NCBI GenBank assembly: GCA_016866755.1
Contig: VGLK01000004.1
Location: forward strand, 1 to 64,000
DNA length: 64,000 nt
Direction: 5' to 3'
From: Candidatus Saccharimonadota bacterium
GTDB lineage: Bacteria > Patescibacteriota > Saccharimonadia > Saccharimonadales > Saccharimonadaceae
In this document: one piece after another, positions 1-64,000 of the stretch
How the letters are laid out: each line of letters starts with the position of its first letter
How positions within the stretch are numbered: position 1 is the first letter of the stretch
Program-made: the position numbers and the translations under genes
Notes under the pieces: generated by a model
Told to the model about the DNA's origin: nothing
Seen by the model: the letters and a program-made list of their open reading frames with translations, nothing else
The model's database searches: none

Positions 1-328
1 GAAGGTCTGCCTGAACAAGGAGACCGGTGAGATCGGAAAGGTTCCCGAGAACGAGGCAGGCAACTACCCCGCCATCGAGGACTGCAAGAAGGAGGAGACT
101 CCCGAAGAGCCCGAGAAGCCCGGCGAGGGCGGACCCGAAGGCCCCAAGCCCGAGGAGCCGCACAAGCCGGAGGAGCCGGAGGTTCCCGAGGAGAAGCTCG
201 TGAAGGTCTGCCTGAACAAGGAGACCGGTGAGATCGGAAAGGTTCCCGAGAACGAGGCAGGCAACTACCCCGCCATCGAGGACTGCAAGAAGGAGGAGAC
301 TCCCGAAGAGCCCGAGAAGCCCGGCGAG
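1..328 (+). repeat. Perfect 127-bp direct repeat, period 201 bp, inside the GC-rich gene
   Basis: Bases 1-127 and 202-328 are identical by eye. The period is 201 bp, or 67 codons, so the reading frame is kept. The array may continue upstream of the window. Perfect identity implies recent duplication or active homogenisation, and copy number could vary between cells. Confidence 0.9.
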
Positions 329-1087
329 CCGACGTGCCCGCCGAACTCCAGCAAGCCGGAGTGCAACCCCAAGGACGGCGACGATGACCGGATCAAGGAC
401 GAGGGTATCAACCCCGCACCTACTCCCGGCACCGATCTCCACCCGGACTACAAGCCGGAGGAGAGCATCGAAGAAATTCCCGTTCTGACCCGTCCGGCCG
501 ACCCGGCCGTCCAGCCCGGCAGCAATGTCGGAGTGGGCGAGACCGAGGCCGACACCGCGATCGGTTCCGACCACGGCGCCAACCCGGCCGACCCTGTCAT
601 GGATGTCGGCAACGGCAACGTGGACACCGACCGTGGCCAGATCGACCGCGACACTCAGGTGAACGACCCCGCGTACGGTGGCAACACCGCCGTGAACGAC
701 GTCGTCGATCCCAACACCGGGGTCGTCATCGTCGAAGCAGGACAGCAGCAGAACGGCAACGTCGAGGCGCCGGCCAACCAGCACATCGCCGACCCCACCG
801 GGTCGCCGAACGACTGGGCCAACCAGCCGATCACCGTGCCGCCGGCCACCACGCAGCCCGTGGAGCCGATTCAGTACGAAGGTCTGCAGCCCGGCGCCGA
901 CAACGGCCTCCCGGTTGCAACCATCGAGGCCCCGGCAGCTCCCGCCGCCGAGGCCATCGTGCCCGTCGCTGCCCCGCAGGCAGAGGCGACTGTTCCGGCC
1001 CCCGAGGCCGAGACCGTTGGCACCACCCCGGTCCCCGTGGCCGAGGATGTCATGCCGACGGCCGACCAGCTGACGCTGGCGGGCTAG
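2..1087 (+). CDS. Repeat-containing surface/secreted protein, 5' end outside window
   Basis: The reading frame is open from base 2, so the start lies upstream. The N-terminal part carries two copies of a roughly 28-residue unit that begins KVCLNKETGEIGKV and ends IEDC, joined by Pro/Glu/Lys-rich linkers. The rest (from about base 330) is low-complexity, rich in Pro, Ala, Asp, Asn and Gly, and ends QLTLAG with no sortase signal or membrane anchor. The next gene carries the same type of Cys-bracketed repeat, so both are probably exported envelope proteins. The DNA is far more GC-rich than the rest of the window, with G or C at almost every third position. No enzymatic domain is recognised. The call as a surface protein is inference from composition and neighbour. 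Confidence 0.7.
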   Translation, partial: KVCLNKETGEIGKVPENEAGNYPAIEDCKKEETPEEPEKPGEGGPEGPKPEEPHKPEEPEVPEEKLVKVCLNKETGEIGKVPENEAGNYPAIEDCKKEETPEEPEKPGEPTCPPNSSKPECNPKDGDDDRIKDEGINPAPTPGTDLHPDYKPEESIEEIPVLTRPADPAVQPGSNVGVGETEADTAIGSDHGANPADPVMDVGNGNVDTDRGQIDRDTQVNDPAYGGNTAVNDVVDPNTGVVIVEAGQQQNGNVEAPANQHIADPTGSPNDWANQPITVPPATTQPVEPIQYEGLQPGADNGLPVATIEAPAAPAAEAIVPVAAPQAEATVPAPEAETVGTTPVPVAEDVMPTADQLTLAG

Positions 1088-1094
1088 TACTTTC

Positions 1095-1313
1095 GAGCAC
1101 TCGTGCTCATGCACTAACGGCGCTCACGCGCCACCTTGCAGTACCCTGGTTGCAAGCCCTCTAGGTAGTAGAGCATCCGCTCGATAGTCGCTTTCCAAAA
1201 AGCGACGTACCAAGTGTGAACGTGTGCACTTGAGACCTTGGCTTGTTTGCCAAGATGTAACAAACGCTAAAATCTTAGGCATCACCGTAAGAGTTTTTAC
1301 TCCGGTGATGCCT
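1095..1313. other. Cluster of consecutive hairpins between two surface-protein genes
   Basis: This gene-free stretch holds a chain of perfect inverted repeats: 1095-1108 (GAGCAC/GTGCTC), 1119-1132 (GGCGC/GCGCC), 1136-1155, 1159-1173 (CTCTA/TAGAG), 1187-1206 (GTCGCTTT/AAAGCGAC), 1211-1232 (CAAGTG/CACTTG), 1237-1254 (CTTGGC/GCCAAG) and 1277-1313 (AGGCATCACCG/CGGTGATGCCT). The last can act as a terminator although no T-run follows. A further small hairpin lies at 1345-1359. No protein is encoded here. It could be a structured 3' UTR, an independent RNA or a recombination remnant. Confidence 0.7.
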
Positions 1314-1404
1314 TAATCACCATACTTTCATTTGAAATAATCCGATTTGTAAAACAAATGTTCATTAACATTTTTGACAATCACCTCTATACGTTGTCAG
1401 AGTA

Positions 1405-1433
1405 TTGACGTATAAATATTTTTGTGGTATATT
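1405..1433 (+). promoter_or_regulatory. Promoter of the LPKTG surface-protein gene
   Basis: TTGACG at 1405-1410, a 17-nt spacer, then TATATT at 1428-1433. The leader is about 60 nt and carries GGGAGG just before the ATG at 1498. This gene therefore uses a Shine-Dalgarno leader, unlike most neighbours. Confidence 0.75.
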
Positions 1434-1497
1434 AGCAAAGTAATTTAACTATCCGTTCGTTAGCATGTGGAGTGCTATTTAAATGGGAGGAGATAAT

Positions 1498-3069
1498 ATG
1501 AAGAAAGTAATCGACGCTATTAAGCGCGCGCCTAAACGAGCAGCCTCGCTAGCCGTTGTAGCCGCAGCCGTAATCGTGCCGGCCGTAACCCTTGCGTGGG
1601 GTCCTGCAAGCCGACCAACGTTTACCTACGACAAGCCAGCTGGGCATGTCACGTTCAACTCAATGACAAACACGCCAAATTATGGCGACGAGCGTAATTT
1701 TGTACGCGTAAAAGAAGCCGGTGCAGCAAATAACACCTACACCGACTCTTTCGACCTTACCCCTGGTAAGGCTTACACAGTAATGTTGTACTTTCACAAC
1801 AACGCCGCGAGTAACCTTAACGACGCCGCCCACAACCACAAGGGCGTCGCTCACAATACTTCTGCTCGATTCCAGATGCCTGAAGTTGTAAAAAGCGGTG
1901 AATCGGCTCGACTAACTGGTTTTGTAAGCGCCGATAACGCCCAGCCACAAACTGTATGGGACGAAGCCTACGGCAACGCTACAAAAGGCGACGTCGCTCT
2001 ACGTTATGTAGGCGGTTCAGCTAAAATTTGGAGCAACGGTGCTGTAGACGGTCAAAGCCTTTCAGACAACCTATTCAAGCAAGGTACCCACCTTGGCTAC
2101 GACAAGCTAGATGGCAAACTACCTGGCTGTAACGAATATGCTGGATTTGTCACCTTTAACTTTGTAGTTGATCAACCTAACTTCGAAGTAGCAAAGCTTG
2201 TATCTAAGGCTGGTGAAAACAAGTTTAGTGACAACGTAAATGTAGCTGCTGGTAGCGAAGTTGAATACAAAATTCAATACCGCAACACCGGTACTACTCA
2301 ACAAGACAAAGTATTTATCGTTGATGAGCTACCTGCAGGTGTCTCTTACGTACCTGGCTCAACAAAATTTGCCGCAAGTACAACTGGCGGACAACTATCA
2401 AGCGTAAAAGAAGATTCGATTGTTAGCAGCGGACTAAACATTGGTTCATTCGCCCCAGGCGCTAATGCATTTGTAACCTTTAGGGCTAAAGTTGCCACAA
2501 ACGATCAACTTGCAAAATGTGGTGTTAACAGCCTTGTAAACAACGCCATCGCCAGCACCGACAACGGTACTCGCGAAGACACTGCTACAGTAACTGTTGA
2601 GAAAAAGTGTGAAACTACACCACCAACTCCGGTTGAAAAGCACATTAAAGTGTGTGAGCTGACCTCAAAGAAAATTGTTACTATTAACGAAAAAGACTTT
2701 GACAGCACCAAACACTCTAAGAATCTTAAAGACTGTGAAGCTAAACCTGAAGTAGAAAAAGTTAAAGTTTGTGACACTACAACTAAAAAGATTGTGACGA
2801 TTAGCAAAAATCAGTTTGACAAGAACAAACATTCGTTGAACCTCGATGACTGTAAAGAAGTGGTAACCCCACCAACCCCAGAAGAGCCTACTACCCCAGA
2901 GACTCCTGAGACTCCGGTTACTCCAACACCAGAGACTCCTGAAGCCTCAGAAAGCACTACCCCGGTAGAACTTCCGAAAACTGGCGCTGTTGGTGTAGTT
3001 GGTGCAGGACTAGGACTTAGCAGTCTGGTTGCCGCACTTGCCTACGTAGCAACTCGCCGCCGTGCATAA
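1498..3069 (+). CDS. LPKTG-anchored surface protein with Cys-bracketed repeats
   Basis: An exported, probably sortase-anchored envelope protein of 523 aa. The start is set at 1498 because GGGAGG overlaps an earlier ATG at 1483. A basic N-terminus and a hydrophobic Ala/Val stretch (about residues 17-34) form a signal peptide. The middle includes a DUF11-like beta-sandwich (about residues 230-365, with EYKIQYRNTG and a DELPAGVSYVPGS segment). Two repeats of the form KVCxxTxKKIVTIxxxxFDxxKHSxNLxDC follow, then a Thr/Pro/Glu stalk, LPKTG, a hydrophobic segment and the tail RRRA. These are the parts of a cell-wall sorting signal. The gene has its own promoter and a terminator at 3132. A role in host contact is inference. 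Confidence 0.85.
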   Translation: MKKVIDAIKRAPKRAASLAVVAAAVIVPAVTLAWGPASRPTFTYDKPAGHVTFNSMTNTPNYGDERNFVRVKEAGAANNTYTDSFDLTPGKAYTVMLYFHNNAASNLNDAAHNHKGVAHNTSARFQMPEVVKSGESARLTGFVSADNAQPQTVWDEAYGNATKGDVALRYVGGSAKIWSNGAVDGQSLSDNLFKQGTHLGYDKLDGKLPGCNEYAGFVTFNFVVDQPNFEVAKLVSKAGENKFSDNVNVAAGSEVEYKIQYRNTGTTQQDKVFIVDELPAGVSYVPGSTKFAASTTGGQLSSVKEDSIVSSGLNIGSFAPGANAFVTFRAKVATNDQLAKCGVNSLVNNAIASTDNGTREDTATVTVEKKCETTPPTPVEKHIKVCELTSKKIVTINEKDFDSTKHSKNLKDCEAKPEVEKVKVCDTTTKKIVTISKNQFDKNKHSLNLDDCKEVVTPPTPEEPTTPETPETPVTPTPETPEASESTTPVELPKTGAVGVVGAGLGLSSLVAALAYVATRRRA

Positions 3070-3131
3070 TTCGAGACTGACCGCTCACTTGTAACACTAT
3101 AAAAAGCGATCAGCTTGAAACCACAGTGTAT

Positions 3132-3166
3132 AAGCCCCGATTTAGATTAATCGGGGCTTATTTGTT
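3132..3166 (+). terminator. Intrinsic terminator after the surface-protein gene
   Basis: Stem AAGCCCCGATT at 3132-3142 pairs with AATCGGGGCTT at 3149-3159 across a 6-nt loop, followed by ATTTGTT. Confidence 0.85.
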
Positions 3167-3179
3167 ATAGTAAAATTAT

Positions 3180-3395
3180 ATGGCACATAAATCGAAGAAG
3201 AAACGTAACAAAAAATATCAAGGCTGGGACGCAGCCAACACTCGTCCAACAGTCACTAGAGTAAGCGCAGCAGATCGTTCGCGAGCTGGTCAGTGGCTAT
3301 TTGAACGCAAGACATTATTAAAGTATGTTGGTGTTGCTGTCCTTGTTTTTCTAGTCCTTACGCTAATTATCCTTGGTATTATTAGCTTATTTTAG
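3180..3395 (+). CDS. Small basic single-pass membrane protein
   Basis: Unrecognised 71-aa protein. The first 45 residues are strongly basic (KSKKKRNKK near the start). A single transmembrane segment spans about residues 48-70, at the very C-terminus, so the charged part is probably cytoplasmic. TATAGT at 3166-3171 lies 8 nt before the ATG, which suggests a leaderless transcript. Its end overlaps by 14 bp the convergent sensor kinase gene. No function assigned. Confidence 0.65.
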   Translation: MAHKSKKKRNKKYQGWDAANTRPTVTRVSAADRSRAGQWLFERKTLLKYVGVAVLVFLVLTLIILGIISLF

Positions 3396-5532
3396 TTGAC
3401 TCATGCGCTAAAATTGGAACCGTAAACCCAAACGTACTACCCTTCCCTAGAGCTGATGAAAAGATCATCTCCCCACCATGACCATCAACAACCATTTTTG
3501 CCATGAATAACCCTACACCGGTACCGTCGGGTCTCTGACGACGAGCATTTGATGCGCGGTAAAATTTAGTAAATAGTTGCGCCTGCTCCTCTTCGGCTAT
3601 CCCAATGCCATTATCTTTTACGCTAAAAATAATATTATCTGCTTGCTGTCTAAGCATTACTTTTACCGTCGTATCCGGCTTTGAATAATATAGGGCGTTG
3701 TCGACTAAATTCATTACTACCTGCCGTAGTTTACCCTCGTCTATCTCTGCATTAAGCGAGCCCTTAGGCAGCGATATATCAAGCGTAAGATTGCGCTGTT
3801 TTGCAGCAATTTTTAAACTATCAAGTTCTTCACCTACCATGCGCTTCACATCGGTCTTGCGAGTCTCTATCAAGAATTTACCCGTCTGCAAACGAGACAC
3901 ATTTAAAAAGTCAGCAATTAAGTGCACCATGCGATCACTACTGGTAAAAGCTTCAGACAAAAACTGTCGCTGCATAGGCGTAATTTCACCCGCATCACCC
4001 TCAAGCACCATGTCTATGTAGCCTTTAACGCTCGTGAGTGGCGTACGCAACTGGTGTGAAGCCATAGAGATAAACTCATCTTTCGTAGCATCTAACTTTT
4101 GCAGCTGAGCATTCGAGTGTCGCAATTCTCGCGTTGCATGAGCAATACGCTGCTCGAGCGTACGATTAAGCTCTTTAAGTTCTCCTACTAGCGAAGCGCT
4201 CTCTAGGGCAATTGCCAACTCTTCGCCAGCCGTACGCAGCACACCAACATCTCGGGCTGAATAGCTACCTTTGTTTCGCGCAGCTATAAATATATAACCC
4301 ACCCTTCGCTCTCCAGTATGAAGCGGAAATATCATCTCTGCTTTATGCGTACGTAAAATTCTTCTTAAGTCAGACAAATTTACAGTATGCGTTTTATGAA
4401 GTAAACTGCCAATAATTGGCGATTGCGGCTGTGCGCGCAGTAACTCTAAATCGTGCTGCGGTAACCGACGCGCACGGTGACCACCCCGCGAAGACACTGG
4501 CCTGTACTCATCTTGCAAAGCATCTTTTGCCAAGCGCGGCTCGGTATATATAACCACATGACTTGCCGAAAATGTTCGTGCAATAAATTGCGTGGCAAAC
4601 TCTTTTAATTGCAGCCCATCGTTAATTTTTACTAACTGTCTTGTAAAATAGGTGATAAACTTTTGTTCGTTATATCCGTTACGGTAAAATATTTTTCCTA
4701 AATACCGCGAATAAAAATGGTAAATGTAATAGTAAAGCGGTGCCAAACCTGCAGCTGCAATCATCCACACAATTATTAATTCGTTGACTGGCAACCCTAA
4801 TACAATTTGACACAAAAAAACAATGCAATACAAAAGTAACGCATAACTGCCAATTGAAGCTACGGCTACAATTCCGCGTACCACAAATGCTCGCAAGTCG
4901 AACAAGCTGCCGCGTATTGCTTCAAGCAAGAATACAATCATAACCGGCACAATTAATAGCGAATAGTACGGCACTATTCGCTCGCTTGCAAATACTGGCG
5001 TAAGCGCGGTACAAACAACCACTGCACTAAAACAAAACGCTACAACCGCTCGGCTAGTACTTTGTAGTCGCGAATTAATAATAAGTAATCGAAGCACCCA
5101 CGCCAAAAGCGCAGTCACACTAACTAGGTATAACAAAAGATAAAATGACGATGGCGTGTTTAATGCTGTATCGCCACCAACTACACCGCCTGGAATAATT
5201 GCACTTACTAGCGCAACCCCGCTTACAACTGTTGCGAGCGTATACTGCCAGCCACTAATATCACGCTTAGACCGCGACAGAGTAACTGCCATAAGCGCCA
5301 TACAAACAATCATTAGTACGAACGCCGCATGACTAAGGCGCATTGTTATAGTCCAGGCGTCGGTACCTATTTGAAACAACGCCACCCCACTACTGGAAGC
5401 CCAAAAGGCAAGGCTAAAAAGAAACAATAAAAGTGCGTTGCGCTCTTTAGTTTCGCGGGCACCGGCAATTATAAGCACCGTGTATACACACGCCAGTAGC
5501 GAGACACCAATCGGAATAAGTCCAATCATCAT
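3382..5532 (-). CDS. Membrane sensor histidine kinase with 7TM-like input and GAF-like domain
   Basis: A 716-aa sensor kinase. About eight hydrophobic segments fill residues 1-280, resembling the histidine-kinase 7TM input region. A GAF-like domain (about 300-448), a short coiled coil (about 448-480), a HisKA dimerisation domain with phospho-acceptor His493 in SMASHQLRTP, and a HATPase domain (about 590-705, with NLVDNALYYS, DNGIGI and GTGVGL) follow. The REC-only regulator starts 41 bp away on the other strand and is the obvious partner. TATAGT lies 6 nt upstream of the start, a leaderless arrangement. The signal is unknown. Confidence 0.9.
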   Translation of the reverse strand: MMIGLIPIGVSLLACVYTVLIIAGARETKERNALLLFLFSLAFWASSSGVALFQIGTDAWTITMRLSHAAFVLMIVCMALMAVTLSRSKRDISGWQYTLATVVSGVALVSAIIPGGVVGGDTALNTPSSFYLLLYLVSVTALLAWVLRLLIINSRLQSTSRAVVAFCFSAVVVCTALTPVFASERIVPYYSLLIVPVMIVFLLEAIRGSLFDLRAFVVRGIVAVASIGSYALLLYCIVFLCQIVLGLPVNELIIVWMIAAAGLAPLYYYIYHFYSRYLGKIFYRNGYNEQKFITYFTRQLVKINDGLQLKEFATQFIARTFSASHVVIYTEPRLAKDALQDEYRPVSSRGGHRARRLPQHDLELLRAQPQSPIIGSLLHKTHTVNLSDLRRILRTHKAEMIFPLHTGERRVGYIFIAARNKGSYSARDVGVLRTAGEELAIALESASLVGELKELNRTLEQRIAHATRELRHSNAQLQKLDATKDEFISMASHQLRTPLTSVKGYIDMVLEGDAGEITPMQRQFLSEAFTSSDRMVHLIADFLNVSRLQTGKFLIETRKTDVKRMVGEELDSLKIAAKQRNLTLDISLPKGSLNAEIDEGKLRQVVMNLVDNALYYSKPDTTVKVMLRQQADNIIFSVKDNGIGIAEEEQAQLFTKFYRASNARRQRPDGTGVGLFMAKMVVDGHGGEMIFSSALGKGSTFGFTVPILAHESTKIS

Positions 5533-5538
5533 GCCCCA

Positions 5539-5567
5539 ACTATACCACGTTTTGCTTATGCTATAGT
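5539..5567. promoter_or_regulatory. Divergent -10 elements for sensor kinase and response regulator
   Basis: ACTATA at 5539-5544 (TATAGT on the minus strand) is 6 nt from the kinase ATG. TATAGT at 5562-5567 is 6 nt from the regulator ATG at 5574. Both transcripts should be leaderless and share a 41-bp intergenic region. Confidence 0.7.
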
Positions 5568-5573
5568 AAAGGT

Positions 5574-5939
5574 ATGACCAAAATTGCTATTCTTGAAGAC
5601 GATCCTATTATTTCTCAAATGTACCGCATGAAGTTTGAAGCCGACGGCTTTAGCGTGGCGCTCGCCGATAACGGCCGAGACGGCATACAATTAGTAAAAG
5701 AGTTTGCACCCGATATGATTTTACTTGATATGCAAATGCCAGAACTTACCGGCGACGAGGCTCTTAAAGAAATTCGTAGTTACGATTGGGGGAAAAATAT
5801 TCCGGTAATTGTACTAACTAACCTTGGCCAAGAAGAAGCACCCGCTGGCATTCGCGAGCTTGGTATTCATAGTTATATTGTTAAAGCCGATTTAACGCCA
5901 CGGCAAGTAGTCGAGCGCGTTAAAGCTGCGCTCGCTTAA
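5574..5939 (+). CDS. Single-domain (CheY-like) response regulator
   Basis: A 121-aa receiver domain with no output domain. Acidic residues in ILEDD (8-10), phospho-acceptor Asp52 in MILLDMQMPELTG, the switch Thr in VIVLTN and the conserved Lys in YIVKAD are all present. It is divergent from the hybrid-free histidine kinase at 3382-5532, its likely phosphodonor. Lacking a DNA-binding domain, it probably acts by protein contact, for example on pilus motors. That target is inference. The 3' end overlaps the convergent folD by 4 bp. Confidence 0.9.
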   Translation: MTKIAILEDDPIISQMYRMKFEADGFSVALADNGRDGIQLVKEFAPDMILLDMQMPELTGDEALKEIRSYDWGKNIPVIVLTNLGQEEAPAGIRELGIHSYIVKADLTPRQVVERVKAALA

Positions 5940-6781
5940 CGATTTTGAGTTGTTGAGCCGTCTTTTGGACCTTCTCGTTCAGCAATCCGTCGCGCTGCTA
6001 GTAATGCGTTTTCAAAAAGCGAGGCAACCGTTAGCGGACCAACACCGCCAATTTTAGGAGTAATAGACACGTCCGGCCGCAGTCGTACATCATCGTCTAC
6101 GTCGCCTACAATTTTACCCGACTCTGAAGCAGTGCCGGCATCTATAACTGTTGCACCCAGAGAAACATGCCTAGATGTGATAAGTCGCGGTATGCCGGTC
6201 GCCGTTACAATTATATCTGCATCGCGCAAAGAGTCGATACTATCGCCCTTTTCATATACATCTACATTAACACCAGATTGACGCCACATTTTTTCAAGTG
6301 GCGCACCAACAAGTCGTCCGCGCCCTACAATTGCTACCTTTTTGTGCTGCAAATCAACATTGTAGCCAGCAAGTAGCCAGTTAATTGCCTGAGGAGTTGC
6401 GGCGTCAAAGTGAGTACCCGCCGGATTAAGACCGTCAACATCTTTAGCTGGATTAATTTGCCCCAACACCTCGTCTGTTGCAGCAGCGTCATCTAGTGGC
6501 AGTTGAACAATAATACTTTGAAATGACTCATTGTCGTTAAGGTGCGCTAACGTCTCAATAACTTCGCTGCTTTGCACCGAAAAAACTTCAACTTCTACGC
6601 CAATATCGTTTCCGTATGCCTGTTTAAGCCGCATGTAGGTAGCAATGACCGGATTTTTAGATGTCGTAACAATTGCAAGTTTAGGAATAATTCGGTACGT
6701 TTGCCTGAGGTTACGCGCCTGCGTTAATTGTCGCGCCTTAATAAATTCGGCCAGATCGGAGCCTGATAGTAGTTTCGCCAT
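5936..6781 (-). CDS. folD: Methylenetetrahydrofolate dehydrogenase/cyclohydrolase FolD
   Basis: A bifunctional cytosolic enzyme interconverting 5,10-methylene-THF, 5,10-methenyl-THF and 10-formyl-THF. The start at 6781 (MAKLLSG) gives 281 aa, typical for the family; a longer reading frame upstream is not needed. Signatures seen: the catalytic YMRLKQAYGNDIGV region with its Lys, IVQLPL, PAKDVDGLNP, the NAD(P)-binding GRGRLVGAP loop and IGGVGPLT near the C-terminus. TATACT lies 9 nt upstream of the ATG. Together with glyA (16537-17814) it supplies one-carbon units. Confidence 0.93.
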   Translation of the reverse strand: MAKLLSGSDLAEFIKARQLTQARNLRQTYRIIPKLAIVTTSKNPVIATYMRLKQAYGNDIGVEVEVFSVQSSEVIETLAHLNDNESFQSIIVQLPLDDAAATDEVLGQINPAKDVDGLNPAGTHFDAATPQAINWLLAGYNVDLQHKKVAIVGRGRLVGAPLEKMWRQSGVNVDVYEKGDSIDSLRDADIIVTATGIPRLITSRHVSLGATVIDAGTASESGKIVGDVDDDVRLRPDVSITPKIGGVGPLTVASLFENALLAARRIAEREGPKDGSTTQNR

Positions 6782-6842
6782 ACGTAGCTTAGTATAGCAT
6801 GCTACAATACAGTTAACCGATCTAAATAGGAACACGATACTC

Positions 6843-7268
6843 ATGAATCCAGCCGCACAACACACAGCTGTAGATAGCACTCTGGTGGCAGCTTTTTTTA
6901 TTTTTAGCCTTATTGTTGCGCTTATCGCCTATGTCGTCAGCTCCTACCTACTGGGTCGAATATTCAAAAAAGCCCAGGTACCAAGCTGGATTGCGTGGGT
7001 TCCCTTTTATAATGTATGGAAAATACTCGAACTTGGTGGCCAGCATGGTGCATGGTCGCTACTTACAATTATCCCCGGTCTTAATTTGCTCGCACTAATA
7101 TTTGTGTATATTGCTATGTATCAAATTGGTCTTAAGTTAGAAAAGCCTGGCGTATTTGTAATTTTAGCTATTTTTGCTCAGCTAGTATGGCTAGGTTGGT
7201 TAGCATTCGATAAGTCTTCGTGGCATGAAAATTTGGGAGACGCACGACGAGACGCATCACGCGCTTAG
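6843..7268 (+). CDS. DUF5684-like multi-pass membrane protein
   Basis: A 141-aa membrane protein with about four hydrophobic segments (residues 12-37, 48-58, 68-92, 100-120). The first helix is followed by PSWIAWVPFYNVWKIL, the pattern typical of DUF5684 proteins, which are often mislabelled as signal peptidases. No catalytic motif is seen. An AGGA lies 8-11 nt before the ATG. It precedes tRNA-Lys but need not be co-regulated. Function unknown. Confidence 0.65.
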   Translation: MNPAAQHTAVDSTLVAAFFIFSLIVALIAYVVSSYLLGRIFKKAQVPSWIAWVPFYNVWKILELGGQHGAWSLLTIIPGLNLLALIFVYIAMYQIGLKLEKPGVFVILAIFAQLVWLGWLAFDKSSWHENLGDARRDASRA

Positions 7269-7347
7269 CGCGCAACTGTCTCTATAAACACAGGTACGGC
7301 TGCTTTACAATTAGGGCTATATTTGCTATACTAGCTAGCGTTGATAC

Positions 7348-7424
7348 GGGCCAGTAGCTCAGCTGGTTAGAGCACCTGCCTCTTAAGCAGGGTGTCGAGG
7401 GTTCGAGCCCCTCCTGGCCCTCCA
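7348..7424 (+). tRNA. tRNA-Lys(CTT)
   Basis: Cloverleaf with acceptor GGGCCAG/CTGGCCC, anticodon loop CTCTTAA (anticodon CTT), T-arm GAGGG-TTCGAGC-CCCTC and an encoded CCA end. Confidence 0.95.
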
Positions 7425-7431
7425 AATAAAG

Positions 7432-7465
7432 AACACTCTTTGATCGCTACCGAGGGTGTTTTTTA
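7432..7465 (+). terminator. Intrinsic terminator of tRNA-Lys
   Basis: AACACTCT at 7432-7439 pairs with AGGGTGTT at 7453-7460, followed directly by a T-rich run. Confidence 0.85.
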
Positions 7466-7519
7466 TTTGGCTAAAAACTTTCATTGCGCTTTCGCTTAAA
7501 TCGCGACTATAATAGGCTT

Positions 7520-8041
7520 ATGAATACACGTCGGCACGGTTTTACTATTGTAGAGGTACTAATTACTATTATTGTAATTGGAATTTTAGCGGCAATAGTT
7601 TTAATTGGATATAACGGTATGAAATCTCGTTCGCAGGCAGCCGCCATTAGTGACGGGCTTGTTAAAGTAGAACGAAGTATGAATGCTTGGGGGTTAAACA
7701 ACGAACTCGCCCGTTGGCCACTCGATCCAATTTCTGGCGGTGGTAAACCCTTGCAAGAGATGATAGACGAAGATCCAAGTTTGCGCGAAAATCTTAGTTC
7801 GATTCCAAAAGTATCTGGTGTTCATACCGACGACTGGTTTTACGATAATGAAGGTGATATAAAAACTGAATGCGACATGCACTACGACGGCGTAAATATC
7901 GTGGTGCGTTTTGTACGCGATCAATCAGTGGCACAAGCTGTCGACGACACACTCGATGACGGTGATTTATTATGCGGCAAAGTTCGCTACGTTGACGAGC
8001 GTATATTTTATGCGCTAAGCTATACCCAACAATTTGAATAA
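7520..8041 (+). CDS. Type IV pilin-like protein
   Basis: A 173-aa prepilin. The short basic leader MNTRRHG ends at the prepilin peptidase site before FTIVEVLITI, with Glu at +5 and a hydrophobic helix to about residue 33. The globular part has two well-spaced cysteines that could form a C-terminal disulphide. TATAAT at 7508-7513 is 6 nt before this ATG, which decides the start over an upstream in-frame ATG at 7484. It stands alone between tRNA-Lys and the photolyase gene. Likely a minor pilin or pseudopilin of the pilus built by the 46.9-52.6 kb operon. Confidence 0.85.
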   Translation: MNTRRHGFTIVEVLITIIVIGILAAIVLIGYNGMKSRSQAAAISDGLVKVERSMNAWGLNNELARWPLDPISGGGKPLQEMIDEDPSLRENLSSIPKVSGVHTDDWFYDNEGDIKTECDMHYDGVNIVVRFVRDQSVAQAVDDTLDDGDLLCGKVRYVDERIFYALSYTQQFE

Positions 8042-8105
8042 TAACTTTGTGCTTTGTGTGCAATCTCACTGAGCAGCAGGTTGGGCTAACGTTATACTTC
8101 TAAGT

Positions 8106-9521
8106 ATGAAGACAATAATCGTATGGTTTAGAAACGACCTTCGTATTCATGATCACCCACCGCTCGCTAAGGCAATAAAAAACGGCGATAAGGTGATACC
8201 ACTTTTTTTGTGGAGCCGAACGAATCTTTATGGACCGCGAGCCAGCTCTAACCGTAACCGTTACCTGTTAGAGGCCGTAAAAAACTTGCGCGAAAATTTA
8301 CAAAAAATTGGTGGCGATTTAGTTGTGCGCGATGACGAAGGCGATGCCGCTGCAACGCTTGTTCGCCTTGCAAAAGAGTTTAAAGCTGACACGCTTTATT
8401 ACATGGCCGACTACTCGCCCCGTTCACTCTCGGTTGACACTAAAGTTTGCCACGCCTTGCGTAACGAAGACATCGAAGCCCAAAATCTACCTGGTAAGTT
8501 AATTGTCCATTCACAATCTAGAATTCAAACTAAAACAGGCTCTACCTACCGTGTATTTACGCCCTACTTTCACGCGTGGCAAACAATTCGGCGGCGCGAC
8601 ATTGCCTCTACGCCAAATTCGCTATCTCTTCCTAGCAATATAATACCAGGTGAATTGCCAAGCCTAGAGTCGTTGGTAGTTACCGATTCCCCACTCTCTA
8701 AAAATGTGCCGCGCGGTGGAGAAACGGCCGCACGCGAACGACTTAACTACTTTTTAGATGGACCGATTGATGATTACGCCAAATGTCATAACGACCTTGC
8801 AGCCGACGCTACGTCCCGACTTAGTCCTGATATTCATTTTGGCTGCGTTAGTGTTCGCGAAATTGAAACAATGCTTGGAGATTCGACAGGCGCTCGAGCG
8901 TGGCATCGGCAGCTGGCGTGGCGAGAATTTTACTATTATATTTTGTTTCATCACCCGCGCAACATGACCGAAGAATTTTTAGAAAAATATCGGCAACTCG
9001 ATTGGAGCGATGACGAATCGCACTTGCAAACATGGAAAGATGGTCAGACTGGCTATCCAATTGTTGATGCTGCGATGCGCCAAATGCTAGAAGAAGGCTG
9101 GATGCATAATCGGGCACGGTTAATTGTGGGGAGTTTTTTAGCTAAAGATTTATGGCTAGATTGGCGACTAGGCGAGCAACATTTTATGCGTCTTTTGCTT
9201 GATGGCGACGACGCCAACAACAATGGTAACTGGCAATGGATCGCTAGTGTTGGTGTAGACCCAGCACCGATTTATCGACGCCTGTACAACCCGTCATCAC
9301 AAAGCCGCAAATTCGATCCAAGTGGCGACTATATCCGTCGCTATGTACCAGAGCTTAAACGCGTACCAACTAAATTTTTACACCAACCGTGGCAAATGAG
9401 TGAAGAAGAGCAGCAGCAATTTGGTTGTATTTTAGGCAAAGATTACCCACTACCGATGGTTGACCATGCCGAAGCGCGTAAAGTTGCGCTTGAACGCTAT
9501 CGGCAATCAGCTGGCAATTAA
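8106..9521 (+). CDS. phr: Deoxyribodipyrimidine photolyase
   Basis: A flavin-dependent light-driven repair enzyme for UV pyrimidine dimers, 471 aa, as expected for class I CPD photolyases. The N-terminal alpha/beta domain starts IIVWFRNDLRIHDH. The C-terminal FAD domain shows WHRQLAWREFYYYIL, EGWMHNRARLIVGSFLAKDL and GNWQWIASVGVDPAP, which include the FAD contacts and electron-transfer tryptophans. TATACT lies 7 nt before the ATG. The gene overlaps the convergent DUF1704 gene by 15 bp. A UV endonuclease at 25645 gives a second, dark repair route. Confidence 0.95.
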   Translation: MKTIIVWFRNDLRIHDHPPLAKAIKNGDKVIPLFLWSRTNLYGPRASSNRNRYLLEAVKNLRENLQKIGGDLVVRDDEGDAAATLVRLAKEFKADTLYYMADYSPRSLSVDTKVCHALRNEDIEAQNLPGKLIVHSQSRIQTKTGSTYRVFTPYFHAWQTIRRRDIASTPNSLSLPSNIIPGELPSLESLVVTDSPLSKNVPRGGETAARERLNYFLDGPIDDYAKCHNDLAADATSRLSPDIHFGCVSVREIETMLGDSTGARAWHRQLAWREFYYYILFHHPRNMTEEFLEKYRQLDWSDDESHLQTWKDGQTGYPIVDAAMRQMLEEGWMHNRARLIVGSFLAKDLWLDWRLGEQHFMRLLLDGDDANNNGNWQWIASVGVDPAPIYRRLYNPSSQSRKFDPSGDYIRRYVPELKRVPTKFLHQPWQMSEEEQQQFGCILGKDYPLPMVDHAEARKVALERYRQSAGN

Positions 9522-10841
9522 TCTCTCTACCGCGGCGCACTGATTTTTATTTAGCACATTAAATTTGCCATTATCACCATATAAAATATGTTCTGGTTTT
9601 GTTTTAGCTATTTGCCATAGTGCAATATTGGCCTCTAAATACACAATGTCTTTTACGTAACAACCACCTAATCCGTTTGTGCCTTTCATAATTCGTACCG
9701 CTAAATACCAAGCCTGCTCTGTAGCAACCTCTTCATTGTTTGTCTCTAGTGGATGTCTGCGTTCTCGCCAAAAATGAAACAGCGCTTTTAGAGTTAGGTA
9801 AAGCTGACTAAAAGTACACGGCCCGGCATAACTTAAGGCAAGACATACCGATAAATGTTTAAGAATGTTGTACTCCCACGGCAGCTGACGTGCAGCAACC
9901 GCGCACGACGGATACACAATTTGCTCTCTTACAAGTGCTCGTCCCTCGTTTCCGTTAAGGTAACCTGCTAGCCCGCTCCCTAACAATTTAAGCGGCGATC
10001 GTGCACCGTTCACCGCTTCTAGTATGTGGCTACCAATTTCGTGAGCCACAATACCAATAAAATCATCTCGACTAAGCCGATAACCAACCGGACGATATAC
10101 AATTTCGGCCTCGGTATCAACCGCCCACGTAACTGTGGGTGAATCTTTAATTATATAATTTTTTGCACCAATAGCGTGCAGGCTTTTTTGACACCACTCG
10201 TCACCTTCTCGCTGATTTACATAGGCAGAATCAGGCATTTCACCATCAAAAAGTGTATCAAAGTAGCCACCCGGCTGATAATGAAGCGCTTTAACTTGCG
10301 AGAATACATCTTCGCTAGGAAGTAACGCCACATTGCTACTTTTTAACTCTGCCTTAGGAAGAAGAGCGGCTACACGTCTGGCTAGCTCACCAATATGTGT
10401 AGGCTGCGAAACGTGTTCATCTAGCGTACTATGAATAAATGCACACGAGGCCGCAAAAATTTCTTGCTTTGGCTGGCCGTATAATTGTTTATTTAACCGC
10501 GCATATTCAACATCGTTGCGCTGCGCGGCAGCACAAATAAGTTGTATATTCAGGCTCGTTTCATTAATTGCCGCTACATACTGCTCTTTTACTAGTGTAT
10601 TTGTTTCGCGCTCGTAAATCTGGCGACGTAATTCGTCTAAGTCTTCTAGCGTCTTTTTTAAACCAGTTTGAACATTCTTATTCGGGTAAAGCGATAGATT
10701 AGCACTAAAATTACTATGCTTAAACTCTTGCCATAGCAAAGTAAGTTCGCTAGGAGTTGGCTCAAGAGCGGCAAACGTTTGCGGCAGATGTCTAGTGCAG
10801 TTTTTGTAAGCCTCAAACCAAGCTTCGTCTATCTTAAGCAT
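9507..10841 (-). CDS. DUF1704/MATCAP-type zinc metallopeptidase-like protein
   Basis: A 444-aa protein of the DUF1704 (KIAA0895-like) family. The HExxxH motif is VAHEIGSH (His267, Glu268, His272), followed by the family's EGLA-like motif as NEGRA (298-302). Eukaryotic relatives (MATCAP) are carboxypeptidases; the bacterial substrate is not known. No signal peptide or membrane segment is seen, so it is probably cytosolic. TATACT lies 8 nt upstream of the start. The next gene upstream, an unrelated membrane protein, is 17 bp away on the same strand. Confidence 0.75.
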   Translation of the reverse strand: MLKIDEAWFEAYKNCTRHLPQTFAALEPTPSELTLLWQEFKHSNFSANLSLYPNKNVQTGLKKTLEDLDELRRQIYERETNTLVKEQYVAAINETSLNIQLICAAAQRNDVEYARLNKQLYGQPKQEIFAASCAFIHSTLDEHVSQPTHIGELARRVAALLPKAELKSSNVALLPSEDVFSQVKALHYQPGGYFDTLFDGEMPDSAYVNQREGDEWCQKSLHAIGAKNYIIKDSPTVTWAVDTEAEIVYRPVGYRLSRDDFIGIVAHEIGSHILEAVNGARSPLKLLGSGLAGYLNGNEGRALVREQIVYPSCAVAARQLPWEYNILKHLSVCLALSYAGPCTFSQLYLTLKALFHFWRERRHPLETNNEEVATEQAWYLAVRIMKGTNGLGGCYVKDIVYLEANIALWQIAKTKPEHILYGDNGKFNVLNKNQCAAVERLIAS

Positions 10842-10858
10842 TACCCCTTAGTATACCA

Positions 10859-12430
10859 CTACAGCTGGTCTTGCTTTGATTTGAGAAACAAACTCCACTG
10901 ACGAATAAGGCGTAAAATAATTTTCATTGGCAACTCTATTACCATGTCGAGCACCATTGCTACTACGTTAATTTTGGCGTACTTTTCGCTTACCCACTGA
11001 CCCACCGCCACGAACGGCATATACAAAATATCTCGTACTAATGCAGCTCCACCCTGTTCGTTGGAAATTGCTTCAATATCGCGAATTTGTCGTGAGAGTC
11101 GAAAACCCAAAAAGCTGGCGGTTGAAATAAATACAAAGAAAATAATTAAATGAATCCACTCAAACTGGAAAAAGCGCCAAAGCACATAAGCTACAGCGCC
11201 AAAAATTGCAATAAAAGTGGCCGCATATACTACATTGTAAATACGAGAAAATACCGGTGTATGTGCGGGTGCGGTAGCTCGCGCACTATGTATTGTTGGC
11301 GACGATTCGTATAATATTCGCTCCATTTCATCAGCAAGATGCAGCGTGTTAACGTGCGGCGGAGTTTTAAGTGTAAGGCGTAGTAATATCATATAAAGCG
11401 GCGGAAACAGCAAGTTTACAGCAAGCGCCAGCCATAAAATTTGACCATGTACGGCAATATCGTAAGGAACTTCAATTAGTAGTCCAATTAACGCTTTTGT
11501 AATAAGCAAAAAGATAATACTTCGCCACACACCCCTATTAATTCGTGTTGTAACTTCACTGTACTCTTTTTCAATCTGTCGTTGATACGCATCCATAAAC
11601 ACCGATTGCTGCTCGATATGAGATAAAAACTGCTCATCGTTTTCTAACATTCGGTAGAGAATTCTAAACGGTGCGCCATTTTTATTTATATATCTAAATA
11701 ACTTGTCGGTAACCGAATGCGTTAATAACTCGTCTATCTGCTTGTTAAGTGCAATGTACGAATGATCTTCTGGCGTAAGCTTAAAACGATTAAGCAAACC
11801 AGCCCGAATTGTTGCCTCATCAGATTTAAGTAAACCTCGTTGCAGCGCTATGTACAGCGCCAAGTTAAACTCTGGTGGCCGCTGGCCATTAAATAGACGA
11901 GGTGCGTCTATGGTTTCAGCAAAATGATCGTACGCAAATTGAATATAGGCATCGTTTTGAGCATGCGGATTTAAAATTTGCTCTACCGCTACCGCAAGTA
12001 CATCAAGCGACCACGCTTTATAGCGGCTAGGATTTTCACTCGATCGCTCTAACGATTCATAAAACCTAAGATAAGCGCCCGCCAACCGATCAATCTCGGC
12101 TACATCTATTACACTTACGGTGTCGTTTTCAAGATATCCTGCCAACGTAAGTTCTATTACAAGGTCGCCCCCAGACGTTTCATACTGAGATTGATCGCGT
12201 AGCACCGCGAGCCGAGCGTAAAATCGCTTTACCGCATTTTGAAGCAGGAGATGATCTTCGGTATATTCGGCTGCCTTACGTAAATGTTCATATGCTGCAC
12301 TAAGTACGCCGCCAATATTGGCGACGTGAATAGTTTGGACGTGCTCGTTACGAAGACGTGCCTGCGCGTTAATCTCGCGTATGGCAACAACATTTTTCAC
12401 GAACGCTTGAGTTGAGGGTCGCATAGTCAT
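10859..12430 (-). CDS. Large hypothetical membrane protein
   Basis: Unrecognised protein of 523 aa. The start is placed at 12430 (MTMRPST) because the longer frame would run into tRNA-Arg. The first 290 residues look soluble and helical. Four or more hydrophobic segments follow: about 304-322 and 333-354 as one pair, then about 396-413 and 418-437, and an amphipathic C-terminal region. There is no recognisable catalytic motif. It could be a sensor or scaffold. It lies just upstream of the DUF1704 gene and may be co-transcribed with it. Confidence 0.65.
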   Translation of the reverse strand: MTMRPSTQAFVKNVVAIREINAQARLRNEHVQTIHVANIGGVLSAAYEHLRKAAEYTEDHLLLQNAVKRFYARLAVLRDQSQYETSGGDLVIELTLAGYLENDTVSVIDVAEIDRLAGAYLRFYESLERSSENPSRYKAWSLDVLAVAVEQILNPHAQNDAYIQFAYDHFAETIDAPRLFNGQRPPEFNLALYIALQRGLLKSDEATIRAGLLNRFKLTPEDHSYIALNKQIDELLTHSVTDKLFRYINKNGAPFRILYRMLENDEQFLSHIEQQSVFMDAYQRQIEKEYSEVTTRINRGVWRSIIFLLITKALIGLLIEVPYDIAVHGQILWLALAVNLLFPPLYMILLRLTLKTPPHVNTLHLADEMERILYESSPTIHSARATAPAHTPVFSRIYNVVYAATFIAIFGAVAYVLWRFFQFEWIHLIIFFVFISTASFLGFRLSRQIRDIEAISNEQGGAALVRDILYMPFVAVGQWVSEKYAKINVVAMVLDMVIELPMKIILRLIRQWSLFLKSKQDQL

Positions 12431-12446
12431 GCTGTCATAATTTCTT

Positions 12447-12523
12447 TGGTACACCCGGTACGATTCGAACGTACGACACCTGGTTCCGAAGACCAGTGCT
12501 CTAATCCACTGAGCTACGGGTGC
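12447..12523 (-). tRNA. tRNA-Arg(TCG)
   Basis: On the minus strand the acceptor is GCACCCG/CGGGTGT, the anticodon loop CTTCGGA (anticodon TCG), and the T-arm contains GTTCGAATC. CCA is encoded. Confidence 0.93.
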
Positions 12524-12579
12524 TCATGTTTTCCCTTTCATAATAGCACATAGTTTACAAATGTTGTACGCTAAAAGGT

Positions 12580-13602
12580 ATGAATATTCATACCAACATT
12601 GCACTTAAAAGCTTTACGACCATGCGACTCGGCGGCATGGCCGACGTTATGGTAGAACTTAAAAGCCTCGAGGACATTACATCTCTCTACACTCAGGCGG
12701 CGGAACGTCAACTGCCGGTTTATATTTTAGGTAGTGGCAGTAACGTAATTGCGCGTGACGAGGGTTACCGCGGCATTGTAGCACTGAACAGAATTATGGG
12801 ATTTGAAATTGTTCAAGAAGACGAAATGAGCGTTACAATTCGGGTAGGTGCCGGTGAAAACTGGGACGAATTTTGTGCAAAAACAGTTGAAATGGGACTT
12901 TCCGGAATTGCCGCAATGTCGGCTATACCAGGAACTTGCGGCGCATCGCCTGTGCAGAACATTGGCGCGTACGGGCAAGAAGCCGCCGATGTTATTGTTT
13001 CCGTAGAAGCTTACGACACTACCTCTGGTCAATTTGTCGAGCTATCAGCCGAAGACTGTAAATTTTCGTACCGACATAGCATTTTTCGAGGCGAAGCCGC
13101 TGGTAAATATTGTATTACTGCGGTTACATTTCGGCTTTATCGGGGTATGCCGCAGCCGCCATTTTACGATGCCCTACAAAACTACCTAGATAGTCAAAAC
13201 ATCACCCTATATACACCGCAAGTAATTCGCGACGCCGTAACAGCTATTCGTGCCAAAAAACTTCCCGATCCTGCCATTCAACCCAACACTGGTTCGTTTT
13301 TTAAAAATAGTGTTGTTGAGAAATGGCTGTACGACGAAGTCGCCACTAAGTTTCCCGATGTGCCACACTATGACATGCCAGATGGGCAGATTAAAATCCC
13401 GACCGGCTGGCTGATTGAGCAAACTGGTCTTAAAGGCCAGCTACTCCATGGTATGCGTATAAATCCAGCCAATGCGCTAGTATTGATTAACGAATCTGCT
13501 GGCTCTTACAGCGATTTGGCGGCCGCCCGCGAAGAGATTATTACTCAGGTGCGAGATATGTTTAGAATCACCATCGAACAAGAGCCACTCGAACTAGTCT
13601 AG
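12580..13602 (+). CDS. murB: UDP-N-acetylenolpyruvoylglucosamine reductase MurB
   Basis: Catalyses the NADPH-dependent reduction that yields UDP-N-acetylmuramate, the step after MurA in peptidoglycan synthesis. 340 aa, type I (E. coli-like) architecture. The FAD-binding loop GSGSNVIARDEGYRG, the segment GTCGASPVQNIGAYGQE, catalytic SYRHS (Arg165 region) and the proton donor Ser239 in NTGSFFKN are visible. TACGCT lies 7 nt before the ATG, so it is probably leaderless. MurA is encoded 4 kb downstream. Cytosolic. Confidence 0.95.
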   Translation: MNIHTNIALKSFTTMRLGGMADVMVELKSLEDITSLYTQAAERQLPVYILGSGSNVIARDEGYRGIVALNRIMGFEIVQEDEMSVTIRVGAGENWDEFCAKTVEMGLSGIAAMSAIPGTCGASPVQNIGAYGQEAADVIVSVEAYDTTSGQFVELSAEDCKFSYRHSIFRGEAAGKYCITAVTFRLYRGMPQPPFYDALQNYLDSQNITLYTPQVIRDAVTAIRAKKLPDPAIQPNTGSFFKNSVVEKWLYDEVATKFPDVPHYDMPDGQIKIPTGWLIEQTGLKGQLLHGMRINPANALVLINESAGSYSDLAAAREEIITQVRDMFRITIEQEPLELV

Positions 13603-13638
13603 CTTGTAGTTTTTTACAATAATGTTTATGCTTAGCAT

Positions 13639-14193
13639 ATGAAACAGTCATCTGGTTTTACAGTAGTAGAACTTATTGTGGTCATTATTGTAATGGGCAT
13701 ATTGCTTGGTATTGGCGTAGTTGGCCTAGGTTCGCTGCAGCAAAATGCGCGCGACGAAGAGCGCAGAACAGATACAGAAAATATTGCTCGAATTTTAGAA
13801 CAGGAATACCCGAAGGAACGCTATAACGAAAACGGTGTGCTTTTTCGGGGTAGCTATCCGGCGACTTTCGCACTTACTCATCTTAACTTTACCACCACGC
13901 CAAGCGGCGTTAACGTCGCCTATCTTCGCACTTTGCCACCGTTAGCGGGTGCCGATGTATACGCACCCGATCAACCAAGTGATGGCACACCAAGTCTTGT
14001 CGCCGCCACCAACACCACAAGTTCACCAACCTCTGTAGCACCAAGCCTTACTATCAGCCGCTACGTTTATCAACCTCTTACCCGCACCAACCAGCTTTGT
14101 ACAAGCAATCAAACTCAAGTGTGCGAAAAATTTCGACTATTTTATATGCTAGAGGACGGCACTAGACACGTAATTGAAAGCAAACAACAATAA
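13639..14193 (+). CDS. Type IV pseudopilin, first of minor-pilin operon
   Basis: A 184-aa prepilin: leader MKQSSG, cleavage before FTVVELIVVI, Glu+5, hydrophobic to about residue 29. The C-terminal part has two cysteines (LCTSNQTQVC). TATGCT at 13627-13632 lies 6 nt before the ATG. The stop overlaps the start of the next pseudopilin (TAATG), so the two are translationally coupled. Likely a minor pilin helping to prime pilus assembly. Confidence 0.85.
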   Translation: MKQSSGFTVVELIVVIIVMGILLGIGVVGLGSLQQNARDEERRTDTENIARILEQEYPKERYNENGVLFRGSYPATFALTHLNFTTTPSGVNVAYLRTLPPLAGADVYAPDQPSDGTPSLVAATNTTSSPTSVAPSLTISRYVYQPLTRTNQLCTSNQTQVCEKFRLFYMLEDGTRHVIESKQQ

Positions 14194-14600
14194 TGACCAA
14201 TAAATTACATCGTCACGCTCGCACCGCAGCCGGCTTTAGTGCCGTTGAATTACTAGTGACACTTTTTGTAGCAATTATTTTTTTATCTGCTTGCTACGCA
14301 CTTTACACCGCAGTTATTGATGACGGAGGCAGTACGCGCGCTAGGGCGCGTGCTAGTGCAATCGCCTCCGAGCAACTTGACATAGTAATTGCCGATAACC
14401 ATGCCTGCCAAACTACACGCGTCCTCACACCCGCACCACCAAGCGACTCTAAGCTCGACAATCCTGTTATCACCGCCACTATTACCGCCCCCTACGGCTG
14501 CCCCTGGACAGATAAAGTGAAAAAAGTAAATATTCGGGTTCAATACGGACCAAATACAAATCGCCAAGAGGTAAATCATGCGATGTTTCGATCATTCTAA
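14193..14600 (+). CDS. Type IV pseudopilin, second of operon
   Basis: A 135-aa prepilin-like protein with a basic leader ending AAG before FSAVELLVTLF (Glu+5) and a hydrophobic helix to about residue 38. The cysteine pair (HACQ and YGCPW) resembles that of PilV/ComG-type minor pilins. It overlaps the preceding gene by 1 bp and the next by 23 bp. The presence of three coupled pseudopilins suggests a tip complex; the exact role is not assignable. Confidence 0.8.
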   Translation: MTNKLHRHARTAAGFSAVELLVTLFVAIIFLSACYALYTAVIDDGGSTRARARASAIASEQLDIVIADNHACQTTRVLTPAPPSDSKLDNPVITATITAPYGCPWTDKVKKVNIRVQYGPNTNRQEVNHAMFRSF

Positions 14601-15372
14601 GCGTACGCCTATCCAGCAAAAAAATGCCGGCTTTACTATTGTAGAGATTGCGGTAATTGCGCCAATTATGATTGCCGCCGTAGTTACCATTATTGCCGCC
14701 ATTATTACCATGACAACCTCAACCCTAAGCTCGCGCACCGAATCACAGCTTCTTCACACCACACGCCAGGCAATTGACACCGCAACACAAGATATCCGTC
14801 TATCTGCTAGTTTTATGACCGAAATTCCCTTTAATTTATCTACACCATTTGGCCGCGACGATAACACGGCGTCGTTTGTAGACTCGCCTGCGGAATCATC
14901 TAACGACACCCTTATTCTTGCCTCTTTCCAAACCGATCAAAACCCGCTAGAGCCAACTCGTCAGCTAGTGCTGCAACCAGGCGCTGGAGTAGCATGCGCC
15001 AATGCAACGTTTTCAAATTCTCAGGCTTTACAGTACTATACAATTTATTTCGTTAAAGAATCTACCTTATGGCGACGGATTATAAAATCCAACGAGACAG
15101 GCTGCACGCCGTCATGGCAACGCTCTACATGTTCACCGGGGAGGCAAAACGGTACAAGCTGCGTCACTCAAGATCAACTTGTAGCCGATAACGTGCAGGC
15201 GTTTCGAGTTGCGTATTTTGCCACAGCCAATAGCACAACCGCTATTAACTCTACAAATTCAGCCGGCGTTAATGCCACTACAGCTCGAATTACACTCGAG
15301 CTTGCACAAAACGTAAACGGCACTACTCTTACCGAACAGCAGGTATATTACGCCACCCGATTTGAGCAATAA
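14578..15372 (+). CDS. PilW/ComGF-like pseudopilin, third of operon
   Basis: A 264-aa prepilin with a longer leader (about 18 residues) ending NAG before FTIVEIAVIAPI, Glu+5. The hydrophobic helix runs to about residue 50, and the large globular domain has several cysteines (CANAT, CTPSW, CSPGR, SCVT). Size and position as the largest, last minor pilin resemble PilW. It overlaps the preceding gene by 23 bp. Confidence 0.8.
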   Translation: MRCFDHSKRTPIQQKNAGFTIVEIAVIAPIMIAAVVTIIAAIITMTTSTLSSRTESQLLHTTRQAIDTATQDIRLSASFMTEIPFNLSTPFGRDDNTASFVDSPAESSNDTLILASFQTDQNPLEPTRQLVLQPGAGVACANATFSNSQALQYYTIYFVKESTLWRRIIKSNETGCTPSWQRSTCSPGRQNGTSCVTQDQLVADNVQAFRVAYFATANSTTAINSTNSAGVNATTARITLELAQNVNGTTLTEQQVYYATRFEQ

Positions 15373-15389
15373 CAGGTTAAATAAAACGC

Positions 15390-15418
15390 TTGTGCTTTAC
15401 TAATTTACGCGCTATATT
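15390..15418 (+). promoter_or_regulatory. Promoter of the first major pilin gene
   Basis: TTGTGC at 15390-15395, 17-nt spacer, TATATT at 15413-15418. The roughly 35-nt leader ends in a small TTAGG/CCTAA hairpin (15441-15457) that holds the AGGGGG ribosome-binding site in its loop. Confidence 0.65.
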
Positions 15419-15458
15419 TATAAATGAACAAATAAAATAATTAGGGGGCATTCCTAAA

Positions 15459-15917
15459 ATGAATCTTCAAAACAAAACTAAACAATCTGGTTTTACCATT
15501 GTTGAGCTTTTGATTGTAATTGTTGTGATTGCGATCTTGGCCGCCATAACCATTGTGGCGTACAACGGTATCCAAAATAGGGCTAAAACATCAAGTGCTC
15601 AATCACTTGCTAGTAACGTCGCAAAAAAAGCCGAGGCCTTTAACACCATCGAGAGCTCATACCCAGCAAATAACACTTCGTTTAACGCCACTGGTGCACC
15701 TGCCGAATCACGCCTTGATGATGCAGCAGCCGTGACTGGATCAACAACCGCACTTCCGACAGACGAGAAAACCGTTAAGTACGTTCGTTGTGGAACTGGT
15801 GCTAAAGTTGTCTACCGAAGTGCAGCCGAAAACACTCATGTAGTAATTGGCGTAGGTGGAGCAAACACAGCCGCACTAGCTGGGTCTGGCAATACTACAA
15901 CACCATATTCTTGCTAA
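15459..15917 (+). CDS. Major-type pilin, copy 1
   Basis: A 152-aa pilin. Leader MNLQNKTKQSG is cleaved before FTIVELLIVIVVIAILAAI (Glu+5). The helix continues to about residue 50 (AYNGIQNRAK), and the head carries one pair of cysteines (VRCGTG and the C-terminal YSC), the usual pilin disulphide. AGGGGG 8-13 nt upstream is a strong ribosome-binding site, unlike most genes here, which fits high expression. Partly terminated from copy 2 by a hairpin at 15939. Confidence 0.9.
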   Translation: MNLQNKTKQSGFTIVELLIVIVVIAILAAITIVAYNGIQNRAKTSSAQSLASNVAKKAEAFNTIESSYPANNTSFNATGAPAESRLDDAAAVTGSTTALPTDEKTVKYVRCGTGAKVVYRSAAENTHVVIGVGGANTAALAGSGNTTTPYSC

Positions 15918-15938
15918 ATTATATAAATTAGCGTCACG

Positions 15939-15969
15939 CAAGCAGTTTTATCTCAAGGTATACTGCTTG
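15939..15969 (+). terminator. Hairpin between the two pilin copies
   Basis: CAAGCAGT at 15939-15946 pairs with ACTGCTTG at 15962-15969; only a short T-run follows, so it may be a leaky terminator or mRNA stabiliser. Confidence 0.55.
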
Positions 15970-16035
15970 TGTTTATCTACTGGCTATAGTACATTTATAA
16001 ATGAACAAATAAAATAATTAGGGGGCATTCCTAAA

Positions 16036-16467
16036 ATGAATCTTCAAAACAAAACTAAACAATCTGGTTTTACCATTGTTGAGCTTTTGATTGTAATTGT
16101 TGTGATTGCGATCTTGGCCGCCATAACCATTGTGGCGTACAACGGTATCCAAAATAGGGCTAAAAGCTCAAGCGCGCAGGCACTTGCAAACAACGTTAGC
16201 AAAAAAGCTGAAGCTTACAATACAATCGAAAGTTCGTACCCTACTCTTGCACAACTTACTGGTACCACAGGTCCACAAGAGGCACGACTCGATAATACTG
16301 GTTCCGCAATATCGACAGCTCCAACAACCACTAACGGTACTACTGCTGTTCAGTATGTACCTTGCGGTACCACTGGCGCTCGTATTCACTGGTTCGACTA
16401 CGCTAATAACCGACTATCTTCGGCCAATACGCCATCAACCTCTATTACAATTGGCACCGGCTGCTAA
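16036..16467 (+). CDS. Major-type pilin, copy 2
   Basis: A 143-aa pilin. The first 43 codons are identical to copy 1; the head domain then diverges. Cys pair VPCGTTG and GTGC at the C-terminus. It has the same AGGGGG ribosome-binding site in a small hairpin. The conserved N-terminal helix packs in the fibre core, while the divergent head would be surface-exposed, so the two copies may form antigenically or functionally different pili. Confidence 0.9.
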   Translation: MNLQNKTKQSGFTIVELLIVIVVIAILAAITIVAYNGIQNRAKSSSAQALANNVSKKAEAYNTIESSYPTLAQLTGTTGPQEARLDNTGSAISTAPTTTNGTTAVQYVPCGTTGARIHWFDYANNRLSSANTPSTSITIGTGC

Positions 16468-16489
16468 GCTGGCTGAACTAAGTAACAAT

Positions 16490-16527
16490 AATAACCCGCA
16501 CAGCTTTACGCCTGCGGGTTATTTTTG
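16490..16527 (+). terminator. Intrinsic terminator after pilin copy 2
   Basis: AATAACCCGCA at 16490-16500 pairs with TGCGGGTTATT at 16513-16523, followed by TTTG. Confidence 0.88.
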
Positions 16528-16536
16528 TTGCTTTTG

Positions 16537-17814
16537 CTAATTAGGTAACGGATATGCAGTTAAAAATTCTTTAACCTCAAGCCGTATATCACTCAAAATA
16601 TCATCATTATCACGTCGCTCAATTGCCTGCTTCATCCATTCTGCAATTCGCGGCATATCTTCCTCACGTAATCCTCTTGTTGTAAGCGCCGGCGTACCTA
16701 GGCGAATACCACTTGGTTTAAATGGCGGCAAAGTATCATCGGGAATGCTATTCGCATTTAAAGTTAGGCCAATTGCATCAAGCGCTCGCTCAGCCTCTTT
16801 ACCACTTATACCGAAACTGCTAAATACATCTACAAGCAGTAAATGGTTGTCGGTTCCACCTGTAACTAGACTAAAGCCGTGAGCCTTCAACTCATTCGCT
16901 AACCTTTTGGCATTAGCAACAACTTGTTTGGCATATTCAGCAAACTCCGGCTGCAATGCCTCATGAAATGCTACTGCTTTGGCTGCAATTACGTGCATGT
17001 GTGGGCCACCCTGCATACCAGGGAAGATTGCCCGATCAATTAGCGTTGGAATATTTTCAATGGTTTTTTCTGGCGCCCTAAGTGGATTACCAACTACACC
17101 TTTGGAAAGAATTAACCCACCGCGCGGACCTCTGAGTGTTTTGTGTGTAGTGGTAGTAATAACATGAAAACCATAGTCGAACGGGTTTTTGGCTACACCG
17201 CCAGCAATTAAACCGGCAATATGCGCCATATCTGCCATAAGCAGCGCGCCAACTTCATTACCAATGGCCGCAAACTTTTCGTAGTCTAGTTCGCGCGGGT
17301 ACGCCGAAAAGCCAGCAATAATAATTTTAGGCTTATGAGTTCTAGCAAGCTCGGCAAGTTCATCATAATCTATTTCGCCTGTCTCGGTATTTTTCATTTT
17401 ATAACGAATAAAGTTATATAATTTAGCGCTACGGGTAACTGGTGCACCGTGCGTTAAGTGCCCACCATGGCTTAAATCCATCGCAAGCACCGTATCACCT
17501 GGCTCTAGCCAAGCGCTATATACTGCCTCGTTAGCAGGCGCCCCAGAATGTGGCTGAACATTGGCATGGTCGGCGTTAAATAACTTTTTCGCCCTATCAA
17601 TAGCTAGCTGTTCAACCTGATCGGTATTCTCTTGACCGCCATAATAACGTCTACCTGGGTAGCCTTCGGAATATTTATTTGTGAGCACACTTCCTAGGGC
17701 GACTAGCACCTGTTCACTTACATAGTTTTCACTTGGAATAAGCTCAAGTCCCTCACTCTGCCGCTGGCGCTCTTTTGCGATAAGCGCCGTAATTTGCGTA
17801 TCTTTCATACCCAT
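16537..17814 (-). CDS. glyA: Serine hydroxymethyltransferase GlyA
   Basis: A PLP enzyme converting serine and tetrahydrofolate to glycine and 5,10-methylene-THF, the substrate of FolD (5936-6781). The start at 17814 (MGMKD) has AGGAG 4 nt upstream; an in-frame ATG at 17808 is also possible. 425 aa. Motifs: [42 protein letters not shown] and the PLP lysine in [14 protein letters not shown]. The promoter lies in the shared 64-bp region with HTH-murA. Cytosolic. Confidence 0.96.
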
Positions 17815-17830
17815 AGATCTCCTTTTCTTT

Positions 17831-17870
17831 AGTATACCATTTGTTGACTTTATATCATAGATGATATAAG
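17831..17870. promoter_or_regulatory. Divergent glyA/HTH-murA promoter with 20-bp perfect palindrome
   Basis: TTATATCAT-AG-ATGATATAA at 17850-17869 is a perfect inverted repeat with 9-bp arms. It lies between TTGACT (17844-17849) and TATAAG (17865-17870) of the murA promoter, and next to the glyA -10 (TATACT on the minus strand, 17831-17836). The murA ATG is 8 nt after its -10. The site is ideally placed as an operator, and the adjacent gene product itself starts with an XRE-type HTH. Confidence 0.75.
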
Positions 17871-17878
17871 CTAACGCT

Positions 17879-19402
17879 ATGACTACCGATACGTATGTAC
17901 ACAAAATTGGAAAACTTATTCAAGATACTCGTCAATCTAAAGGCATGACACAAGCCCAGTTGGCCGAAAAACTAAACACCAGCCAAAGCGCCATTAACCG
18001 CATAGAAAACGGCGGCCAAAATCTTAGCCTAGAGATGGTTGCACGCATTAGCGAAGTATTGTCTCAAAACATTGTTACGCTTAATAAAACTGGTAAAATG
18101 AATTTTAAAGTACACGGCGGCAAAGAACTCTACGGTGAAATTGAGGTAAAAACTAGCAAAAATGCCGCAGTAGGACTACTGTGCGCTAGTCTACTTAATA
18201 AGGGCAAAACAACGTTACACCGCGTAGCGCGCATAGAAGAAGTTAACCGTATTATTGAAGTACTTAACAGCATTGGCGTTAAGACCAAATGGCTAGAAAA
18301 TAACGATTTAGAAATCATTCCGCCAAAACGCTTGCAGCTTGAAAACATGGATATTGAAGCCGCTAAACGTACCCGTACGGTAATTATGTTTCTTGGCCCA
18401 CTGCTTCATCAATACAACGACTTTAAACTGCCGTTCGCTGGTGGCTGCAACCTTGGTACGCGCACCGTAGAGCCTCACCTTACAGGTCTCGAACCATTTG
18501 GTATGCGTGTCGAAGCCACAACCGATCACTACCACGCAACTATTGCACCACGTGAAGTCTCGCGCTCTATTTTACTAACTGAACGCGGCGATACCGTAAC
18601 AGAAAACGTTATTATGGCAGCCGCCCGCTACAACGGCACAACGACAATTCGCAATGCCAGTCCTAACTACATGGTGCAAGATGTCTGTTTCTTTCTTGAA
18701 AAACTGGGTGTAAAAATTGAAGGCATTGGCACAACCACCCTTAAAATTACCGGCGTAAAAGAAATCAACAAAACTGTCGACTACTACCCAAGCGAAGACC
18801 CAATTGAAGCTATGAGTTTTATTGCTGCTGGCATCGTAACAGATTCTGAAATTACCGTTAAACGTGTGCCAATCGAGTTTACCGAGATAGAACTGGCAGT
18901 ACTTGAAGGCATGGGACTTGCTTATGAACGAAGCGCCGAATATACCGCCCGCAACGGTCGCACGCGGCTTGTTGATATTTCGTTAAAAAAATCTCAGCTA
19001 CATGCGCCTAAAGATAAGCTTCATAGCATGCCTTTTCCGGGTGTAAACATGGATAACCTACCGTTTCTTGGGCTAATCGCAACGGCCGCACAAGGTCGTA
19101 CGTTGCTTCACGATTGGAGCTACGAAAATCGGGCAATTTACTTTACCGAGCTTTCAAAACTTAACGCCCAAATTGAAATGGTTGATCCGCACCGCGTGTA
19201 TATATCTGGCCCAACCAAATGGAAGCCAGCCGACGTTGTAGCGCCACCGGCACTTCGGCCGTCTGTAGTAATTCTTCTTGCCATGCTTGCCGCCCCCGGT
19301 GAATCAATTCTCCGTGATGTTTATTCTATCAATCGCGGCTACGAAGAATTAGCCCAGCGCCTTAACACCATTGGCGCCGATATCACCACACTGGTAAATT
19401 AA
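17879..19402 (+). CDS. murA: XRE-family HTH fused to UDP-N-acetylglucosamine 1-carboxyvinyltransferase
   Basis: A 507-aa fusion. Residues 6-63 form an XRE/Cro-type helix-turn-helix ([20 protein letters not shown]). From about residue 73 a complete MurA follows, the enzyme transferring enolpyruvate from PEP to UDP-GlcNAc in the first committed peptidoglycan step. The active-site Lys94 (KTSKNAA) and Cys190 (GGCNLGTR, equivalent to E. coli Cys115, fosfomycin target) are kept. The 8-nt distance from the -10 makes the mRNA almost leaderless. A palindrome overlaps its promoter, so autoregulation is plausible but unproven. A terminator follows at 19411. Confidence 0.93.
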
Positions 19403-19410
19403 TAAATATT

Positions 19411-19444
19411 AAAAAAACTCCTGCAATATATCAGGAGTTTTTTT
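19411..19444. terminator. Bidirectional intrinsic terminator
   Basis: AAAAAAACTCCTG at 19411-19423 pairs perfectly with CAGGAGTTTTTTT at 19432-19444. It ends murA on one strand and tRNA-His on the other. Confidence 0.93.
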
Positions 19445-19454
19445 AATATAAATT

Positions 19455-19531
19455 TGGGGCGAGTGATGGGAATTGAACCCACGGCCTTCGGAACCACAAC
19501 CCGACGCTCTAACCAACTGAGCTACACCCGC
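19455..19531 (-). tRNA. tRNA-His(GTG)
   Basis: Minus-strand acceptor GCGGGTG/CACTCGC, anticodon loop TTGTGGT (GTG), discriminator C73 and encoded CCA. The base before position 1 (19532) is G in the transcript, as expected for tRNA-His. Confidence 0.95.
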
Positions 19532-19603
19532 CATATGAACGTATTACCTAAGACAAAAATGCCTCGTTAACAAAAATTATTGTAGCACATGCCGAGTGTG
19601 CAC

Positions 19604-20077
19604 TCAAGCGTACGGATTGAAGCCACGGCTTTTTGGCTCGGTAAAAGTGTGTCGCGGCGCCACTCCTTTAATACCATCGACCGAGCGATGAACCTGCTCG
19701 TTATTTGGTCCATGCGTACTACCTCTACCACGCATGAAGCGATGAGTGCGAGACTCTTTTTTCACCTGAGGCGTGGGTGTCAGATGGCTATCATCGCCAG
19801 CATGCCGCTTAGCACCATGACGGTGTGTATGTTCGTTATGAATGGGCCGAGAAATGCCATCAATTGCGGTAAAATGAGTGCTGCCGATAATAGACTGCCG
19901 ATAACTGCCGACTCGCGGAGCGCCGTGTATACGACTATTTTGTGGACGATTCGACCGAGGCTGAATTCCGTGAGCGCTGGATCCAATAGCATTTATCTTA
20001 GCAGGGTCAATATAACCGCTTGAGTGAAACGGCTTACGGTTATTATGCGGCTGGGAAAGTCGACGCTGAATACTCAT
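19604..20077 (-). CDS. Hypothetical His/Arg-rich basic protein
   Basis: Unrecognised 157-aa protein rich in His, Arg, Ser and Gly, with no hydrophobic segment and probably little fixed fold. It ends FTEPKSRGFNPYA. It lies 13 bp downstream of the cupin gene on the same strand and is probably co-transcribed. Basic composition would allow nucleic-acid binding, but nothing in the sequence proves that. A competing frame on the plus strand is less convincing. Confidence 0.5.
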   Translation of the reverse strand: MSIQRRLSQPHNNRKPFHSSGYIDPAKINAIGSSAHGIQPRSNRPQNSRIHGAPRVGSYRQSIIGSTHFTAIDGISRPIHNEHTHRHGAKRHAGDDSHLTPTPQVKKESRTHRFMRGRGSTHGPNNEQVHRSVDGIKGVAPRHTFTEPKSRGFNPYA

Positions 20078-20090
20078 TTAACACGCAGGC

Positions 20091-20519
20091 CTAGGCTCCG
20101 TGAGCCTCTGCTTCAGCCGCTTCCGATTCGGCTTGAGTTTTGTGCACAGTTCCCTTAGGGTGTTCTGCCGGCGCGTAGATTGAATATAGTTTTAGCACCT
20201 CATCGCTTTCGTTTACAATATTGTGCCATACGCCAGCTGGTACAAAAATTGCAAAATCATCTCGAGCCTCTGCTTCAAAATTTAAATTGTCTTTACTCGG
20301 TCCCATTACCACTTTTGCGCTACCTTGTTCAATACGCAAAAATTGATCATGATCATCGTGCTTTTCTAAACCAACATCACCACCAGGCTGTATCGCCATT
20401 ACAGTCATCTGCAAGTTGCTCCCGGTCCAGGCGGTTTGTCTAAACAAATCGTTACTTAGCGTCAGTTCTTCTACATCTACCACATACGGTTCTGCACCAT
20501 AATCGTGAATTTCTGCCAT
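20091..20519 (-). CDS. Small single-domain cupin protein
   Basis: A 142-aa cupin_2 protein. Motif 1 is GGDVGLEKHDDHDQFLRIEQG (His54, His57, Gln59, Glu63 candidates for metal binding) and motif 2 is PAGVWHNIVN. The C-terminal 30 residues are an acidic, Ala/Glu-rich tail. Related stand-alone cupins bind a metal and small molecules, but the substrate cannot be read from sequence. The Shine-Dalgarno GGGAGA precedes the ATG. Followed by the basic protein gene. Confidence 0.8.
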   Translation of the reverse strand: MAEIHDYGAEPYVVDVEELTLSNDLFRQTAWTGSNLQMTVMAIQPGGDVGLEKHDDHDQFLRIEQGSAKVVMGPSKDNLNFEAEARDDFAIFVPAGVWHNIVNESDEVLKLYSIYAPAEHPKGTVHKTQAESEAAEAEAHGA

Positions 20520-20630
20520 ATACTCTCCCTTTTGCTAAATTGTTACTCTCTATAGTATAGCAAATTCAACAAACTACCGTGAGAGTTGCTAAGCAAGCGC
20601 GCAATATGCTATAGTAATTTTAGCCTTTAT

Positions 20631-20706
20631 GCGGGCGTCGTATAATGGCTTAATATACCTGCCTTCCAAGCAAGTGATGAGAGTTCGATTCTCTCCGCCC
20701 GCACCA
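20631..20706 (+). tRNA. tRNA-Gly(TCC)
   Basis: Acceptor GCGGGCG/CGCCCGC, anticodon loop CTTCCAA (TCC), T-arm with GTTCGATTC, encoded CCA. It borders the decayed island at 21.0-22.1 kb. Confidence 0.93.
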
Positions 20707-20717
20707 CGAATGATTAT

Positions 20718-20743
20718 AAAAACTCCCTTAAACGGGAGTTTTT
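20718..20743. terminator. Intrinsic terminator of tRNA-Gly
   Basis: AAAAACTCCC at 20718-20727 pairs with GGGAGTTTTT at 20734-20743; usable from both strands. Confidence 0.92.
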
Positions 20744-20764
20744 GATTAAAACAAATTATATATT

Positions 20765-20956
20765 CTACTGATTTTCTAAGCTTTTTAAACGATTATCATG
20801 ATCCGTGCCAATAGACATAGTGCGGTCAGAGAGTGCGGTATAATCTTTCATTAAACCAGATATCATAAATGAATTTAGCAACGTGATTATAAAAATCACG
20901 GCCAGTATAATAAATATTATTTTGTTTGTAATTTTGGATGTAATTTGTTTTTGCAT
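20765..20956 (-). CDS. Small single-pass membrane protein
   Basis: Unrecognised 63-aa protein with one transmembrane segment (about residues 13-33, IIFIILAVIFIITLL) and a polar C-terminal tail of about 30 residues. The gene sits at the edge of the decayed island and may belong to it. Base composition is AT-rich like the host. No function assigned. Confidence 0.5.
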   Translation of the reverse strand: MQKQITSKITNKIIFIILAVIFIITLLNSFMISGLMKDYTALSDRTMSIGTDHDNRLKSLENQ

Positions 20957-21030
20957 GCCGCTATTATATCAACCCCACAAAGCATATACTAAACATTAAT
21001 TAGCATTCATGATAATTAATAGTGTCCTGA

Positions 21031-21335
21031 CCACCATCAACACCAACGAGCCTGCAGGCGTGGTACTCGAGCGCTCGCGTGGACGCGTACGGCAAGTCGT
21101 GTGCGCAACACGCCGGTGTAGCTTGGGTTGCGTTCAACACCCAAAACGAATCCGGGATCACCACGAACGGGTTGAAAGGCACCCAGGTCGGCAACGAGTT
21201 CTGGACAAGCTGGTCAACGTCCCACAGCTTGGAACGACGCTCCTCATGACCATCAAGTACAACGATGGAGGGTCGTTGGATACCTCTCGGTCCGTCGGCC
21301 GATCCCCAAGCGGCTTCACCAGCAGCATCGGATGA
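21031..21335 (+). pseudogene. GC-rich remnant of an exported-protein gene, frameshifted
   Basis: A GC-rich patch in AT-rich surroundings. One frame (21031-21249) reads as plausible protein (AWYSSARVDAYGKSCAQHAG, then VAWVAFNTQN) and hits TGA at 21247. A second frame, open from 21009, continues to 21335 with MTIKYNDGGSLDTSR. No start with a ribosome-binding site is seen. The best explanation is a degraded 3' part of a transferred gene, followed by its own terminator. Family not recognised. Confidence 0.5.
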
Positions 21336-21370
21336 GTCTAGCCGACTAGGCAGCACACGCAGTAGGGACA

Positions 21371-21404
21371 CCCCGTCATCGCGAAAGCTTTAACGGGGGC
21401 TTTT
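21371..21404 (+). terminator. Terminator after GC-rich remnant
   Basis: CCCCGT at 21371-21376 pairs with ACGGGG at 21393-21398, followed by GCTTTTCC. A small ATTCTAA/TTAGAAT hairpin lies further on, near 21424-21440. Confidence 0.6.
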
Positions 21405-21483
21405 CCTGTTAAGTCACTATCTAATTCTAATTTTTAGAATAAAGAGTTTCCTTTGACAAGAAAGGCGAAAACCAGAACCAGCC

Positions 21484-21702
21484 GTGCAACGAACCGGCAA
21501 CCCGAACGCCCACTTTGTCGATCCGCGCGCCTCGTTCAAAGGCCATGAAATCTGCGGGTCGCTCAAGCCGTGGATCAATGACATTGCCCTCCATGTGAGT
21601 ACGGCAGAGGAGGCTTCTTATGGTTCTTTCCATCCCAACAAGGAAGGACAAGCAGCCTACGCTCGCATTGTTGGGACTAAAGTTAAGGAGGTTGTGAGGT
21701 AG
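21484..21702 (+). pseudogene. C-terminal fragment of an SGNH/GDSL hydrolase
   Basis: The frame from about 21494 encodes the C-terminal third of a secreted SGNH-hydrolase (esterase/lipase type): FKGHEICG, then PWIND, then SFHPNKEGQAAYARIV carrying the catalytic His block. The N-terminal parts with the GDS nucleophile and the GxND block are missing, so it cannot be active. The DNA is GC-rich with actinobacterial-like codon choice. It is followed by a strong terminator at 21729. Likely a remnant of horizontally acquired DNA. Confidence 0.75.
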
Positions 21703-21728
21703 TCACCGGAATTCACTGAAGAACGCTG

Positions 21729-21752
21729 CCCCGGAGGGTTATCTCTCCGGGG
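21729..21752 (+). terminator. Strong GC-rich terminator
   Basis: CCCCGGAG at 21729-21736 pairs with CTCCGGGG at 21745-21752 (8 bp, 8-nt loop). Confidence 0.8.
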
Positions 21753-21806
21753 TATCTTCAATTGACTTATTTTGATAACTAATTTTATTCGAGTATTATA
21801 GGAATT

Positions 21807-22138
21807 ATGATTAAAAAACCAAAAAAATATCGGACGATAAAGATTATGATTTACCAAAAAGTTTTTGGCGTATCGTATTTTGACTTATCTTATTTATAGT
21901 CAGCCTTATTGTCTATGTAGTAGTTATGGGCGGCGGTTGGCCTAAATACCTTGCAGCTAAACAAAAGTGTGGCGGCAAAAAGCCTGTAACTGCGTTTACA
22001 TTTTTTGGTTCAGAATACACCCTACCTACTGACGAGTCGTATCATGTTCCAACTGGATCGAACCCTATAATTACAAATAAGTACTTTTGTACGGGAGCCG
22101 AAGCTATTGAAGCTGGTTTTGAGCACAAAGCAAACTAA
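21807..22138 (+). pseudogene. Broken small membrane-protein gene
   Basis: Starting at ATG 21807 (MIKKPKK) the frame is lost near a run of seven A at 21821-21827. The downstream frame then reads DYDLPKSFWRIVF, a TGA at 21881-21883, and LILFIVSLIVYVVV, which together would make one transmembrane helix, followed by an extracytoplasmic domain with two or three cysteines ending at 22138. One frameshift and one nonsense codon are needed to join it (TGG to TGA would do). Either a pseudogene or sequencing error. The intact part 21926-22138 could still be translated. Confidence 0.55.
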
Positions 22139-22202
22139 TCACAGTAAAACGACCGCATGAGACACTAGCCATAACAGATAAACCTTGTATAATTTAAGGT
22201 AA

Positions 22203-22278
22203 TGCCCCGGTAGCTCAGTGGATAGAGCAAGAGACTTCTAAGCTTTTGGCCGTTGGTTCGATTCCAACCCGGGGTACC
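22203..22278 (+). tRNA. tRNA-Arg(TCT) with irregular anticodon stem
   Basis: Acceptor GCCCCGG/CCGGGGT, anticodon loop CTTCTAA (TCT), T-arm GTTGG-TTCGATT-CCAAC, encoded CCA. The anticodon stem AGAGA/GCTTT has an A-G mismatch next to the loop and a G-U pair, where a perfect 5-bp stem is usual. Confidence 0.85.
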
Positions 22279-22358
22279 ATGAGTATTTATAATTTTGTTG
22301 AATTTTATTTTATAGGATGGATAAAATAATCAGTCGGCAAATGTGTATAATATAAATA

Positions 22359-22904
22359 ATGATAAAAAAATGGACTTTCTTAAATCGAGAAAATATATTG
22401 GATCATCCGCGGATGAAAGTAGTAAAAGATACTGTCGAGCTTCCTACGGGCGAAAGGATTCAATACATACGAGAGAAACCTACAGACAATGCCAGCGTAG
22501 CTATCATAGCGATCAATGATAACAACGAATTACTGCTACAACAGGAATACAGCTACCCTCCTAACGAGATTATGTACCAGCTGCCTGGCGATGCGACAAA
22601 CGCTAATGAAGATATTATCGAGGCGGCTAATCGCGAGCTAAGTGAAGAATCGGGCTATATCGGAAAAAAATGCGAAGTAATCGGATCCTTTTATCTAAAT
22701 AATCGTCGTTCTGATAGAAAGCAATATGTTGTCGTTTGCAGAGAGCTCCAAGAACAAAAAGGTCGTACAGACTCTGAAGAGTTTATAGACAATGAATGGA
22801 TGAGTGTGGATATTTTACAATCAAAAGTACGAAAAGGTGAAATTGTTAATATAAATCTTCTTGCTGCGCTACAGCTGTATGGCGCATCGATATTAGATAC
22901 GTAA
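22359..22904 (+). CDS. NUDIX hydrolase, ADP-ribose pyrophosphatase-like
   Basis: A 181-aa NUDIX protein. The box is NEDIIEAANRELSEESGY, preceded by PGDATNA, which has one residue more than the consensus between Gly and the first Glu. Length and the N-terminal beta-sheet region resemble ADP-sugar pyrophosphatases acting on ADP-ribose. TATAAT lies 7 nt before the ATG. Three NUDIX genes occur in the window (also 31329 and 43749). Substrate not determinable. Confidence 0.85.
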   Translation: MIKKWTFLNRENILDHPRMKVVKDTVELPTGERIQYIREKPTDNASVAIIAINDNNELLLQQEYSYPPNEIMYQLPGDATNANEDIIEAANRELSEESGYIGKKCEVIGSFYLNNRRSDRKQYVVVCRELQEQKGRTDSEEFIDNEWMSVDILQSKVRKGEIVNINLLAALQLYGASILDT

Positions 22905-22964
22905 GATGAATTTTATAAAAACACTAATCCTTGACTATCTTTACGGTGATAAATAGTCCGATAT

Positions 22965-23756
22965 ATGCATACACGCCACTTATCACCGAAAAAAAATCAA
23001 AAAGCACTCTCTCTGCAAACAGCAGTCGTCATTCCCGTATACAACGACGCTGCGTATCTTCGGCGCTGTTTGGAGCGCTTAGCTGAGCAGACTCATATGC
23101 CCGACCAAGTTATTGTGGTAGATAATAATTGTACCGATAATTCGGCTGCTATTGCCTCTAATTATCCGTTCGTGACAGTTGTACAAGAAACAACCCAAGG
23201 GATTTGTGCCGCCGCTAAAACCGGTTACGATACTGCGGCGAACTTGGCGGACATCATTCTTCGCTGCGACGCCGATTCCCGTCCATCGCAAGATTGGGTT
23301 GAATCAATTGTCGAAACGTTTCACAGGTATCCACACATTGCTGCCGTTACCGGCCCGGGTGTGCTTAATGGCCTGCCTACACCACTCCAGCCTTTCGCTC
23401 AATTTTTTTACATGCAATTATATTTTTGGAGCGTTGGTGCGGCGCTTGGACAAAAACCATTGTTTGGCTCTAATTGTGACTTTCGTGCAGAGATGTGGCA
23501 GAAAACTAAAAACACCACGCACCTCCATCGTCAAGATCTTCACGACGATATCGACCTCAGTTATCACATTGCTCAATACGGTAAAATTTTTTATAATCCC
23601 CACTTAAAAATGCCTATTTCTGCCCGACCGTTTCGTTCTCTTCGCGGTTTACTCAAGCGATTTCCTATGGGCCTACGAAGCATATTTGTACACTGGCCCG
23701 AGCAGGCACCATGGCAGCGACCGCAAGAAAGCAATAATGACAATCGACGGCCTTAA
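22965..23756 (+). CDS. Glycosyltransferase family 2
   Basis: A 263-aa GT-A fold transferase. After a basic N-terminal extension come VVIPVYNDAAYLRRCLERL, VIVVDNNCTDNSAAIA and the metal-binding DxD motif in RCDADSRP, then an HDDIDLSYHI acceptor-side segment. There is no clear transmembrane helix, so it likely works at the inner face of the membrane, adding sugar to a lipid or envelope glycan. The acceptor is unknown. It is not in an obvious glycan operon. Confidence 0.85.
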   Translation: MHTRHLSPKKNQKALSLQTAVVIPVYNDAAYLRRCLERLAEQTHMPDQVIVVDNNCTDNSAAIASNYPFVTVVQETTQGICAAAKTGYDTAANLADIILRCDADSRPSQDWVESIVETFHRYPHIAAVTGPGVLNGLPTPLQPFAQFFYMQLYFWSVGAALGQKPLFGSNCDFRAEMWQKTKNTTHLHRQDLHDDIDLSYHIAQYGKIFYNPHLKMPISARPFRSLRGLLKRFPMGLRSIFVHWPEQAPWQRPQESNNDNRRP

Positions 23757-23760
23757 AAAA

Positions 23761-24567
23761 TTATGCCGATTTACGACTATAAAGATATGTCGCTAATGGT
23801 ATAGCTACCGCCAGAATACCAAGACTCCAAGCTACCGCAAGCCAGCCATAGTTTTCAATTGGGGTACCTAAAATTAGAGCACGTACCGCTTCTACCACGT
23901 GGGTAATTGGCTGATTTTCGGCGAACGCCTTAAGCACCGGTGTCATTCCTTCGGTTGGCACAAAGGCGCTACTTGCGAACGTGAGCGGAAAAATAATAAT
24001 AAATGTTAACCACTGCACCGATTCGACGCTTTTAGCTACCACCCCTACAACCGCCGCCAACCACGAAATAGCGAAGGTAAATAGTAACAAGATTCCAGCA
24101 ATCATTAACCAATCGACAACATTTGCCGAACTTCGAAAACCTATTACCAAACCAGCAAGAATCATTACAACCGTTGATATGCTGTTACGGAAAAGATCGG
24201 ATATAACATGGCCATTAAGAACGGCGATATTCGACATAGGTAGCGAGCGAAAACGATCGATGATACCTTTTTGTAAATCGTTGCACACCGCAATTGCCGT
24301 AGTAGTAGAGCCAAATGCTACAGTCTGTACAATGATACCTGCCATTAAGAAATTTAAATAGCTAACGCCCGCAGGTAACGACGCTTCTATAGCACCGCCA
24401 AACACAGCCGCAAACAATACTAAAAACATTATAGGCTGAAAGAATGTACCCAGCAATTGATCGGTGTTGCGAATAATGTGCGTACTACTACGTTTAATCA
24501 TTACCGCAGAATCGATAAGCGATTGCACGACCCGCGGATACGAGTTGAATTTTAGTTTTGTTGCCAC
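23761..24567 (-). CDS. ABC-2 type exporter permease
   Basis: A 268-aa integral membrane protein with about six transmembrane segments, of the DrrB/daunorubicin-resistance permease group (ABC2_membrane). The GTG start overlaps the stop of the ATPase gene by one base (TAGTG), so the two are translationally coupled and form one transporter. The substrate is unknown; relatives export drugs, lipids or glycolipids. Confidence 0.88.
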   Translation of the reverse strand: MATKLKFNSYPRVVQSLIDSAVMIKRSSTHIIRNTDQLLGTFFQPIMFLVLFAAVFGGAIEASLPAGVSYLNFLMAGIIVQTVAFGSTTTAIAVCNDLQKGIIDRFRSLPMSNIAVLNGHVISDLFRNSISTVVMILAGLVIGFRSSANVVDWLMIAGILLLFTFAISWLAAVVGVVAKSVESVQWLTFIIIFPLTFASSAFVPTEGMTPVLKAFAENQPITHVVEAVRALILGTPIENYGWLAVAWSLGILAVAIPLATYLYSRKSA

Positions 24568-25517
24568 TACTCTACTCCCTTTCCTTGTTTAGAAGTGATT
24601 GATAAAAATACGTCGTCGAGGGTTGGTTTGTGCAGCGCTAATGAGTCTACCGAAGCTTTAGCGGCATTCAATTTTTCAAGCACCGCGCGCACGTCGTCAT
24701 TTGGATTATCTACCGGCACCACAAGAGTAAGCTGAGCCTCATTTTCATTAAGTTGCATGCCAGTAAGTGCATTTTTTGCTGCCCGATAAGGTTTTTTATT
24801 AGAAAAAACTAACTCTAAGCGGTCGCTTCCCATTTGATTTTTTAATTGTTTGGCTGTGCCCTCGGCAGCCACTTTCCCGCCATCTATAAGCACAATATTG
24901 TCAGCCAATTGATCAGCCTCTTCAAGATATTGAGTAGTTAATAGAATGGTCGTACCCCCCTTCATTAGCTTGCGGATAATTTCCCACATGGCAATTCGTG
25001 AGCGCGGATCGAGCCCAGTTGTGGGTTCATCAAGAAAAATAATCGGCGGCGCAGCAATAAGGCTCACTGCTAAATCAAGCCGGCGGCGCATACCACCAGA
25101 ATAAGTTTTAGCGGGACGATCAGCCGACGTTAACAGGTCAAAATCAGCTAGTAGCTCATTGGCACGTTTTTTTGCACTCTGCCTGGTTAAACGATACAAT
25201 CGTCCCATCATAACAAGATTTTCACGGCCCGTTAGTAATTCATCTACTGCCGCAGATTGCCCAGTCAAGCCAATAACGCTCCGCACCTTGTCGGCATCTT
25301 TAGCGGTATCAAATCCCTCTACGGTTACCTTGCCGCCATCTCGCGATAACAGTGTACTTAATATACGAACCGTGGTGGTTTTGCCAGCCCCGTTTGGCCC
25401 AAGCAATGCAAGCATAGTGCCACGCTCAACCTTAAAGCTGACACCCTTTAGTACTTCTGTTTTTCCATATGATTTGGTTAAGTTTTCTACCTCAATTGCC
25501 AACTTGCCTGCGCCCAT
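24567..25517 (-). CDS. ABC exporter ATPase, DrrA-like
   Basis: A 316-aa ATPase subunit. Walker A GPNGAGKTT (40-48), signature YSGGMRRR (139-146), Walker B IIFLDEPTTGLD (159-170) and the following H-loop region (here TTQYLEEA) are visible. The roughly 90-residue C-terminal domain is typical of DrrA-type proteins. It pairs with the overlapping permease gene. Confidence 0.92.
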   Translation of the reverse strand: MGAGKLAIEVENLTKSYGKTEVLKGVSFKVERGTMLALLGPNGAGKTTTVRILSTLLSRDGGKVTVEGFDTAKDADKVRSVIGLTGQSAAVDELLTGRENLVMMGRLYRLTRQSAKKRANELLADFDLLTSADRPAKTYSGGMRRRLDLAVSLIAAPPIIFLDEPTTGLDPRSRIAMWEIIRKLMKGGTTILLTTQYLEEADQLADNIVLIDGGKVAAEGTAKQLKNQMGSDRLELVFSNKKPYRAAKNALTGMQLNENEAQLTLVVPVDNPNDDVRAVLEKLNAAKASVDSLALHKPTLDDVFLSITSKQGKGVE

Positions 25518-25644
25518 GCGATTCCCCGTCTAATTCAGTATAATCATAGCACAAACTCACCTTCTGCGTCTTTTGTAGTGCGTAATTAAAAGCTGAGTAA
25601 TTATTCTTACTACGCCACATTGCTACGCGCGCTATACTACCTTT

Positions 25645-26529
25645 ATGAAAATTGGCTATCCTGTTACAAATTTGGGTCTTGGGCACAAATCAACGCATAC
25701 GTTCCGTCTTGCATCTTTTTCGGAAGAATTATTCACTAAGGTCGTCAACCAAAACCTTGAATCCCTTAGGCAAACTTTAGAATGGAATGCAGCGCACGGA
25801 TTACTGTTTTACCGTATAAGTTCTGGGTTGATTCCTTTTGCCTCGCACGCCAACATGACTATTAACTGGCAACAAAAATTTAAAGAAGAATTTAAGCAAA
25901 TTGGTGAGTTTATCCGCAATAATAATTTTAGGATATCGCTTCATCCTGGCCAATATGTAGTGCTCAATTCACCCAGCCAAAGCGTTTACCTAAACAGTGT
26001 ACGCGAGCTAGAATATCACGCCGACATTCTAGACCTACTTGGCTTAGATTCGACGCATAAATTTCAGTTTCATATGGGCGGCGTGCATGGTGATAAAACA
26101 GCGAGTTTAAACCTGTTTGTTGAAAGGTACAAAGCCTTACCAGAAAAAGTCCGTCGCCGACTGGTTATTGAAAACGACGAACGCGTGGCCTGTTTAGATG
26201 ACTGCCTGCAAATAAATCGCGCTTGCGGGATTCCCGTATTGTTCGATACGCTTCATCATCAAATTTACAATACCGGCGAAACTCTTTTAAAAGGTCTGAC
26301 TCTTGCCATGGCAACATGGGATATCAAGCGTGACGGCACGCCAATGATTGATTTTTCGACTCAAAATGATGCAAAAAAATCTGGCGCACACGCCCTTACG
26401 CTAGACGTAGATAAGTTTAGAAGTTTTGCTAAAAGTCTTAAGCATCGCGACATTGATATTATGCTAGAGATTAAAAACAAAGAGGCAAGCGCACTTCAGG
26501 CGCAAATCGTTCTGTCGTCGCTAGCGTAA
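25645..26529 (+). CDS. uvsE: UV damage endonuclease UvsE
   Basis: A TIM-barrel, metal-dependent endonuclease that nicks DNA 5' of UV photoproducts and other lesions, starting repair without light. 294 aa, normal for UvsE/UVDE. Seen: GYPVTNLGLG at the start, LLFYRISSGLIP, SLHPGQYVVLNSP, FHMGGVHGDK, LVIENDE and VLFDTLHH, which carry the metal-ligand His, Glu and Asp residues. TATACT lies 6 nt before the ATG. Convergent 9-bp overlap with the Clp-like gene. Confidence 0.93.
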   Translation: MKIGYPVTNLGLGHKSTHTFRLASFSEELFTKVVNQNLESLRQTLEWNAAHGLLFYRISSGLIPFASHANMTINWQQKFKEEFKQIGEFIRNNNFRISLHPGQYVVLNSPSQSVYLNSVRELEYHADILDLLGLDSTHKFQFHMGGVHGDKTASLNLFVERYKALPEKVRRRLVIENDERVACLDDCLQINRACGIPVLFDTLHHQIYNTGETLLKGLTLAMATWDIKRDGTPMIDFSTQNDAKKSGAHALTLDVDKFRSFAKSLKHRDIDIMLEIKNKEASALQAQIVLSSLA

Positions 26530-28920
26530 CGCAAGCGTGCGTTCAACCTGCTCAGCACTTAATACTATTTGCGACCCCGGCTGAGCTTCACCCGATAACA
26601 TTTGTCGAGCAATCGTATTTTCAACCGCCCGCTGCACCATTCGACGCATTGGCCGAGCCCCTAGGCGCGGATCATAACCGGCGTCAACGAGCGCTTTTTT
26701 GGCAGCCTCTTCAAGTTGAATAGTAATACGTTGTGGCTCTAATGTTTTATTTATTCCCGCCAAAATTAAATCAACAACCTGCAACAACTCTAATTTATCA
26801 AGCGGTCTAAATATAACAATTTCATCGAATCGGTTTAAAAACTCCGGACGAAACTGGTTTGATTGAATAAGCTCATCGGTAAACTGCTGTTCAAATTGCT
26901 CAAGTTTATAGCCGCGTTCAATATATTCACGAATTCTATCGGCACCTGCGTTAGAGGTGGCAATAATAATTGCGTCTCTAAAACTTACCTCTTTGTTATT
27001 GATGTCGCGTAATACACCTTCGTCGAGTAGTTGTAGCAACGTAGTTAGCACCTGCGGGTGAGCCTTTTCAATTTCATCAAGCAGCACCACACTAAAAGGT
27101 TGTTTCATAATTTGCGCTGTCAGGCTCGAGCTATCTTGCGCGCCATCGGCTATGAGGCGAGTGACATCTTCAGGGCGAACATACTCGTTAAGATCAAGTC
27201 GGATAAGGCGTTCTTCACCGCCAAAATATACGTCGGCTAGTGCCTTTGAGAGTTCAGTTTTTCCAACACCAGTTGGACCCAAAAATAGGAACGTACCAAT
27301 TGGTCGGTTTTGATTACGAATACCCGACCGCGCCCTGCGCAGTGCATCGCTCACTACTTGTACGGCTCGTGTTTGATTTATCATTCGCCTGTGAATAAGA
27401 TCTTCAAGATTAAGCAACGTACTCTTTTCGTCGCTCGTCGAGGCAGCCCCAACCTTAATGTCCATTGTCTGTTCGATAGCTTGTTGAACCGAAGTCTTTG
27501 TAACAAAGCCGTCTTCGGCATAGGCGGCGGCTGTTTCAAGTAAACGTACCGCTCGGCCTGGCATAACCATATCGTGTAAATACCGCTCACTCAACCGATA
27601 CACCTCTTCTAACGCCTGATACATATAAGTGACTTTGCGCTGGTATTCATAAATAATTAATTGATCTTGAAGAATATCCATTGTTTCTTGCTGACTAGCG
27701 GGTTTTACCATAATTCTGTTGAGTGCCCCAGCGAGCGAAGAGTTACGCTGTGAAATTTGTAAAAATCGTTGTTCGTCCATGGCGAGTATAATGCGTAGTC
27801 TACCAGCCTCTAGGATTGGAAGAAGCAGATTAGACATATCAACCGAACCCACACCTTCCTCAAAAAACAGCTGAGCGTTATCTAAAAATACAATAACGTT
27901 TTTAGCCGAGTAAGCCTCGCCTAGCACTCGATTTACAAGATTTTCAAGCTCACCCCTGCCTGGTGCGCTCGAAATTAAAGCACTTGCGTCTAGAGTAAAT
28001 ATTTGTCGATACTTAAGGCTTGAGGGAATTTTGGCAACTGGATCAAGAATACGCTCGGCAAACACGCGTACTAACGTTGATTTTCCACTCCCCTGCCCGC
28101 CAATTAAGGCAATATTCTGGCGTCCACCATTGCTAAAAGTTGCTAGCATTTGATCCACTATCGAGTGGTGAGCCTCAAGATCAACCGTCAGTTGACCGGC
28201 GGCTATTTGTTCACTAATGTTTGTTCCGAATCTTTGCAGAGTAGGTACATACCCAAACGACCAATCCCGTGCCACACCGCCAGTTCGCTTTCTTCGCGAA
28301 TGGTGCTTAACCTTTTGCTGCACATCTTCGTACCACCGAATACCGCTATATAGCGCCTCAATATCGAGTGACATGTGCGCCAGTAAATCTTCGTGTCGAT
28401 CAAACAACTCAACGAGCGCCACGGCAAATACTGCAGCCGTAATTTGCTCCGTGTTTAACTTTTGTGCAATAGTGTGTGCCATTTTAGTTAATGCCGGTAA
28501 GTCTGCTGGATCTTTCGATGAAATATTAAGCAGCAAATTTGGAGTTACGCCAAACCGCGCCGACATAAACTGACCACTCAACACTCGTCCTACTTGCTCG
28601 GCAACTGCATACGGCGAAAGTGGCTTATGCGGCGATAATCTACCCAATAAACCAACTTCTATCTGCCCATCAAGAGTAGTAGTCGAATTATCTACGGCTA
28701 AATTACGTAAGCCGTATTTCTCACAAGCCAGCACCATAACTGGCAGTGCGGCCAACCCAATAAGCAACCAACCAGCGGCAAACGAAAGTAGCAAAAAATA
28801 AATTCCTCCGGCCACAAGCCCAATGGCTGCAAAAAGTAAACCAGCACGCACCCACCAATTTATCGCTACCGCTAAGCGAGCCGCGCCAGCACGCGAACTT
28901 TTAAGGTTTAGCTCATTCAT
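26521..28920 (-). CDS. Membrane-anchored double-AAA+ Clp/Hsp100-like ATPase
   Basis: 799 aa from the start at 28920 (MNELNLK). Two transmembrane helices lie near residues 25-65 in place of a Clp_N domain. The first AAA+ module has Walker A GGQGSGKST but a Walker B of VIVFLDNAQ, with Asn replacing the catalytic Glu. The second module is canonical: GPTGVGKTEL, VVLLDEIEKAH, RPEFLNRFDEI and the C-terminal ClpB-D2-small domain (GYDPRLGARPMRR). I see no ClpP-binding IGF-type loop. It is probably a membrane unfoldase or chaperone. The start overlaps the upstream membrane protein gene by 4 bp (ATGA), so they form one unit. Confidence 0.88.
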   Translation of the reverse strand: MNELNLKSSRAGAARLAVAINWWVRAGLLFAAIGLVAGGIYFLLLSFAAGWLLIGLAALPVMVLACEKYGLRNLAVDNSTTTLDGQIEVGLLGRLSPHKPLSPYAVAEQVGRVLSGQFMSARFGVTPNLLLNISSKDPADLPALTKMAHTIAQKLNTEQITAAVFAVALVELFDRHEDLLAHMSLDIEALYSGIRWYEDVQQKVKHHSRRKRTGGVARDWSFGYVPTLQRFGTNISEQIAAGQLTVDLEAHHSIVDQMLATFSNGGRQNIALIGGQGSGKSTLVRVFAERILDPVAKIPSSLKYRQIFTLDASALISSAPGRGELENLVNRVLGEAYSAKNVIVFLDNAQLFFEEGVGSVDMSNLLLPILEAGRLRIILAMDEQRFLQISQRNSSLAGALNRIMVKPASQQETMDILQDQLIIYEYQRKVTYMYQALEEVYRLSERYLHDMVMPGRAVRLLETAAAYAEDGFVTKTSVQQAIEQTMDIKVGAASTSDEKSTLLNLEDLIHRRMINQTRAVQVVSDALRRARSGIRNQNRPIGTFLFLGPTGVGKTELSKALADVYFGGEERLIRLDLNEYVRPEDVTRLIADGAQDSSSLTAQIMKQPFSVVLLDEIEKAHPQVLTTLLQLLDEGVLRDINNKEVSFRDAIIIATSNAGADRIREYIERGYKLEQFEQQFTDELIQSNQFRPEFLNRFDEIVIFRPLDKLELLQVVDLILAGINKTLEPQRITIQLEEAAKKALVDAGYDPRLGARPMRRMVQRAVENTIARQMLSGEAQPGSQIVLSAEQVERTLALR

Positions 28921-29291
28921 ACCAACCAGCCCCCAGCCGTAGCAACCACACCGGCAATCGGAAATACTGGCAGCAGCAACCAACCTATTAGCGCTACGGA
29001 AGCCAAAATCGATTGCAACACTACCCATACAATGCCAATAACAATTACAAACGACCTAAGCACTGCGCCAATTACCCGAGAAAACAACCTATCGGTGAAA
29101 GCCCGTAACTGCACCGGCAAAGGTCCGCGCACTCGTCCGGCAGAAATCTGTTTATATGGAGAAAAAAGAGTTCTTAAAAGAAGCGAAATAGAAAAATAAT
29201 CAAGAGTCGCGCCGAGACGCTCGAGCTGCAGCCGAAACTGCGTACGCAAACCTCCGCTATACCACCAAGAAAGCATGCTAAAAATATACAT
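28917..29291 (-). CDS. Small membrane protein coupled to the Clp-like ATPase
   Basis: A 124-aa protein of unknown function. A soluble N-terminal half contains RTLFSPYKQISAGR, and two hydrophobic segments (about residues 76-97 and 98-122) end the protein. Its stop overlaps the ATPase start (ATGA), strongly implying a joint complex in the membrane. An in-frame internal ATG (MLSWWYSGG) could be the real start. Confidence 0.7.
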   Translation of the reverse strand: MYIFSMLSWWYSGGLRTQFRLQLERLGATLDYFSISLLLRTLFSPYKQISAGRVRGPLPVQLRAFTDRLFSRVIGAVLRSFVIVIGIVWVVLQSILASVALIGWLLLPVFPIAGVVATAGGWLV

Positions 29292-29341
29292 AACCGCTTT
29301 TATTGTACCCTAGTCTTGTTCTATGCGCTATAATAGAACGC

Positions 29342-30613
29342 ATGATTCGGCGAATAAGCACCCCTCTTGGAAAAGGCATAAAAACTATCAGCAAACTACG
29401 CGGCGGTGGCTCGGCGCTACCAGGCTTAGTTGTCGAGAAAATCGATCCAGATTTTTTACGACGCACCCTTTCACAATTACCTAAAGGTGTGGTGTTAATA
29501 TCTGGTACAAATGGTAAAACCACTACCACAAAAATGGTTGTCGAACTACTCGAATCTCAAGGATTAAAAGTGCTCACCAACCGCTCTGGCAGCAACTTTG
29601 TGCGCGGCGTTATTGCCTCGCTACTTGAAAGTGTCGATATCCACGGTAAGCTTAACGCCGACATTGCCGTCTTAGAATTAGATGAAGCTCATGCGGTTCA
29701 TTTTGTAAAACAAGTCGCTCCAACTTACAGTTTGCTACTTAACGTTATGCGCGACCAACTCGATAGATTTGGCGAAATTGACTACACTGCCGGTTTACTA
29801 ACAAAAATTGCCCAAGCCACCACTGGGGCCGTGGTGCTTAACCGGGAAGATCAGCGCGTACGAAACATCGCATCACTAACCTCTAGTTCTCAACCGCCAA
29901 CATTTTTTGGATTGAGCGATGCTACACGTTCGCTTTTTCCAGATGACGATTCGCTTCGTAAACCCTCGCTTAGCGCCGAACCTTTGCCGCCCGCCTATGT
30001 CACCCTCGATGCGCTACACGGTCAAACTGCTACATTTTCAATTGGTACGCAGGTTCATACTCTTAATTTAAGATTAAGTGGTCTATATAATATTTACAAC
30101 GCCGCAGCCGCACTCGCATTGGTAAGTAAAATTTGTAACGAAACTATTAAAACAGACGCACTCCTCTCTACGCTTTCCCAAATAACACCTGCCTTTGGCC
30201 GCGGCGAAACGTTTAGTGTAGACGGCCAGCCGCTCGAACTTGTGCTTGTTAAAAACCCCAGTGGCTTTCGCCTTGGCCTCAGCTCGTTTAACGCTAAAAA
30301 TACCGCAACTATGATTGCCGTTAACGATAACTACGCCGACGGTCGCGACATGAGTTGGCTATGGGACGTGGAATTTAACAGCCTGCGCGAAGACGGCGTA
30401 GCCTGCGTGAGCGGTATTCGAGCCTACGACATGGCCCTACGACTGCAATACGACGAAGTAGAGATCGGGCATGTGTCAACCGAACTGGAAAAAAGTTTGC
30501 GCCACTTTATACGTAGTAATTCTGGTACGCCAAAACGTATTTATTGTACCTACACCGCTATGCTTCAGTTACGACGCGAGCTGGCTAAGTTTACGAAAGT
30601 TGAGGCTATATAA
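29342..30613 (+). CDS. murT: Mur-ligase-like subunit of lipid II isoglutaminyl synthase MurT
   Basis: With GatD it amidates the D-Glu of lipid II stem peptides. The ATG at 29342 is chosen since TATAAT lies only 7 nt upstream (leaderless). 423 aa. Mur-ligase P-loop GTNGKTTTTKMV, VLELDEAHAVHFV, NVMRDQLDRFGE and LSGLYNIYNAAAAL are present, and a C-terminal DUF1727-type domain begins near RGETFSVDG. The Cys4 zinc ribbon found in Firmicute/Actinobacterial MurT between the two halves is absent. The stop overlaps gatD (TAATG). Confidence 0.88.
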   Translation: MIRRISTPLGKGIKTISKLRGGGSALPGLVVEKIDPDFLRRTLSQLPKGVVLISGTNGKTTTTKMVVELLESQGLKVLTNRSGSNFVRGVIASLLESVDIHGKLNADIAVLELDEAHAVHFVKQVAPTYSLLLNVMRDQLDRFGEIDYTAGLLTKIAQATTGAVVLNREDQRVRNIASLTSSSQPPTFFGLSDATRSLFPDDDSLRKPSLSAEPLPPAYVTLDALHGQTATFSIGTQVHTLNLRLSGLYNIYNAAAALALVSKICNETIKTDALLSTLSQITPAFGRGETFSVDGQPLELVLVKNPSGFRLGLSSFNAKNTATMIAVNDNYADGRDMSWLWDVEFNSLREDGVACVSGIRAYDMALRLQYDEVEIGHVSTELEKSLRHFIRSNSGTPKRIYCTYTAMLQLRRELAKFTKVEAI

Positions 30614-31332
30614 TGAAAAAGTCACTTACACTAGTACAACTATACCCACGAGATATGAATATTTACGGCGACACAGGCAACGTGCTAGTGGTTCAAAAAC
30701 GCGCCGAATGGCACGGTTACGACGTTAACGTTATCGACTATAACCCCGAAGATGCTTTTCCGAGCGAAGTAGATATTGTTATTGGCGGCGGTGGACAAGA
30801 CAGCGGACAGATTAAAATTCAACAAGACCTACAAGCGCTAGCGCCTACCCTAAAAACGCTCGCCAATAACGGCACACCCATGCTCATGGTTTGCGGCCTT
30901 TACCAACTATTTGGTAAGTTTTTTAAAACAGCCGGTGGCGAAATTATTCCCGGCATTAACATTATGGATCACGAAACGCACGCCGGGCCAACGCGACTTA
31001 TTGGCAACATTGTAACAAAAAGCCAGCAATTTGGAGACATAATTGGGTACGAAAATCATAGCGGACAAACATTTTTGTCAAAGGGTCTTGCTGCACTTGG
31101 GCAGGTAATTAAGGGCGCCGGTAATAACGGACAAGATGCAAGCGAGGGCGCTCAATACAATAATGTAATTGGCACGTATCTTCACGGTTCATTGCTACCT
31201 AAAAATCCGCAAATTGCCGATTTTCTTATTGAGCAAGCGGCTATAAACAAATACGGCGAGTTTACGCCAAGCGTAATTGACGACCGGTTTGCCACTGCAG
31301 CCCGCAAAGTTGCAATTAGTCGGTCTCGTTAA
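30613..31332 (+). CDS. gatD: Glutamine amidotransferase subunit GatD
   Basis: A 239-aa class I-type glutaminase (CobB/CobQ-like) that supplies ammonia to MurT. Nucleophile Cys94 in MLMVCGLYQLFG, catalytic His191 in IGTYLHGSLLP, and the oxyanion region IGGGGQDSGQ near residue 57. Translationally coupled to murT by a one-base overlap. Amidated lipid II fits with the class A PBP and other wall genes here. The 3' end overlaps the convergent NUDIX gene by 4 bp. Confidence 0.9.
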   Translation: MKKSLTLVQLYPRDMNIYGDTGNVLVVQKRAEWHGYDVNVIDYNPEDAFPSEVDIVIGGGGQDSGQIKIQQDLQALAPTLKTLANNGTPMLMVCGLYQLFGKFFKTAGGEIIPGINIMDHETHAGPTRLIGNIVTKSQQFGDIIGYENHSGQTFLSKGLAALGQVIKGAGNNGQDASEGAQYNNVIGTYLHGSLLPKNPQIADFLIEQAAINKYGEFTPSVIDDRFATAARKVAISRSR

Positions 31333-31727
31333 ACTGCCCTACTAGCAGCTCTCATAACAAAACTACTATAATCACCAATATCTACGCTACCGTCGGCAAT
31401 CTGACTAAGCTCCACCCATGAAATACTCGTAACCTCTTCTGGCTGAAGAGTAAATTTAGTCGATTCGTCAATATAACCCATAAATCCTAAAACTAACTTT
31501 TTACCCGGTCGTAGCCAAAAATCAGTTCGTATAAGTCGCGTATCCGTAAGCCCAATTTCTTCCGCAAGTTCTCGCCGCACCGCAACATCTGGTGTTTCGT
31601 CCGCCTCCATATGCCCGCCCGGTAAACCAAACTTCCCCGGAGCTAACTCTACTATAACTACTTTAGTGCGCGATGGATTAAAGAGCGCCGCCTTACAAGA
31701 GACAGGCATAGTATAACGTTCTGACAT
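31329..31727 (-). CDS. NUDIX hydrolase, MutT-like
   Basis: A 132-aa compact NUDIX protein. Box GGHMEADETPDVAVRRELAE followed by EIGL matches the GX5EX7REUXEEXGU pattern. Small size suggests nucleotide-pool cleaning, but the substrate cannot be read. It begins 1 bp after the peroxiredoxin stop codon, so the two form an operon, perhaps linked to oxidative stress. Confidence 0.85.
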   Translation of the reverse strand: MSERYTMPVSCKAALFNPSRTKVVIVELAPGKFGLPGGHMEADETPDVAVRRELAEEIGLTDTRLIRTDFWLRPGKKLVLGFMGYIDESTKFTLQPEEVTSISWVELSQIADGSVDIGDYSSFVMRAASRAV

Positions 31728-31728
31728 A

Positions 31729-32193
31729 TTAACCCTGTGCGGCCTGTAGCTCTTTCAAAGCCTCTACAACTTTTTCACCATAGCCAAGCGGAATAGCTTT
31801 GCTAAACACTTTTACAATTTGCCCTTTAGGATTGATAATAAATGTTTTACGCAAAATACCTTCGCGACCAAATTGCTTTTTGCCCCATGCGCCATATGCA
31901 CGAATTACTTCGCCCTCCTTGTCACTTAATAACGTAAAATTAAGATTATATTTTTGCTTAAACGCTTCGTGCGCGGCAATATCGTCTTTCGACACGCCAA
32001 TTACCTGAGCGCCCAGCTTGGTCAGCTCATCACGACTGTCGCGCAAACTACAGGCCTGCGCCGTACAGCCTGGCGTGTTATCTTTAGGGTAAAAGTACAG
32101 CACCACCCATTTACCAAAATAGTTACTCAAACTTACAGTTGTCTTGTCTGTTGCTTGCAGTGAAAAATCTGGTGCAGGAAATGGTACATTCAT
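31729..32193 (-). CDS. bcp: Thiol peroxidase of the Bcp/PrxQ group
   Basis: A 154-aa cytosolic peroxiredoxin that reduces H2O2 and organic hydroperoxides. Peroxidatic Cys43 and resolving Cys48 in DNTPGCTAQACSLRD have the five-residue spacing of Bcp proteins. TATACT lies 7 nt before the ATG (leaderless). Upstream of, and cotranscribed with, a NUDIX gene. Confidence 0.93.
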   Translation of the reverse strand: MNVPFPAPDFSLQATDKTTVSLSNYFGKWVVLYFYPKDNTPGCTAQACSLRDSRDELTKLGAQVIGVSKDDIAAHEAFKQKYNLNFTLLSDKEGEVIRAYGAWGKKQFGREGILRKTFIINPKGQIVKVFSKAIPLGYGEKVVEALKELQAAQG

Positions 32194-32261
32194 ATCTCTT
32201 AGTATACTATTATTTTAGCGCTAAATGGCTAGCATTTTTGCAATTTATAGGGTACAATATT

Positions 32262-33995
32262 TCATGAATCACCTATCGGGGTGTGGCGCAGTTGATAGCG
32301 CGCTCGGTTTGGGACCGAGAGGTCGAAGGTTTGAGTCCTTTCACCCCGACCACATGAGAAATCATCGTTTTTTAGGAACCCTTCCCAGGGTTCCTTTAGT
32401 TTATACTCGATCTCCCACCTCTGTTCTGAGGTCTTTCCGCGGTCGTAAATTACAAAGTTCGAGAAGAATTCACGGCCTATTTTATCCAGTTGCTCGAGCG
32501 TAGGCTGCGACCCCAGTAAATCAGGTACTTTCTGCATAAGTTCGAGATATTCTGGATAGGTTTTTCGTGACCCCTTTAAAGCATCTCGCTTCGCTACAAG
32601 ATCCCGCCTGTCCTTAGACCACTTCTCTATATGCTCCTCATATACCTTCAGATCCTCGACATAGTAGCGAGCCATCTCCTTGTTGTGCTTTATCACATCC
32701 TTTGTTTCGGCTAGGCCTCTTTTCTCGTTAGCAATCTTGGCTGTTAGCCTGTTAATCTCCGAAGTGCACATGGATCGAGCCAGCGAAACCTGCGCCATAT
32801 AGTCAGTAACGTATTTTTCATAGTTCGACTTTGTCGTGAAGCTATAGGTATCAAAAAAGTCCTGCAAGAAGGTCACTATCACAGATGGCTTCACGCTAAC
32901 CTTCTTGAAGACACACCCTTCGGTCGCGCAAAAGTAGTAGTAATAACGAGTTCCATCCTTCTTGACTGTAATACTTGAATGCATAGCCCTATTGCAGCCA
33001 CTGCATAAAACCATCCCACGCCACAGATCAGCCTGCACCTTGCGCTTTGTGTGTCGAGTTCGATTTGCTAGCACCAACTTGCCACTCGATGCCTTTTCTA
33101 AGTCAGATATCTTGTTGATACGCATAAAATCGGCCATCTCGACGGCCGGCGTAAATGAATATGATTCACTTAAAACAGCGCGAGCGTCTCCGTACCACAA
33201 TACTCCGCAGTAAACCGGGTCGCTCATTAGTTTTGAAACACGCTGCTTATTCCATACGTACTCTTGATGTTCGCCGCTCCTGACGTGCTTCGTGTAGCCC
33301 TGCGCGTTTAAATAGTTCGCGATGTCTTCAAGCCTCGCATTCTCGAGCCTCATCTTGAATGCTTCCTGTATTAGCGTGAAGTTATTGTCATCTGGGAATA
33401 GCCTGCCGTCAGATTGAAGAACGTATCCATGCTTAAATTTACCCAGAAAGATGCCGTCTTCGGTACGTCGATTGTTGCCGCGGGTAACAGACTCACTTAA
33501 ATGCTCCGAGTATTGCTTAGAGAGTACGAATGATATACCTAAAAGCATTTTGCCGGTCGGGGTATTGTCAAATACGGAAGTAGCAAATTGCAAATCTTTG
33601 ATCATAAAACGATCAAGCATGTCGATAATCTCACCAGCCTCTTTCATATTTCTAGCTAGCCGATCGGGATGCCAAGCTATGATGCCATCGATCTTGTCGT
33701 CACGCAGATCCTGCAGCATCTGCGTAAACTTTGGCCTAATATTCGGCTCCTTGGCACTACCACTCTCCTCGATAATAGCTACCGGCTTCGGTAGACCTCG
33801 AGCCTCCGCCTGATCGATGCAGATCTTTACCTGGTCGTCTATCGACTTTTCCTGACGATCTTCGTTGAGTGTCGACTTGCGCGCATAAACGACATATCGA
33901 AGTGTCGAGCGGTCTATTTGCCGCAACGCAAAAGAGCTACTTTGTGAGTCGATAAAGTTTAGTAGTTCATCCTGTGCTTGCTGGTTGGTATCCAT
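32262..33995 (-). CDS. Large serine recombinase (integrase)
   Basis: A 577-aa site-specific recombinase. Residues 33-180 form the resolvase domain with nucleophile Ser41 (YARKST) and the arginine motif AWHPDRLARNM. A recombinase domain and zinc ribbon (CSGCNRAMH and CATEGC, about 335-365) follow, then a coiled-coil region (about 405-475). The last ~25 residues, starting near CGRGERTQ, are encoded by the antisense strand of tRNA-Pro, so the C-terminus must change when the element excises. TATAAT lies 8 nt before the ATG. Confidence 0.93.
   Translation of the reverse strand: MDTNQQAQDELLNFIDSQSSSFALRQIDRSTLRYVVYARKSTLNEDRQEKSIDDQVKICIDQAEARGLPKPVAIIEESGSAKEPNIRPKFTQMLQDLRDDKIDGIIAWHPDRLARNMKEAGEIIDMLDRFMIKDLQFATSVFDNTPTGKMLLGISFVLSKQYSEHLSESVTRGNNRRTEDGIFLGKFKHGYVLQSDGRLFPDDNNFTLIQEAFKMRLENARLEDIANYLNAQGYTKHVRSGEHQEYVWNKQRVSKLMSDPVYCGVLWYGDARAVLSESYSFTPAVEMADFMRINKISDLEKASSGKLVLANRTRHTKRKVQADLWRGMVLCSGCNRAMHSSITVKKDGTRYYYYFCATEGCVFKKVSVKPSVIVTFLQDFFDTYSFTTKSNYEKYVTDYMAQVSLARSMCTSEINRLTAKIANEKRGLAETKDVIKHNKEMARYYVEDLKVYEEHIEKWSKDRRDLVAKRDALKGSRKTYPEYLELMQKVPDLLGSQPTLEQLDKIGREFFSNFVIYDRGKTSEQRWEIEYKLKEPWEGFLKNDDFSCGRGERTQTFDLSVPNRARYQLRHTPIGDS
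32277..32352 (+). tRNA. tRNA-Pro(TGG), integration site of the element
   Basis: Acceptor CGGGGTG/CACCCCG, anticodon loop TTTGGGA (TGG), encoded CCA. The serine recombinase reading frame runs antisense through the whole gene, which identifies this tRNA as the left attachment site. Confidence 0.95.
32374..32400. terminator. Terminator for tRNA-Pro located inside the recombinase gene
   Basis: AGGAACCCT at 32374-32382 pairs with AGGGTTCCT at 32387-32395 across a 4-nt loop, followed by TTAGTTT. It lies within the C-terminal codons of the recombinase on the opposite strand. Confidence 0.75.
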
Positions 33996-34116
33996 CTCTC
34001 TACATTATAGCTTGAACCCCTTGAAATCGATGGCGTCTTGACGGTGCCTAGTCCAACATAGACAGGGGTAGCTTGCACGCATGTGAGTGTCGCTTTTCAT
34101 CCAATATGACGCATGG

Positions 34117-34179
34117 CAGGACATTTGCTATCAGAGGTGGCTAGTATCGCAATGTCCTGTTGTGTCACGTGTGGTGACA
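34117..34179. terminator. Two inverted repeats between recombinase and acidic protein genes
   Basis: CAGGACATTTGC at 34117-34128 pairs with GCAATGTCCTG at 34149-34159. A second repeat, TGTCAC at 34163-34168 and GTGACA at 34174-34179, sits directly after the acidic-protein stop codon. They may terminate that gene or be operators for the recombinase promoter. Confidence 0.5.
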
Positions 34180-34180
34180 T

Positions 34181-34417
34181 TTAGTCGACTAACTTACCGC
34201 CTTTTGTGTAACCATTAGTCTTTGATAGGTAGTAGCGAGAACCGTCTTTACCGACAGTCACCTGCACGTCGTCCAACCGTATGACATTTCCCTCGGTGTC
34301 GATAGCCGTAACACCAGACTTCCCGCTCGAAGGGTGTTCACCTGACCGACCTTTAATCTCGGCATCCATAGACTCAATAATATCTAGTGCGTCCGCCATA
34401 TTAGTGTCCTCATCCAT
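34181..34417 (-). CDS. Small acidic hypothetical protein
   Basis: Unrecognised 78-aa protein. The start at 34417 is fixed by TATAAT 6 nt upstream (34424-34429). The N-terminal half is acidic and helical (ADALDIIESMDAEIKG); the C-terminal half looks like a small beta fold (VTAIDTEGNVIRLDDVQVTV). It lies between the recombinase and the structured RNA, which is transcribed in the opposite direction. It could be an excision or regulatory protein of the element, but there is no direct evidence. Confidence 0.55.
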   Translation of the reverse strand: MDEDTNMADALDIIESMDAEIKGRSGEHPSSGKSGVTAIDTEGNVIRLDDVQVTVGKDGSRYYLSKTNGYTKGGKLVD

Positions 34418-34463
34418 ACTCAAATTATAACCCAGTAGAGTATTTGAATGGTATGATAAGAAG

Positions 34464-34598
34464 GTCTAGGTTTACAATTTGCGAAGCGAGCTATGCTCGA
34501 ATTGTGGTTATGCCCTGTAAATGGCAGCCACGAGCTTTAGGCGTAACCCGCTTATTGTAGACCTAGACAGTCCAATCGTGGCTGTCATTTTTTGTTTT
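34464..34598 (+). ncRNA. Pseudoknot-capable structured RNA ending in an intrinsic terminator
   Basis: TATGAT at 34452-34457 would start transcription near G34464. Segment 34464-34476 (GTCTAGGTTTACA) pairs over 13 bp with 34556-34568 (TGTAGACCTAGAC). A hairpin lies at 34475-34504 (CAATT..CGAGC/GCTCG..AATTG). Segment 34519-34533 pairs over 15 bp with 34576-34590, followed by TTTTTTGTTTT. The first and third pairings interleave, so they form a pseudoknot or exclude each other, as in a riboswitch or attenuator. It could control the TM2 gene at 34629 or be a stand-alone RNA. Confidence 0.7.
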
Positions 34599-34628
34599 GA
34601 CGGCCTCTATAAAATAAGGAGGTTAACT

Positions 34629-34838
34629 ATGCGCAAAAGATCAACTTATATCTGGCTCTGTGCTGCAGGCGGGTGGCTAGGTCTACACAAATTTTATATT
34701 GAAGAATACGGCAAGGGTATTCTGTATATGTTTACTGTTGGCCTTTTTATGTTTGGCTGGCTCCGTGACCTAATACATGCAGGTGGTGACTTAGATCGAT
34801 ATGTCGCAAAAAGAGGAAATATTCGGATTATAAAGTAA
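34629..34838 (+). CDS. TM2-domain membrane protein
   Basis: A 69-aa protein with two transmembrane helices joined by a short turn (GGWLGLHKFYI, then GKGILYMFTVGLFMFGWL, then RDL), the pattern of the TM2 domain. AGGAGG lies 7 nt before the ATG at 34629, which sets the start downstream of the structured RNA. Function unknown; TM2 proteins occur beside many systems. Its place downstream of a possible attenuator suggests conditional expression. Confidence 0.8.
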   Translation: MRKRSTYIWLCAAGGWLGLHKFYIEEYGKGILYMFTVGLFMFGWLRDLIHAGGDLDRYVAKRGNIRIIK

Positions 34839-34888
34839 CCTTCTTTAAAATCTCCTAAGCACTGTTCGGCTTGGTTTATACTTGAAGC

Positions 34889-35863
34889 ATGCCCTCTCTT
34901 GACGAAGACAGTATGCAAAAGAATGCTCCCGAAAGTTCCCGGGGAGTGTCGCGCAGTGTCCAAATTACTGGGATTAGCAAGGCTATTGAAGGTCTCATGA
35001 AACATCAAAGGCCTTTGATTGGCGCGAGTGCATCCCTTGCAAGCCTTTCGCGCGACTTAGTTTCAAAGAGCACGCTGCCGAAGATTGAAGTGCCATCCCT
35101 GTCAGCACTTTTGCCGGAGGTCAATAGGTTGTCGGCAACACTGAGCTCATCAATCTTACCTGGACTTAACAGACTAATCAAAGCTTATCATAAAGATATT
35201 TCTCAAATCGCTGAGAGTATCAGGAAGATTGCAGAAACAAGCTATCCGCCAAACTGGAAAGGCGACCGAGTAATCCAACTGCCGAATAATCTCGAGACCT
35301 TATTACTAGACGAAGGCCTCCCTTTGGCATGGGTTCCTTCTCGGCAAGTCCTTGATAAACTTTTTGCAGCAACCACCCCGGCTGAACGTAGAAAAGTACT
35401 AAGCAATAACTGGCGTGGTATTTTGAATGCTACGATACAAGAATTAGAATCGATAGAAGAGCCTGAACTAAAAGACTATTTACAATTTGCCCTTGAATCT
35501 GCAGACTCAATCAAAAGTAAGCACTGGCGCGCCAGTCAAGCGCTGAGCACTAACCTGATCGACTCCATACTTCATCAATCATTTGATAGCGTATCGAAAC
35601 GTAAGTTAACCGACCAAAGCACTCGAATTGACTGGAAAACCTACCCTCTCCGTCCTGCGATAGTTTTTGCAGGAATATGGGGCTCTTACAGTCAGTACTG
35701 GCCATCTAATGGCGACCCTATACCACGACGATACACCAGACATGCAAGTGCGCACGGTGTTTCAAAAAGGCAATACAGTCGTTTAAATGCGCTCATAGCG
35801 CTGATGCACATAGTAGGTCTATTGAAGGTTCTCGAGGAGCACGTCAGAGACCAGCAGAAGTAA
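34889..35863 (+). CDS. RX4H-motif protein, candidate HEPN-type abortive-infection factor
   Basis: A 324-aa protein not assigned to a named family. It has a long helical N-terminal region (Ser/Leu-rich, residues 40-115) and a compact C-terminal helical region. The latter has RHASAHG (Arg284 and His289), fitting the RX4-6H active site of HEPN ribonucleases, followed by RQYSRLNALIALMHIVGLL, a context seen in Abi-like HEPN proteins. TATACT lies 6 nt before the ATG. It stands just upstream of the Pycsar genes, but has its own promoter. RNase activity is inference. Confidence 0.5.
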   Translation: MPSLDEDSMQKNAPESSRGVSRSVQITGISKAIEGLMKHQRPLIGASASLASLSRDLVSKSTLPKIEVPSLSALLPEVNRLSATLSSSILPGLNRLIKAYHKDISQIAESIRKIAETSYPPNWKGDRVIQLPNNLETLLLDEGLPLAWVPSRQVLDKLFAATTPAERRKVLSNNWRGILNATIQELESIEEPELKDYLQFALESADSIKSKHWRASQALSTNLIDSILHQSFDSVSKRKLTDQSTRIDWKTYPLRPAIVFAGIWGSYSQYWPSNGDPIPRRYTRHASAHGVSKRQYSRLNALIALMHIVGLLKVLEEHVRDQQK

Positions 35864-35927
35864 CAGTATCAAAACATTTTATGTTAGTGCTTTCAAGATT
35901 AACGCAAGCAGAATATAATATTATCAA

Positions 35928-36431
35928 ATGAAGACAGTAGAAATTGAAAAACTATTAGACAAGATCCACGACTGGATCAAATCAGTTGATCAAAAGGTTA
36001 GCATTGCCCTGGCACTCGAAGTTGGCGTTTTAGCCCTTATCGCCGTGCCGACTACCAAACTCATACAACACAGTTTTTTTGATTTAAATTGGAGTCAGAT
36101 AGGGCTTCTAGTAGTGTCATTCGTCTTGTTTGCGTACGGCATGCTAAAGGCGGTTTGGGCGCTTAAGCCCCGGTTACGTTTACCGAAAAAAATGACCTCT
36201 TTGCTATATTTCGAGTCTATATCGCGTATGAAATATGAAGATTTTAGAAAAAAACTCAACGCCCAGCGCACACCAGCATACAAGGAAGAGCTTGCGGCAC
36301 AAGTGCATACGTCATCTGTTATTGCGAGCAAAAAGCATCGAGCACTTGCCGAATCGTTAATTCTATTTGTGCTGGCCGTCACCATATGGATGGCGTTTAC
36401 TGCATGGGTTGGGTTCGCAGCATTGTCATGA
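35928..36431 (+). CDS. Pycsar-type transmembrane effector (PycTM-like)
   Basis: A 167-aa membrane protein resembling the Pycsar effector domain (DUF5706-like). The N-terminal helix has HDWIKSVDQKVSIALAL, then two transmembrane helices (about 25-45 and 55-77). The cytosolic stretch has LLYFESISRMKYEDF and AAQVHTSSVIASKKHRAL, and a third helix follows (about 141-165). Effectors of this class are activated by cCMP or cUMP and damage the membrane of infected cells. TATAAT lies 8 nt before the ATG. The stop overlaps the first cyclase start (ATGA), tying effector and cyclase together. Family assignment is from pattern memory, not a search. Confidence 0.75.
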   Translation: MKTVEIEKLLDKIHDWIKSVDQKVSIALALEVGVLALIAVPTTKLIQHSFFDLNWSQIGLLVVSFVLFAYGMLKAVWALKPRLRLPKKMTSLLYFESISRMKYEDFRKKLNAQRTPAYKEELAAQVHTSSVIASKKHRALAESLILFVLAVTIWMAFTAWVGFAALS

Positions 36432-37141
36432 GTCTACTAATCGAACTACAGAGTGAAGTTAACTCATTCACCTCTGGCAATTACACCACCGTCAACAAGC
36501 AGGGCATTCCCTACCCCCAAGATATACCGCTAGGAAATCAGGCTGCTGTACTGGAGGCTACGACCTTATTTGTGGATGTCAGGCAGTCCTCTGATATTAC
36601 TAACTCGTTTCGCCGACAGACTGCAGCAAAAATGATGAAGGCATATTTTGCTGGTGCAGTTCGAATTATCAATCAAAACAATGGACAGGTGCGGAGTTTT
36701 AACGGGGACGGAATGCTAGCAATCTTCATAGGTGCAAGTAAAGACGACCATGCGGTGAAGGCAGCCATGCAGCTCAAGTATTTTGTTAATAACATACTTG
36801 AGCCAAAGTTTAGGTCGTACTTTGCGAATAACATGGGCGCTCTTGGAGGTGCGCTAAATTTTTCAATTGGCATCGGTATTGACGAAGGTACAATATACGC
36901 AGTCAGAGTGGGCATTAAAGGAACGAACGATGTTGCATGGATCGGTCGATGCACCAATACGTCTGCTAAACTTTCAGGGGTAGCTGATGCAATAGCTATA
37001 ACTGACTCAGTGTACAAAAAACTATCTAACACACGCATATTTTCCAATGGTGTGCATATGTGGTCAGGAGAGGTGCGTCAGTTCTTCGGTGGCGTTGAGA
37101 GGATTATAAGAGCAACCACCTACCACTGGAAAATAACTTAG
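36428..37141 (+). CDS. Class III nucleotide cyclase, Pycsar cyclase candidate 1
   Basis: A 237-aa soluble cyclase starting at ATG 36428 within the effector's stop region. The cyclase homology domain has both metal aspartates, Asp50 (TTLFVDVRQSSD) and Asp94 (FNGDGMLAIF), and a C-terminal WIGRCTNTSAKL motif with Lys where adenylate cyclases have Arg. There is no receptor or membrane domain, as in Pycsar cyclases that make cCMP or cUMP on phage infection. Nucleotide specificity cannot be read with confidence. Followed 7 bp later by a second cyclase. Confidence 0.82.
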   Translation: MSLLIELQSEVNSFTSGNYTTVNKQGIPYPQDIPLGNQAAVLEATTLFVDVRQSSDITNSFRRQTAAKMMKAYFAGAVRIINQNNGQVRSFNGDGMLAIFIGASKDDHAVKAAMQLKYFVNNILEPKFRSYFANNMGALGGALNFSIGIGIDEGTIYAVRVGIKGTNDVAWIGRCTNTSAKLSGVADAIAITDSVYKKLSNTRIFSNGVHMWSGEVRQFFGGVERIIRATTYHWKIT

Positions 37142-37148
37142 GAGAGAT

Positions 37149-37988
37149 ATGAACGATATTGCAGATATAGAATCAGATTTACTAGAGCAGGCAGAGAAAC
37201 GATACGACGACTTCAAGATTGAAGAAATTGACACAATAAAAAAGATCTACGAGGATAGCTATCTCGAATCGCCGGTCTGGGTTGGTGGCGACAGTAAGTT
37301 CGTCTGCCTTTTTATTGACCTTGATAAGTCGTCAAAGATGTCGTTTAAGTCTCACGCTAAAACAATGGCAAAAATATACGACTATTTCACACAAACATTG
37401 TTTGATGTAATGTCTATTGAGGGTATCGAAGCTGAATACATAGACGTAAAAGGAGATGGGGTCTTCGGAATTTTTGAAGGAGAAGATGCCGTTTTTCGAG
37501 CACTCTCTGCAGCAATTACATTCAGTACGTTCTTTAAAAAACACATACGTCCAAAGTTTCAGACAGATGATCAACCCATGAACTTTAAAGCGGCGCTACA
37601 TGTAGACAAGATTCTCGTGCGACGTCTTGGAAAAAGGGGTGCACGCAATAACAATGAAGTATGGGCGGGGCGCCTTGTAAATAAAGCTTCAAAACTTGCT
37701 GCAAAAACAGCCGACATATACGAGGCTACTGATACATATCATGAAACTGATTTTGGTTTATTGGTAATATCGGATAAAGCCTACAAACTCCTGGAGGCCA
37801 AGCGAGAGTATGCGATCGAATGTTGCGGACACGACATGGCAGGCAATGAGATCAACCCCGGCCACATCGTATGGGAGGAGTTTGATACTAGTTTAGATGA
37901 GAATCTTTCCGAAAGTAAAATATACTACGCACCTGCCATTTGGTGCGAGATATGTAGAGACCAGGTTAATCAAGGGCTCTTGAGCTAA
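37149..37988 (+). CDS. Class III nucleotide cyclase, Pycsar cyclase candidate 2
   Basis: A 279-aa second cyclase, clearly different from the first. The acidic helical N-terminus (1-45) precedes the domain; metal aspartates are Asp57 (LFIDLDKSS) and Asp103 (VKGDGVFGIFEG), and the motif WAGRLVNKASKL matches the Asn/Lys pattern of cyclase 1. A C-terminal extension has Cys residues (CCGHD, WCEICRDQ) that might bind metal. AGGAG lies upstream of the ATG. Both cyclases keep catalytic residues, so they could act as two homodimers or one heterodimer. Last gene of the block. Confidence 0.8.
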   Translation: MNDIADIESDLLEQAEKRYDDFKIEEIDTIKKIYEDSYLESPVWVGGDSKFVCLFIDLDKSSKMSFKSHAKTMAKIYDYFTQTLFDVMSIEGIEAEYIDVKGDGVFGIFEGEDAVFRALSAAITFSTFFKKHIRPKFQTDDQPMNFKAALHVDKILVRRLGKRGARNNNEVWAGRLVNKASKLAAKTADIYEATDTYHETDFGLLVISDKAYKLLEAKREYAIECCGHDMAGNEINPGHIVWEEFDTSLDENLSESKIYYAPAIWCEICRDQVNQGLLS

Positions 37989-38324
37989 GTTTGAGGCATA
38001 CTAGGCTACAAAAAAAGAAGCATCCACACCCTGATCTTTGTCGCTTAACTGCAACTATAGTTTAATTTTTAAAGCTTGCATATCACTTGGATTCGAGATT
38101 GATCCAATTTCTCGACCTAAAGTTTCAATAAAACCTCTGTTTTCGCTTACGAAATTAAGAAGTTCGAGACTGGGTTGTATCGCTCGACCACAATGCATTT
38201 TAATTAAACCCACCATCATACCGTATGGTGGGTTTAATTTTGTATGAACAACCGCTTTGACCAATTAATAAATAAGCGAGGCCTTACAAGAACTATCGTG
38301 GACGAGGATTCACAGGGTTAAGAA
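37989..38324. other. Intergenic region with strong bidirectional terminator and candidate attR
   Basis: AATTAAACCCACCAT at 38202-38216 pairs perfectly with ATGGTGGGTTTAATT at 38225-38239 (15 bp), followed by TTGT. It can terminate from both sides. The 8-mer CGACCACA at 38185-38192 repeats the end of tRNA-Pro. A 69-codon minus-strand frame (38055-38264) runs through the terminator; its product has no match I recognise and I do not call it a gene. Confidence 0.55.
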
Positions 38325-39841
38325 TTAGTGGTGAGCGCCAACCTCTGTACCTTTCCCATGCCCTCTAAGAAGATAAAGAGTAGCGAGAAAGCTTACGGCA
38401 AGTACTACGGTTATGATAATCATAATGACCGAGAAACTATAGTCATACGCAATACCAGCCTGCTTTACAAGTTCATCTCCGTTAGTAACGGTGCTAGCGA
38501 CAGTCAGTGCCTCTGCTATCCCATCTCGTGCCACCTCGGGCACTCCAGTAGGTAGTATTAAGTTTGTAGAAAATACTGACACAACCAAACTTCCAAGAAC
38601 CGCTACAGCAGTCAAGCTACCCATTTCAAATGACACTTCATTCACCGATGAACCCATACCAGCCTCTTCAATAGGGACATTACCAATAATGGCGGTCGAT
38701 GCTACTGACATTACAAAACCTAAACCAACACCTGTAATTATTAATCCGACTACCGTAAACAACAACGAAGGCAACGAGAAGATGAGCGTCAATGCTCCAA
38801 TAGTCGCAATTGCAAATCCGCCTGCAATAATACGCCTAAGTCCAACTCTGTGGAGTACCGCACCACCAACAAGCCCGCTCACCAATGAGCCAAGGGCTGC
38901 AGTTGCCGCTACAAGCCCTGCTTGCAAAGGCGTAAAATCTGCCACAAGCTGGAAACGCTGCGTAATAAGCAACTGCATACCAGCAATGGCGAACATTGAT
39001 AATGATGCGCCAATAACACCCGCCAGTAGTGCTTGGTTTTTGAATAGACCAAGATCAAGAAGAGGTTGCTTAAGTGTATTTTGACGATAAATAAATGTAC
39101 CTAACCCCAGTACCATAGCGGCGGTTGCGGTAAGTAGCAAAGGTACATCTGGTGAAGTTTTTGTAACCTCTTTTATCAAAAACACTAACCCCGTAAGTCC
39201 AACCATAAATTGAGCCGACGATATAAAATCCCACTTCTGTGACTTGTCTACTTTACCTGCCGAAACTAACGCTAGCGTTCCTATAAGCGAAATTATTACG
39301 AACGGTACGTTAAGCAAAAATACTGAACCCCACCAAAACCATTCAAGTAAAAGTCCACCAACAATCGGGCCAAGAGTAGCACCAACAACTGCCAGTGTTC
39401 CCCATATGGCGATTGCTACGTTAAGCTCTTTTTTCTTCTTAAACGTATACCGAAGTATCGCCAATGTTTGCGGCATCATTGCTGCCGCACCGACCGCCAA
39501 AATAGCCCGAGAAGCAATAAGCATGCTTGGATTCGGAGAGAAAGCCGCAAGCAATGAAGCAATTCCGAATATAGCTAGCCCTGCAACAAATAGTTTTTTA
39601 TGCCCAATCCTATCGCCAAGCGTACCCGAACCAAGCAAAAGCCCCGCCATAACAAGTGGATAGGCATTAATAATCCAAAGGCTTTCACTGTGATTAGCGC
39701 CAAGTTCTTCTATGAGCGTAGGGAGCGCTGTATAAAGAATTGAATTATCGAGAGTATTAAAAGTAAGGCAATGCCAACAATAACCAGCACAAACCACCTT
39801 TTGTGTAAGTTTACATACTTTTTAAGAGAATTATTATTCAT
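38325..39841 (-). pseudogene. MFS drug exporter (DHA2/EmrB-QacA type), frameshifted near the start
   Basis: A 14-TM major facilitator. The long frame (38325-39797) has LDNSILYTALPTLIEELG, GDRIGHKKLF, SRAILAVGAAAMMPQTLA and the antiporter motif region WGTLAVVGATLGPIVGG. The natural start, ATG at 39841 (MNNNSLKKYVNLHKRW), reads into the first helix (LVIVGIALLLI) and then needs a one-base frameshift near 39750-39765 to enter the long frame. Either a disabled gene, a sequencing error, or a GTG start at 39797 making a truncated first helix. Located just outside the element. Confidence 0.75.
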
Positions 39842-39960
39842 AATCATTGGACAATATTATGCCAATCACGGGCAAAATGTAAGAATTGACATTATTAATA
39901 TTCTCGTCACACAACCCTGATTAATAAAACGTGTATCACCTCTGTTAAACACGCTATTTA

Positions 39961-40440
39961 TCAATGATTATTTTTATGTTTTTTCATCAACCTTTGATAC
40001 TCGCTATCGTTTTTCGCGATCGTGTATTTTTCATAAAATATTCGTGCCGATTCTGCTTTTAACGGATCTTCTTTGCTGCGCGGCAGCTCTTGGCGGCCGT
40101 GAGCCCCACTTTGACCTTTTTTATCGTCTGGCACTGGACCGTCGTATTTTTTGCCGCCTTTATGATTAGCGTACCTACGCGAGCGCGTAAAGCCCATTTG
40201 TAAAAATTTGCGCGCCATATCCATACCTACAAAATCGCCCTCATCTCGATACGCGCAAAACATAGCAAATATTTTTTCGGCGGAAACTGCAGCCTTATCG
40301 GGGGTTGCAAACCGCCAATGTGGCAAAATTTCACTTTTATAAGGCTCGGCAAGTAACACCCCTTGTTCGCCGCGCCCTATGTGATATTTCTCTGGATGCT
40401 TTTTAAAATCAATATCACGATACAAATCCGCGTAACTCAT
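39961..40440 (-). CDS. DUF4385 family protein
   Basis: A 159-aa soluble protein. The start at 40440 (MSYADLYRD) is set by TATACT 6 nt upstream. It matches the DUF4385 pattern: HIGRGEQGVLLAEPYKSEIL, PHWRFATP, GDFVGMDMARKFLQMGFTR and RYANHKGGKKYDG. The family's function is unknown. The conserved RYANHKGGKK segment is basic and could bind nucleic acid or phosphate. Stands alone between the exporter and a pilin gene. Confidence 0.85.
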   Translation of the reverse strand: MSYADLYRDIDFKKHPEKYHIGRGEQGVLLAEPYKSEILPHWRFATPDKAAVSAEKIFAMFCAYRDEGDFVGMDMARKFLQMGFTRSRRYANHKGGKKYDGPVPDDKKGQSGAHGRQELPRSKEDPLKAESARIFYEKYTIAKNDSEYQRLMKKHKNNH

Positions 40441-40508
40441 ATTTTTAGTATACCGCACCTATATAGTCAGCGTTGGCAATCATGTAGCCGTAGGTTAAAA
40501 TAAAGCTT

Positions 40509-41081
40509 ATGTTAATTAATGCTCGCCAGCGCGGTTTCACTATCGTAGAATTGCTAATCGTTATTGTAGTAATTGCTATTTTAGCAGCAATTACGATTGT
40601 GGCGTACAACGGAATCCAAGAGCGCGCTAAAAACAGTCAAACAACAAGTGCCCTTACTGCCTGGATGAAAGCGTTAGAGCTTTACAAAATTGATAACGAG
40701 CGCTATCCTGGCGGCTGGGTGTGTCTTGGTGAAGGGTATAAATACTGCGTATCCGGCAACGACACGAGCGGCACCGCACAGTGCCGACAAGACACTGGTA
40801 GCTATACAGTAAACGCCACATTCAATACCCACATGGAGCCCTACATTAAAGGATCGCTTCCTACGCCCGCTTTTGTGACAGCTGTTAATAACACTGGTCA
40901 CTGGCGGCGTGGCCTGATGTATGCGTACGGCGGTGGAGATGGTACGCTTGTGTACATTGACGCCACGTATGCCGGCGCACTCAGTAACTGCCCCGTCGCT
41001 AATGGAACTTCAGCTACGCGCCGTACGGTGTGGGGAGATAATACCTACTGCGGTTACGACATAGGGCGAACAACGCCGTAA
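40509..41081 (+). CDS. Type IV pilin-like protein
   Basis: A 190-aa prepilin: leader MLINARQRG, cleavage before FTIVELLIVIVVIAILAAI (Glu+5), then AYNGIQERAK, the same N-terminal helix as the pilins at 15.5-16.5 kb. The head has about six cysteines (WVCLG, KYCVSG, AQCRQ, SNCPV, TYCGY), more than the usual pair. TAAAAT lies 7 nt before the ATG. Likely a minor or alternative pilin. Confidence 0.87.
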   Translation: MLINARQRGFTIVELLIVIVVIAILAAITIVAYNGIQERAKNSQTTSALTAWMKALELYKIDNERYPGGWVCLGEGYKYCVSGNDTSGTAQCRQDTGSYTVNATFNTHMEPYIKGSLPTPAFVTAVNNTGHWRRGLMYAYGGGDGTLVYIDATYAGALSNCPVANGTSATRRTVWGDNTYCGYDIGRTTP

Positions 41082-41086
41082 ACTTT

Positions 41087-41212
41087 TTACGAAACAAACA
41101 TCAACACAAGATTAATAAGCAAAGTAAGTACTATACTTAATATAATACTTATACCCCACAAAAATTTTATTTTTACTTTTCCCTCAGACGCCATGCGTGT
41201 ACGTGTATTCAT
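41087..41212 (-). CDS. 41-aa single-pass membrane peptide
   Basis: A short frame in the gap after the pilin gene. It encodes MNTRTRMASEGKVKIKF followed by one transmembrane helix (LWGISIILSIVLTLLINL) and ends FVS. TAAACT lies 6 nt before the ATG, the same leaderless pattern as confirmed genes. Basic N-terminus predicts N-in topology. No function assigned; could be a small regulator or chance frame. Confidence 0.45.
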   Translation of the reverse strand: MNTRTRMASEGKVKIKFLWGISIILSIVLTLLINLVLMFVS

Positions 41213-41251
41213 ATAGTTAGTTTACACGATATCTATATATGCAACTAACTA

Positions 41252-41280
41252 TTGATATTTTATGTTTATTGTGTTATAAT
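41252..41280 (+). promoter_or_regulatory. Promoter of the GC-rich cassette gene
   Basis: TTGATA at 41252-41257, 17-nt spacer, TATAAT at 41275-41280: a near-consensus promoter in AT-rich DNA. The roughly 45-nt leader can fold ACTCCT with AGGAGG, which would hide the ribosome-binding site. Confidence 0.8.
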
Positions 41281-41331
41281 AGTAAAATCATTAGGAACAC
41301 TCCTAGTGACTGACTCAGGAGGAGCGGCATC

Positions 41332-41658
41332 ATGCCCACCAACACGCTGAACGACAAGTACCAGCTCGCTACCAAGCAGGCGACGATCGCCGCGCCCAAG
41401 GCGCGAGATGAGATCACCAAGCGACTGTCGCGCGAATCGAGCACCTTCACGCACACCGTCGAGATCGACAACATCAGCCCCAGCCTTCAGGGCACGCGCT
41501 TCGAGAACAGGCTGATGAAGGACCTCGCCGGCAAGCTCTACGGCATGCTCAAGCGCAACAACCGCAGTCGCGTCCACGACGTCAACGTCGGCCAGCTGCG
41601 CTGGTACGAGAACGGCCCCGACCGCGCAATCTTCACCGTGACGGTCCACCTCCACTAG
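41332..41658 (+). CDS. GC-rich small soluble protein, single-gene cassette
   Basis: Unrecognised 108-aa protein. No membrane segment; mixed helix then strand pattern, with LKRNNRSRVHDVNVGQLRW and a His-ending C-terminus (FTVTVHLH). AGGAGG 8 nt before the ATG, a consensus promoter and a 3' hairpin make it a self-contained transcription unit. Codon third positions are almost all G or C, opposite to flanking pilin genes. Likely acquired from a high-GC donor, or under strong codon selection. Confidence 0.7.
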   Translation: MPTNTLNDKYQLATKQATIAAPKARDEITKRLSRESSTFTHTVEIDNISPSLQGTRFENRLMKDLAGKLYGMLKRNNRSRVHDVNVGQLRWYENGPDRAIFTVTVHLH

Positions 41659-41663
41659 TCCAA

Positions 41664-41732
41664 CACCCCGACACCAACCGAAAGGCTGAAGGCGCCCTTG
41701 GCACCCGCATTTCGACCATTTGTGTCGGGGTG
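41664..41732 (+). terminator. Long-loop inverted repeat after the GC-rich cassette
   Basis: CACCCCGACAC at 41664-41674 pairs with GTGTCGGGGTG at 41722-41732 (11 bp). The 47-nt loop contains its own GC-rich sub-hairpin potential. No clear T-run follows, so it may mark a cassette border rather than a terminator. Confidence 0.6.
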
Positions 41733-41785
41733 CCTTCATGTTTGCTTGACGGAGCCAATGCACCTAGTCTACTATTAAAGTACTT

Positions 41786-42319
41786 ATGTTAAACGTTCAT
41801 TCTCCGTCACACCGTGCAGGTTTTACCATCGTTGAGTTACTTGTGGTGATTGTGGTGATTGCAATCTTAGCGTCAATTACCATTGTGGCATATAATGGAA
41901 TTCAAAACCGAGCCAACGATACGGCCGTGCAGTCAGACATTACGAATTTATATAAAAAGATTGAAATCTTTAACACTACCGCTGGCCGCTACCCTAATAC
42001 AACAGAGATTTCAACAATTGGATTTAACGCCTCAACCGGCAGCTACGCCATCAGTCCAACCACTGCACATAATCTTATGTATTGCTTTCAAAGCGGCGGT
42101 AGCAATGCCGACTATGCGGTGGTTGGATTAAGTAAATCGGGTAACGCCTACTATGCCTCAAATAAGTCGGGCGGACTAAAACCTTATACTGCAGGTTGGA
42201 GTACTAACTCAATTACTCCGTGCACTAATATCGATCCGATCCTTACTACTAATTGGCGCGGTTACGTCTCGACCGAAACACCAACTTGGCGCAGCTGGAC
42301 AAGAGGCGGCCAAAGTTAG
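41786..42319 (+). CDS. Type IV pilin-like protein
   Basis: A 177-aa prepilin: leader MLNVHSPSHRAG, cleavage before FTIVELLVVIVVIAILASI (Glu+5), then AYNGIQNRAN. The head has cysteines in MYCFQ and ITPCTN. TACTAT lies 10 nt before the ATG. With the pilin at 40509 it flanks the GC-rich cassette, which therefore appears inserted between two pilin genes. Confidence 0.87.
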   Translation: MLNVHSPSHRAGFTIVELLVVIVVIAILASITIVAYNGIQNRANDTAVQSDITNLYKKIEIFNTTAGRYPNTTEISTIGFNASTGSYAISPTTAHNLMYCFQSGGSNADYAVVGLSKSGNAYYASNKSGGLKPYTAGWSTNSITPCTNIDPILTTNWRGYVSTETPTWRSWTRGGQS

Positions 42320-42368
42320 CACCCTTAGGCTCTATACCCTTTACGCTTAATCTGCTATTATAATCAAC

Positions 42369-43067
42369 ATGAAGTTTACCAGCCTAAATCTATTTGGCTA
42401 TTTCAACGACTGGCAATCACGTCTCCCGCATATTTTAAATTACTTGAGCGAAGAAAAACCGGCGGTAATATTTTTTCAAGAAGTTGTCTATCTTCCCGAC
42501 ACAGCTCCTAGGCCACAAGCATACGATGTTCTTTCAAAATTAGACTACACCTACCAGCAACTGGCCGTAACTCGTCTACAAGGTAGTCCACACCACAGTG
42601 AATATCGCGAAGGATTAGCAGCTGCGAGTCGCTTTCCAATTACTCATGCCGAAACACTTGTGCTTCGCCAACATCCCGATGACCACTTGCAGCGAATTGT
42701 GCAGCTACTTGATATAAATGTAAACGGGCACACTGTAAAATTTGCCAATATACACTTTGCCGAAAAATTTCATCATGCCGAAATTCATTTTCTTGAATTA
42801 CTCGACATTCTTAAATCTCGCGAAGATTACAACCGCATTATTGTAGGTGATTTTAATATGCCCGATTTAGCCACAACCGCCGACCACTGGCAGCAAAATT
42901 ACCGATCCTCAGGTGAACACGCCTACATATCTTACCCGTCAAAAAATTATTGTATAGACTATGCACTTATACCAAAAACCGCTGGTGTTAACATGGCGGT
43001 ATCAACTTCGTCCGACTTACTTTCCGACCATCGCGCCGTTACATTTGCGCTATCCCCAACTGCTTAA
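42369..43067 (+). CDS. Endonuclease/exonuclease/phosphatase (EEP) family hydrolase
   Basis: A 232-aa metal-dependent phosphodiesterase of the EEP superfamily. The catalytic set is visible: SLNLFGYF, FFQEVV (metal Glu), NIHFAEKF, VGDFNMPD (Asp and Asn) and SDHRAV at the C-terminus. No signal peptide. Substrate could be nucleic acid or a phospholipid or sugar phosphate. TATTAT lies about 7 nt before the ATG. Followed by an unknown gene in the same orientation. Confidence 0.85.
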   Translation: MKFTSLNLFGYFNDWQSRLPHILNYLSEEKPAVIFFQEVVYLPDTAPRPQAYDVLSKLDYTYQQLAVTRLQGSPHHSEYREGLAAASRFPITHAETLVLRQHPDDHLQRIVQLLDINVNGHTVKFANIHFAEKFHHAEIHFLELLDILKSREDYNRIIVGDFNMPDLATTADHWQQNYRSSGEHAYISYPSKNYCIDYALIPKTAGVNMAVSTSSDLLSDHRAVTFALSPTA

Positions 43068-43115
43068 CTGTAATCGACACTTGTTTAAAATCAACAATAA
43101 GCCTATAACATAAAT

Positions 43116-43745
43116 ATGCCTCCTCAGCGCTACACACACTCCAAAGAGCTCTCGACCTTACCGCCAGAGGCTATAGCAAGCGCCCACGCAACATGGCACC
43201 ATTTGCTCGATCTATACGTGTACGCACATAAGCAGTTTGAAACAAATAACCGAATGTGTCATTTTGCAAATTACGATCTTCAAACTACTGCACACCAACT
43301 TAGTGCCTCAGTTGTAATTGATTTTGAGCCGGAAGACTCAGGCTATCATACAGCGCGCAGTTTTCTCGACTGGTACAAGCATCATCTTCTTGAACGAGAC
43401 GTAATAAGCGGCACCGCAACAGCCGAAGTGTATTTTCACAAAGTAGAACAACGGATTGCTCAGGTGGCAATTACTGCAACTGACTTTCTTGCTCCCCACA
43501 CACTCCACGACACTACCGCCGACCATACACCATCGAGTATTGCTCGCGCCACTAGAGAATTACTCGAAAAATCCATGTCTGTTCAATTTGAAAGAAACAG
43601 CGAAAACTCTATCTACAACCCATCGAGCGAGGAAGAGTCGGAACTCGCTATGATCGCCGACCCTTTTACTAAAGCAGCCGCCTCGAGTCTATCGTCATTA
43701 CTTCGCCAACTCCGCGCCATTGGGCCAGATCAATATCGTGCGTAA
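43116..43745 (+). CDS. Hypothetical soluble protein
   Basis: Unrecognised 209-aa protein, predicted helical and soluble, with a WHHLLDLYVYAHKQFE helix near residues 27-42 and an acidic C-terminal third (SSEEESELA). Two or three histidines are clustered but not in a known motif. TAACAT lies a few nt before the ATG. Ends 3 bp before the convergent NUDIX stop. No function can be offered. Confidence 0.6.
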   Translation: MPPQRYTHSKELSTLPPEAIASAHATWHHLLDLYVYAHKQFETNNRMCHFANYDLQTTAHQLSASVVIDFEPEDSGYHTARSFLDWYKHHLLERDVISGTATAEVYFHKVEQRIAQVAITATDFLAPHTLHDTTADHTPSSIARATRELLEKSMSVQFERNSENSIYNPSSEEESELAMIADPFTKAAASSLSSLLRQLRAIGPDQYRA

Positions 43746-43748
43746 GTG

Positions 43749-44264
43749 TTACGCACCAAATGTATGTTCGGCGTAACCGTTTACGCCATGCGCCCAATCT
43801 AAAATAACTTTGCCATAATCTCGTTCACCCTTAAGTACATCGCTGCGGCTAACGAGCGCCCATGCATCAATCTCGGCCGCCTGAAGCGTAACTGAAGATT
43901 CATTAAAACCAGCAGGCAACAGTGCCCTAAACACAAACTGGTACGTGTCGGCACTTGTACTTGCGCGATTAACGATACGCGAAAATGACACATCGCCCTT
44001 AAGTATAGTTAATCCCACTTCTTCATAAGCCTCTCGTATGGCGGCTTCAAGCGGCGTTTCACCCGGATCAATTACACCACTTGGTAGCGACCAATGCGCC
44101 TTGTAGTGCGCCTTAACAATTAGTAGTTTTCCGTCATCGGTTTCAAGCTCTAGGGCGGCACTGGCAATACGCTTAGGTAGCGACTTTAACACCTTTCGCC
44201 AGGTTGCCGACTCGTGCCATACCACCGGCTTACCTTGCCTATTACTTCGCAAATTCAATCGCAC
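43749..44264 (-). CDS. NUDIX hydrolase
   Basis: A 171-aa NUDIX protein with an N-terminal extension (RKVLKSLPKRIASAAL). Box GVIDPGETPLEAAIREAYEE followed by VGL fits the consensus, and SLPSG precedes it. The start overlaps the 3' end of rny by 23 bp, so they are co-transcribed. A link to RNA turnover products is possible but unproven. Confidence 0.85.
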   Translation of the reverse strand: MRLNLRSNRQGKPVVWHESATWRKVLKSLPKRIASAALELETDDGKLLIVKAHYKAHWSLPSGVIDPGETPLEAAIREAYEEVGLTILKGDVSFSRIVNRASTSADTYQFVFRALLPAGFNESSVTLQAAEIDAWALVSRSDVLKGERDYGKVILDWAHGVNGYAEHTFGA

Positions 44265-45729
44265 GAGTTTCTCGAATCACATTAACTTTAATCGTTCCAG
44301 GATACTGCATGGTACTTTCAATTTTTGTCGCAATATCACGTGCTAACTTAATCGCCGAAAGATCATCTATCGCGCCCGGGCGCACCATTACACGCACTTC
44401 GCGACCAGCAGAAATTGCATATGCCTTATCAATTCCTTCAAAACTTTTTGCCACATTCTCAAGATCACGCATACGTTCCGAGAAGTTTTCGGCACTAATA
44501 TTTCGCGCGCCAGGACGAGCCGCCGACACGGCATCAACCACACGCACCACTAAAGCTTCAGGTGTCGTTGCCTCAATATCATCGTGGTGAGCTTCAATCG
44601 CGTGGGCAATTTCTTCGCTCATACCATACTTTCGCGCAAGCTCGGCGCCAATATGATGGTGCTTACCTTCAATTTTATGAGTTACCGCCTTGCCAACATC
44701 GTGTAGCAGAGTAGCAATTTTAGCCGTACGCACATTTGCACCAATCTCTTCAGCTATCATACCGGCCATTTGCGCCATTTCGGTGCTGTGCTTAAGCACA
44801 TTTTGCCCGTAAGAGGTACGAAACTTTAACTCACCCAGTAGTCGCTGCATTTCTTTAGGTACACCAACCACGCCTACTTCGCGCTGTGCGTCTTCACCTG
44901 CTTGGCGAATCTCTTTATCAATTTGTTTTTGAGCTTTCTCTACCACCTCTTCTATACGACCCGGGTGAATACGACCGTCTTTCATCAGCATTTCAAGCGC
45001 ATAACGTGCTACCTGACGACGAACAGGGTCGAAACTTGAGAGGATAATCATACCTGGAGTATCATCAACCAGTACATCTACGCCTGTTTCACGTTGCAAA
45101 GCCTGAATATTACGGCCTTCTTTACCAATAATTCGACCTTTCATTTCGTCGTCGGTTAGCTTTACAGCGGTAACGGTACGCTCTGCCGTTACCTCGCTAG
45201 CCATACGTTCCATTGCTGTTAGTAAAATTGTTTGCGCCACCTCTTCGGCGTCGTCCATCGCGTCGTGCTGAAGTTTACTTACAAGCCCTACTAGGTCATT
45301 CTTAATATCCCGCTCTGTCATGGCCAGCAGCTTATCGGCAGCATCTTTCTTTGAAAGCGATGCAATCTTCTCCAATTTCTCTTGCTGACGCGTTCGTATT
45401 TGACGAATTTCATTTTTTAGCGCCTCAACCTCATCTTCTTGACTGCGAAGTTGTTCGGCACGAACCTCCAACTTATCAAGCTTAGAGTCTAATACCGTCT
45501 CACGCTCTGCTAGTCGTTGTTCAGTTTTTTTCCACTCAGCTCGACGTTCGTTCTCTAAATTAAGAGCTTCGTCTTTCGCCTCAAGCACAATTGTACCCGC
45601 CTTAGCTTTCGCATCGGCAATAATTTCCTCGGTGGTGGCGTGTGCTAAAGCGACTTGTCGACGCACTATTACTGCACCAAGTGCTGCACCAACAGTTAAT
45701 GCAACAAGCGCAATTAATACTTCAATCAT
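44242..45729 (-). CDS. rny: Ribonuclease Y
   Basis: A membrane-tethered endoribonuclease that starts mRNA decay. 495 aa: N-terminal transmembrane helix (1-22), long coiled coil (about 30-190), KH domain (GRIIGKEGRNIQAL) and HD domain with TLLHDVGKA and HHHIGAELA. All family features are present; length is slightly under the usual 510-520. AAAGGAACA is a weak ribosome-binding site. The leader before it is unusually long for this genome. Confidence 0.95.
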   Translation of the reverse strand: MIEVLIALVALTVGAALGAVIVRRQVALAHATTEEIIADAKAKAGTIVLEAKDEALNLENERRAEWKKTEQRLAERETVLDSKLDKLEVRAEQLRSQEDEVEALKNEIRQIRTRQQEKLEKIASLSKKDAADKLLAMTERDIKNDLVGLVSKLQHDAMDDAEEVAQTILLTAMERMASEVTAERTVTAVKLTDDEMKGRIIGKEGRNIQALQRETGVDVLVDDTPGMIILSSFDPVRRQVARYALEMLMKDGRIHPGRIEEVVEKAQKQIDKEIRQAGEDAQREVGVVGVPKEMQRLLGELKFRTSYGQNVLKHSTEMAQMAGMIAEEIGANVRTAKIATLLHDVGKAVTHKIEGKHHHIGAELARKYGMSEEIAHAIEAHHDDIEATTPEALVVRVVDAVSAARPGARNISAENFSERMRDLENVAKSFEGIDKAYAISAGREVRVMVRPGAIDDLSAIKLARDIATKIESTMQYPGTIKVNVIRETRAIEFAK

Positions 45730-45957
45730 ATTGTTCCTTTCGTGCTACACGTAACAATAAACGACACTGAGCCAGCCTAGCTAGCAATACTTAAATGGCT
45801 CTACACGCCTAAATGGCGCTGTGGACTTTATAAAATGTTATAGCAAACTATCGTATTTTTTGTAAATCAATCAAATACCAAGCAATTTTTATTGCATTGA
45901 TATATATTTATTGTACCGCGCTGGCTAACATAACGGCAAGAGACGCTTACGTTATTT
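45730..45957 (-). promoter_or_regulatory. rny leader and promoter region
   Basis: On the minus strand a TATAAC -10 lies near 45840, giving a leader of about 100 nt, in contrast to the leaderless majority. Long leaders on RNase genes can allow self-regulated decay. Next to tsaB, AACG/CGTT with an inner AAG/CTT pairing forms a weak hairpin. No gene is seen here. Confidence 0.4.
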
Positions 45958-46344
45958 TTATTTTCTTGGTGCTGTAATATGCGCCTCGCCGCCGTAAAGT
46001 GGCAGCACTACAAGATGATTCTCACCATCATCTAATAGTTTTAAACATGCGCTTATCCACATATCACCCTCGCCACCAACTACTGGTACGGCTAGCGCCG
46101 TCGCAAGCGTATTACCAACGGTGCAACCTATTCGTAAACCCGTGTAACTTCCGGGCCCTCTATAAAGCCCAATCCCTTTAATGTCGCTAAAAGTTAATGA
46201 GTTTTGCGCTAAGCAGTCGCGAATAAAATCATGCATACCATACGCAAGTTCGCGGCCTGCCTGCCAGCTATATTGCTGCTGATTGCGTGCATCGCCAATA
46301 ATTACTTGGCACTCGGGCGTCGAAGTGTTAAGTAGTAGATACAT
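45958..46344 (-). CDS. tsaB: Short TsaB-like subunit of the tRNA t6A machinery
   Basis: A 128-aa homologue of TsaB, the scaffold partner of TsaD in t6A synthesis at A37 of ANN-decoding tRNAs. It starts MYLLLNTSTP and has GLYRGPGSYTGLRIG, the family signature. It is about 100 residues shorter than the usual 220-230 aa, ending YGGEAHITAPRK, so the C-terminal lobe is missing. It overlaps tsaE by 17 bp. Confidence 0.82.
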   Translation of the reverse strand: MYLLLNTSTPECQVIIGDARNQQQYSWQAGRELAYGMHDFIRDCLAQNSLTFSDIKGIGLYRGPGSYTGLRIGCTVGNTLATALAVPVVGGEGDMWISACLKLLDDGENHLVVLPLYGGEAHITAPRK

Positions 46345-46828
46345 GTCTATCCTCCTCTAAACTGCCCGCAATGGCATCAAACATCGCTATTTCCCTATCA
46401 CCATTTGCAGTTACTTCAAAATGGCGCGATAACTCAGATGTAGGCGATATTTCGATAATTACACGAGACTTAGGAAGCGCTGCAGCAACCGAGCTTGCCC
46501 ATTCAATAATCACAATCGAATCAGCATCGGCGGCTACTTCGCGCAACTCATCATGCAAAATTCCGGCATCATGTAAACGATAAAAATCGTAATGCACCAA
46601 CTGGCGGTTTTTGCCAAGTTCGTAGGTACGATTAATCGTAAAAGTCGGGCTTTGTATAGGTTCAGATATCCCCAAAGTACGCCCAAAAAATCGTGTAAAA
46701 GTAGTTTTACCGGCGCCTACATCGCCCACCAGTTCAATCATAAGCGGAAACACACAGTAGGTCGCGCATAAAATGGCAAACCGTTCGGTCGCAGATTCGT
46801 TCACCATTTCAAACACATATTTTTTCAC
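46328..46828 (-). CDS. tsaE: tRNA t6A ATPase TsaE
   Basis: A P-loop ATPase acting with TsaB/TsaD. A GTG start at 46828 is chosen because TATACT lies 7 nt upstream (46836-46841), a leaderless pattern; this gives 166 aa. Walker A GDVGAGKTTFTR, SPTFTINRTYE and HYDFYRL are typical; IIEWAS near residue 120 is the conserved Glu-Trp motif. Overlaps tsaB. Divergent from pilB. Confidence 0.92.
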   Translation of the reverse strand: MKKYVFEMVNESATERFAILCATYCVFPLMIELVGDVGAGKTTFTRFFGRTLGISEPIQSPTFTINRTYELGKNRQLVHYDFYRLHDAGILHDELREVAADADSIVIIEWASSVAAALPKSRVIIEISPTSELSRHFEVTANGDREIAMFDAIAGSLEEDRHVSTT

Positions 46829-46911
46829 TCTCACTAGTATACAATACTGATCTTGAAATGTAATTTTTGTAGCGTATTTACGGCCGGTGGGGTACAATAA
46901 TCATAAGTATT

Positions 46912-48696
46912 ATGCGAATATCAGATATTACTGTAGAAAAACTGCTTTCTCGTTCGGTCGCACTGCCACCGGGTCAGATTAGCGAGTTAAAAAAATCTGC
47001 CGAAGCCATGAATCGCAGCCTCCAAGAAGAAGTGCTGCAACAAAAGGTCATATCTGATCAAGAGCTTACAAAAGCCTTTGCCGACTACGCTCATATTCCT
47101 TTCGTCGAATTAAATCCGAAAGATATTTTGCACGAAGATTTGCAACGCATTCCAGAGCGCATTGCCCGCCAGTACAATACTGTGTTGTTTAAGGTAGATA
47201 AAAATGGCGCACAATATCTGGCAATTGAAGACCCTGATGATGTTCAGGCTCTTAACTTTTTACAAAAGCAACTTGGCGATAATATCGTAGTGCATATTGC
47301 CACACATGATAATATTTTGCTTTGCCTTGAAAATTATCGTGGCGACGTAAACGAAGAACTTAACGAAGTTATTGCGGTTCAAAAAGAAGAATCAAATAAC
47401 ACTGACCAAGCAGTTACCGAATCGGAAATTGCCGAAGATTCGCCGATTGCTCAAACTGTAAACTTGCTGCTCGAATACGCCATTCGCTCCAGCGCTAGTG
47501 ATATTCACATAGAGCCACGCGAAGAATTTGTGCAAATTCGCTACCGTATTGACGGCGTTCTTAAAGAGGTAAATCGTTTACCGCGCAATGTGCTTGGCGC
47601 CCTAGTGAGCCGTGTAAAAATTCTTTCTAATTTAAAGATTGATGAGCGACGCGTACCGCAAGACGGTCGTTTTAAAATAACTGTAGCCGGTAAAAAATAT
47701 GCGCTTCGCGTAAGCACGCTACCAATTGCCGACGGCGAAAAAATTGTTATGCGTATTTTAGACGAATCTAATCAGGCTGTTACGCTTGAGCAGCTTGGTT
47801 ATTGGGGACTCTCGCTCGCCACCATTAACGAGGCCCTTACTGAGCCCGACGGTATGATTTTAGTAACCGGACCAACAGGTTCTGGTAAATCTACCTCGCT
47901 GTTTAGTGTACTCACCCGCCTTAACACGCCCGATGTGAACATTTCGACTATTGAAGACCCAGTGGAGTATAAAATCCCGGGCGTAAATCAAACCCAAACC
48001 AACGCCAAAGCCGGCATGACGTTCGCCTCTGGGTTACGCGCGCTCCTCCGTCAAGATCCAAACATTATTATGGTAGGAGAGATTCGAGATGGCGAAACCG
48101 CCAATTTAGGCGTGCAGGCGGCCTTAACTGGGCACCTTGTGTTTTCCACCTTGCACACCAACAATGCCGCCACTACCTTGCCGCGTTTACTTGATATGGA
48201 AATTGAGCCATTTTTGATTGCCAGCACCGTGAAAGCAGTAGTTGGTCAACGATTAGTTCGCCGTTTATGCAACAATTGCCGAGTTGAGTACGTGCCCGAA
48301 GAAGAAAAAATTGCCGAAGTGGTAAAGCTGTTTCACTTGCGCCAAGAGCAAAATTTCTCCCATATTCACGAATTAGAAAAAGCTGCCGCCGCGCAAAAAC
48401 TTGGCGGCGACACAGCGCTTAGTACTACTAAAACTACAGTAACAAAGTTATGGAAAAATTCACCAGACGGCTGCGAAGAGTGCAACCATTCTGGCTACAA
48501 AGGGCGTGTTGGCATTTACGAAGTATTGGGCGTAAGCATACCAATTCAAAAATTAATTACCGCCAACGCCACCGCCAACGATATTCAAGAACAAGCAATT
48601 AGCGAAGGTATGGTTACCATGCAATCGGACGGCCTAATTAAAGCCTTGCGCGGCAATACTACCGTAGAAGAAGTTTTGCGAGTTACCAAGGAATAA
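46912..48696 (+). CDS. pilB: Type IV pilus assembly ATPase PilB
   Basis: The extension motor of the pilus, 594 aa. An N-terminal GspE/PilB domain (1-150) is followed by the ATPase: Asp-box region, Walker A GPTGSGKSTS, Walker B IIMVGEIRDGETA and the His-box TGHLVFSTLHTNNA. A tetracysteine zinc element is present (CNNC and CEEC, about residues 460-530). First of a pilB-pilC-pilM-pilN-pilO operon. No pilT or pilD lies in the window. Confidence 0.95.
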   Translation: MRISDITVEKLLSRSVALPPGQISELKKSAEAMNRSLQEEVLQQKVISDQELTKAFADYAHIPFVELNPKDILHEDLQRIPERIARQYNTVLFKVDKNGAQYLAIEDPDDVQALNFLQKQLGDNIVVHIATHDNILLCLENYRGDVNEELNEVIAVQKEESNNTDQAVTESEIAEDSPIAQTVNLLLEYAIRSSASDIHIEPREEFVQIRYRIDGVLKEVNRLPRNVLGALVSRVKILSNLKIDERRVPQDGRFKITVAGKKYALRVSTLPIADGEKIVMRILDESNQAVTLEQLGYWGLSLATINEALTEPDGMILVTGPTGSGKSTSLFSVLTRLNTPDVNISTIEDPVEYKIPGVNQTQTNAKAGMTFASGLRALLRQDPNIIMVGEIRDGETANLGVQAALTGHLVFSTLHTNNAATTLPRLLDMEIEPFLIASTVKAVVGQRLVRRLCNNCRVEYVPEEEKIAEVVKLFHLRQEQNFSHIHELEKAAAAQKLGGDTALSTTKTTVTKLWKNSPDGCEECNHSGYKGRVGIYEVLGVSIPIQKLITANATANDIQEQAISEGMVTMQSDGLIKALRGNTTVEEVLRVTKE

Positions 48697-48697
48697 T

Positions 48698-49924
48698 ATG
48701 CCAACATTTACCTACCTCGCCCTTAATCAAAAGCAGGAAAGCATTACCGGTACTCTTGATGCAACCGATCGTGGCCGTGCGCTAGCTATTTTAGCTGGCC
48801 AGCGTTTACGACCAATTAGCGTCAGCGAAGATGCGAATGCTATTAAAAAGCGTAATCGTAAAGCACTGCTGGGCAAACGCGTAAAGTCTGATGACGTAGT
48901 GATGTTTACTCGGCAGCTAAGCGCTATGATTTCGGCGGGCGTACCAATTCTTCGGGCGCTAGATTCGCTGGGTTCTCACGCCGAAAATCCTACTTTTAAA
49001 CGTACTATCGAGCTAATGATGAAAGATATTCAGGGTGGTATGCCGTTTGCCGACGCCATTGAAAAACATCCAAATATTTTTAGCGATGTGTACTCAAATA
49101 TGGTGCGCGCCGGCGAAGCAGCCGGTATTCTTGATGACATTTTGAAGCGTCTCGCTCTTCAACAAGAAAAGAATGCCAGCATTAGAAAAAAAGTAAAAAG
49201 CGCCATGACCTACCCTATGGTACTTCTTGGTATTACTGTTTTAGCCTTTTTTGGACTGATGATTTTTGTGATTCCGATGATTGGCAATACTATTAAAGAC
49301 TTAGCTGGCGAAGATGCCGAGCTACCAATGATTACGCAAATTATGCTTGGTTTTAGTAATTTTATTTTAGGTTGGTGGTTTATTATACTACCGCTGTTAT
49401 TTGGCGCAGTTTATATGCTACTACGCTACATTAAAACGCCAACTGGCAAAAGAAATTTTCATATTGCAATTCTTAAAATTCCGGCAATTAAGTCGATTGT
49501 ACGAAAACTGGCAGTTGCACGATTTGCGCGCACCTTTTCGGCACTCATTGGCGCTGGTGTAGCTGTACTTGAGGCACTTGATGTTACAGCCCGGGCAATT
49601 GGTAATACCGTATACGAAGAGTCGCTGCGCGATGCGGCAGAGCGTGTTAAAAACGGCGAAACTCTTTCGGCAGTTATCACCGAAAAAGAAGTACTTTTTC
49701 CGCCAATTGTGGCTCAAATGCTTTCAGTTGGCGAGGAAACCGGTCAAACCGAAAAGGTGTTAGTTAAAGTGGCCGACTTTTACGAGGAAGAGGTTGATGC
49801 TGCGATTGACGGCCTAAGTTCGATTATTGAACCGGTGATGATTGTAATTATGGGTGGAGGCGTTGGTCTAATTGCTGCTAGCGTTATGATGCCAATTACC
49901 GGATTAACTAATCAAATTCAATAA
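48698..49924 (+). CDS. pilC: Type IV pilus platform protein PilC
   Basis: A 408-aa inner-membrane protein with two T2SSF domains. Conserved FTRQLSAMISAGVPILRALD and a second FARTFSALIGAGVAVLEALD mark the repeats, with transmembrane helices near residues 173-193, 222-242 and 383-400. Binds PilB and, in assembly, PilM-N-O. It starts 1 bp after pilB. Confidence 0.95.
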   Translation: MPTFTYLALNQKQESITGTLDATDRGRALAILAGQRLRPISVSEDANAIKKRNRKALLGKRVKSDDVVMFTRQLSAMISAGVPILRALDSLGSHAENPTFKRTIELMMKDIQGGMPFADAIEKHPNIFSDVYSNMVRAGEAAGILDDILKRLALQQEKNASIRKKVKSAMTYPMVLLGITVLAFFGLMIFVIPMIGNTIKDLAGEDAELPMITQIMLGFSNFILGWWFIILPLLFGAVYMLLRYIKTPTGKRNFHIAILKIPAIKSIVRKLAVARFARTFSALIGAGVAVLEALDVTARAIGNTVYEESLRDAAERVKNGETLSAVITEKEVLFPPIVAQMLSVGEETGQTEKVLVKVADFYEEEVDAAIDGLSSIIEPVMIVIMGGGVGLIAASVMMPITGLTNQIQ

Positions 49925-49954
49925 TACTTATGCTATACTGTTAGGTGAATACGA

Positions 49955-51019
49955 GTGGGCATGAAAAATAAACTATTTTACCGTAATAAATCAATCATCG
50001 GCCTTGATATTAGCCAAACAAGCATCAAGGTTATGGATATTGATGCCGAAAAATGGGCCGTACGTGGCTACGGCTCACTCGATCTTGACCCCCAAAAAAT
50101 GCTTGACGCCCTTGATGGCGACGGCGCCTACATTCTTGAAAAACTTAAAGAGTTGCTTGCTAACAAAACAATTGGCACGCTTCATAGCAACTACGCCGTA
50201 CTAGGCGTACCTACTGCTCGTACCTACGTACGAACTTTTAGCTTGCCAGTATCGGCGCAAAAAAACATGAAAGATGCCATTGCCCTTGAGGTTGAGCAAT
50301 ATATCCCAATGCCGCTGAGCGCGCTGTATGTTGACTATGAAGTTATCAAACGCACCAAAGATACTCTTACAATTTTAATGTACGCCGTACCGCAAAAACT
50401 TATCGACGACCTTTTAGCTCTTGTGCGCGAAGCTGGTCTTGAAGTTATTATGATTGAACCCGGAATTAGTGCGGTCGCGCGAGTGCTCAAGGCCACCGAA
50501 GAGGGGCAGCTGCCGACTGTTATTGTAGACATCGGACCAACCACTACCGACATTGCCATTTTAGACGGTGAGTTACGCGTAACTGGCGGCATTGCAGTTG
50601 GCGGAAATACCTTTACGCTCTCTCTCGCCAAAAAACTCAATATTTCGCTCGAAAATGCCCATCAATATAAAGTACTTAATGGTCTTAACCCCGGTCCGCG
50701 ACAGGCAAAAATCTCAGCAGCACTTAAACCCGATCTTCAACGCATTACGCGCGAAGTACAGCGGGTTATTCGCTACTACACCGAACGCTTTACGACCGAA
50801 CAAAAACTTGAACAAGTACTTATAGTGGGCGCTGGGAGCAACATGCCTGGCATTGGTGAATTTTTTACCAACGATCTTATTATGCCAGCGCGCGTTGCTA
50901 GTCCTTGGCAAAAACTTAATTTTACTCAGGTAAAAGAGCCAGCGCGTCAATTTAAATCTCGCTACATTACTGTCGCGGGTCTCGCTTCAATTAAAGAGAG
51001 CGAGGTGTGGAATGATTAA
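49955..51019 (+). CDS. pilM: Type IV pilus assembly protein PilM
   Basis: A 354-aa actin-like (FtsA fold) cytosolic protein that binds the PilN N-terminus. ATP-binding-fold motifs IIGLDISQTSIKVMDI, IVDIGPTTTDIAIL and VLIVGAGSNMPGIGEFF are seen. The GTG at 49955 has AGGTG 7 nt upstream; an ATG 6 nt later is the alternative. It overlaps pilN by 8 bp. Confidence 0.93.
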   Translation: MGMKNKLFYRNKSIIGLDISQTSIKVMDIDAEKWAVRGYGSLDLDPQKMLDALDGDGAYILEKLKELLANKTIGTLHSNYAVLGVPTARTYVRTFSLPVSAQKNMKDAIALEVEQYIPMPLSALYVDYEVIKRTKDTLTILMYAVPQKLIDDLLALVREAGLEVIMIEPGISAVARVLKATEEGQLPTVIVDIGPTTTDIAILDGELRVTGGIAVGGNTFTLSLAKKLNISLENAHQYKVLNGLNPGPRQAKISAALKPDLQRITREVQRVIRYYTERFTTEQKLEQVLIVGAGSNMPGIGEFFTNDLIMPARVASPWQKLNFTQVKEPARQFKSRYITVAGLASIKESEVWND

Positions 51020-51578
51020 TCTACTCCCTAAACCCCAAATCAAAGAATATCGCGCCGCACGCGCTAATACGCTGCTACTTCGTTATGTAATTCTATGCTG
51101 TGTTGGCCTAATTATTATGTTGAGTTTATTTGGTCTTATTTATTTTATGCTTATGCAAGCAAAAAACGAACAGCAAGCAATTTACAACGGTAACACGCAG
51201 GCTGCTGCAGAATACAGCGATGTTGCAGCCGCCTCTAAAGAGTTTGAACAAAACTTAGCTACGGCAAAAAATATTCTTGCAAATGAAGTGCGCTATTCTA
51301 ACGTGCCAGTTGCCGTAGCGAGTGCGTTACCGTCTGGCGTTATACTCAATGGTCTCGAGATTAACGAAGGCACATTTGACGTGCCCGTGTCGCTTAACGC
51401 TCAGGGAAAAAGTTACGAAGACGCATTGCGTCTTAAAGAAAACTTCCAGAACTCAGATTATTTTAGCGACGTAAGCTTACAATCCGTTACCGAAGAGTCG
51501 GGTAACGACTCAGACTATGGCTATTCAATTGTGATACAAGTAACCATGAACAAGGAGGCTCTCACTAATGCGTCGTAA
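51012..51578 (+). CDS. pilN: Type IV pilus assembly protein PilN
   Basis: A 188-aa single-pass membrane protein. Its N-terminus INLLPKPQIKEYR is the PilM-binding motif, followed by a transmembrane helix (about 24-46), a coiled coil (50-85) and a ferredoxin-like domain. Overlaps pilM and pilO, so the three are coupled. Confidence 0.9.
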   Translation: MINLLPKPQIKEYRAARANTLLLRYVILCCVGLIIMLSLFGLIYFMLMQAKNEQQAIYNGNTQAAAEYSDVAAASKEFEQNLATAKNILANEVRYSNVPVAVASALPSGVILNGLEINEGTFDVPVSLNAQGKSYEDALRLKENFQNSDYFSDVSLQSVTEESGNDSDYGYSIVIQVTMNKEALTNAS

Positions 51579-52257
51579 CACCAAAAAATCGCAAAGCCTT
51601 ACCGCCTCAAAGTTACGCATTGTGCTTGTAGGACTTATTGCATTAATTCTTGCTGCTATGGTTGCGGGCTTTATACTGCTATCTCGCGAAACACGTGGTT
51701 ACGCAAATGAAGTAAAAACTGTCTCCGAATCGGCTGCCAATAGCGCCACCGAGGTTGCGCGACTACAAAATACATCTCGTAAACTAACTGAATACGACGA
51801 TGCGGTTGAACGCGCGCAAAACATTGCCGCTGAAACCACCCAGTACATGTATCAAGACCAAGTTGTGCGTGACCTTACAGAATACGCCAACCGCTCAGGC
51901 CTCAGTATTCAAGGCTTTACCTTTAGCGACGCTGGCGGAAGCGATGCCGCTGGAGGCTCAACGCCCGTCCCTGCTCCCGCCGCTACCGGTGGAATAACCG
52001 AAGGCGGAGCCGTGCAACCTGCGACCCCTACCGCTACAGCCCTTCAAACTCAATCGGTCTCTGTGCAACTAGGTCAGTCCGTGCAGTATGAAAACTTCTT
52101 GCAATTTATTCGCTACATTGAACAAAACCTTACTAAAATGCAAGTTGATGGCTTATCGCTTGGCGGAGCTAACAGCACCACAGACGGTAGTGGCGGCAGC
52201 AGTGACGGAAACTCGCTAGGCGGGCAAACACTTACTATAAAGGTATACATGAGGTAA
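51568..52257 (+). CDS. pilO: Type IV pilus assembly protein PilO
   Basis: A 229-aa single-pass membrane protein. After a basic N-terminus come a transmembrane helix (about 15-37), a coiled coil (40-85) and a ferredoxin-like domain interrupted by a Pro/Ala/Gly-rich linker (about 125-155) and followed by a Ser/Gly-rich insert (about 200-215). It forms the PilN-PilO heterodimer linking PilM to the envelope part. Confidence 0.85.
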   Translation: MRRNTKKSQSLTASKLRIVLVGLIALILAAMVAGFILLSRETRGYANEVKTVSESAANSATEVARLQNTSRKLTEYDDAVERAQNIAAETTQYMYQDQVVRDLTEYANRSGLSIQGFTFSDAGGSDAAGGSTPVPAPAATGGITEGGAVQPATPTATALQTQSVSVQLGQSVQYENFLQFIRYIEQNLTKMQVDGLSLGGANSTTDGSGGSSDGNSLGGQTLTIKVYMR

Positions 52258-52260
52258 GCT

Positions 52261-52563
52261 ATGAAAAAATCATCTCCATCAGTATCTATAAGTTCACAGC
52301 AAATTTCGCGCAATCTACGCCATTTTATTGGTCGGTTTCACATTGTACTTTTTACGGTTCTTGTACTTGGGGGGCTCGCTTTTACCGTATTTACGCTCTA
52401 CCGTATTTACGCATCGGCTATTAATGTGCAGCCTACGCAATCAACTGCCGTTAACTACGACATTACAACAATAGAACAGATTGAATCGCTGCGAACACGA
52501 AATGACTCTTCAGCCGTAACGCCGCTGCCGAACGATAGACGTACTAACCCATTTACTGAATAG
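52261..52563 (+). CDS. Small single-pass membrane protein of the pilus operon
   Basis: A 100-aa protein starting 3 bp after pilO. One transmembrane helix (about residues 30-52, HIVLFTVLVLGGLAFTVFTL) with a short cytosolic N-terminus and a Thr/Ser/Asn-rich outer tail. It holds the position of PilP but lacks its beta domain and lipobox. Probably an accessory pilus protein. Confidence 0.65.
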   Translation: MKKSSPSVSISSQQISRNLRHFIGRFHIVLFTVLVLGGLAFTVFTLYRIYASAINVQPTQSTAVNYDITTIEQIESLRTRNDSSAVTPLPNDRRTNPFTE

Positions 52564-52582
52564 GTAAGAAAGCGAGAAAGTA

Positions 52583-53161
52583 ATGCTAGTATCGGCCGAT
52601 AAATTCCTCCAACTGCCTGTCATGAGCCTTCAAACAGGCGCGCAGCTTGCTGTAACCGACGCAGCTGTAATTGATCCTCGCACACTTAAAATTGTCGCCT
52701 ACAAACTCATAGGCCAACATCTTACACGGCTCGATTCGTCGTATCTTATGGTTGAAGACATACGCGAGACAGGCTCCATGGGCTTTATTGTAGATTCGCA
52801 AGATGTCATAGTCACTAGCGGCGACGTCATTCATTTACAGAAAATTATTGACTATAACTTTTACTTAGAAGGTATGCGGGTTATCGACACCAGACGTCAG
52901 CGCCTTGGTAAAGTGCACTCATACACTATCGAGTCAGGCGGCTTTGTAATACAGCAGCTTTCAGTTCAACGACCACTCATAAAAAGTTTTACCACCACCA
53001 GTATGCTTATTCATCGCTCTCAGATAGTCAAAATATCTGATAGCGAAGTTACTGTACGAAATTCGCACGAAGAAGAGCGCGCTACACCTGTACTAACTTC
53101 GGCTCGAGCAGCTATAGGTGACAATCCATTTCGTAAAGGCTCACCGGCCGACCCTTCGTAA
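52583..53161 (+). CDS. PRC-barrel domain protein ending the pilus operon
   Basis: A 192-aa soluble protein with two PRC-barrel-like beta repeats (about residues 1-80, with KFLQLPVMSLQTGAQLA, and 85-155, with EGMRVIDTRRQRLGKVHSY). PRC barrels are protein-binding or adaptor modules. It starts 20 bp after the small membrane protein. Its link to the pilus is inference from gene order. The disordered C-terminus ends FRKGSPADPS. Confidence 0.75.
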   Translation: MLVSADKFLQLPVMSLQTGAQLAVTDAAVIDPRTLKIVAYKLIGQHLTRLDSSYLMVEDIRETGSMGFIVDSQDVIVTSGDVIHLQKIIDYNFYLEGMRVIDTRRQRLGKVHSYTIESGGFVIQQLSVQRPLIKSFTTTSMLIHRSQIVKISDSEVTVRNSHEEERATPVLTSARAAIGDNPFRKGSPADPS

Positions 53162-53184
53162 AAATATGGCGTAAATATTTTTTA

Positions 53185-53832
53185 CTAGTACTCTTCAGTA
53201 AGTGCAGCTACAATATCATCGTAGCGAAAGCCTTGCCTCATAAGGTAGGCAATAAATTTTTCACGCTCTGGATAGCGTCGGGCTTTTTTTATAATTATCT
53301 TCGCGAGTTCATCTGAATCATCGCGTTCGGTATTTTTTAGCGCTCCATCAATAATCGCTGGCTCCACTCCTTTTGTTCGTAACTCAACCTGCAGTTTTTT
53401 ACTGCTAATGCCCTTTCGCTGATGACGATTTTCTACCCAATAGCGCGCAAAATGCGCGTCATCAATGTAGCCTTTTGCCTCTAACCGTTTTAGCACACGA
53501 TCGGCTGTGCCTTCAGAAACACCTTCCCGCTCTCTAATTTCACCGCTTCGCGACTTGTACTTCGTCGCCCGTGTTTTGCGCCATAAATAATCACGCATTT
53601 CTTTTTTAGAACGCGGTCGCACCATGCAATATTCTAGCGCCCGGGCATACAACTTTCCAAACTGACTTTCTTCCTCTAGTGCCAGCAGTTCAGTGTCGCT
53701 GTACTCTTTGCCAACGCGAATCCCTAAATCGGCCACCTGCACCACATCAAGTGAGAAACGGTAGGCACCGTCTACCATCACATTCACTCGATTAGCGAAT
53801 TTTTGCTGCGCGGTAAGTCCGGTAATTTTCAT
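53185..53832 (-). CDS. recX: Regulatory protein RecX
   Basis: A 215-aa helical-repeat modulator that caps or inhibits RecA filaments. Seen: RALEYCMVRPRSKKEMRDYL, VLKRLEAKGYIDDAHFARYWVENR, GISSKKLQVELRTKGV and YLMRQGFRYDDIVAAL. It follows recA on the same strand with a 76-bp gap containing a CGGTCGTGC/GCACGGCCG inverted repeat, which may attenuate recX relative to recA. Confidence 0.93.
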   Translation of the reverse strand: MKITGLTAQQKFANRVNVMVDGAYRFSLDVVQVADLGIRVGKEYSDTELLALEEESQFGKLYARALEYCMVRPRSKKEMRDYLWRKTRATKYKSRSGEIREREGVSEGTADRVLKRLEAKGYIDDAHFARYWVENRHQRKGISSKKLQVELRTKGVEPAIIDGALKNTERDDSDELAKIIIKKARRYPEREKFIAYLMRQGFRYDDIVAALTEEY

Positions 53833-53908
53833 CTTTTATAATTACGCGGCCGTGCAGCAGTAAATCTCTCCAGCACGACCGTAAATTTACAGTTTAACCT
53901 TTAAAGCC

Positions 53909-54973
53909 CTACACTTCTTCTTCGGCAACTTTAGCGCGAACCTTGGCTTCAATTTCACTAAGTACTGTAGGATTTTCTTTTAAGTATTGCTTCGTCTTAT
54001 CACGACCCTGACCAATTTTTTCATCGTTGTAGTCAAACCAAGCACCTGCCTTACCAACCACACCATGAGCAACAGCTAAGTCTAAAATGTCTCCTGCGCG
54101 CGAAATACCTTCGTTGTACATAATGTCAAACTCGGCAATTCTAAATGGTGGAGCAATTTTGTTTTTCACCACCTTCACCTTAGTACGATTACCGATTATC
54201 TCTTCGCCTACTTTAATTTGTCCAATTCGTCGGATATCTAAACGTACCGACGCGTAAAATTTAAGGGCGTTACCACCAGTAGTAGTCTCGGGGTTACCAA
54301 ACATTACGCCAATTTTCATACGAATTTGGTTAATAAAGATTACCGTGGCGTGTGATTTGTTAATAATTCCTGTAAGTTTTCGCAGCGCCTGGCTCATTAG
54401 TCGCGCCTGCAATCCCATGTGTGAATCACCCATATCGCCTTCAATTTCGGCCTGCGGCACCAGTGCTGCAACCGAGTCTACCACAATAAGATCAACGGCG
54501 TTGGAGCGCACCAGCGTTTCGGCAATCTCTAGCGCCTGTTCGCCGTTGTCTGGCTGCGAAACCAACAGGTCGTCGGTGTTTACACCAAGCTTACGCGCAT
54601 AGGCTGGGTCTAGTGCATGCTCAGCATCAATAAATGCCGCTGTACCACCTTGGCGCTGAATCTCGGCAATCGCGTGCAAGGTAAGTGTAGTTTTACCTGA
54701 ACTCTCTGGTCCGTAAATTTCTATAATACGACCCTTCGGGTATCCGCCGCCGAGTGCTAAATCGAGGCTCAGCGCACCGGCAGGCAAAAGCTCAACGTTT
54801 GCATGCATTGCTTTTGCGTCGCCAAGCTTCATAATTGAGCCGTCACCAAACTGCTTCGTAATCTGATCCATTGCAAGGCCAAGCGCCTTGAGTTTTCCTT
54901 CATCGACTTTTTTTGGAGCTTTCGCTTCAGTAGTATCGGTCGTTTTAGCCGATTTTGCTTCTTTGTCTGCCAT
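53909..54973 (-). CDS. recA: Recombinase RecA
   Basis: Forms filaments on ssDNA for strand exchange and SOS-type signalling. 354 aa from ATG 54973, preceded by GGAGG 4 nt upstream. N-terminal Lys/Ala-rich extension (1-25), Walker [10 protein letters not shown] (88-96), Walker [11 protein letters not shown], and loop L2 region [19 protein letters not shown] see no intein or insertion. Works with RecX downstream and RuvABC. Confidence 0.97.
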
Positions 54974-55041
54974 ATGTCCCTCCATTAGCGTTATCTTTTA
55001 TTATACGTGGTTAGCATATTTTTTGCTATAATTGATGGAGA

Positions 55042-55437
55042 ATGACAAAACAATCTACTCAAGTTGGCTTTACCCTACCTGAAATTATCGTTGTTGGTAT
55101 TTTATTTTTAGTAGCAGCTGTAATTTTTGCCTGGCAATGGAACGATCTTCAAATTAGTTTTCGTGATGATCAGCGTAAAGTAGCTATAAACGCAATCTAT
55201 TATGGCCTTGAGGAATCGTTTAAGCCGGCCAGTGGTTATTACCCCGAGCAAATTGATGACGATACTATTAAAACGGTCGATCCGAGTCTCCTCACCGATC
55301 CGAACGGCAACAAGCTTGGTGCAAGCGACAGCGATTATCGCTATGAACCAACTGGCTGCAACGATGGGCGCTGCACGGGATACAGCTTGCGTGCCTTGCT
55401 TGAGAACGAAGCCGATTTTACAAAGAAAAATCGTTAA
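55042..55437 (+). CDS. Type IV pseudopilin
   Basis: A 131-aa prepilin-like protein divergent from recA. Leader MTKQSTQVG, cleavage before FTLPEIIVVGILFLVAAVI, Glu+5. The head has a Cys pair (GCNDGRC) close together. A GGAG and a TATAAT both lie just upstream, so the leader is about 9 nt. Minor pilin or DNA-uptake pseudopilin. Confidence 0.8.
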   Translation: MTKQSTQVGFTLPEIIVVGILFLVAAVIFAWQWNDLQISFRDDQRKVAINAIYYGLEESFKPASGYYPEQIDDDTIKTVDPSLLTDPNGNKLGASDSDYRYEPTGCNDGRCTGYSLRALLENEADFTKKNR

Positions 55438-55439
55438 CC

Positions 55440-56357
55440 TTACTTATCTTTGCGATGATGCGCCACAATTTCATCGGTAACAGGCCGGCCATTTTTAAAT
55501 GCCTCGATTGCATCGTTTAAAATTGCGACGGCCTGTTTTGGCTTAGTAACGTAGTGAAAACGATACGTCGTCTCTTCGCCTTCGGTAGAGAGACGAATTG
55601 AGCCATAGTTAAGCAGCGACTGTACCGGTCCAATAATTGTAAAACTTGCATCTTCAATGCTTCCAAGACTAACTGTTTGCTCGTGCCGAGAAAAAAGCGA
55701 ATGCTGAATCTCTTGAATAACACTTTCGTTTGTCATGAAAAATTGATTTTGTAAATACACCCATACAGCAATATAACCGCCAAGACCTATAAGTACCAAG
55801 AACATTAAAAGCGGTAAAAAGAGTGAGCCGACATTCGAAATACCAAAGCCAAATATGTCTGTGCTAAAAAGTATAATCCCTGCAAGCACAATAAAAAGCG
55901 CGGCAAGACTGACTGTAATCGCGATAGGAATAAACAATCCGATAGGGTGACGCTGAATGTTCATAATAACGTATTCACCGCGGCTTAAATTAAGAAATGG
56001 ATATTGCTGAAGCGACTCTTCATGGCGACGTTTTACTTTATCGCTCAGTTCAAATTCATCTGGTTCATGAGGGCGGGCAGCGTGTACCACGGCAGGCTCA
56101 TTTGCATATTGCGAACGCAATCGCGGGTCAAAATTTTCACCAGCGTGCATAGATTGTGGCGCGCTTACGTGCGATGGATTTTCGGCAATCATTTGCGCGT
56201 TTCCCTGCTTTTGCTCCGACGGTTGTTCTGAGCGCTCCCCTTCAACTGCTGGCGGATGATAGTACAGCGGCCTACCCTGAAGATCATACCCGGCTGGCGC
56301 TGGCGTATGCGGCTGGGTGTTCTGCTGTTGCGGTTGAGGTTCTGAAGCCTGTTTCAT
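55440..56357 (-). CDS. Bacterial PH-domain membrane protein
   Basis: A 305-aa protein. The first 100 residues are Gln/Pro/His-rich and probably disordered. Two transmembrane helices (about 150-172 and 183-208) are followed by a bPH domain with NQFFMTNESVIQEIQHSLFS and GSIEDASFTIIGPVQSLLNYG. TATAGT lies 6 nt before the ATG. Role unknown; such proteins sit in the cytoplasmic membrane. Ends 3 bp from the convergent pseudopilin stop. Confidence 0.78.
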   Translation of the reverse strand: MKQASEPQPQQQNTQPHTPAPAGYDLQGRPLYYHPPAVEGERSEQPSEQKQGNAQMIAENPSHVSAPQSMHAGENFDPRLRSQYANEPAVVHAARPHEPDEFELSDKVKRRHEESLQQYPFLNLSRGEYVIMNIQRHPIGLFIPIAITVSLAALFIVLAGIILFSTDIFGFGISNVGSLFLPLLMFLVLIGLGGYIAVWVYLQNQFFMTNESVIQEIQHSLFSRHEQTVSLGSIEDASFTIIGPVQSLLNYGSIRLSTEGEETTYRFHYVTKPKQAVAILNDAIEAFKNGRPVTDEIVAHHRKDK

Positions 56358-56384
56358 ACTTTTACTATACCTTATGTAAGGTAA

Positions 56385-57392
56385 TTATTTCCACTCTACC
56401 TCTATATGGCGCACCGCTTTAGGTGTGATTCTTCTACCACGCGGCGTTCGCTCAATAAAGCCAATTTGCAAAAGATACGGCTCAAAAAAATCTTCAATCG
56501 TACTAGCTTCGTCGCCAGTTAGCGCAGCAATAGTCGTCAGACCCACTGGGTTATCGCCATAGTTTTCGTGAATACTTCGAAGCATGTGTCGATCGGCCGG
56601 ATCGAGTCCGTGTGTATCAATTTCGAGGAGCGCTAAAGCGCTTTCAGCAGTTTTAGAGTCAATAATTCCATCACCGTTTACATCAGCATAATCGCGCACG
56701 CGCTTAAGTAGTCGGTTGGCAATGCGCGGCGTAAGACGAGCGCGCTTAGAGAGTAAATCAGCCGCCCGAGGATCTATACGATTATTAAGAATATTTGCTG
56801 CGCGTGAAATAATATGTGCAATCTCTTGCTCGGTGTAAAATTCTAAGCGGAATAAATGACCAAACCTATCACGAAGTGGCGCAGCTAAGCTGCCAGTACG
56901 AGTTGTAGCACCAATAACAGTAAATTTTGGCAAATCAAGCCGTACGCTACGTGCCGCTGGCCCCTTACCAATCACAATATCAAGCTTAAAATCCTCCATA
57001 GCACTATACAAAACCTCTTCAATAGTGCGACTTAGGCGATGAATTTCATCAATAAACAAAATGTCGCCGTCTTGAAGATTAGTTAGAATACTAGCCAAAT
57101 CCCCAGCGCGCTCAATTGCCGGGCCGGCGGTAATTCGCAATCCTACACCCATTTCGTTGGCAATAACACTCGCCATGGTGGTTTTACCAAGACCCGGTGG
57201 ACCATACAAAAGAACGTGATCAACTGGCTCCTGCCGTTTTTTGGCAGCATCAATTGCCAAGCGTAAATTACGCTTTAGACGTTCCTGACCAATATAGTCA
57301 TCGAAAGATTGTGGACGAAGCGTAACTTCAATTTGCTGCTCTTCGTTGTCTTCTGGATGAATACTAGTATCAATTATGCGCTCAACTGCCAT
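56385..57392 (-). CDS. ruvB: Holliday junction branch-migration ATPase RuvB
   Basis: A 335-aa AAA+ motor. The start at 57392 (MAVERIIDT) has TATAAT 9 nt upstream, so it has its own promoter within the ruvA 3' region. Walker [10 protein letters not shown], Walker [11 protein letters not shown], sensor ATTRTG and a C-terminal winged-helix ([16 protein letters not shown]). Works with RuvA just upstream and RuvC at 60296. Confidence 0.96.
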
Positions 57393-57411
57393 ATAATCCT
57401 TATTATAGCAC

Positions 57412-57999
57412 CTAGCGAGACAAGGCGGCGCGTACACGCTCGGCCGTAGAGAGGTCTTTTGAAACTGGTGCCAGCGCCACGACTGCGTCGTTTAATGTAT
57501 AGCCAAGCGCCATCAGAGCCTCAAGCGCGTCATCGTCGTCGGGTACTACTACCGAATCGTCAGTATTTACAGCCACCTCACCCGGCGACGAGTATGTTGG
57601 AATGCCAACCTTATCAGCTAAATCAACCGCAATACGTTCAGCGGTTTTTTTACCAATACCGGTAGCTTTTTGAATAAATGCGGTATCAGCGTGCGCTAGG
57701 CCGTTTCTCACCGTTTCGGCTTCACCCAAACTTAAAACAGCGAGTGCTGCCTTTGGCCCCACGCCTTGCACCGTAATTAGTAGTTCGAATAGTTTTTTTG
57801 CAAGCAGCGATGAAAATCCAAACAGTTCTTGCGACTGCTCTCTAATATGGTGATAGGTAAAAAACTTTACGTCACTCTCTACCATCGTTTTTTCAAAATC
57901 ACCCTGAGCAAGCGCAACTTCATAGCCAACACCAGCCACATCTACAACCACATGTGTCACAAATTTTTCGGCAACCGTACCACGAATATGGGCAATCAT
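57412..57999 (-). CDS. ruvA: Holliday junction-binding protein RuvA
   Basis: A 195-aa junction-binding protein: OB-fold start [12 protein letters not shown], tandem helix-hairpin-helix motifs ([16 protein letters not shown] and [16 protein letters not shown]), an acidic linker, and the C-terminal RuvB-binding helices ([19 protein letters not shown]). The start directly follows the stop of the PBP gene, so they are co-transcribed. Confidence 0.95.
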
Positions 58000-60276
58000 C
58001 TATCTATTCTCTTGTCTGTTATTACCGCCGCTACCGTCATTGCCATTGCCATTGAGAGGAGGTATAACTGTTCCACCCTCCTCTGGCTCCTCTTGAGTTT
58101 CGTCGTCAGACTCCTCTTCTGGTTCTACTGGAGTTGTTGGAGTGGTAGGTGTAGTTGGCGTAGTAGGGGCTGCAGGAGCTGGAGTTGTGTTTTCATCTTC
58201 CTCGTCCTCTTCTGGCTGACGCTCTTCTTCGCGCTCTTCCTCTTCTACCGCAGCCGTACAGCTACCCGACGGCAGTCGACTGGCAAGAAAGACTTCACTA
58301 CGTGTATTAGAACCCGCGCGTTCTGCCAAGCCGCCGTTGGCACACACCTGCCGCTCAACAATACCACTCGGACGCGTAAAGCTTGGTGAGGCCGAACCAA
58401 TCCCAGCAGTAATTACCTGCCGCCAAATTGGCGCCGCCATATCCGATCCGCCACTTGCCATAATCTCGTTATTATTATTTCCTACCCAAGTGCCAACAGT
58501 AATGTCTGGGGTGTAACCAATTGTCCAGGCATCACGGTTTTCATCGGTTGTACCAGTTTTTACAGCAACTGTTTTACCGCTCACTGTTAGCGCGTTACCA
58601 AATAGACGCGAGCGAGCTGAATTGTCAGACAAAATATGCGACAACAAATAGGCACCTTGCTCACTTATTGCTCGCTCTTTAACTGGCGCATATCGGTAGA
58701 TTTCATTATCAAACTTATCATCAATTTCAGCCAGAGTGGTTGTATCTTTATACTGCCCCTGATCAGCAAAGGTAGCGTAAGCATTCGTCATTTCTATAAG
58801 TGGCACTTCCGCCGAGCCAATTGCAAGTGACAATCCATAATCAGCTGCATCATCGAGCGACGTAATGCCGAGCTTTTCCGACTGAGCTAGTGTCGTGTCA
58901 ATTCCTACTCGCTGCATTACCCGCACCGCCGGAATATTTAGCGACCATGCAAGTGCGTTTCTTACACTTACATTGCCGTAGTATTGTCGAGTGGCATTTT
59001 GAGGTGAGTAGCCACCAATATTAATTGCCTCATCTTTAATTACCGTGGCAGGTGTAATAGTGCCGTCGGCTAAGCCTTTAGCGTAATACACTGCCTTAAA
59101 CGTAGAACCGGGCTGACGTTGAGTGGTCGCCATATTAACCTTACCCCATTCTTCATTGTTCCAGTCGGCACTTCCTACAAGGGCGCGTATTTCACCAGTT
59201 TTTGAATCAAGTGCCACCACGCCAGCATTTGAACCTCCTAAGCGTTGAATATACGGCAGGCGGTTTTCAACACTTTCGATAGCGGTATCCTGAAGTGCCA
59301 AATCTAACGTGGTTGTTACCTGATAACCTGAACGCTTCACTCGCTCTTCGCCATACTTTTGATACAATTCTTGTACTACCATTTCTGTAAAGTGCGGTGC
59401 CGCATTGTCTATTTCAGAGATTGATTCGTTATAAGCAAGCTGCGTCGCTTCAGCGTCGGCACGCTCGCTTTCGGTAATCATCTCGTTATCAATCATTCTA
59501 TTGAGAACTGTTGCCCGCTGACGGTTTGTCAACTCTTCGCTACCAGTAATTGGCGAGTACGCAGTAGGCGCTGGCAGTACTCCCACTAACATAGCGCTCT
59601 CAGCTAGGGTTAAATCGTTGGCGCTTTTACGAAAATAGTTTTGGCTGGCCTCGTCTATGCCAAATGAGTTGTTACCGAAATACACCGAGTTAAGATACAT
59701 AGTTAAAATCTCGTCTTTACTGTAGCGCCGCTCAATTGCAATCGAGACAATCAACTCTTTGTACTTACGAAGAAATGTTTGATCGGTTGAGAGAAGGGTG
59801 TTTTTAGCTAGTTGCTGAGTTAGTGTCGATCCACCATAGGCAGTGGCATCGCGCGACATAATATTTCGAGTAAATGCCTTAATAATACTTACTGGCGATA
59901 CACCACTGTGCTCGTAAAAGTTTTTATCCTCACTCGCAATCAACGCCTGCTCCGTCACATCAGCAATCTGATCGAGAGGCACCATTTCCCCACTCGATTC
60001 TTTACCAGTACGATAAAATGTTTCTCCATTTCTATCTTTTAGTACAATACCAGTGTTGTTACGGTTCATCAGTCGCTCAGGATCGGAGATGTCGTTTGCA
60101 TAATAAAGATAAATAATAATTGGAATAATTACACAAAATAATAAAACTGGCACACCAACTAATGCAAGCTTTTTTTGCCACGATAATGTCTTAAACCATG
60201 TCCATCGGCCACGCAAGCTACGCTGAACCCGGCGATGCAGTGGCATCTTTTTTGTATACTTTCCCTGTCGCTTCAT
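58000..60276 (-). CDS. Class A penicillin-binding protein (PBP1A-like)
   Basis: A bifunctional peptidoglycan glycosyltransferase/transpeptidase, 758 aa, with a single transmembrane helix at 37-58. GT51 domain: SEDKNFYEHSG (catalytic Glu116), GGSTLTQQLAKN, and IERRYSKDEILTMYLN. Transpeptidase: Ser391 in GSTFK, SLN (445-447) and KTGT (573-576). A Pro/Thr/Glu-rich low-complexity tail ends the protein. TATACT lies 6 nt upstream of the ATG. Sits between ruvC and ruvA, an unusual split of the ruv genes. Confidence 0.95.
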   Translation of the reverse strand: MKRQGKYTKKMPLHRRVQRSLRGRWTWFKTLSWQKKLALVGVPVLLFCVIIPIIIYLYYANDISDPERLMNRNNTGIVLKDRNGETFYRTGKESSGEMVPLDQIADVTEQALIASEDKNFYEHSGVSPVSIIKAFTRNIMSRDATAYGGSTLTQQLAKNTLLSTDQTFLRKYKELIVSIAIERRYSKDEILTMYLNSVYFGNNSFGIDEASQNYFRKSANDLTLAESAMLVGVLPAPTAYSPITGSEELTNRQRATVLNRMIDNEMITESERADAEATQLAYNESISEIDNAAPHFTEMVVQELYQKYGEERVKRSGYQVTTTLDLALQDTAIESVENRLPYIQRLGGSNAGVVALDSKTGEIRALVGSADWNNEEWGKVNMATTQRQPGSTFKAVYYAKGLADGTITPATVIKDEAINIGGYSPQNATRQYYGNVSVRNALAWSLNIPAVRVMQRVGIDTTLAQSEKLGITSLDDAADYGLSLAIGSAEVPLIEMTNAYATFADQGQYKDTTTLAEIDDKFDNEIYRYAPVKERAISEQGAYLLSHILSDNSARSRLFGNALTVSGKTVAVKTGTTDENRDAWTIGYTPDITVGTWVGNNNNEIMASGGSDMAAPIWRQVITAGIGSASPSFTRPSGIVERQVCANGGLAERAGSNTRSEVFLASRLPSGSCTAAVEEEEREEERQPEEDEEDENTTPAPAAPTTPTTPTTPTTPVEPEEESDDETQEEPEEGGTVIPPLNGNGNDGSGGNNRQENR

Positions 60277-60295
60277 ATACTTAGTATAATACGTT

Positions 60296-60775
60296 TTACA
60301 GTGTTTGTCTCGCCATCAAATGATGGGTAATAGCGGCAGCCAATGCGTCGGCACAATCGTCTGGCTTTGGCACCTCTTGTAAACCAAGATTAATGCGCAC
60401 CATTTCTTGCACCTGTTTTTTACCAGCATTACCGTAACCGGTTATTGTCTGCTTTATCTCATTTGGCGTATATTCGGCAATTGGCAAACGGTGTTTACGA
60501 CCAGCCAACATAGCCACTCCTCGCGCCTGCGCCACACTAATAGCGGTTGTAACATTTTTAGAAAAAAATAGCTTTTCAATCGACATAACCTCAGGATTGG
60601 TCTCTTCAATAATCTCCATTAGGCTGTCGTAAATCTCTTCTAGTCGTATGTCTATAGGCGTGTGTGGCGGAGTTGTGACTACACCGGCCGTAACTAGACG
60701 CGTTGAATTACGCACAATATCTACTACGCCAAAACCTAATATTCCCGTCCCCGGATCAATCCCAATAATTCTCAT
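60296..60775 (-). CDS. ruvC: Holliday junction resolvase RuvC
   Basis: A 159-aa nuclease that cuts junctions symmetrically. Catalytic acidic residues in MRIIGIDPGTGILGFG (Asp7), VMSIEKLFF (Glu), and PDDCADALAAAITH near the C-terminus. The start directly follows the peptidase E stop, so the two are co-transcribed. Confidence 0.95.
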   Translation of the reverse strand: MRIIGIDPGTGILGFGVVDIVRNSTRLVTAGVVTTPPHTPIDIRLEEIYDSLMEIIEETNPEVMSIEKLFFSKNVTTAISVAQARGVAMLAGRKHRLPIAEYTPNEIKQTITGYGNAGKKQVQEMVRINLGLQEVPKPDDCADALAAAITHHLMARQTL

Positions 60776-61411
60776 CTACCACTTCTTCTCGCTACCACCA
60801 TCAACAATGTACGCTTCGCCATCTCGTAACGTTTCAAACATTAAACCTTCAGTGGTAAAATAATCAACCATCGCTTGCGCTTCGTCACCAAACCAAGACG
60901 ACTTGTAGTGCGGCACGAGCTGCGGGTACACCATATTTAATCCGTCCCAAATAATTTCCTCTTTATAACCCTCCGGTACCTCGTATGGATCATCACCGCG
61001 CTCAGTCCCTTTAAGAGTTTTAGTCATAATAATTGAGCCGGCACTTGAACCACCATAGAGAAAATCACCCTCTTTTAGTCGCTGACGTAGCATATCATCT
61101 AGCCCACTATACCTAAGCGCTCGACGCAACACAAAGGTATTGCCACCCGATACCCACATTACTTTTGCCTGTTCAATAATTGGCCAAAGCTCATTAGGTT
61201 TGTCAAAATAGTTACGCAGGTCTAACTCGTACGGCTCAAACCCCAGAAGCTCCAATTCCGCTAATTTTTCCGCTACGTGCAGCGCCCGTTCATCCTCCAT
61301 CAAACAATCTTTGGCGTTGTCTATAAAAAGTAGTTTTTTTTCGTTTCCAGCGAGGCGGCAAAATTCTGCTGCGTGCTCACCAAAGCCATAAGAAGAAAGA
61401 AATAATTTCAT
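60776..61411 (-). CDS. Peptidase E-like (S51) serine peptidase
   Basis: A 211-aa protein of the PepE/type 1 glutamine-amidotransferase fold. Nucleophile Ser lies in YGGSSAGSIIM, after the segment VMWVSGGNTFVLRRAL. Members cleave Asp-X dipeptides, but a few have other roles. TATACT lies 6 nt before the ATG, so it heads a leaderless operon with ruvC. Confidence 0.85.
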   Translation of the reverse strand: MKLFLSSYGFGEHAAEFCRLAGNEKKLLFIDNAKDCLMEDERALHVAEKLAELELLGFEPYELDLRNYFDKPNELWPIIEQAKVMWVSGGNTFVLRRALRYSGLDDMLRQRLKEGDFLYGGSSAGSIIMTKTLKGTERGDDPYEVPEGYKEEIIWDGLNMVYPQLVPHYKSSWFGDEAQAMVDYFTTEGLMFETLRDGEAYIVDGGSEKKW

Positions 61412-61429
61412 ATTTATAGTATAGCACTC

Positions 61430-63310
61430 CTAGTTGTCTCGAGGCCGACGCAGTCTACCGGCAAACTGCCGCAGCTCTCGTCGCCATTCATAGCCCGCGT
61501 AGCTTAGTAAGGCGGCCGCACCACCACCAAGCGCCCACCACGTCCATACCGTCTTTTTTGAAGTTGCGATTGGATCAACGGCAAATTGAGCCGCCGGAAG
61601 CACTGCTGACTGCACCTTACGACAGCGATTTGTGTCGGGGTTACGCTCCTGACCTTCTTTGCACGGCGTTAGTTCAGCTGTACCACTGCTAATTAGACGG
61701 CAGCGATTTGTCTCGGGGTGTCGATACTGATCGCTACGGCATGGGGTTAAGCTGGCATTTGCCGCAACACGCGAACGACAGCGATTTGTCTCTTCGGAGC
61801 GATACTGATCGTCACGACATGGCGTTAATTGACGCGACAAGCCAGCTAGTGATCGGCAACGATTGGTTTGCATATGACGGTACTGGTCATCTCTACAGGG
61901 AGATAAAGCCGAGTTTTCGCTAACTATTTTTCGACAACGATTGGTCTCAATAAACCTATACGAACCCTCTGGACATGCCGCCTGAGTTACTTCGTCAGTT
62001 TCTATGCGCACGCAGCGCCCACTGCTCTGTCGGTACGTTTGGCCAGATAAGCATTCCGGCTCCAACTTTATAATGTTAGCGCTGCCACCTGTTGGCGTAT
62101 ATGTGGCAAGCCACGCATCTCTATCGCTACTGTACACCCAACTTTGCCCTGCACGCATAGCGGTGTAGTCGACCGTTTCCATAACTTCATCACTACTTAA
62201 ATGCATAAGCGACACGCTGCCGGCGGTAGTTTTAGAGAGCGTAAGCGGCGTTTCATCTATAGTTATGCTTAAATATTCACCGGATAACAAGGTGTACTGC
62301 TCTAGCGTGTACGCCGCATCAGAGCGATTAGTCCTTAGTTTACAGTCAGCTAGTTCAATTGCTTCGGTATGCGGGTTATACAGCTCTATAAATTGCTCAC
62401 TTTTCTCTAAGTACGCGCCAATTTCACTAATTTGAGCCCGACATAAAACCGGCACGTCTTTTTCAACCGCCACATCTTCTGGACATAGCGGTAATAGCGG
62501 TGTTGCAGGCTGGGTGGCAGGATAAAAACCATACCCCTGACTAGGTTTAAGCAACACGTTGTCGCGGTAGCATCGAGTCCACGGCAGCCCATTGTCATGC
62601 AACACGGCGGTGCTACTGAGCGTAGAACTACTCCAGCTAACGCTATCTACCACGCTGCCGCCACGTAGTAGCTCAACCGCTCCCGATGCAGTAAGTCGAC
62701 TGCTATTGTATACAGCTCCACTGGTACTGGTAAACAAAAGTGTGCTTTGCGCCGAACTATTTTCATCCGTACCTGTACCGTAGGCCTGATTACGTATAAA
62801 AATCTGCTGGTACGGTTCAATGTACTGGCCGCTAAACCTAAATAATTGCGTAACTGCTCCAGATTCACTTTTAGCATGCAACACCCAGCTATCGTCTAAC
62901 TGTACGCGTACCTCTAATGGATTATAAATACCTACATACTCTTGTTTACCGCCGGCATCTGTATTGAGCGATGTAATATAGAGTACCTGGGCGAAAGTGA
63001 CGGAATCTGGCGCAGTTACCTCTACGGCTTCAGGTTGAGTAACTGCCTCTGACTGGACTTCAGAGCTGCTAGACAGCTCAGTCGGCTCTTCCATTTCACC
63101 TACAATAGGTTCAACATCCCCGCTAACGTCGTCCGGCTCAACCGCATCTATCTCCTCTACAGCTAGTATATCCGAGAGTTCGCTATTTACTGGCTCTATC
63201 GTAGCCACGACAGATTGAGACAGGACAAAGGCACACATTAGCACAATCGCTATACTTACAGCGCTTAGCGTTACACCGGTTCGACATCTAGCTTTGGGCT
63301 GCGTGTACAC
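61430..63310 (-). CDS. Lamin-tail-domain surface protein with Cys repeats
   Basis: A 626-aa exported protein. Signal peptide-like helix at about 17-36, then an acidic Glu/Val-rich spacer, two lamin-tail-like beta domains (about 100-245, with FAQVLYITSLNTDAGGKQE, and 285-400, with AQISEIGAYLEKSEQFIELY). Six roughly 27-residue repeats of the form CxxxQYRxxxTNRCR follow, and a transmembrane helix (WTWWALGGGAAALLSYAGY) with a basic tail. Membrane-anchored display on the cell surface is likely. It starts close to yebC but in a separate unit. Confidence 0.82.
   Translation of the reverse strand: MYTQPKARCRTGVTLSAVSIAIVLMCAFVLSQSVVATIEPVNSELSDILAVEEIDAVEPDDVSGDVEPIVGEMEEPTELSSSSEVQSEAVTQPEAVEVTAPDSVTFAQVLYITSLNTDAGGKQEYVGIYNPLEVRVQLDDSWVLHAKSESGAVTQLFRFSGQYIEPYQQIFIRNQAYGTGTDENSSAQSTLLFTSTSGAVYNSSRLTASGAVELLRGGSVVDSVSWSSSTLSSTAVLHDNGLPWTRCYRDNVLLKPSQGYGFYPATQPATPLLPLCPEDVAVEKDVPVLCRAQISEIGAYLEKSEQFIELYNPHTEAIELADCKLRTNRSDAAYTLEQYTLLSGEYLSITIDETPLTLSKTTAGSVSLMHLSSDEVMETVDYTAMRAGQSWVYSSDRDAWLATYTPTGGSANIIKLEPECLSGQTYRQSSGRCVRIETDEVTQAACPEGSYRFIETNRCRKIVSENSALSPCRDDQYRHMQTNRCRSLAGLSRQLTPCRDDQYRSEETNRCRSRVAANASLTPCRSDQYRHPETNRCRLISSGTAELTPCKEGQERNPDTNRCRKVQSAVLPAAQFAVDPIATSKKTVWTWWALGGGAAALLSYAGYEWRRELRQFAGRLRRPRDN
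61608..62060 (-). repeat. Six tandem Cys-repeat units in the lamin-tail protein
   Basis: Period about 78-81 bp. The inner units share CRDDQYR, then three variable residues, then TNRCR; the outer units (CLSGQTYR... and CKEGQER...) are degenerate. Two cysteines per unit suggest one disulphide each. DNA-level identity is clear in the inner three copies. Confidence 0.8.
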
Positions 63311-63375
63311 TACTTATACCGATTATGCTTTAATAATGCCACGATTGTAGCGCATAAATTATATAAAGTAAAGTA

Positions 63376-64000
63376 CTAAAGTGCGGCGTTCGTATGCACG
63401 TTCACAACGTCATCAAGATCATCAATGGCGTCAAGTAGCTTCATTAGCTTTGCTGCTGTTTCATCGTCAGAAATCTCAATTTGCGCCGTACCAATGTATT
63501 GTAATTCAGCGTCTTTTACTTCAATATCTTTACTACGCAAAGCCTCTCGAACCTTTGCAAGATCCTTTTGCTCGGTGTACACAATAAGTTCACCGTCTTC
63601 TTCCACGGCATCTTCAGCCCCTGCATCAAGCACCTCAAGCAATACATCTTCGCCAGTTGCCGCTACAGAAATAACCCCTTTACGAGTAAACTGAAATAAT
63701 ACACTTCCCGCATCGGCAATTGTGCCACCATTTTTAGACAAAGCATTTTTTACATCGGGAAAAGTACGATTGCGGTTATCTGTTGCAGTTTCAATAATAA
63801 GTCCTACGCCACCGGGGCCGTAGGCTTCATAGGTAATTTCTTCCAAGGCAGCGGCATTCTTGTCATTTACACGGTCGATTGCTCGCTGAATATTGGCGTT
63901 GGGCATATTGGCGGCTTTAGCTTTTTCAATTGCAAGCGCGAGTGCCGAATTCATCGCCGGATCACTTCCGCCACGAGCAGCTACGGCAATTTGGTTACCT
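63376..64000 (-). CDS. yebC: YebC/PmpR-family regulator, 5' end outside window
   Basis: The frame runs off the right edge; 208 codons are visible. It has GNQIAVAARGGSDPAMNSA, IEKAKAANMPNANIQRAIDR and EAYGPGGVGLIIE, typical of YebC, a roughly 240-aa DNA- or ribosome-associated protein. Recent work on the family implicates it in translation of difficult peptide motifs as well as transcription. The acidic C-terminal region (DDLDDVVNVHTNAAL) is complete. Confidence 0.95.
   Translation of the reverse strand, partial: GNQIAVAARGGSDPAMNSALALAIEKAKAANMPNANIQRAIDRVNDKNAAALEEITYEAYGPGGVGLIIETATDNRNRTFPDVKNALSKNGGTIADAGSVLFQFTRKGVISVAATGEDVLLEVLDAGAEDAVEEDGELIVYTEQKDLAKVREALRSKDIEVKDAELQYIGTAQIEISDDETAAKLMKLLDAIDDLDDVVNVHTNAAL

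Follow-up and report, generated by a model that had tools for sequence, protein, structure and literature searches.

A MurA fused to a helix-turn-helix domain in Saccharimonadales very probably binds a conserved operator at its own promoter

The biotin ligase-repressor BirA is an essential enzyme with an N-terminal helix-turn-helix (HTH) domain that represses at an inverted-repeat operator, controlling the biotin operon, and it is gated by its own reaction intermediate. XRE antitoxins of the HipB/Y4mF type likewise bind a dyad operator and repress their own expression. To our knowledge, few essential biosynthetic enzymes act as their own repressor. MurA (UDP-GlcNAc enolpyruvyl transferase) is the essential enzyme of the first committed step in peptidoglycan synthesis. 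In the literature that we found, no self-repressing enzyme of this pathway is described, and there is no report of an HTH-MurA protein or of autoregulation by MurA.

In Streptomyces, the gene of MurA2, SCO5998, adjoins the aconitase gene SCO5999 (PMC12161575), and MurA2 genes are reported to be a target of BldM-WhiI (PMC4125116) and SigB-dependent (PMC8346170). The available portions of these three papers make no mention of an HTH domain in MurA2 or of self-binding. The HTH-MurA fusion that we describe here also occurs in Streptomycetaceae, where its gene is divergent to an aconitase gene in the four loci inspected; in another Streptomyces, L329, the adjoining gene differs from aconitase. Since this aconitase neighbor matches the SCO5998-SCO5999 arrangement given in PMC12161575, the Streptomyces fusion appears to be MurA2 (SCO5998, sven5810, vnz_28735), and the fusion and MurA2 very probably belong to the same protein family, judging from sequence and gene context. 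One difference is that the Streptomyces genomes that we checked encode a canonical MurA besides the fusion, whereas the genome studied here has none.

The fusion gene (17879..19402, plus strand) lies in a stretch of 64,000 nucleotides, hereafter the window, which belongs to a Saccharimonadales-type genome of 848 kb that is 99.8% complete and whose closest named relatives are Candidatus Saccharibacteria. It encodes 507 amino acids, in which Pfam recognizes HTH_3 at residues 15-61 (E 2e-14) and EPSP_synthase/MurA at residues 79-495 (E 3e-46). From Pfam (HTH_3/HTH_31) and an AlphaFold2 model, we assign the XRE (XRE/Cro-CI) HTH domain to residues 11-64 (17909..18070, plus strand) and, from phmmer matches to solved MurA structures and from Foldseek (TM ~0.9), the MurA domain to residues 75-503 (18101..19387, plus strand). 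The model, with a mean pLDDT of 89, shows a four-helix HTH (helices 4-20, 25-31, 36-43, and 51-61), a flexible linker (66-72), and a MurA fold; only the first three residues and residues 189-194, a flexible loop that holds Cys190, are poorly modeled. The third helix, residues 36-43 (QSAINRIE; 17984..18007, plus strand), we assign as the recognition helix from its invariance and its helical form in the model: S35, Q36, S37, A38, R41, and E43 of this region are invariant in 45 fusions from two phyla. Most members of genus g2 show IHRIE in this helix where others have INRIE. The fusion of an XRE HTH to a complete MurA keeping Lys94 and Cys190, as originally predicted, is borne out by the open reading frame, by Pfam, and by the invariance of both residues among relatives.

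Among NCBIfam regulators, the HTH is nearest to TIGR03070 (HipB/Y4mF type; E 1e-13), although it scores below the cut-off of that model (50.9 vs 71.65 bits). These antitoxins are standalone proteins encoded beside a toxin gene, whereas the HTH described here is joined to MurA and has no toxin partner; the murA neighbors in the window are glyA and tRNA-His, with no toxin gene. The resemblance to BirA is one of kind, namely a DNA-binding domain on a biosynthetic enzyme with a conserved dyad operator at the target promoter, but the catalytic domains and the HTH types of the two proteins are unrelated, and gating in the fusion is hypothetical. In its way of working, the module would thus resemble BirA and other enzyme-repressors, whereas its descent is that of a divergent MurA.

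The EPSP-synthase fold spans the whole MurA domain (Pfam; Foldseek TM ~0.9 against MurA crystal structures). Canonical MurA (E. coli 1UAE, Acinetobacter 5U4H) shares this fold and the catalytic residues, but lacks the HTH and is only ~25-30% identical. The fusion retains the Cys, Lys, Asn, Arg, and Asp residues that serve catalysis in MurA, and K94, N95, R166, C190, R195, D392, R418, R460, and R486 are invariant across the fusions of two phyla. In E. coli numbering, we take Lys94 (18158..18160, plus strand) to be Lys22, Cys190 (18446..18448, plus strand) to be Cys115, and Asp392 (19052..19054, plus strand) to be probably Asp305, the last from an alignment by eye in which the fusion has one residue more than canonical MurA ahead of the catalytic Asp. 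The best NCBIfam match is the MurA subfamily PRK09369, whose cut-off is passed (331.5 vs 297 bits), whereas that of the strict murA equivalog TIGR01072 is missed (309.7 vs 392.7 bits), which is why we regard the protein as a divergent MurA. A family search found the fusion to be the sole MurA/EPSP-synthase-family (PF00275) gene of the genome, with no second MurA. In two Aeromicrobium genomes, G642 and G889, and in G857, the fusion is accompanied by just one AroA-like gene, and we found no canonical MurA; this lends good indirect support to the fusion being a functional MurA. These three are free-living Actinomycetota. The best reading of these sequence data is that the MurA domain is a working enzyme.

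Upstream of the gene, the predicted operator TTATATCAT-AG-ATGATATAA (17850..17869), recognized by conservation and arm symmetry, contains the dyad TATATCA-N4-TGATATA. It had been described as a 20-bp perfect palindrome; its 9-bp arms are indeed perfect, but the 2-bp center is not self-complementary. Neither does it lie between the -35 and the -10 of murA, as had been proposed: it starts directly after the putative -35 TTGACT (17844..17849, plus strand) and overlaps five bases of the putative extended -10 TG-A-TATAAG (17862..17870, plus strand), which we place from the sequence and the family-wide spacing, with a -35 to -10 spacer of 15 bp. The start codon follows 8 nt downstream of the -10 and is not preceded by a Shine-Dalgarno sequence, so that the transcript is probably leaderless. 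Family-wide, 148 of 186 starts are located 8-12 nt past the right arm, and a Shine-Dalgarno-like motif occurs in just 3. The exact dyad occurs once in the 848-kb genome and, allowing up to 2 mismatches, twice in the window, against 0.27 matches expected. The conservation of the operator is far stronger evidence than this rarity in the genome or the window.

Within Saccharimonadales, the fusion with its HTH spans the order, being present in about 57 of the 61 genomes that were searched, among them the genome of the window, whereas the other orders of the class have an ordinary MurA of ~420 residues without HTH. The dyad scores at least 12/14 upstream of 77 of 106 HTH-murA genes, compared to 2 of 841 control windows, so that the conservation of the palindrome upstream of other HTH-murA genes, the check proposed with the original prediction, gave a positive answer. 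With the rule relaxed slightly, each of the 21 named Saccharibacterial loci reaches at least 12. Since the right arm is at the same time a -10, we additionally picked sites on the basis of that arm only. Among these, complementarity of the left arm is seen at a spacer of 4 only, with 5.3 of 7 positions in Saccharimonadales against a background of ~2, and this complementarity exceeds that of all 1000 re-pairings of the arms. Nevertheless, the palindrome has decayed in some lineages, which weighs against the autorepressor reading: genera g2 and g12 (L061-L063, L090-L110) keep the HTH but have a left arm of TAT[GT]CA and a spacing one base longer, and in family f27 operator quality is mixed, about half of the sites being under 12/14.

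The same divergent MurA clade is also present in other families of Patescibacteria, where f61, f76, f115, and f159 have an intact HTH and the operator. The operator is lacking in clade members without HTH (L180-L195) and in f54 members whose HTH is missing or decayed (L175-L177), and within f115, G502 has both HTH and operator while G474 has neither. On the tree, a sign test counts only 2 to 4 independent events of joint loss and, because these are so few, the co-loss is suggestive rather than statistical proof.

Among 84,980 species genomes scanned, the fusion also turned up in Streptomyces, Kitasatospora, Aeromicrobium, Brachybacterium, and other Actinomycetota, with 62-67% identity; for the Streptomyces fusion, identity is 62-66% across the entire protein with its HTH. 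It occurs in 11 of 246 sampled Actinomycetota genomes, with no intermediates among the matches listed. In 71 of 72 actinobacterial loci, a TATCTCA-N4-TGAGATA-like site (at least 12/14, looser rule) is found just ahead of the start codon. At position 4, both arms mostly have A in Saccharimonadales and C in Actinomycetota, and the two arms are alike there in 164 of 213 sites compared to 89 expected; such symmetric co-change is the mark of a dyad that a single binding protein maintains. Phylogenetically, the actinobacterial sequences, represented by the best 80 matches, form one clade within the Saccharimonadales clade. A topology that keeps the Saccharimonadales (plus L164) together and excludes the actinobacterial genes is rejected (AU p 1.7e-5); nesting of these genes in f1, the family of the window itself, is not supported (AU p 0.76). 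The simplest reading, suggested by the sequences, is that Actinomycetota, to which the known Saccharibacterial hosts belong, received enzyme and operator together from a Saccharimonadales-like donor. On the aconitase side, a different palindrome, TATCTCGATGTCGAGATA, recurs 430-3200 bp ahead of the MurA domain in L350, L341, L343, and further Streptomyces loci, and is probably the site of another regulator.

Taken together, the conservation of the operator, the co-change of its arms, its absence where the HTH is missing or decayed, and its retention in a second phylum support what had been proposed from the single locus: the promoter of the fusion gene is very probably a binding site of HTH-MurA itself. 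Other explanations have to be weighed against this reading. Relatives hold further XRE proteins of similar HTH sequence, one of which could bind the palindrome while the HTH of MurA serves localization or protein contacts; we consider this highly improbable, given that, within one MurA clade, the site occurs where the fused HTH does, that it accompanied the fusion into another phylum, and that the recognition helix is invariant. Another reading takes the MurA domain to be no longer an enzyme, but merely the sensor of a regulator. The ~30% identity to canonical MurA and the score under the TIGR01072 cut-off point in this direction, but the nine invariant residues, the single MurA-family gene of a near-complete genome, and the three Actinomycetota genomes with the fusion as sole MurA leave it exceedingly improbable.

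Two more readings involve glyA, the divergent neighbor of murA in 65 of 106 loci, which encodes serine hydroxymethyltransferase (NCBIfam PRK00011; 16537..17814, minus strand). The palindrome might simply be a symmetric bidirectional promoter, with back-to-back extended -10s for murA and glyA and no protein operator, since an extended -10 (TGATATAA) makes up its right arm and, by symmetry, the left arm can be read as one on the opposite strand. We rejected this as very unlikely: the left arm is kept behind a co-oriented upstream gene (L028, L078, L088, L115) or an unrelated one, GC-rich Actinomycetota keep the arms in the form TATCTCA/TGAGATA, a sequence that is no -10, and the dyad is absent in relatives without intact HTH. 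Alternatively, the operator might serve glyA, or a joint murA-glyA regulon coupling the cell wall to glycine and one-carbon supply, as the original prediction held. In the window, the palindrome had been placed beside the glyA -10, but the putative -10 from a consensus scan (TATACT, 17831..17836, minus strand) sits 13 bp away, and it is a weak predicted glyA -35 (17853-17858) that lies inside the palindrome. Beyond this genome, control of glycine or one-carbon supply is unsupported: none of 22 glyA genes away from murA has the site (best score 11/14, the background level), whereas the palindrome stays with murA where glyA has moved off or another gene intervenes. We thus rejected the glyA operator as the main reading and find such a regulon rather unlikely; joint control of murA and glyA is not what has been conserved, although incidental co-control of glyA is possible where the intergenic region is shared, as in this genome.

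A wide regulon was also rejected, as there is one exact site in the genome of the window and the exact sites in relatives are mostly in or near unrelated genes. A more telling extension than glyA is murB, encoding the next enzyme of the pathway after MurA: a murA-type operator occurs upstream of murB in 3 of 29 relatives, L444 (G132), L452 (G010), and L427 (G029), with scores of 14/14, 13/14, and 12/14, respectively, and is absent before murB of the window's genome. The start codon of murB in the window is spanned by an 18-bp perfect palindrome, GGTATGAATATTCATACC (12577-12594), unlike the murA operator. About 300 bp ahead of an NrdR-like gene, the operator sequence is found with one mismatch in the genome of the window (L231 ~1512-1529, G000:C2:72112-72129) and exactly in G016 (L220 ~1572-1589); this site is a possible further operator. 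Elsewhere in the window, two tandem pilin-like genes (15459-15917 and 16036-16467) share near-identical N-termini (MNLQNKTKQSGFTIVELLIVIVVIAILAAI) and have diverged C-termini.

We consider it likely that the fusion is a working MurA doubling as the repressor of its own leaderless gene. In the mechanism that we propose, an HTH-MurA dimer would bind TATATCA-N4-TGATATA through its two XRE HTH domains; the occupied dyad would cover the extended -10 at the start of the leaderless transcript and shut out RNA polymerase, so that the level of MurA would be held by negative feedback. Repression is favored because the operator sits over the -10, although the bound protein may activate instead. Sensing of UDP-GlcNAc or PEP, which had also been proposed, is plausible, and we hypothesize that occupancy of the MurA site by these molecules gates repression, the fusion being sensor, catalyst, and repressor at once. 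This gating, combined with the passage of the enzyme-plus-operator module from a Saccharibacteria-like lineage to Actinomycetota, where it would have become MurA2 of Streptomyces and the sole MurA of Aeromicrobium, is a scenario that we put forward tentatively, at somewhat under even chances.

HTH-MurA and its operator thus appear to be a conserved autoregulatory enzyme module that has not been described before, and the conserved operator makes the claim of autoregulation directly testable. Its distribution suggests that genes have passed between ultrasmall epibionts and the phylum of their hosts. If autorepression is confirmed, genomes that encode few regulators would have a simple loop to control their cell-wall supply, and the second MurA of the tractable Streptomyces would gain a role.

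Follow-up and report, generated by a model that had tools for sequence, protein, structure and literature searches.

How did a small gene with almost only G or C in its third codon positions come to stand, with what looks like a promoter and a 3' end of its own, beside pilin genes in a member of the Saccharibacteria, a tiny bacterium of the epibiotic type? The window, by which we mean the whole stretch of 64,000 nucleotides analysed, covers positions 1-64000 of contig C4. The genome comprises 7 contigs with 848,146 bases in all (completeness 99.8%) and is the only one of its genus in the collection used. The original prediction described a self-contained cassette here, and the observation of a promoter, a leader, a GC-rich open reading frame and an inverted repeat at 41252-41732 is confirmed at the level of sequence; the interpretation put on it is partly supported. 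The features are the following.

41213..41252, no strand: perfect inverted repeat of 10 bp, AT-rich, ATAGTTAGTT ... AACTAACTAT, its end touching the -35 box
41252..41280, plus strand: sigma-70-type promoter, TTGATA-N17-TATAAT with TG before the -10 box, 11/12 consensus match
41288..41309, plus strand: predicted 5' leader hairpin, TCATTAGGA-ACAC-TCCTAGTGA, 9 pairs including one G-U
41317..41322, plus strand: Shine-Dalgarno (SD) sequence AGGAGG, 9 nt before the ATG
41332..41658, plus strand: orphan reading frame orf108, 108 codons, ATG at 41332 and TAG at 41656-41658
41664..41732, plus strand: 3' long-arm hairpin with an 11-bp perfect stem and no T-run behind it, from the inverted-repeat test and fold

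The genes flanking the unit encode pilins, an EEP nuclease, RNase Y, a DUF4385 protein and an MFS-like protein, the last so named by inspection. Among the 80 relatives of the RNase Y that were kept, the best is that of TM7 oral taxon 352 (86% identity); most of the 80 lie on contigs labelled Saccharibacteria/TM7, the others on contigs labelled as Patescibacteria or bacterial bins and one labelled Chloroflexi. The DUF4385 protein (39961-40458) also matches phrog_5325 (E 1e-46), and relatives of about 75% are found at two other Saccharibacteria loci.

Is orf108 a gene, and is it as foreign in composition as was claimed? Its GC content is 0.63, that of codon positions 1, 2 and 3 being 0.56, 0.41 and 0.93, as against a GC3 of 0.36-0.50 in the six neighbour genes measured. 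A GC3 of 0.93 together with a GC2 of 0.41 supports real coding, so that the predicted 108-codon gene with almost only G or C third positions stands; the genome holds one copy. Composition, codon scores, promoter and repeat tests likewise support the picture of a self-contained, GC-rich unit of alien codon use behind a native-looking, AT-rich promoter.

The promoter is as good as was claimed, with 11 of 12 sigma-70 positions matched, a 17-bp spacer and TG before the -10 box, and it is the top one of 12 promoter-like sites in 40000-43500 (mean of shuffles, 5.9 sites). The 10-bp palindrome at 41213-41252 was equalled in 2 of 200 first-order shuffles, and each of its arms is present once in the 448,064 bases, about half of the genome, that were read for the class survey described below. 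Judged from sequence, it is possibly an operator, or possibly the end of the pilin1 transcript. The leader had been said to be able to hide the ribosome-binding site. The two elements, ACTCCT and AGGAGG, are present and could pair, but the predicted fold (-17.7 kcal/mol in total; z -2.6 for the whole leader, 5' z -3.0) places ACTCCT in the hairpin at 41288-41309 and not on AGGAGG. Enforced sequestration of the SD sequence gives -13.4 kcal/mol, a penalty of about 4 kcal/mol, so that sequestration is possible but not favoured as the ground state; across the predicted ensemble, part of the pairing of the SD bases is with bases near the start codon.

At the other end of the unit, the long-loop inverted repeat is a perfect 11-bp stem, as claimed, with arms at 41664-41674 and 41722-41732 and 47 nt between them, and a stem of this length was reached in 0 of 500 first-order shuffles of 41656-41785. 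With flanking bases included, each arm grows to 14 nt (93% matched) and the distance between the arms is 41 nt; the z value of the whole 3' fold is -2.2. A search for further copies of the arms found none, CACCCCGACAC occurring a single time in the 448 kb read.

What kind of protein is encoded? No match to orf108 was obtained in Pfam, NCBIfam or PADLOC, and the best E values were 0.31 in PHROGs, 0.8 among PDB sequences, 3 by tblastn of 50,697 phage records and 0.1 by tblastn of 72,556 plasmid records. Pattern scans of GTDB contigs and IMG/VR, which reach close relatives only, gave none. In 394 genomes of the same family and 392 of the same class there was only noise apart from orf108 itself: the best non-self matches (E 0.0065 and 0.0074) contain internal stops, and one at E 0.0077, in a 571-aa frame of a relative, was also judged noise. 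Core homologues with the same codon use, which the original prediction had named as the sign of vertical inheritance, were thus not seen in these genomes; nor was kin closer in a distant lineage than near kin, there being no relatives in any collection searched. AlphaFold, given the single sequence, predicts a compact fold of helix-strand-helix-strand-strand (mean pLDDT 88.7, pTM 0.74). The best Foldseek match in the PDB is weak, to a MUC16-like SEA domain (E 0.024); VIA-align gives a best Z of 6.9; and the best matches in BFVD, also weak (best E 0.0057, TM 0.4-0.5), are uncharacterised phage proteins. DUF7609 and tail-terminator-like folds recur, weakly, in the Foldseek lists. Values at this level may perhaps reflect just a common arrangement. 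The homology and structure searches that had been proposed produced a compact model, and neither a homologue nor a clear fold match.

A further question is whether orf108 stands alone. It had been counted as the third compositionally alien unit in the window, a count that proves too small, since about half of the genome holds 10 GC3-rich reading frames. From the 448 kb read, 373 reading frames were selected and 362 classed, 352 as native and 10 as GC3-rich; GC3 is bimodal, with a native median of 0.40 and maximum of 0.68, and 0.79-0.99 in the GC3-rich class. The class consists of orf108, the patch at 1-1087, L113_160, L120_177, L124_610, L124_291, L115_439, L115_166, L130_144 and, doubtfully, L127_117, which may not be a gene. 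An SD sequence precedes 50% of the class and 10% of native genes, a -10-like box (TANNNT) just upstream of the start is found in 0% versus 47%, and the 3' folding energy is -32 versus -18 kcal/mol. Promoters with 11 of 12 matches serve 4/10 class members and 5/349 native genes (Fisher p 3.6e-5), a count that retains L127_117 as well as the patch at 1-1087 and L115_166, whose promoter scores mean little because the patch begins inside the contig end and L115_166 lies closely behind L115_439.

Two more units checked for kin likewise proved to be orphans. L113_160 has none in 295 family genomes, and the matches of L130_144 there are spurious: an apparent homology in three genomes (E 1e-4 to 1e-3) was to part of a low-GC3 protein, one of 383 aa in two of the three, and was rejected. 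Viral scans with L113_160, L130_144, L041_170 and L164_102, plasmid searches with the VirB2-like 166-aa, ParA-like 439-aa, LGFP 291-aa and L113 160-aa proteins, and a search of phages with the 610-aa protein all gave no match.

Several other GC-rich regions were noted in passing. Window positions 1-1087 and positions 1-1130 of L112 (C1:1-20000) carry the same repetitive surface-type gene, with a motif common to both translations, where contigs C4 and C1 begin, in opposite orientations; its repeats probably broke the assembly at both places. The patch at 21020-21750 is decayed, lies between tRNA genes and has two hairpin ends, and one of its frames resembles, by eye, a GDSL/SGNH-hydrolase tail, with no Pfam match. 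Positions 528-7538 of L115 (G000 C1:60001-80000) hold genes of GC3 0.57-0.86 that include a ParA-like and a small VirB2-like protein; by inspection this region, with L115_439 and L115_166, is probably a cluster for type IV secretion or conjugation, and a GC-rich counterpart of it is present in G017 (L152).

The units also have a common layout. From the end of the -10 box to the start codon there are 51 nt in orf108, 52 in L113_160, 51 in L130_144 and 51 in L112_150, four unrelated units, the last of which has a GC3 of only 0.63. L112_150 is a 150-aa orphan unit (L112 1505-2120) with the promoter TTGACA-17-TACAAT and, immediately ahead of a tRNA-like sequence, a long 3' hairpin that is nearly perfect. 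A mechanical search (promoter of at least 10/12, leader of 38-80 nt, SD sequence, reading frame of at least 70 aa) returned 12 units in this genome, of which 6 exceed the local median GC3 by 0.19 or more. In 1.75 Mb of relatives it returned 33, of which 5 were GC3-rich and 1 of these was judged chance. GC3-rich units have stronger 3' structure than their composition predicts, and stronger than that of the others (mean z -4.7, n=10, versus -1.6, n=34; p 0.0008), and differ weakly from other units with such promoters in 5' hairpin strength (p 0.06), the p values given for the class being descriptive because the thresholds were set while looking; L150_73, which looked like chance, was reassigned manually from the GC3-rich units to the others, and L101, short of 3' sequence, was dropped. 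Similar units occur in the Saccharibacteria relatives L041, L056 and L164. Small GC3-rich orphan frames of similar anatomy lie at 156-464, 17818-18177 and 18315-18809 of L164 (G013) and at 12762-13091 and 20820-21332 of L041, one of the latter with a 12/12 promoter. By its sequence features, then, the orf108 unit is one of a class of autonomous, putatively strongly promoted orphan units in this genome and some relatives.

Where might such codon use have come from? The mean log-likelihood per synonymous codon of orf108 is -1.45 under the native table, -0.74 under that of Rhodobacter, -0.77 under Rhodococcus, -0.81 under Gordonia and -0.84 under Paraburkholderia; Rhodobacter, which is proteobacterial, scores slightly above the actinobacterial tables, so orf108 alone does not single out a donor phylum. 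For nine class members pooled (2,314 codons) the values are Rhodococcus -0.847, Gordonia -0.878, Rhodobacter -0.878, Paraburkholderia -0.957 and native -1.437, and since the reference tables are 50-kb plasmid stretches, the scores suggest a donor phylum at most. Taken together they suggest a high-GC, actinobacterium-like pool as the donor of orf108 and the class. No donor sequence for orf108 was found in the phage and plasmid records, IMG/VR or GTDB contigs searched. As for the predicted insertion between two pilin genes, pilins are indeed among the flanks. Direct repeats do not flank the unit, and the sole hint of insertion itself is that in the relative L073 one pilin is followed by the same EEP gene, with no cassette. 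That arrangement is compatible with insertion but also with other histories.

One might think that orf108 is native, and that its alien look reflects C- and G-ending codons selected by very high expression. A near-consensus promoter, a strong SD sequence and a 3' hairpin would suit such a gene, and EF-Tu too prefers TAC, AAC, GAC and CAC. EF-Tu, a gene expected to be highly expressed, however has a GC3 of 0.43 and prefers ATT over ATC (17 vs 4), GAA over GAG (21 vs 13), CTT and GGT, preferences opposite to those of the class (ATC 0.89, GAG 0.90, CTC+CTG 0.87, GGC 0.59). The class therefore does not follow the native codon optimum, high-expression bias was rejected as the cause of a GC3 of 0.93, and we consider a native, highly expressed gene very unlikely. 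A related idea is that the GC-rich orphan units are a native, lineage-specific class of the Saccharibacteria that share one design for expression and that arose and were maintained by selection, not by import. The leader length common to unrelated units, which would be unexpected under independent random transfers, favours it, as does the presence of units in several genera. A relative of L115_439 (GC3 0.82) in G017, another genus, has a GC3 of 0.87 at 29% identity, which speaks, on sequence grounds, against simple recent import; relatives in two other genomes have 0.65-0.66. Set against a native class are the departure from the native codon optimum and the case of L124_291 (GC3 0.91), which has an LGFP repeat. 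Of 14 control genomes, those of C. glutamicum and M. acetivorans have the LGFP domain, as do 53/295 family genomes, and none of 30 LGFP loci fetched from relatives has a GC3 of at least 0.75, a contrast that fits import of the L124_291 copy. We regard a native class as rather unlikely.

Could the unit instead be a moron or satellite gene left by a phage of Saccharibacteria or of actinobacteria? Its anatomy resembles that of a moron and its gene is an orphan, the best BFVD structures are phage proteins, and the neighbouring DUF4385 protein matches a phage family. Excerpts of PMC10746230 describe phages against which Saccharibacteria and Actinobacteria alike have spacers, a possible route for such genes. 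Yet a family search of seven neighbourhood proteins revealed no structural phage genes, orf108 has no match in the 50,697 phage records or IMG/VR, and the structural matches are weak, so that we hold a phage remnant to be unlikely but still to be reckoned with. One gene with an imperfect inverted repeat behind it also recalls an integron-like cassette, an explanation that was rejected and that we think extremely improbable: the sole tyrosine recombinase of the genome is on another contig, the repeat arm has no second copy in the 448 kb read, the unit has its own promoter, and no second cassette adjoins it.

The explanation that we favour, and find reasonably probable, is that a small orphan protein is expressed here from an autonomous, monocistronic unit, which was acquired from a high-GC pool, most likely that of the actinobacterial hosts or of phages or elements of theirs, and is driven by a near-consensus, AT-rich sigma-70 promoter. 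As that promoter is native-like, the whole unit need not have been carried over. RNA polymerase would begin some 45 nt ahead of the ATG, and the mRNA, of roughly 450 nt, would be bracketed and protected by the 5' hairpin on one side and the long 3' hairpin on the other. The strong SD sequence would drive translation, and the product, of about 12 kDa, would be soluble and of alpha/beta structure. The unit would work like a phage moron, an accessory gene that brings along a promoter and a 3' signal, and our guess is that the protein plays an accessory part in interactions with the host or with phages. A bolder idea, which we consider very improbable, is that Saccharibacteria carry standardised single-gene units, each with a near-consensus promoter, a leader of about 45 nt with 5' hairpin and SD sequence, a GC3-rich orphan frame and a long 3' hairpin, whose codons would be tuned to the actinobacterial cytoplasm because the genes, moved by phages, by conjugative elements or by some other transfer of DNA, would be expressed within host cells as well.

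Little is documented of gene flow between epibiotic Saccharibacteria and the actinobacteria that host them. A part of PMC8406219 reports few originations and notes that evidence of lateral transfer is lacking for the pairs profiled by experiment; many gene clusters confined to a single strain are noted in a part of PMC9040727, and an extract of PMC10633639 indicates that genetics has become possible in the Saccharibacteria lineage. Among open-licence papers we found none that describes this class of units. A class of GC3-rich, autonomously promoted orphans would offer a searchable signature of imported or mobile genes in reduced genomes, and its members are candidate host- or phage-interaction factors.

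How does the unit compare with known systems? Integron gene cassettes consist of one gene plus a 3' inverted repeat with a recombination site. The orf108 unit shares the one gene and the 3' inverted repeat, but differs in having its own promoter, no integrase nearby and no repeated recombination site that we could see. Phage morons are accessory prophage genes with their own promoter and terminator and of deviant composition. Like them, the orf108 unit is a single orphan gene of deviant GC content, with an upstream promoter (11/12, by sequence) and a strong 3' hairpin of its own, though the T-run is absent. It differs in that no prophage context was seen, none of the seven proteins tested being a structural phage protein, and in that the units are scattered among ordinary chromosomal genes. 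With high-GC genes that a lower-GC genome has acquired horizontally, orf108 shares the GC3 and codon use of a high-GC donor, unlike those of its own genome; it differs from them in that its promoter is AT-rich and in that several unrelated units have a common leader length.
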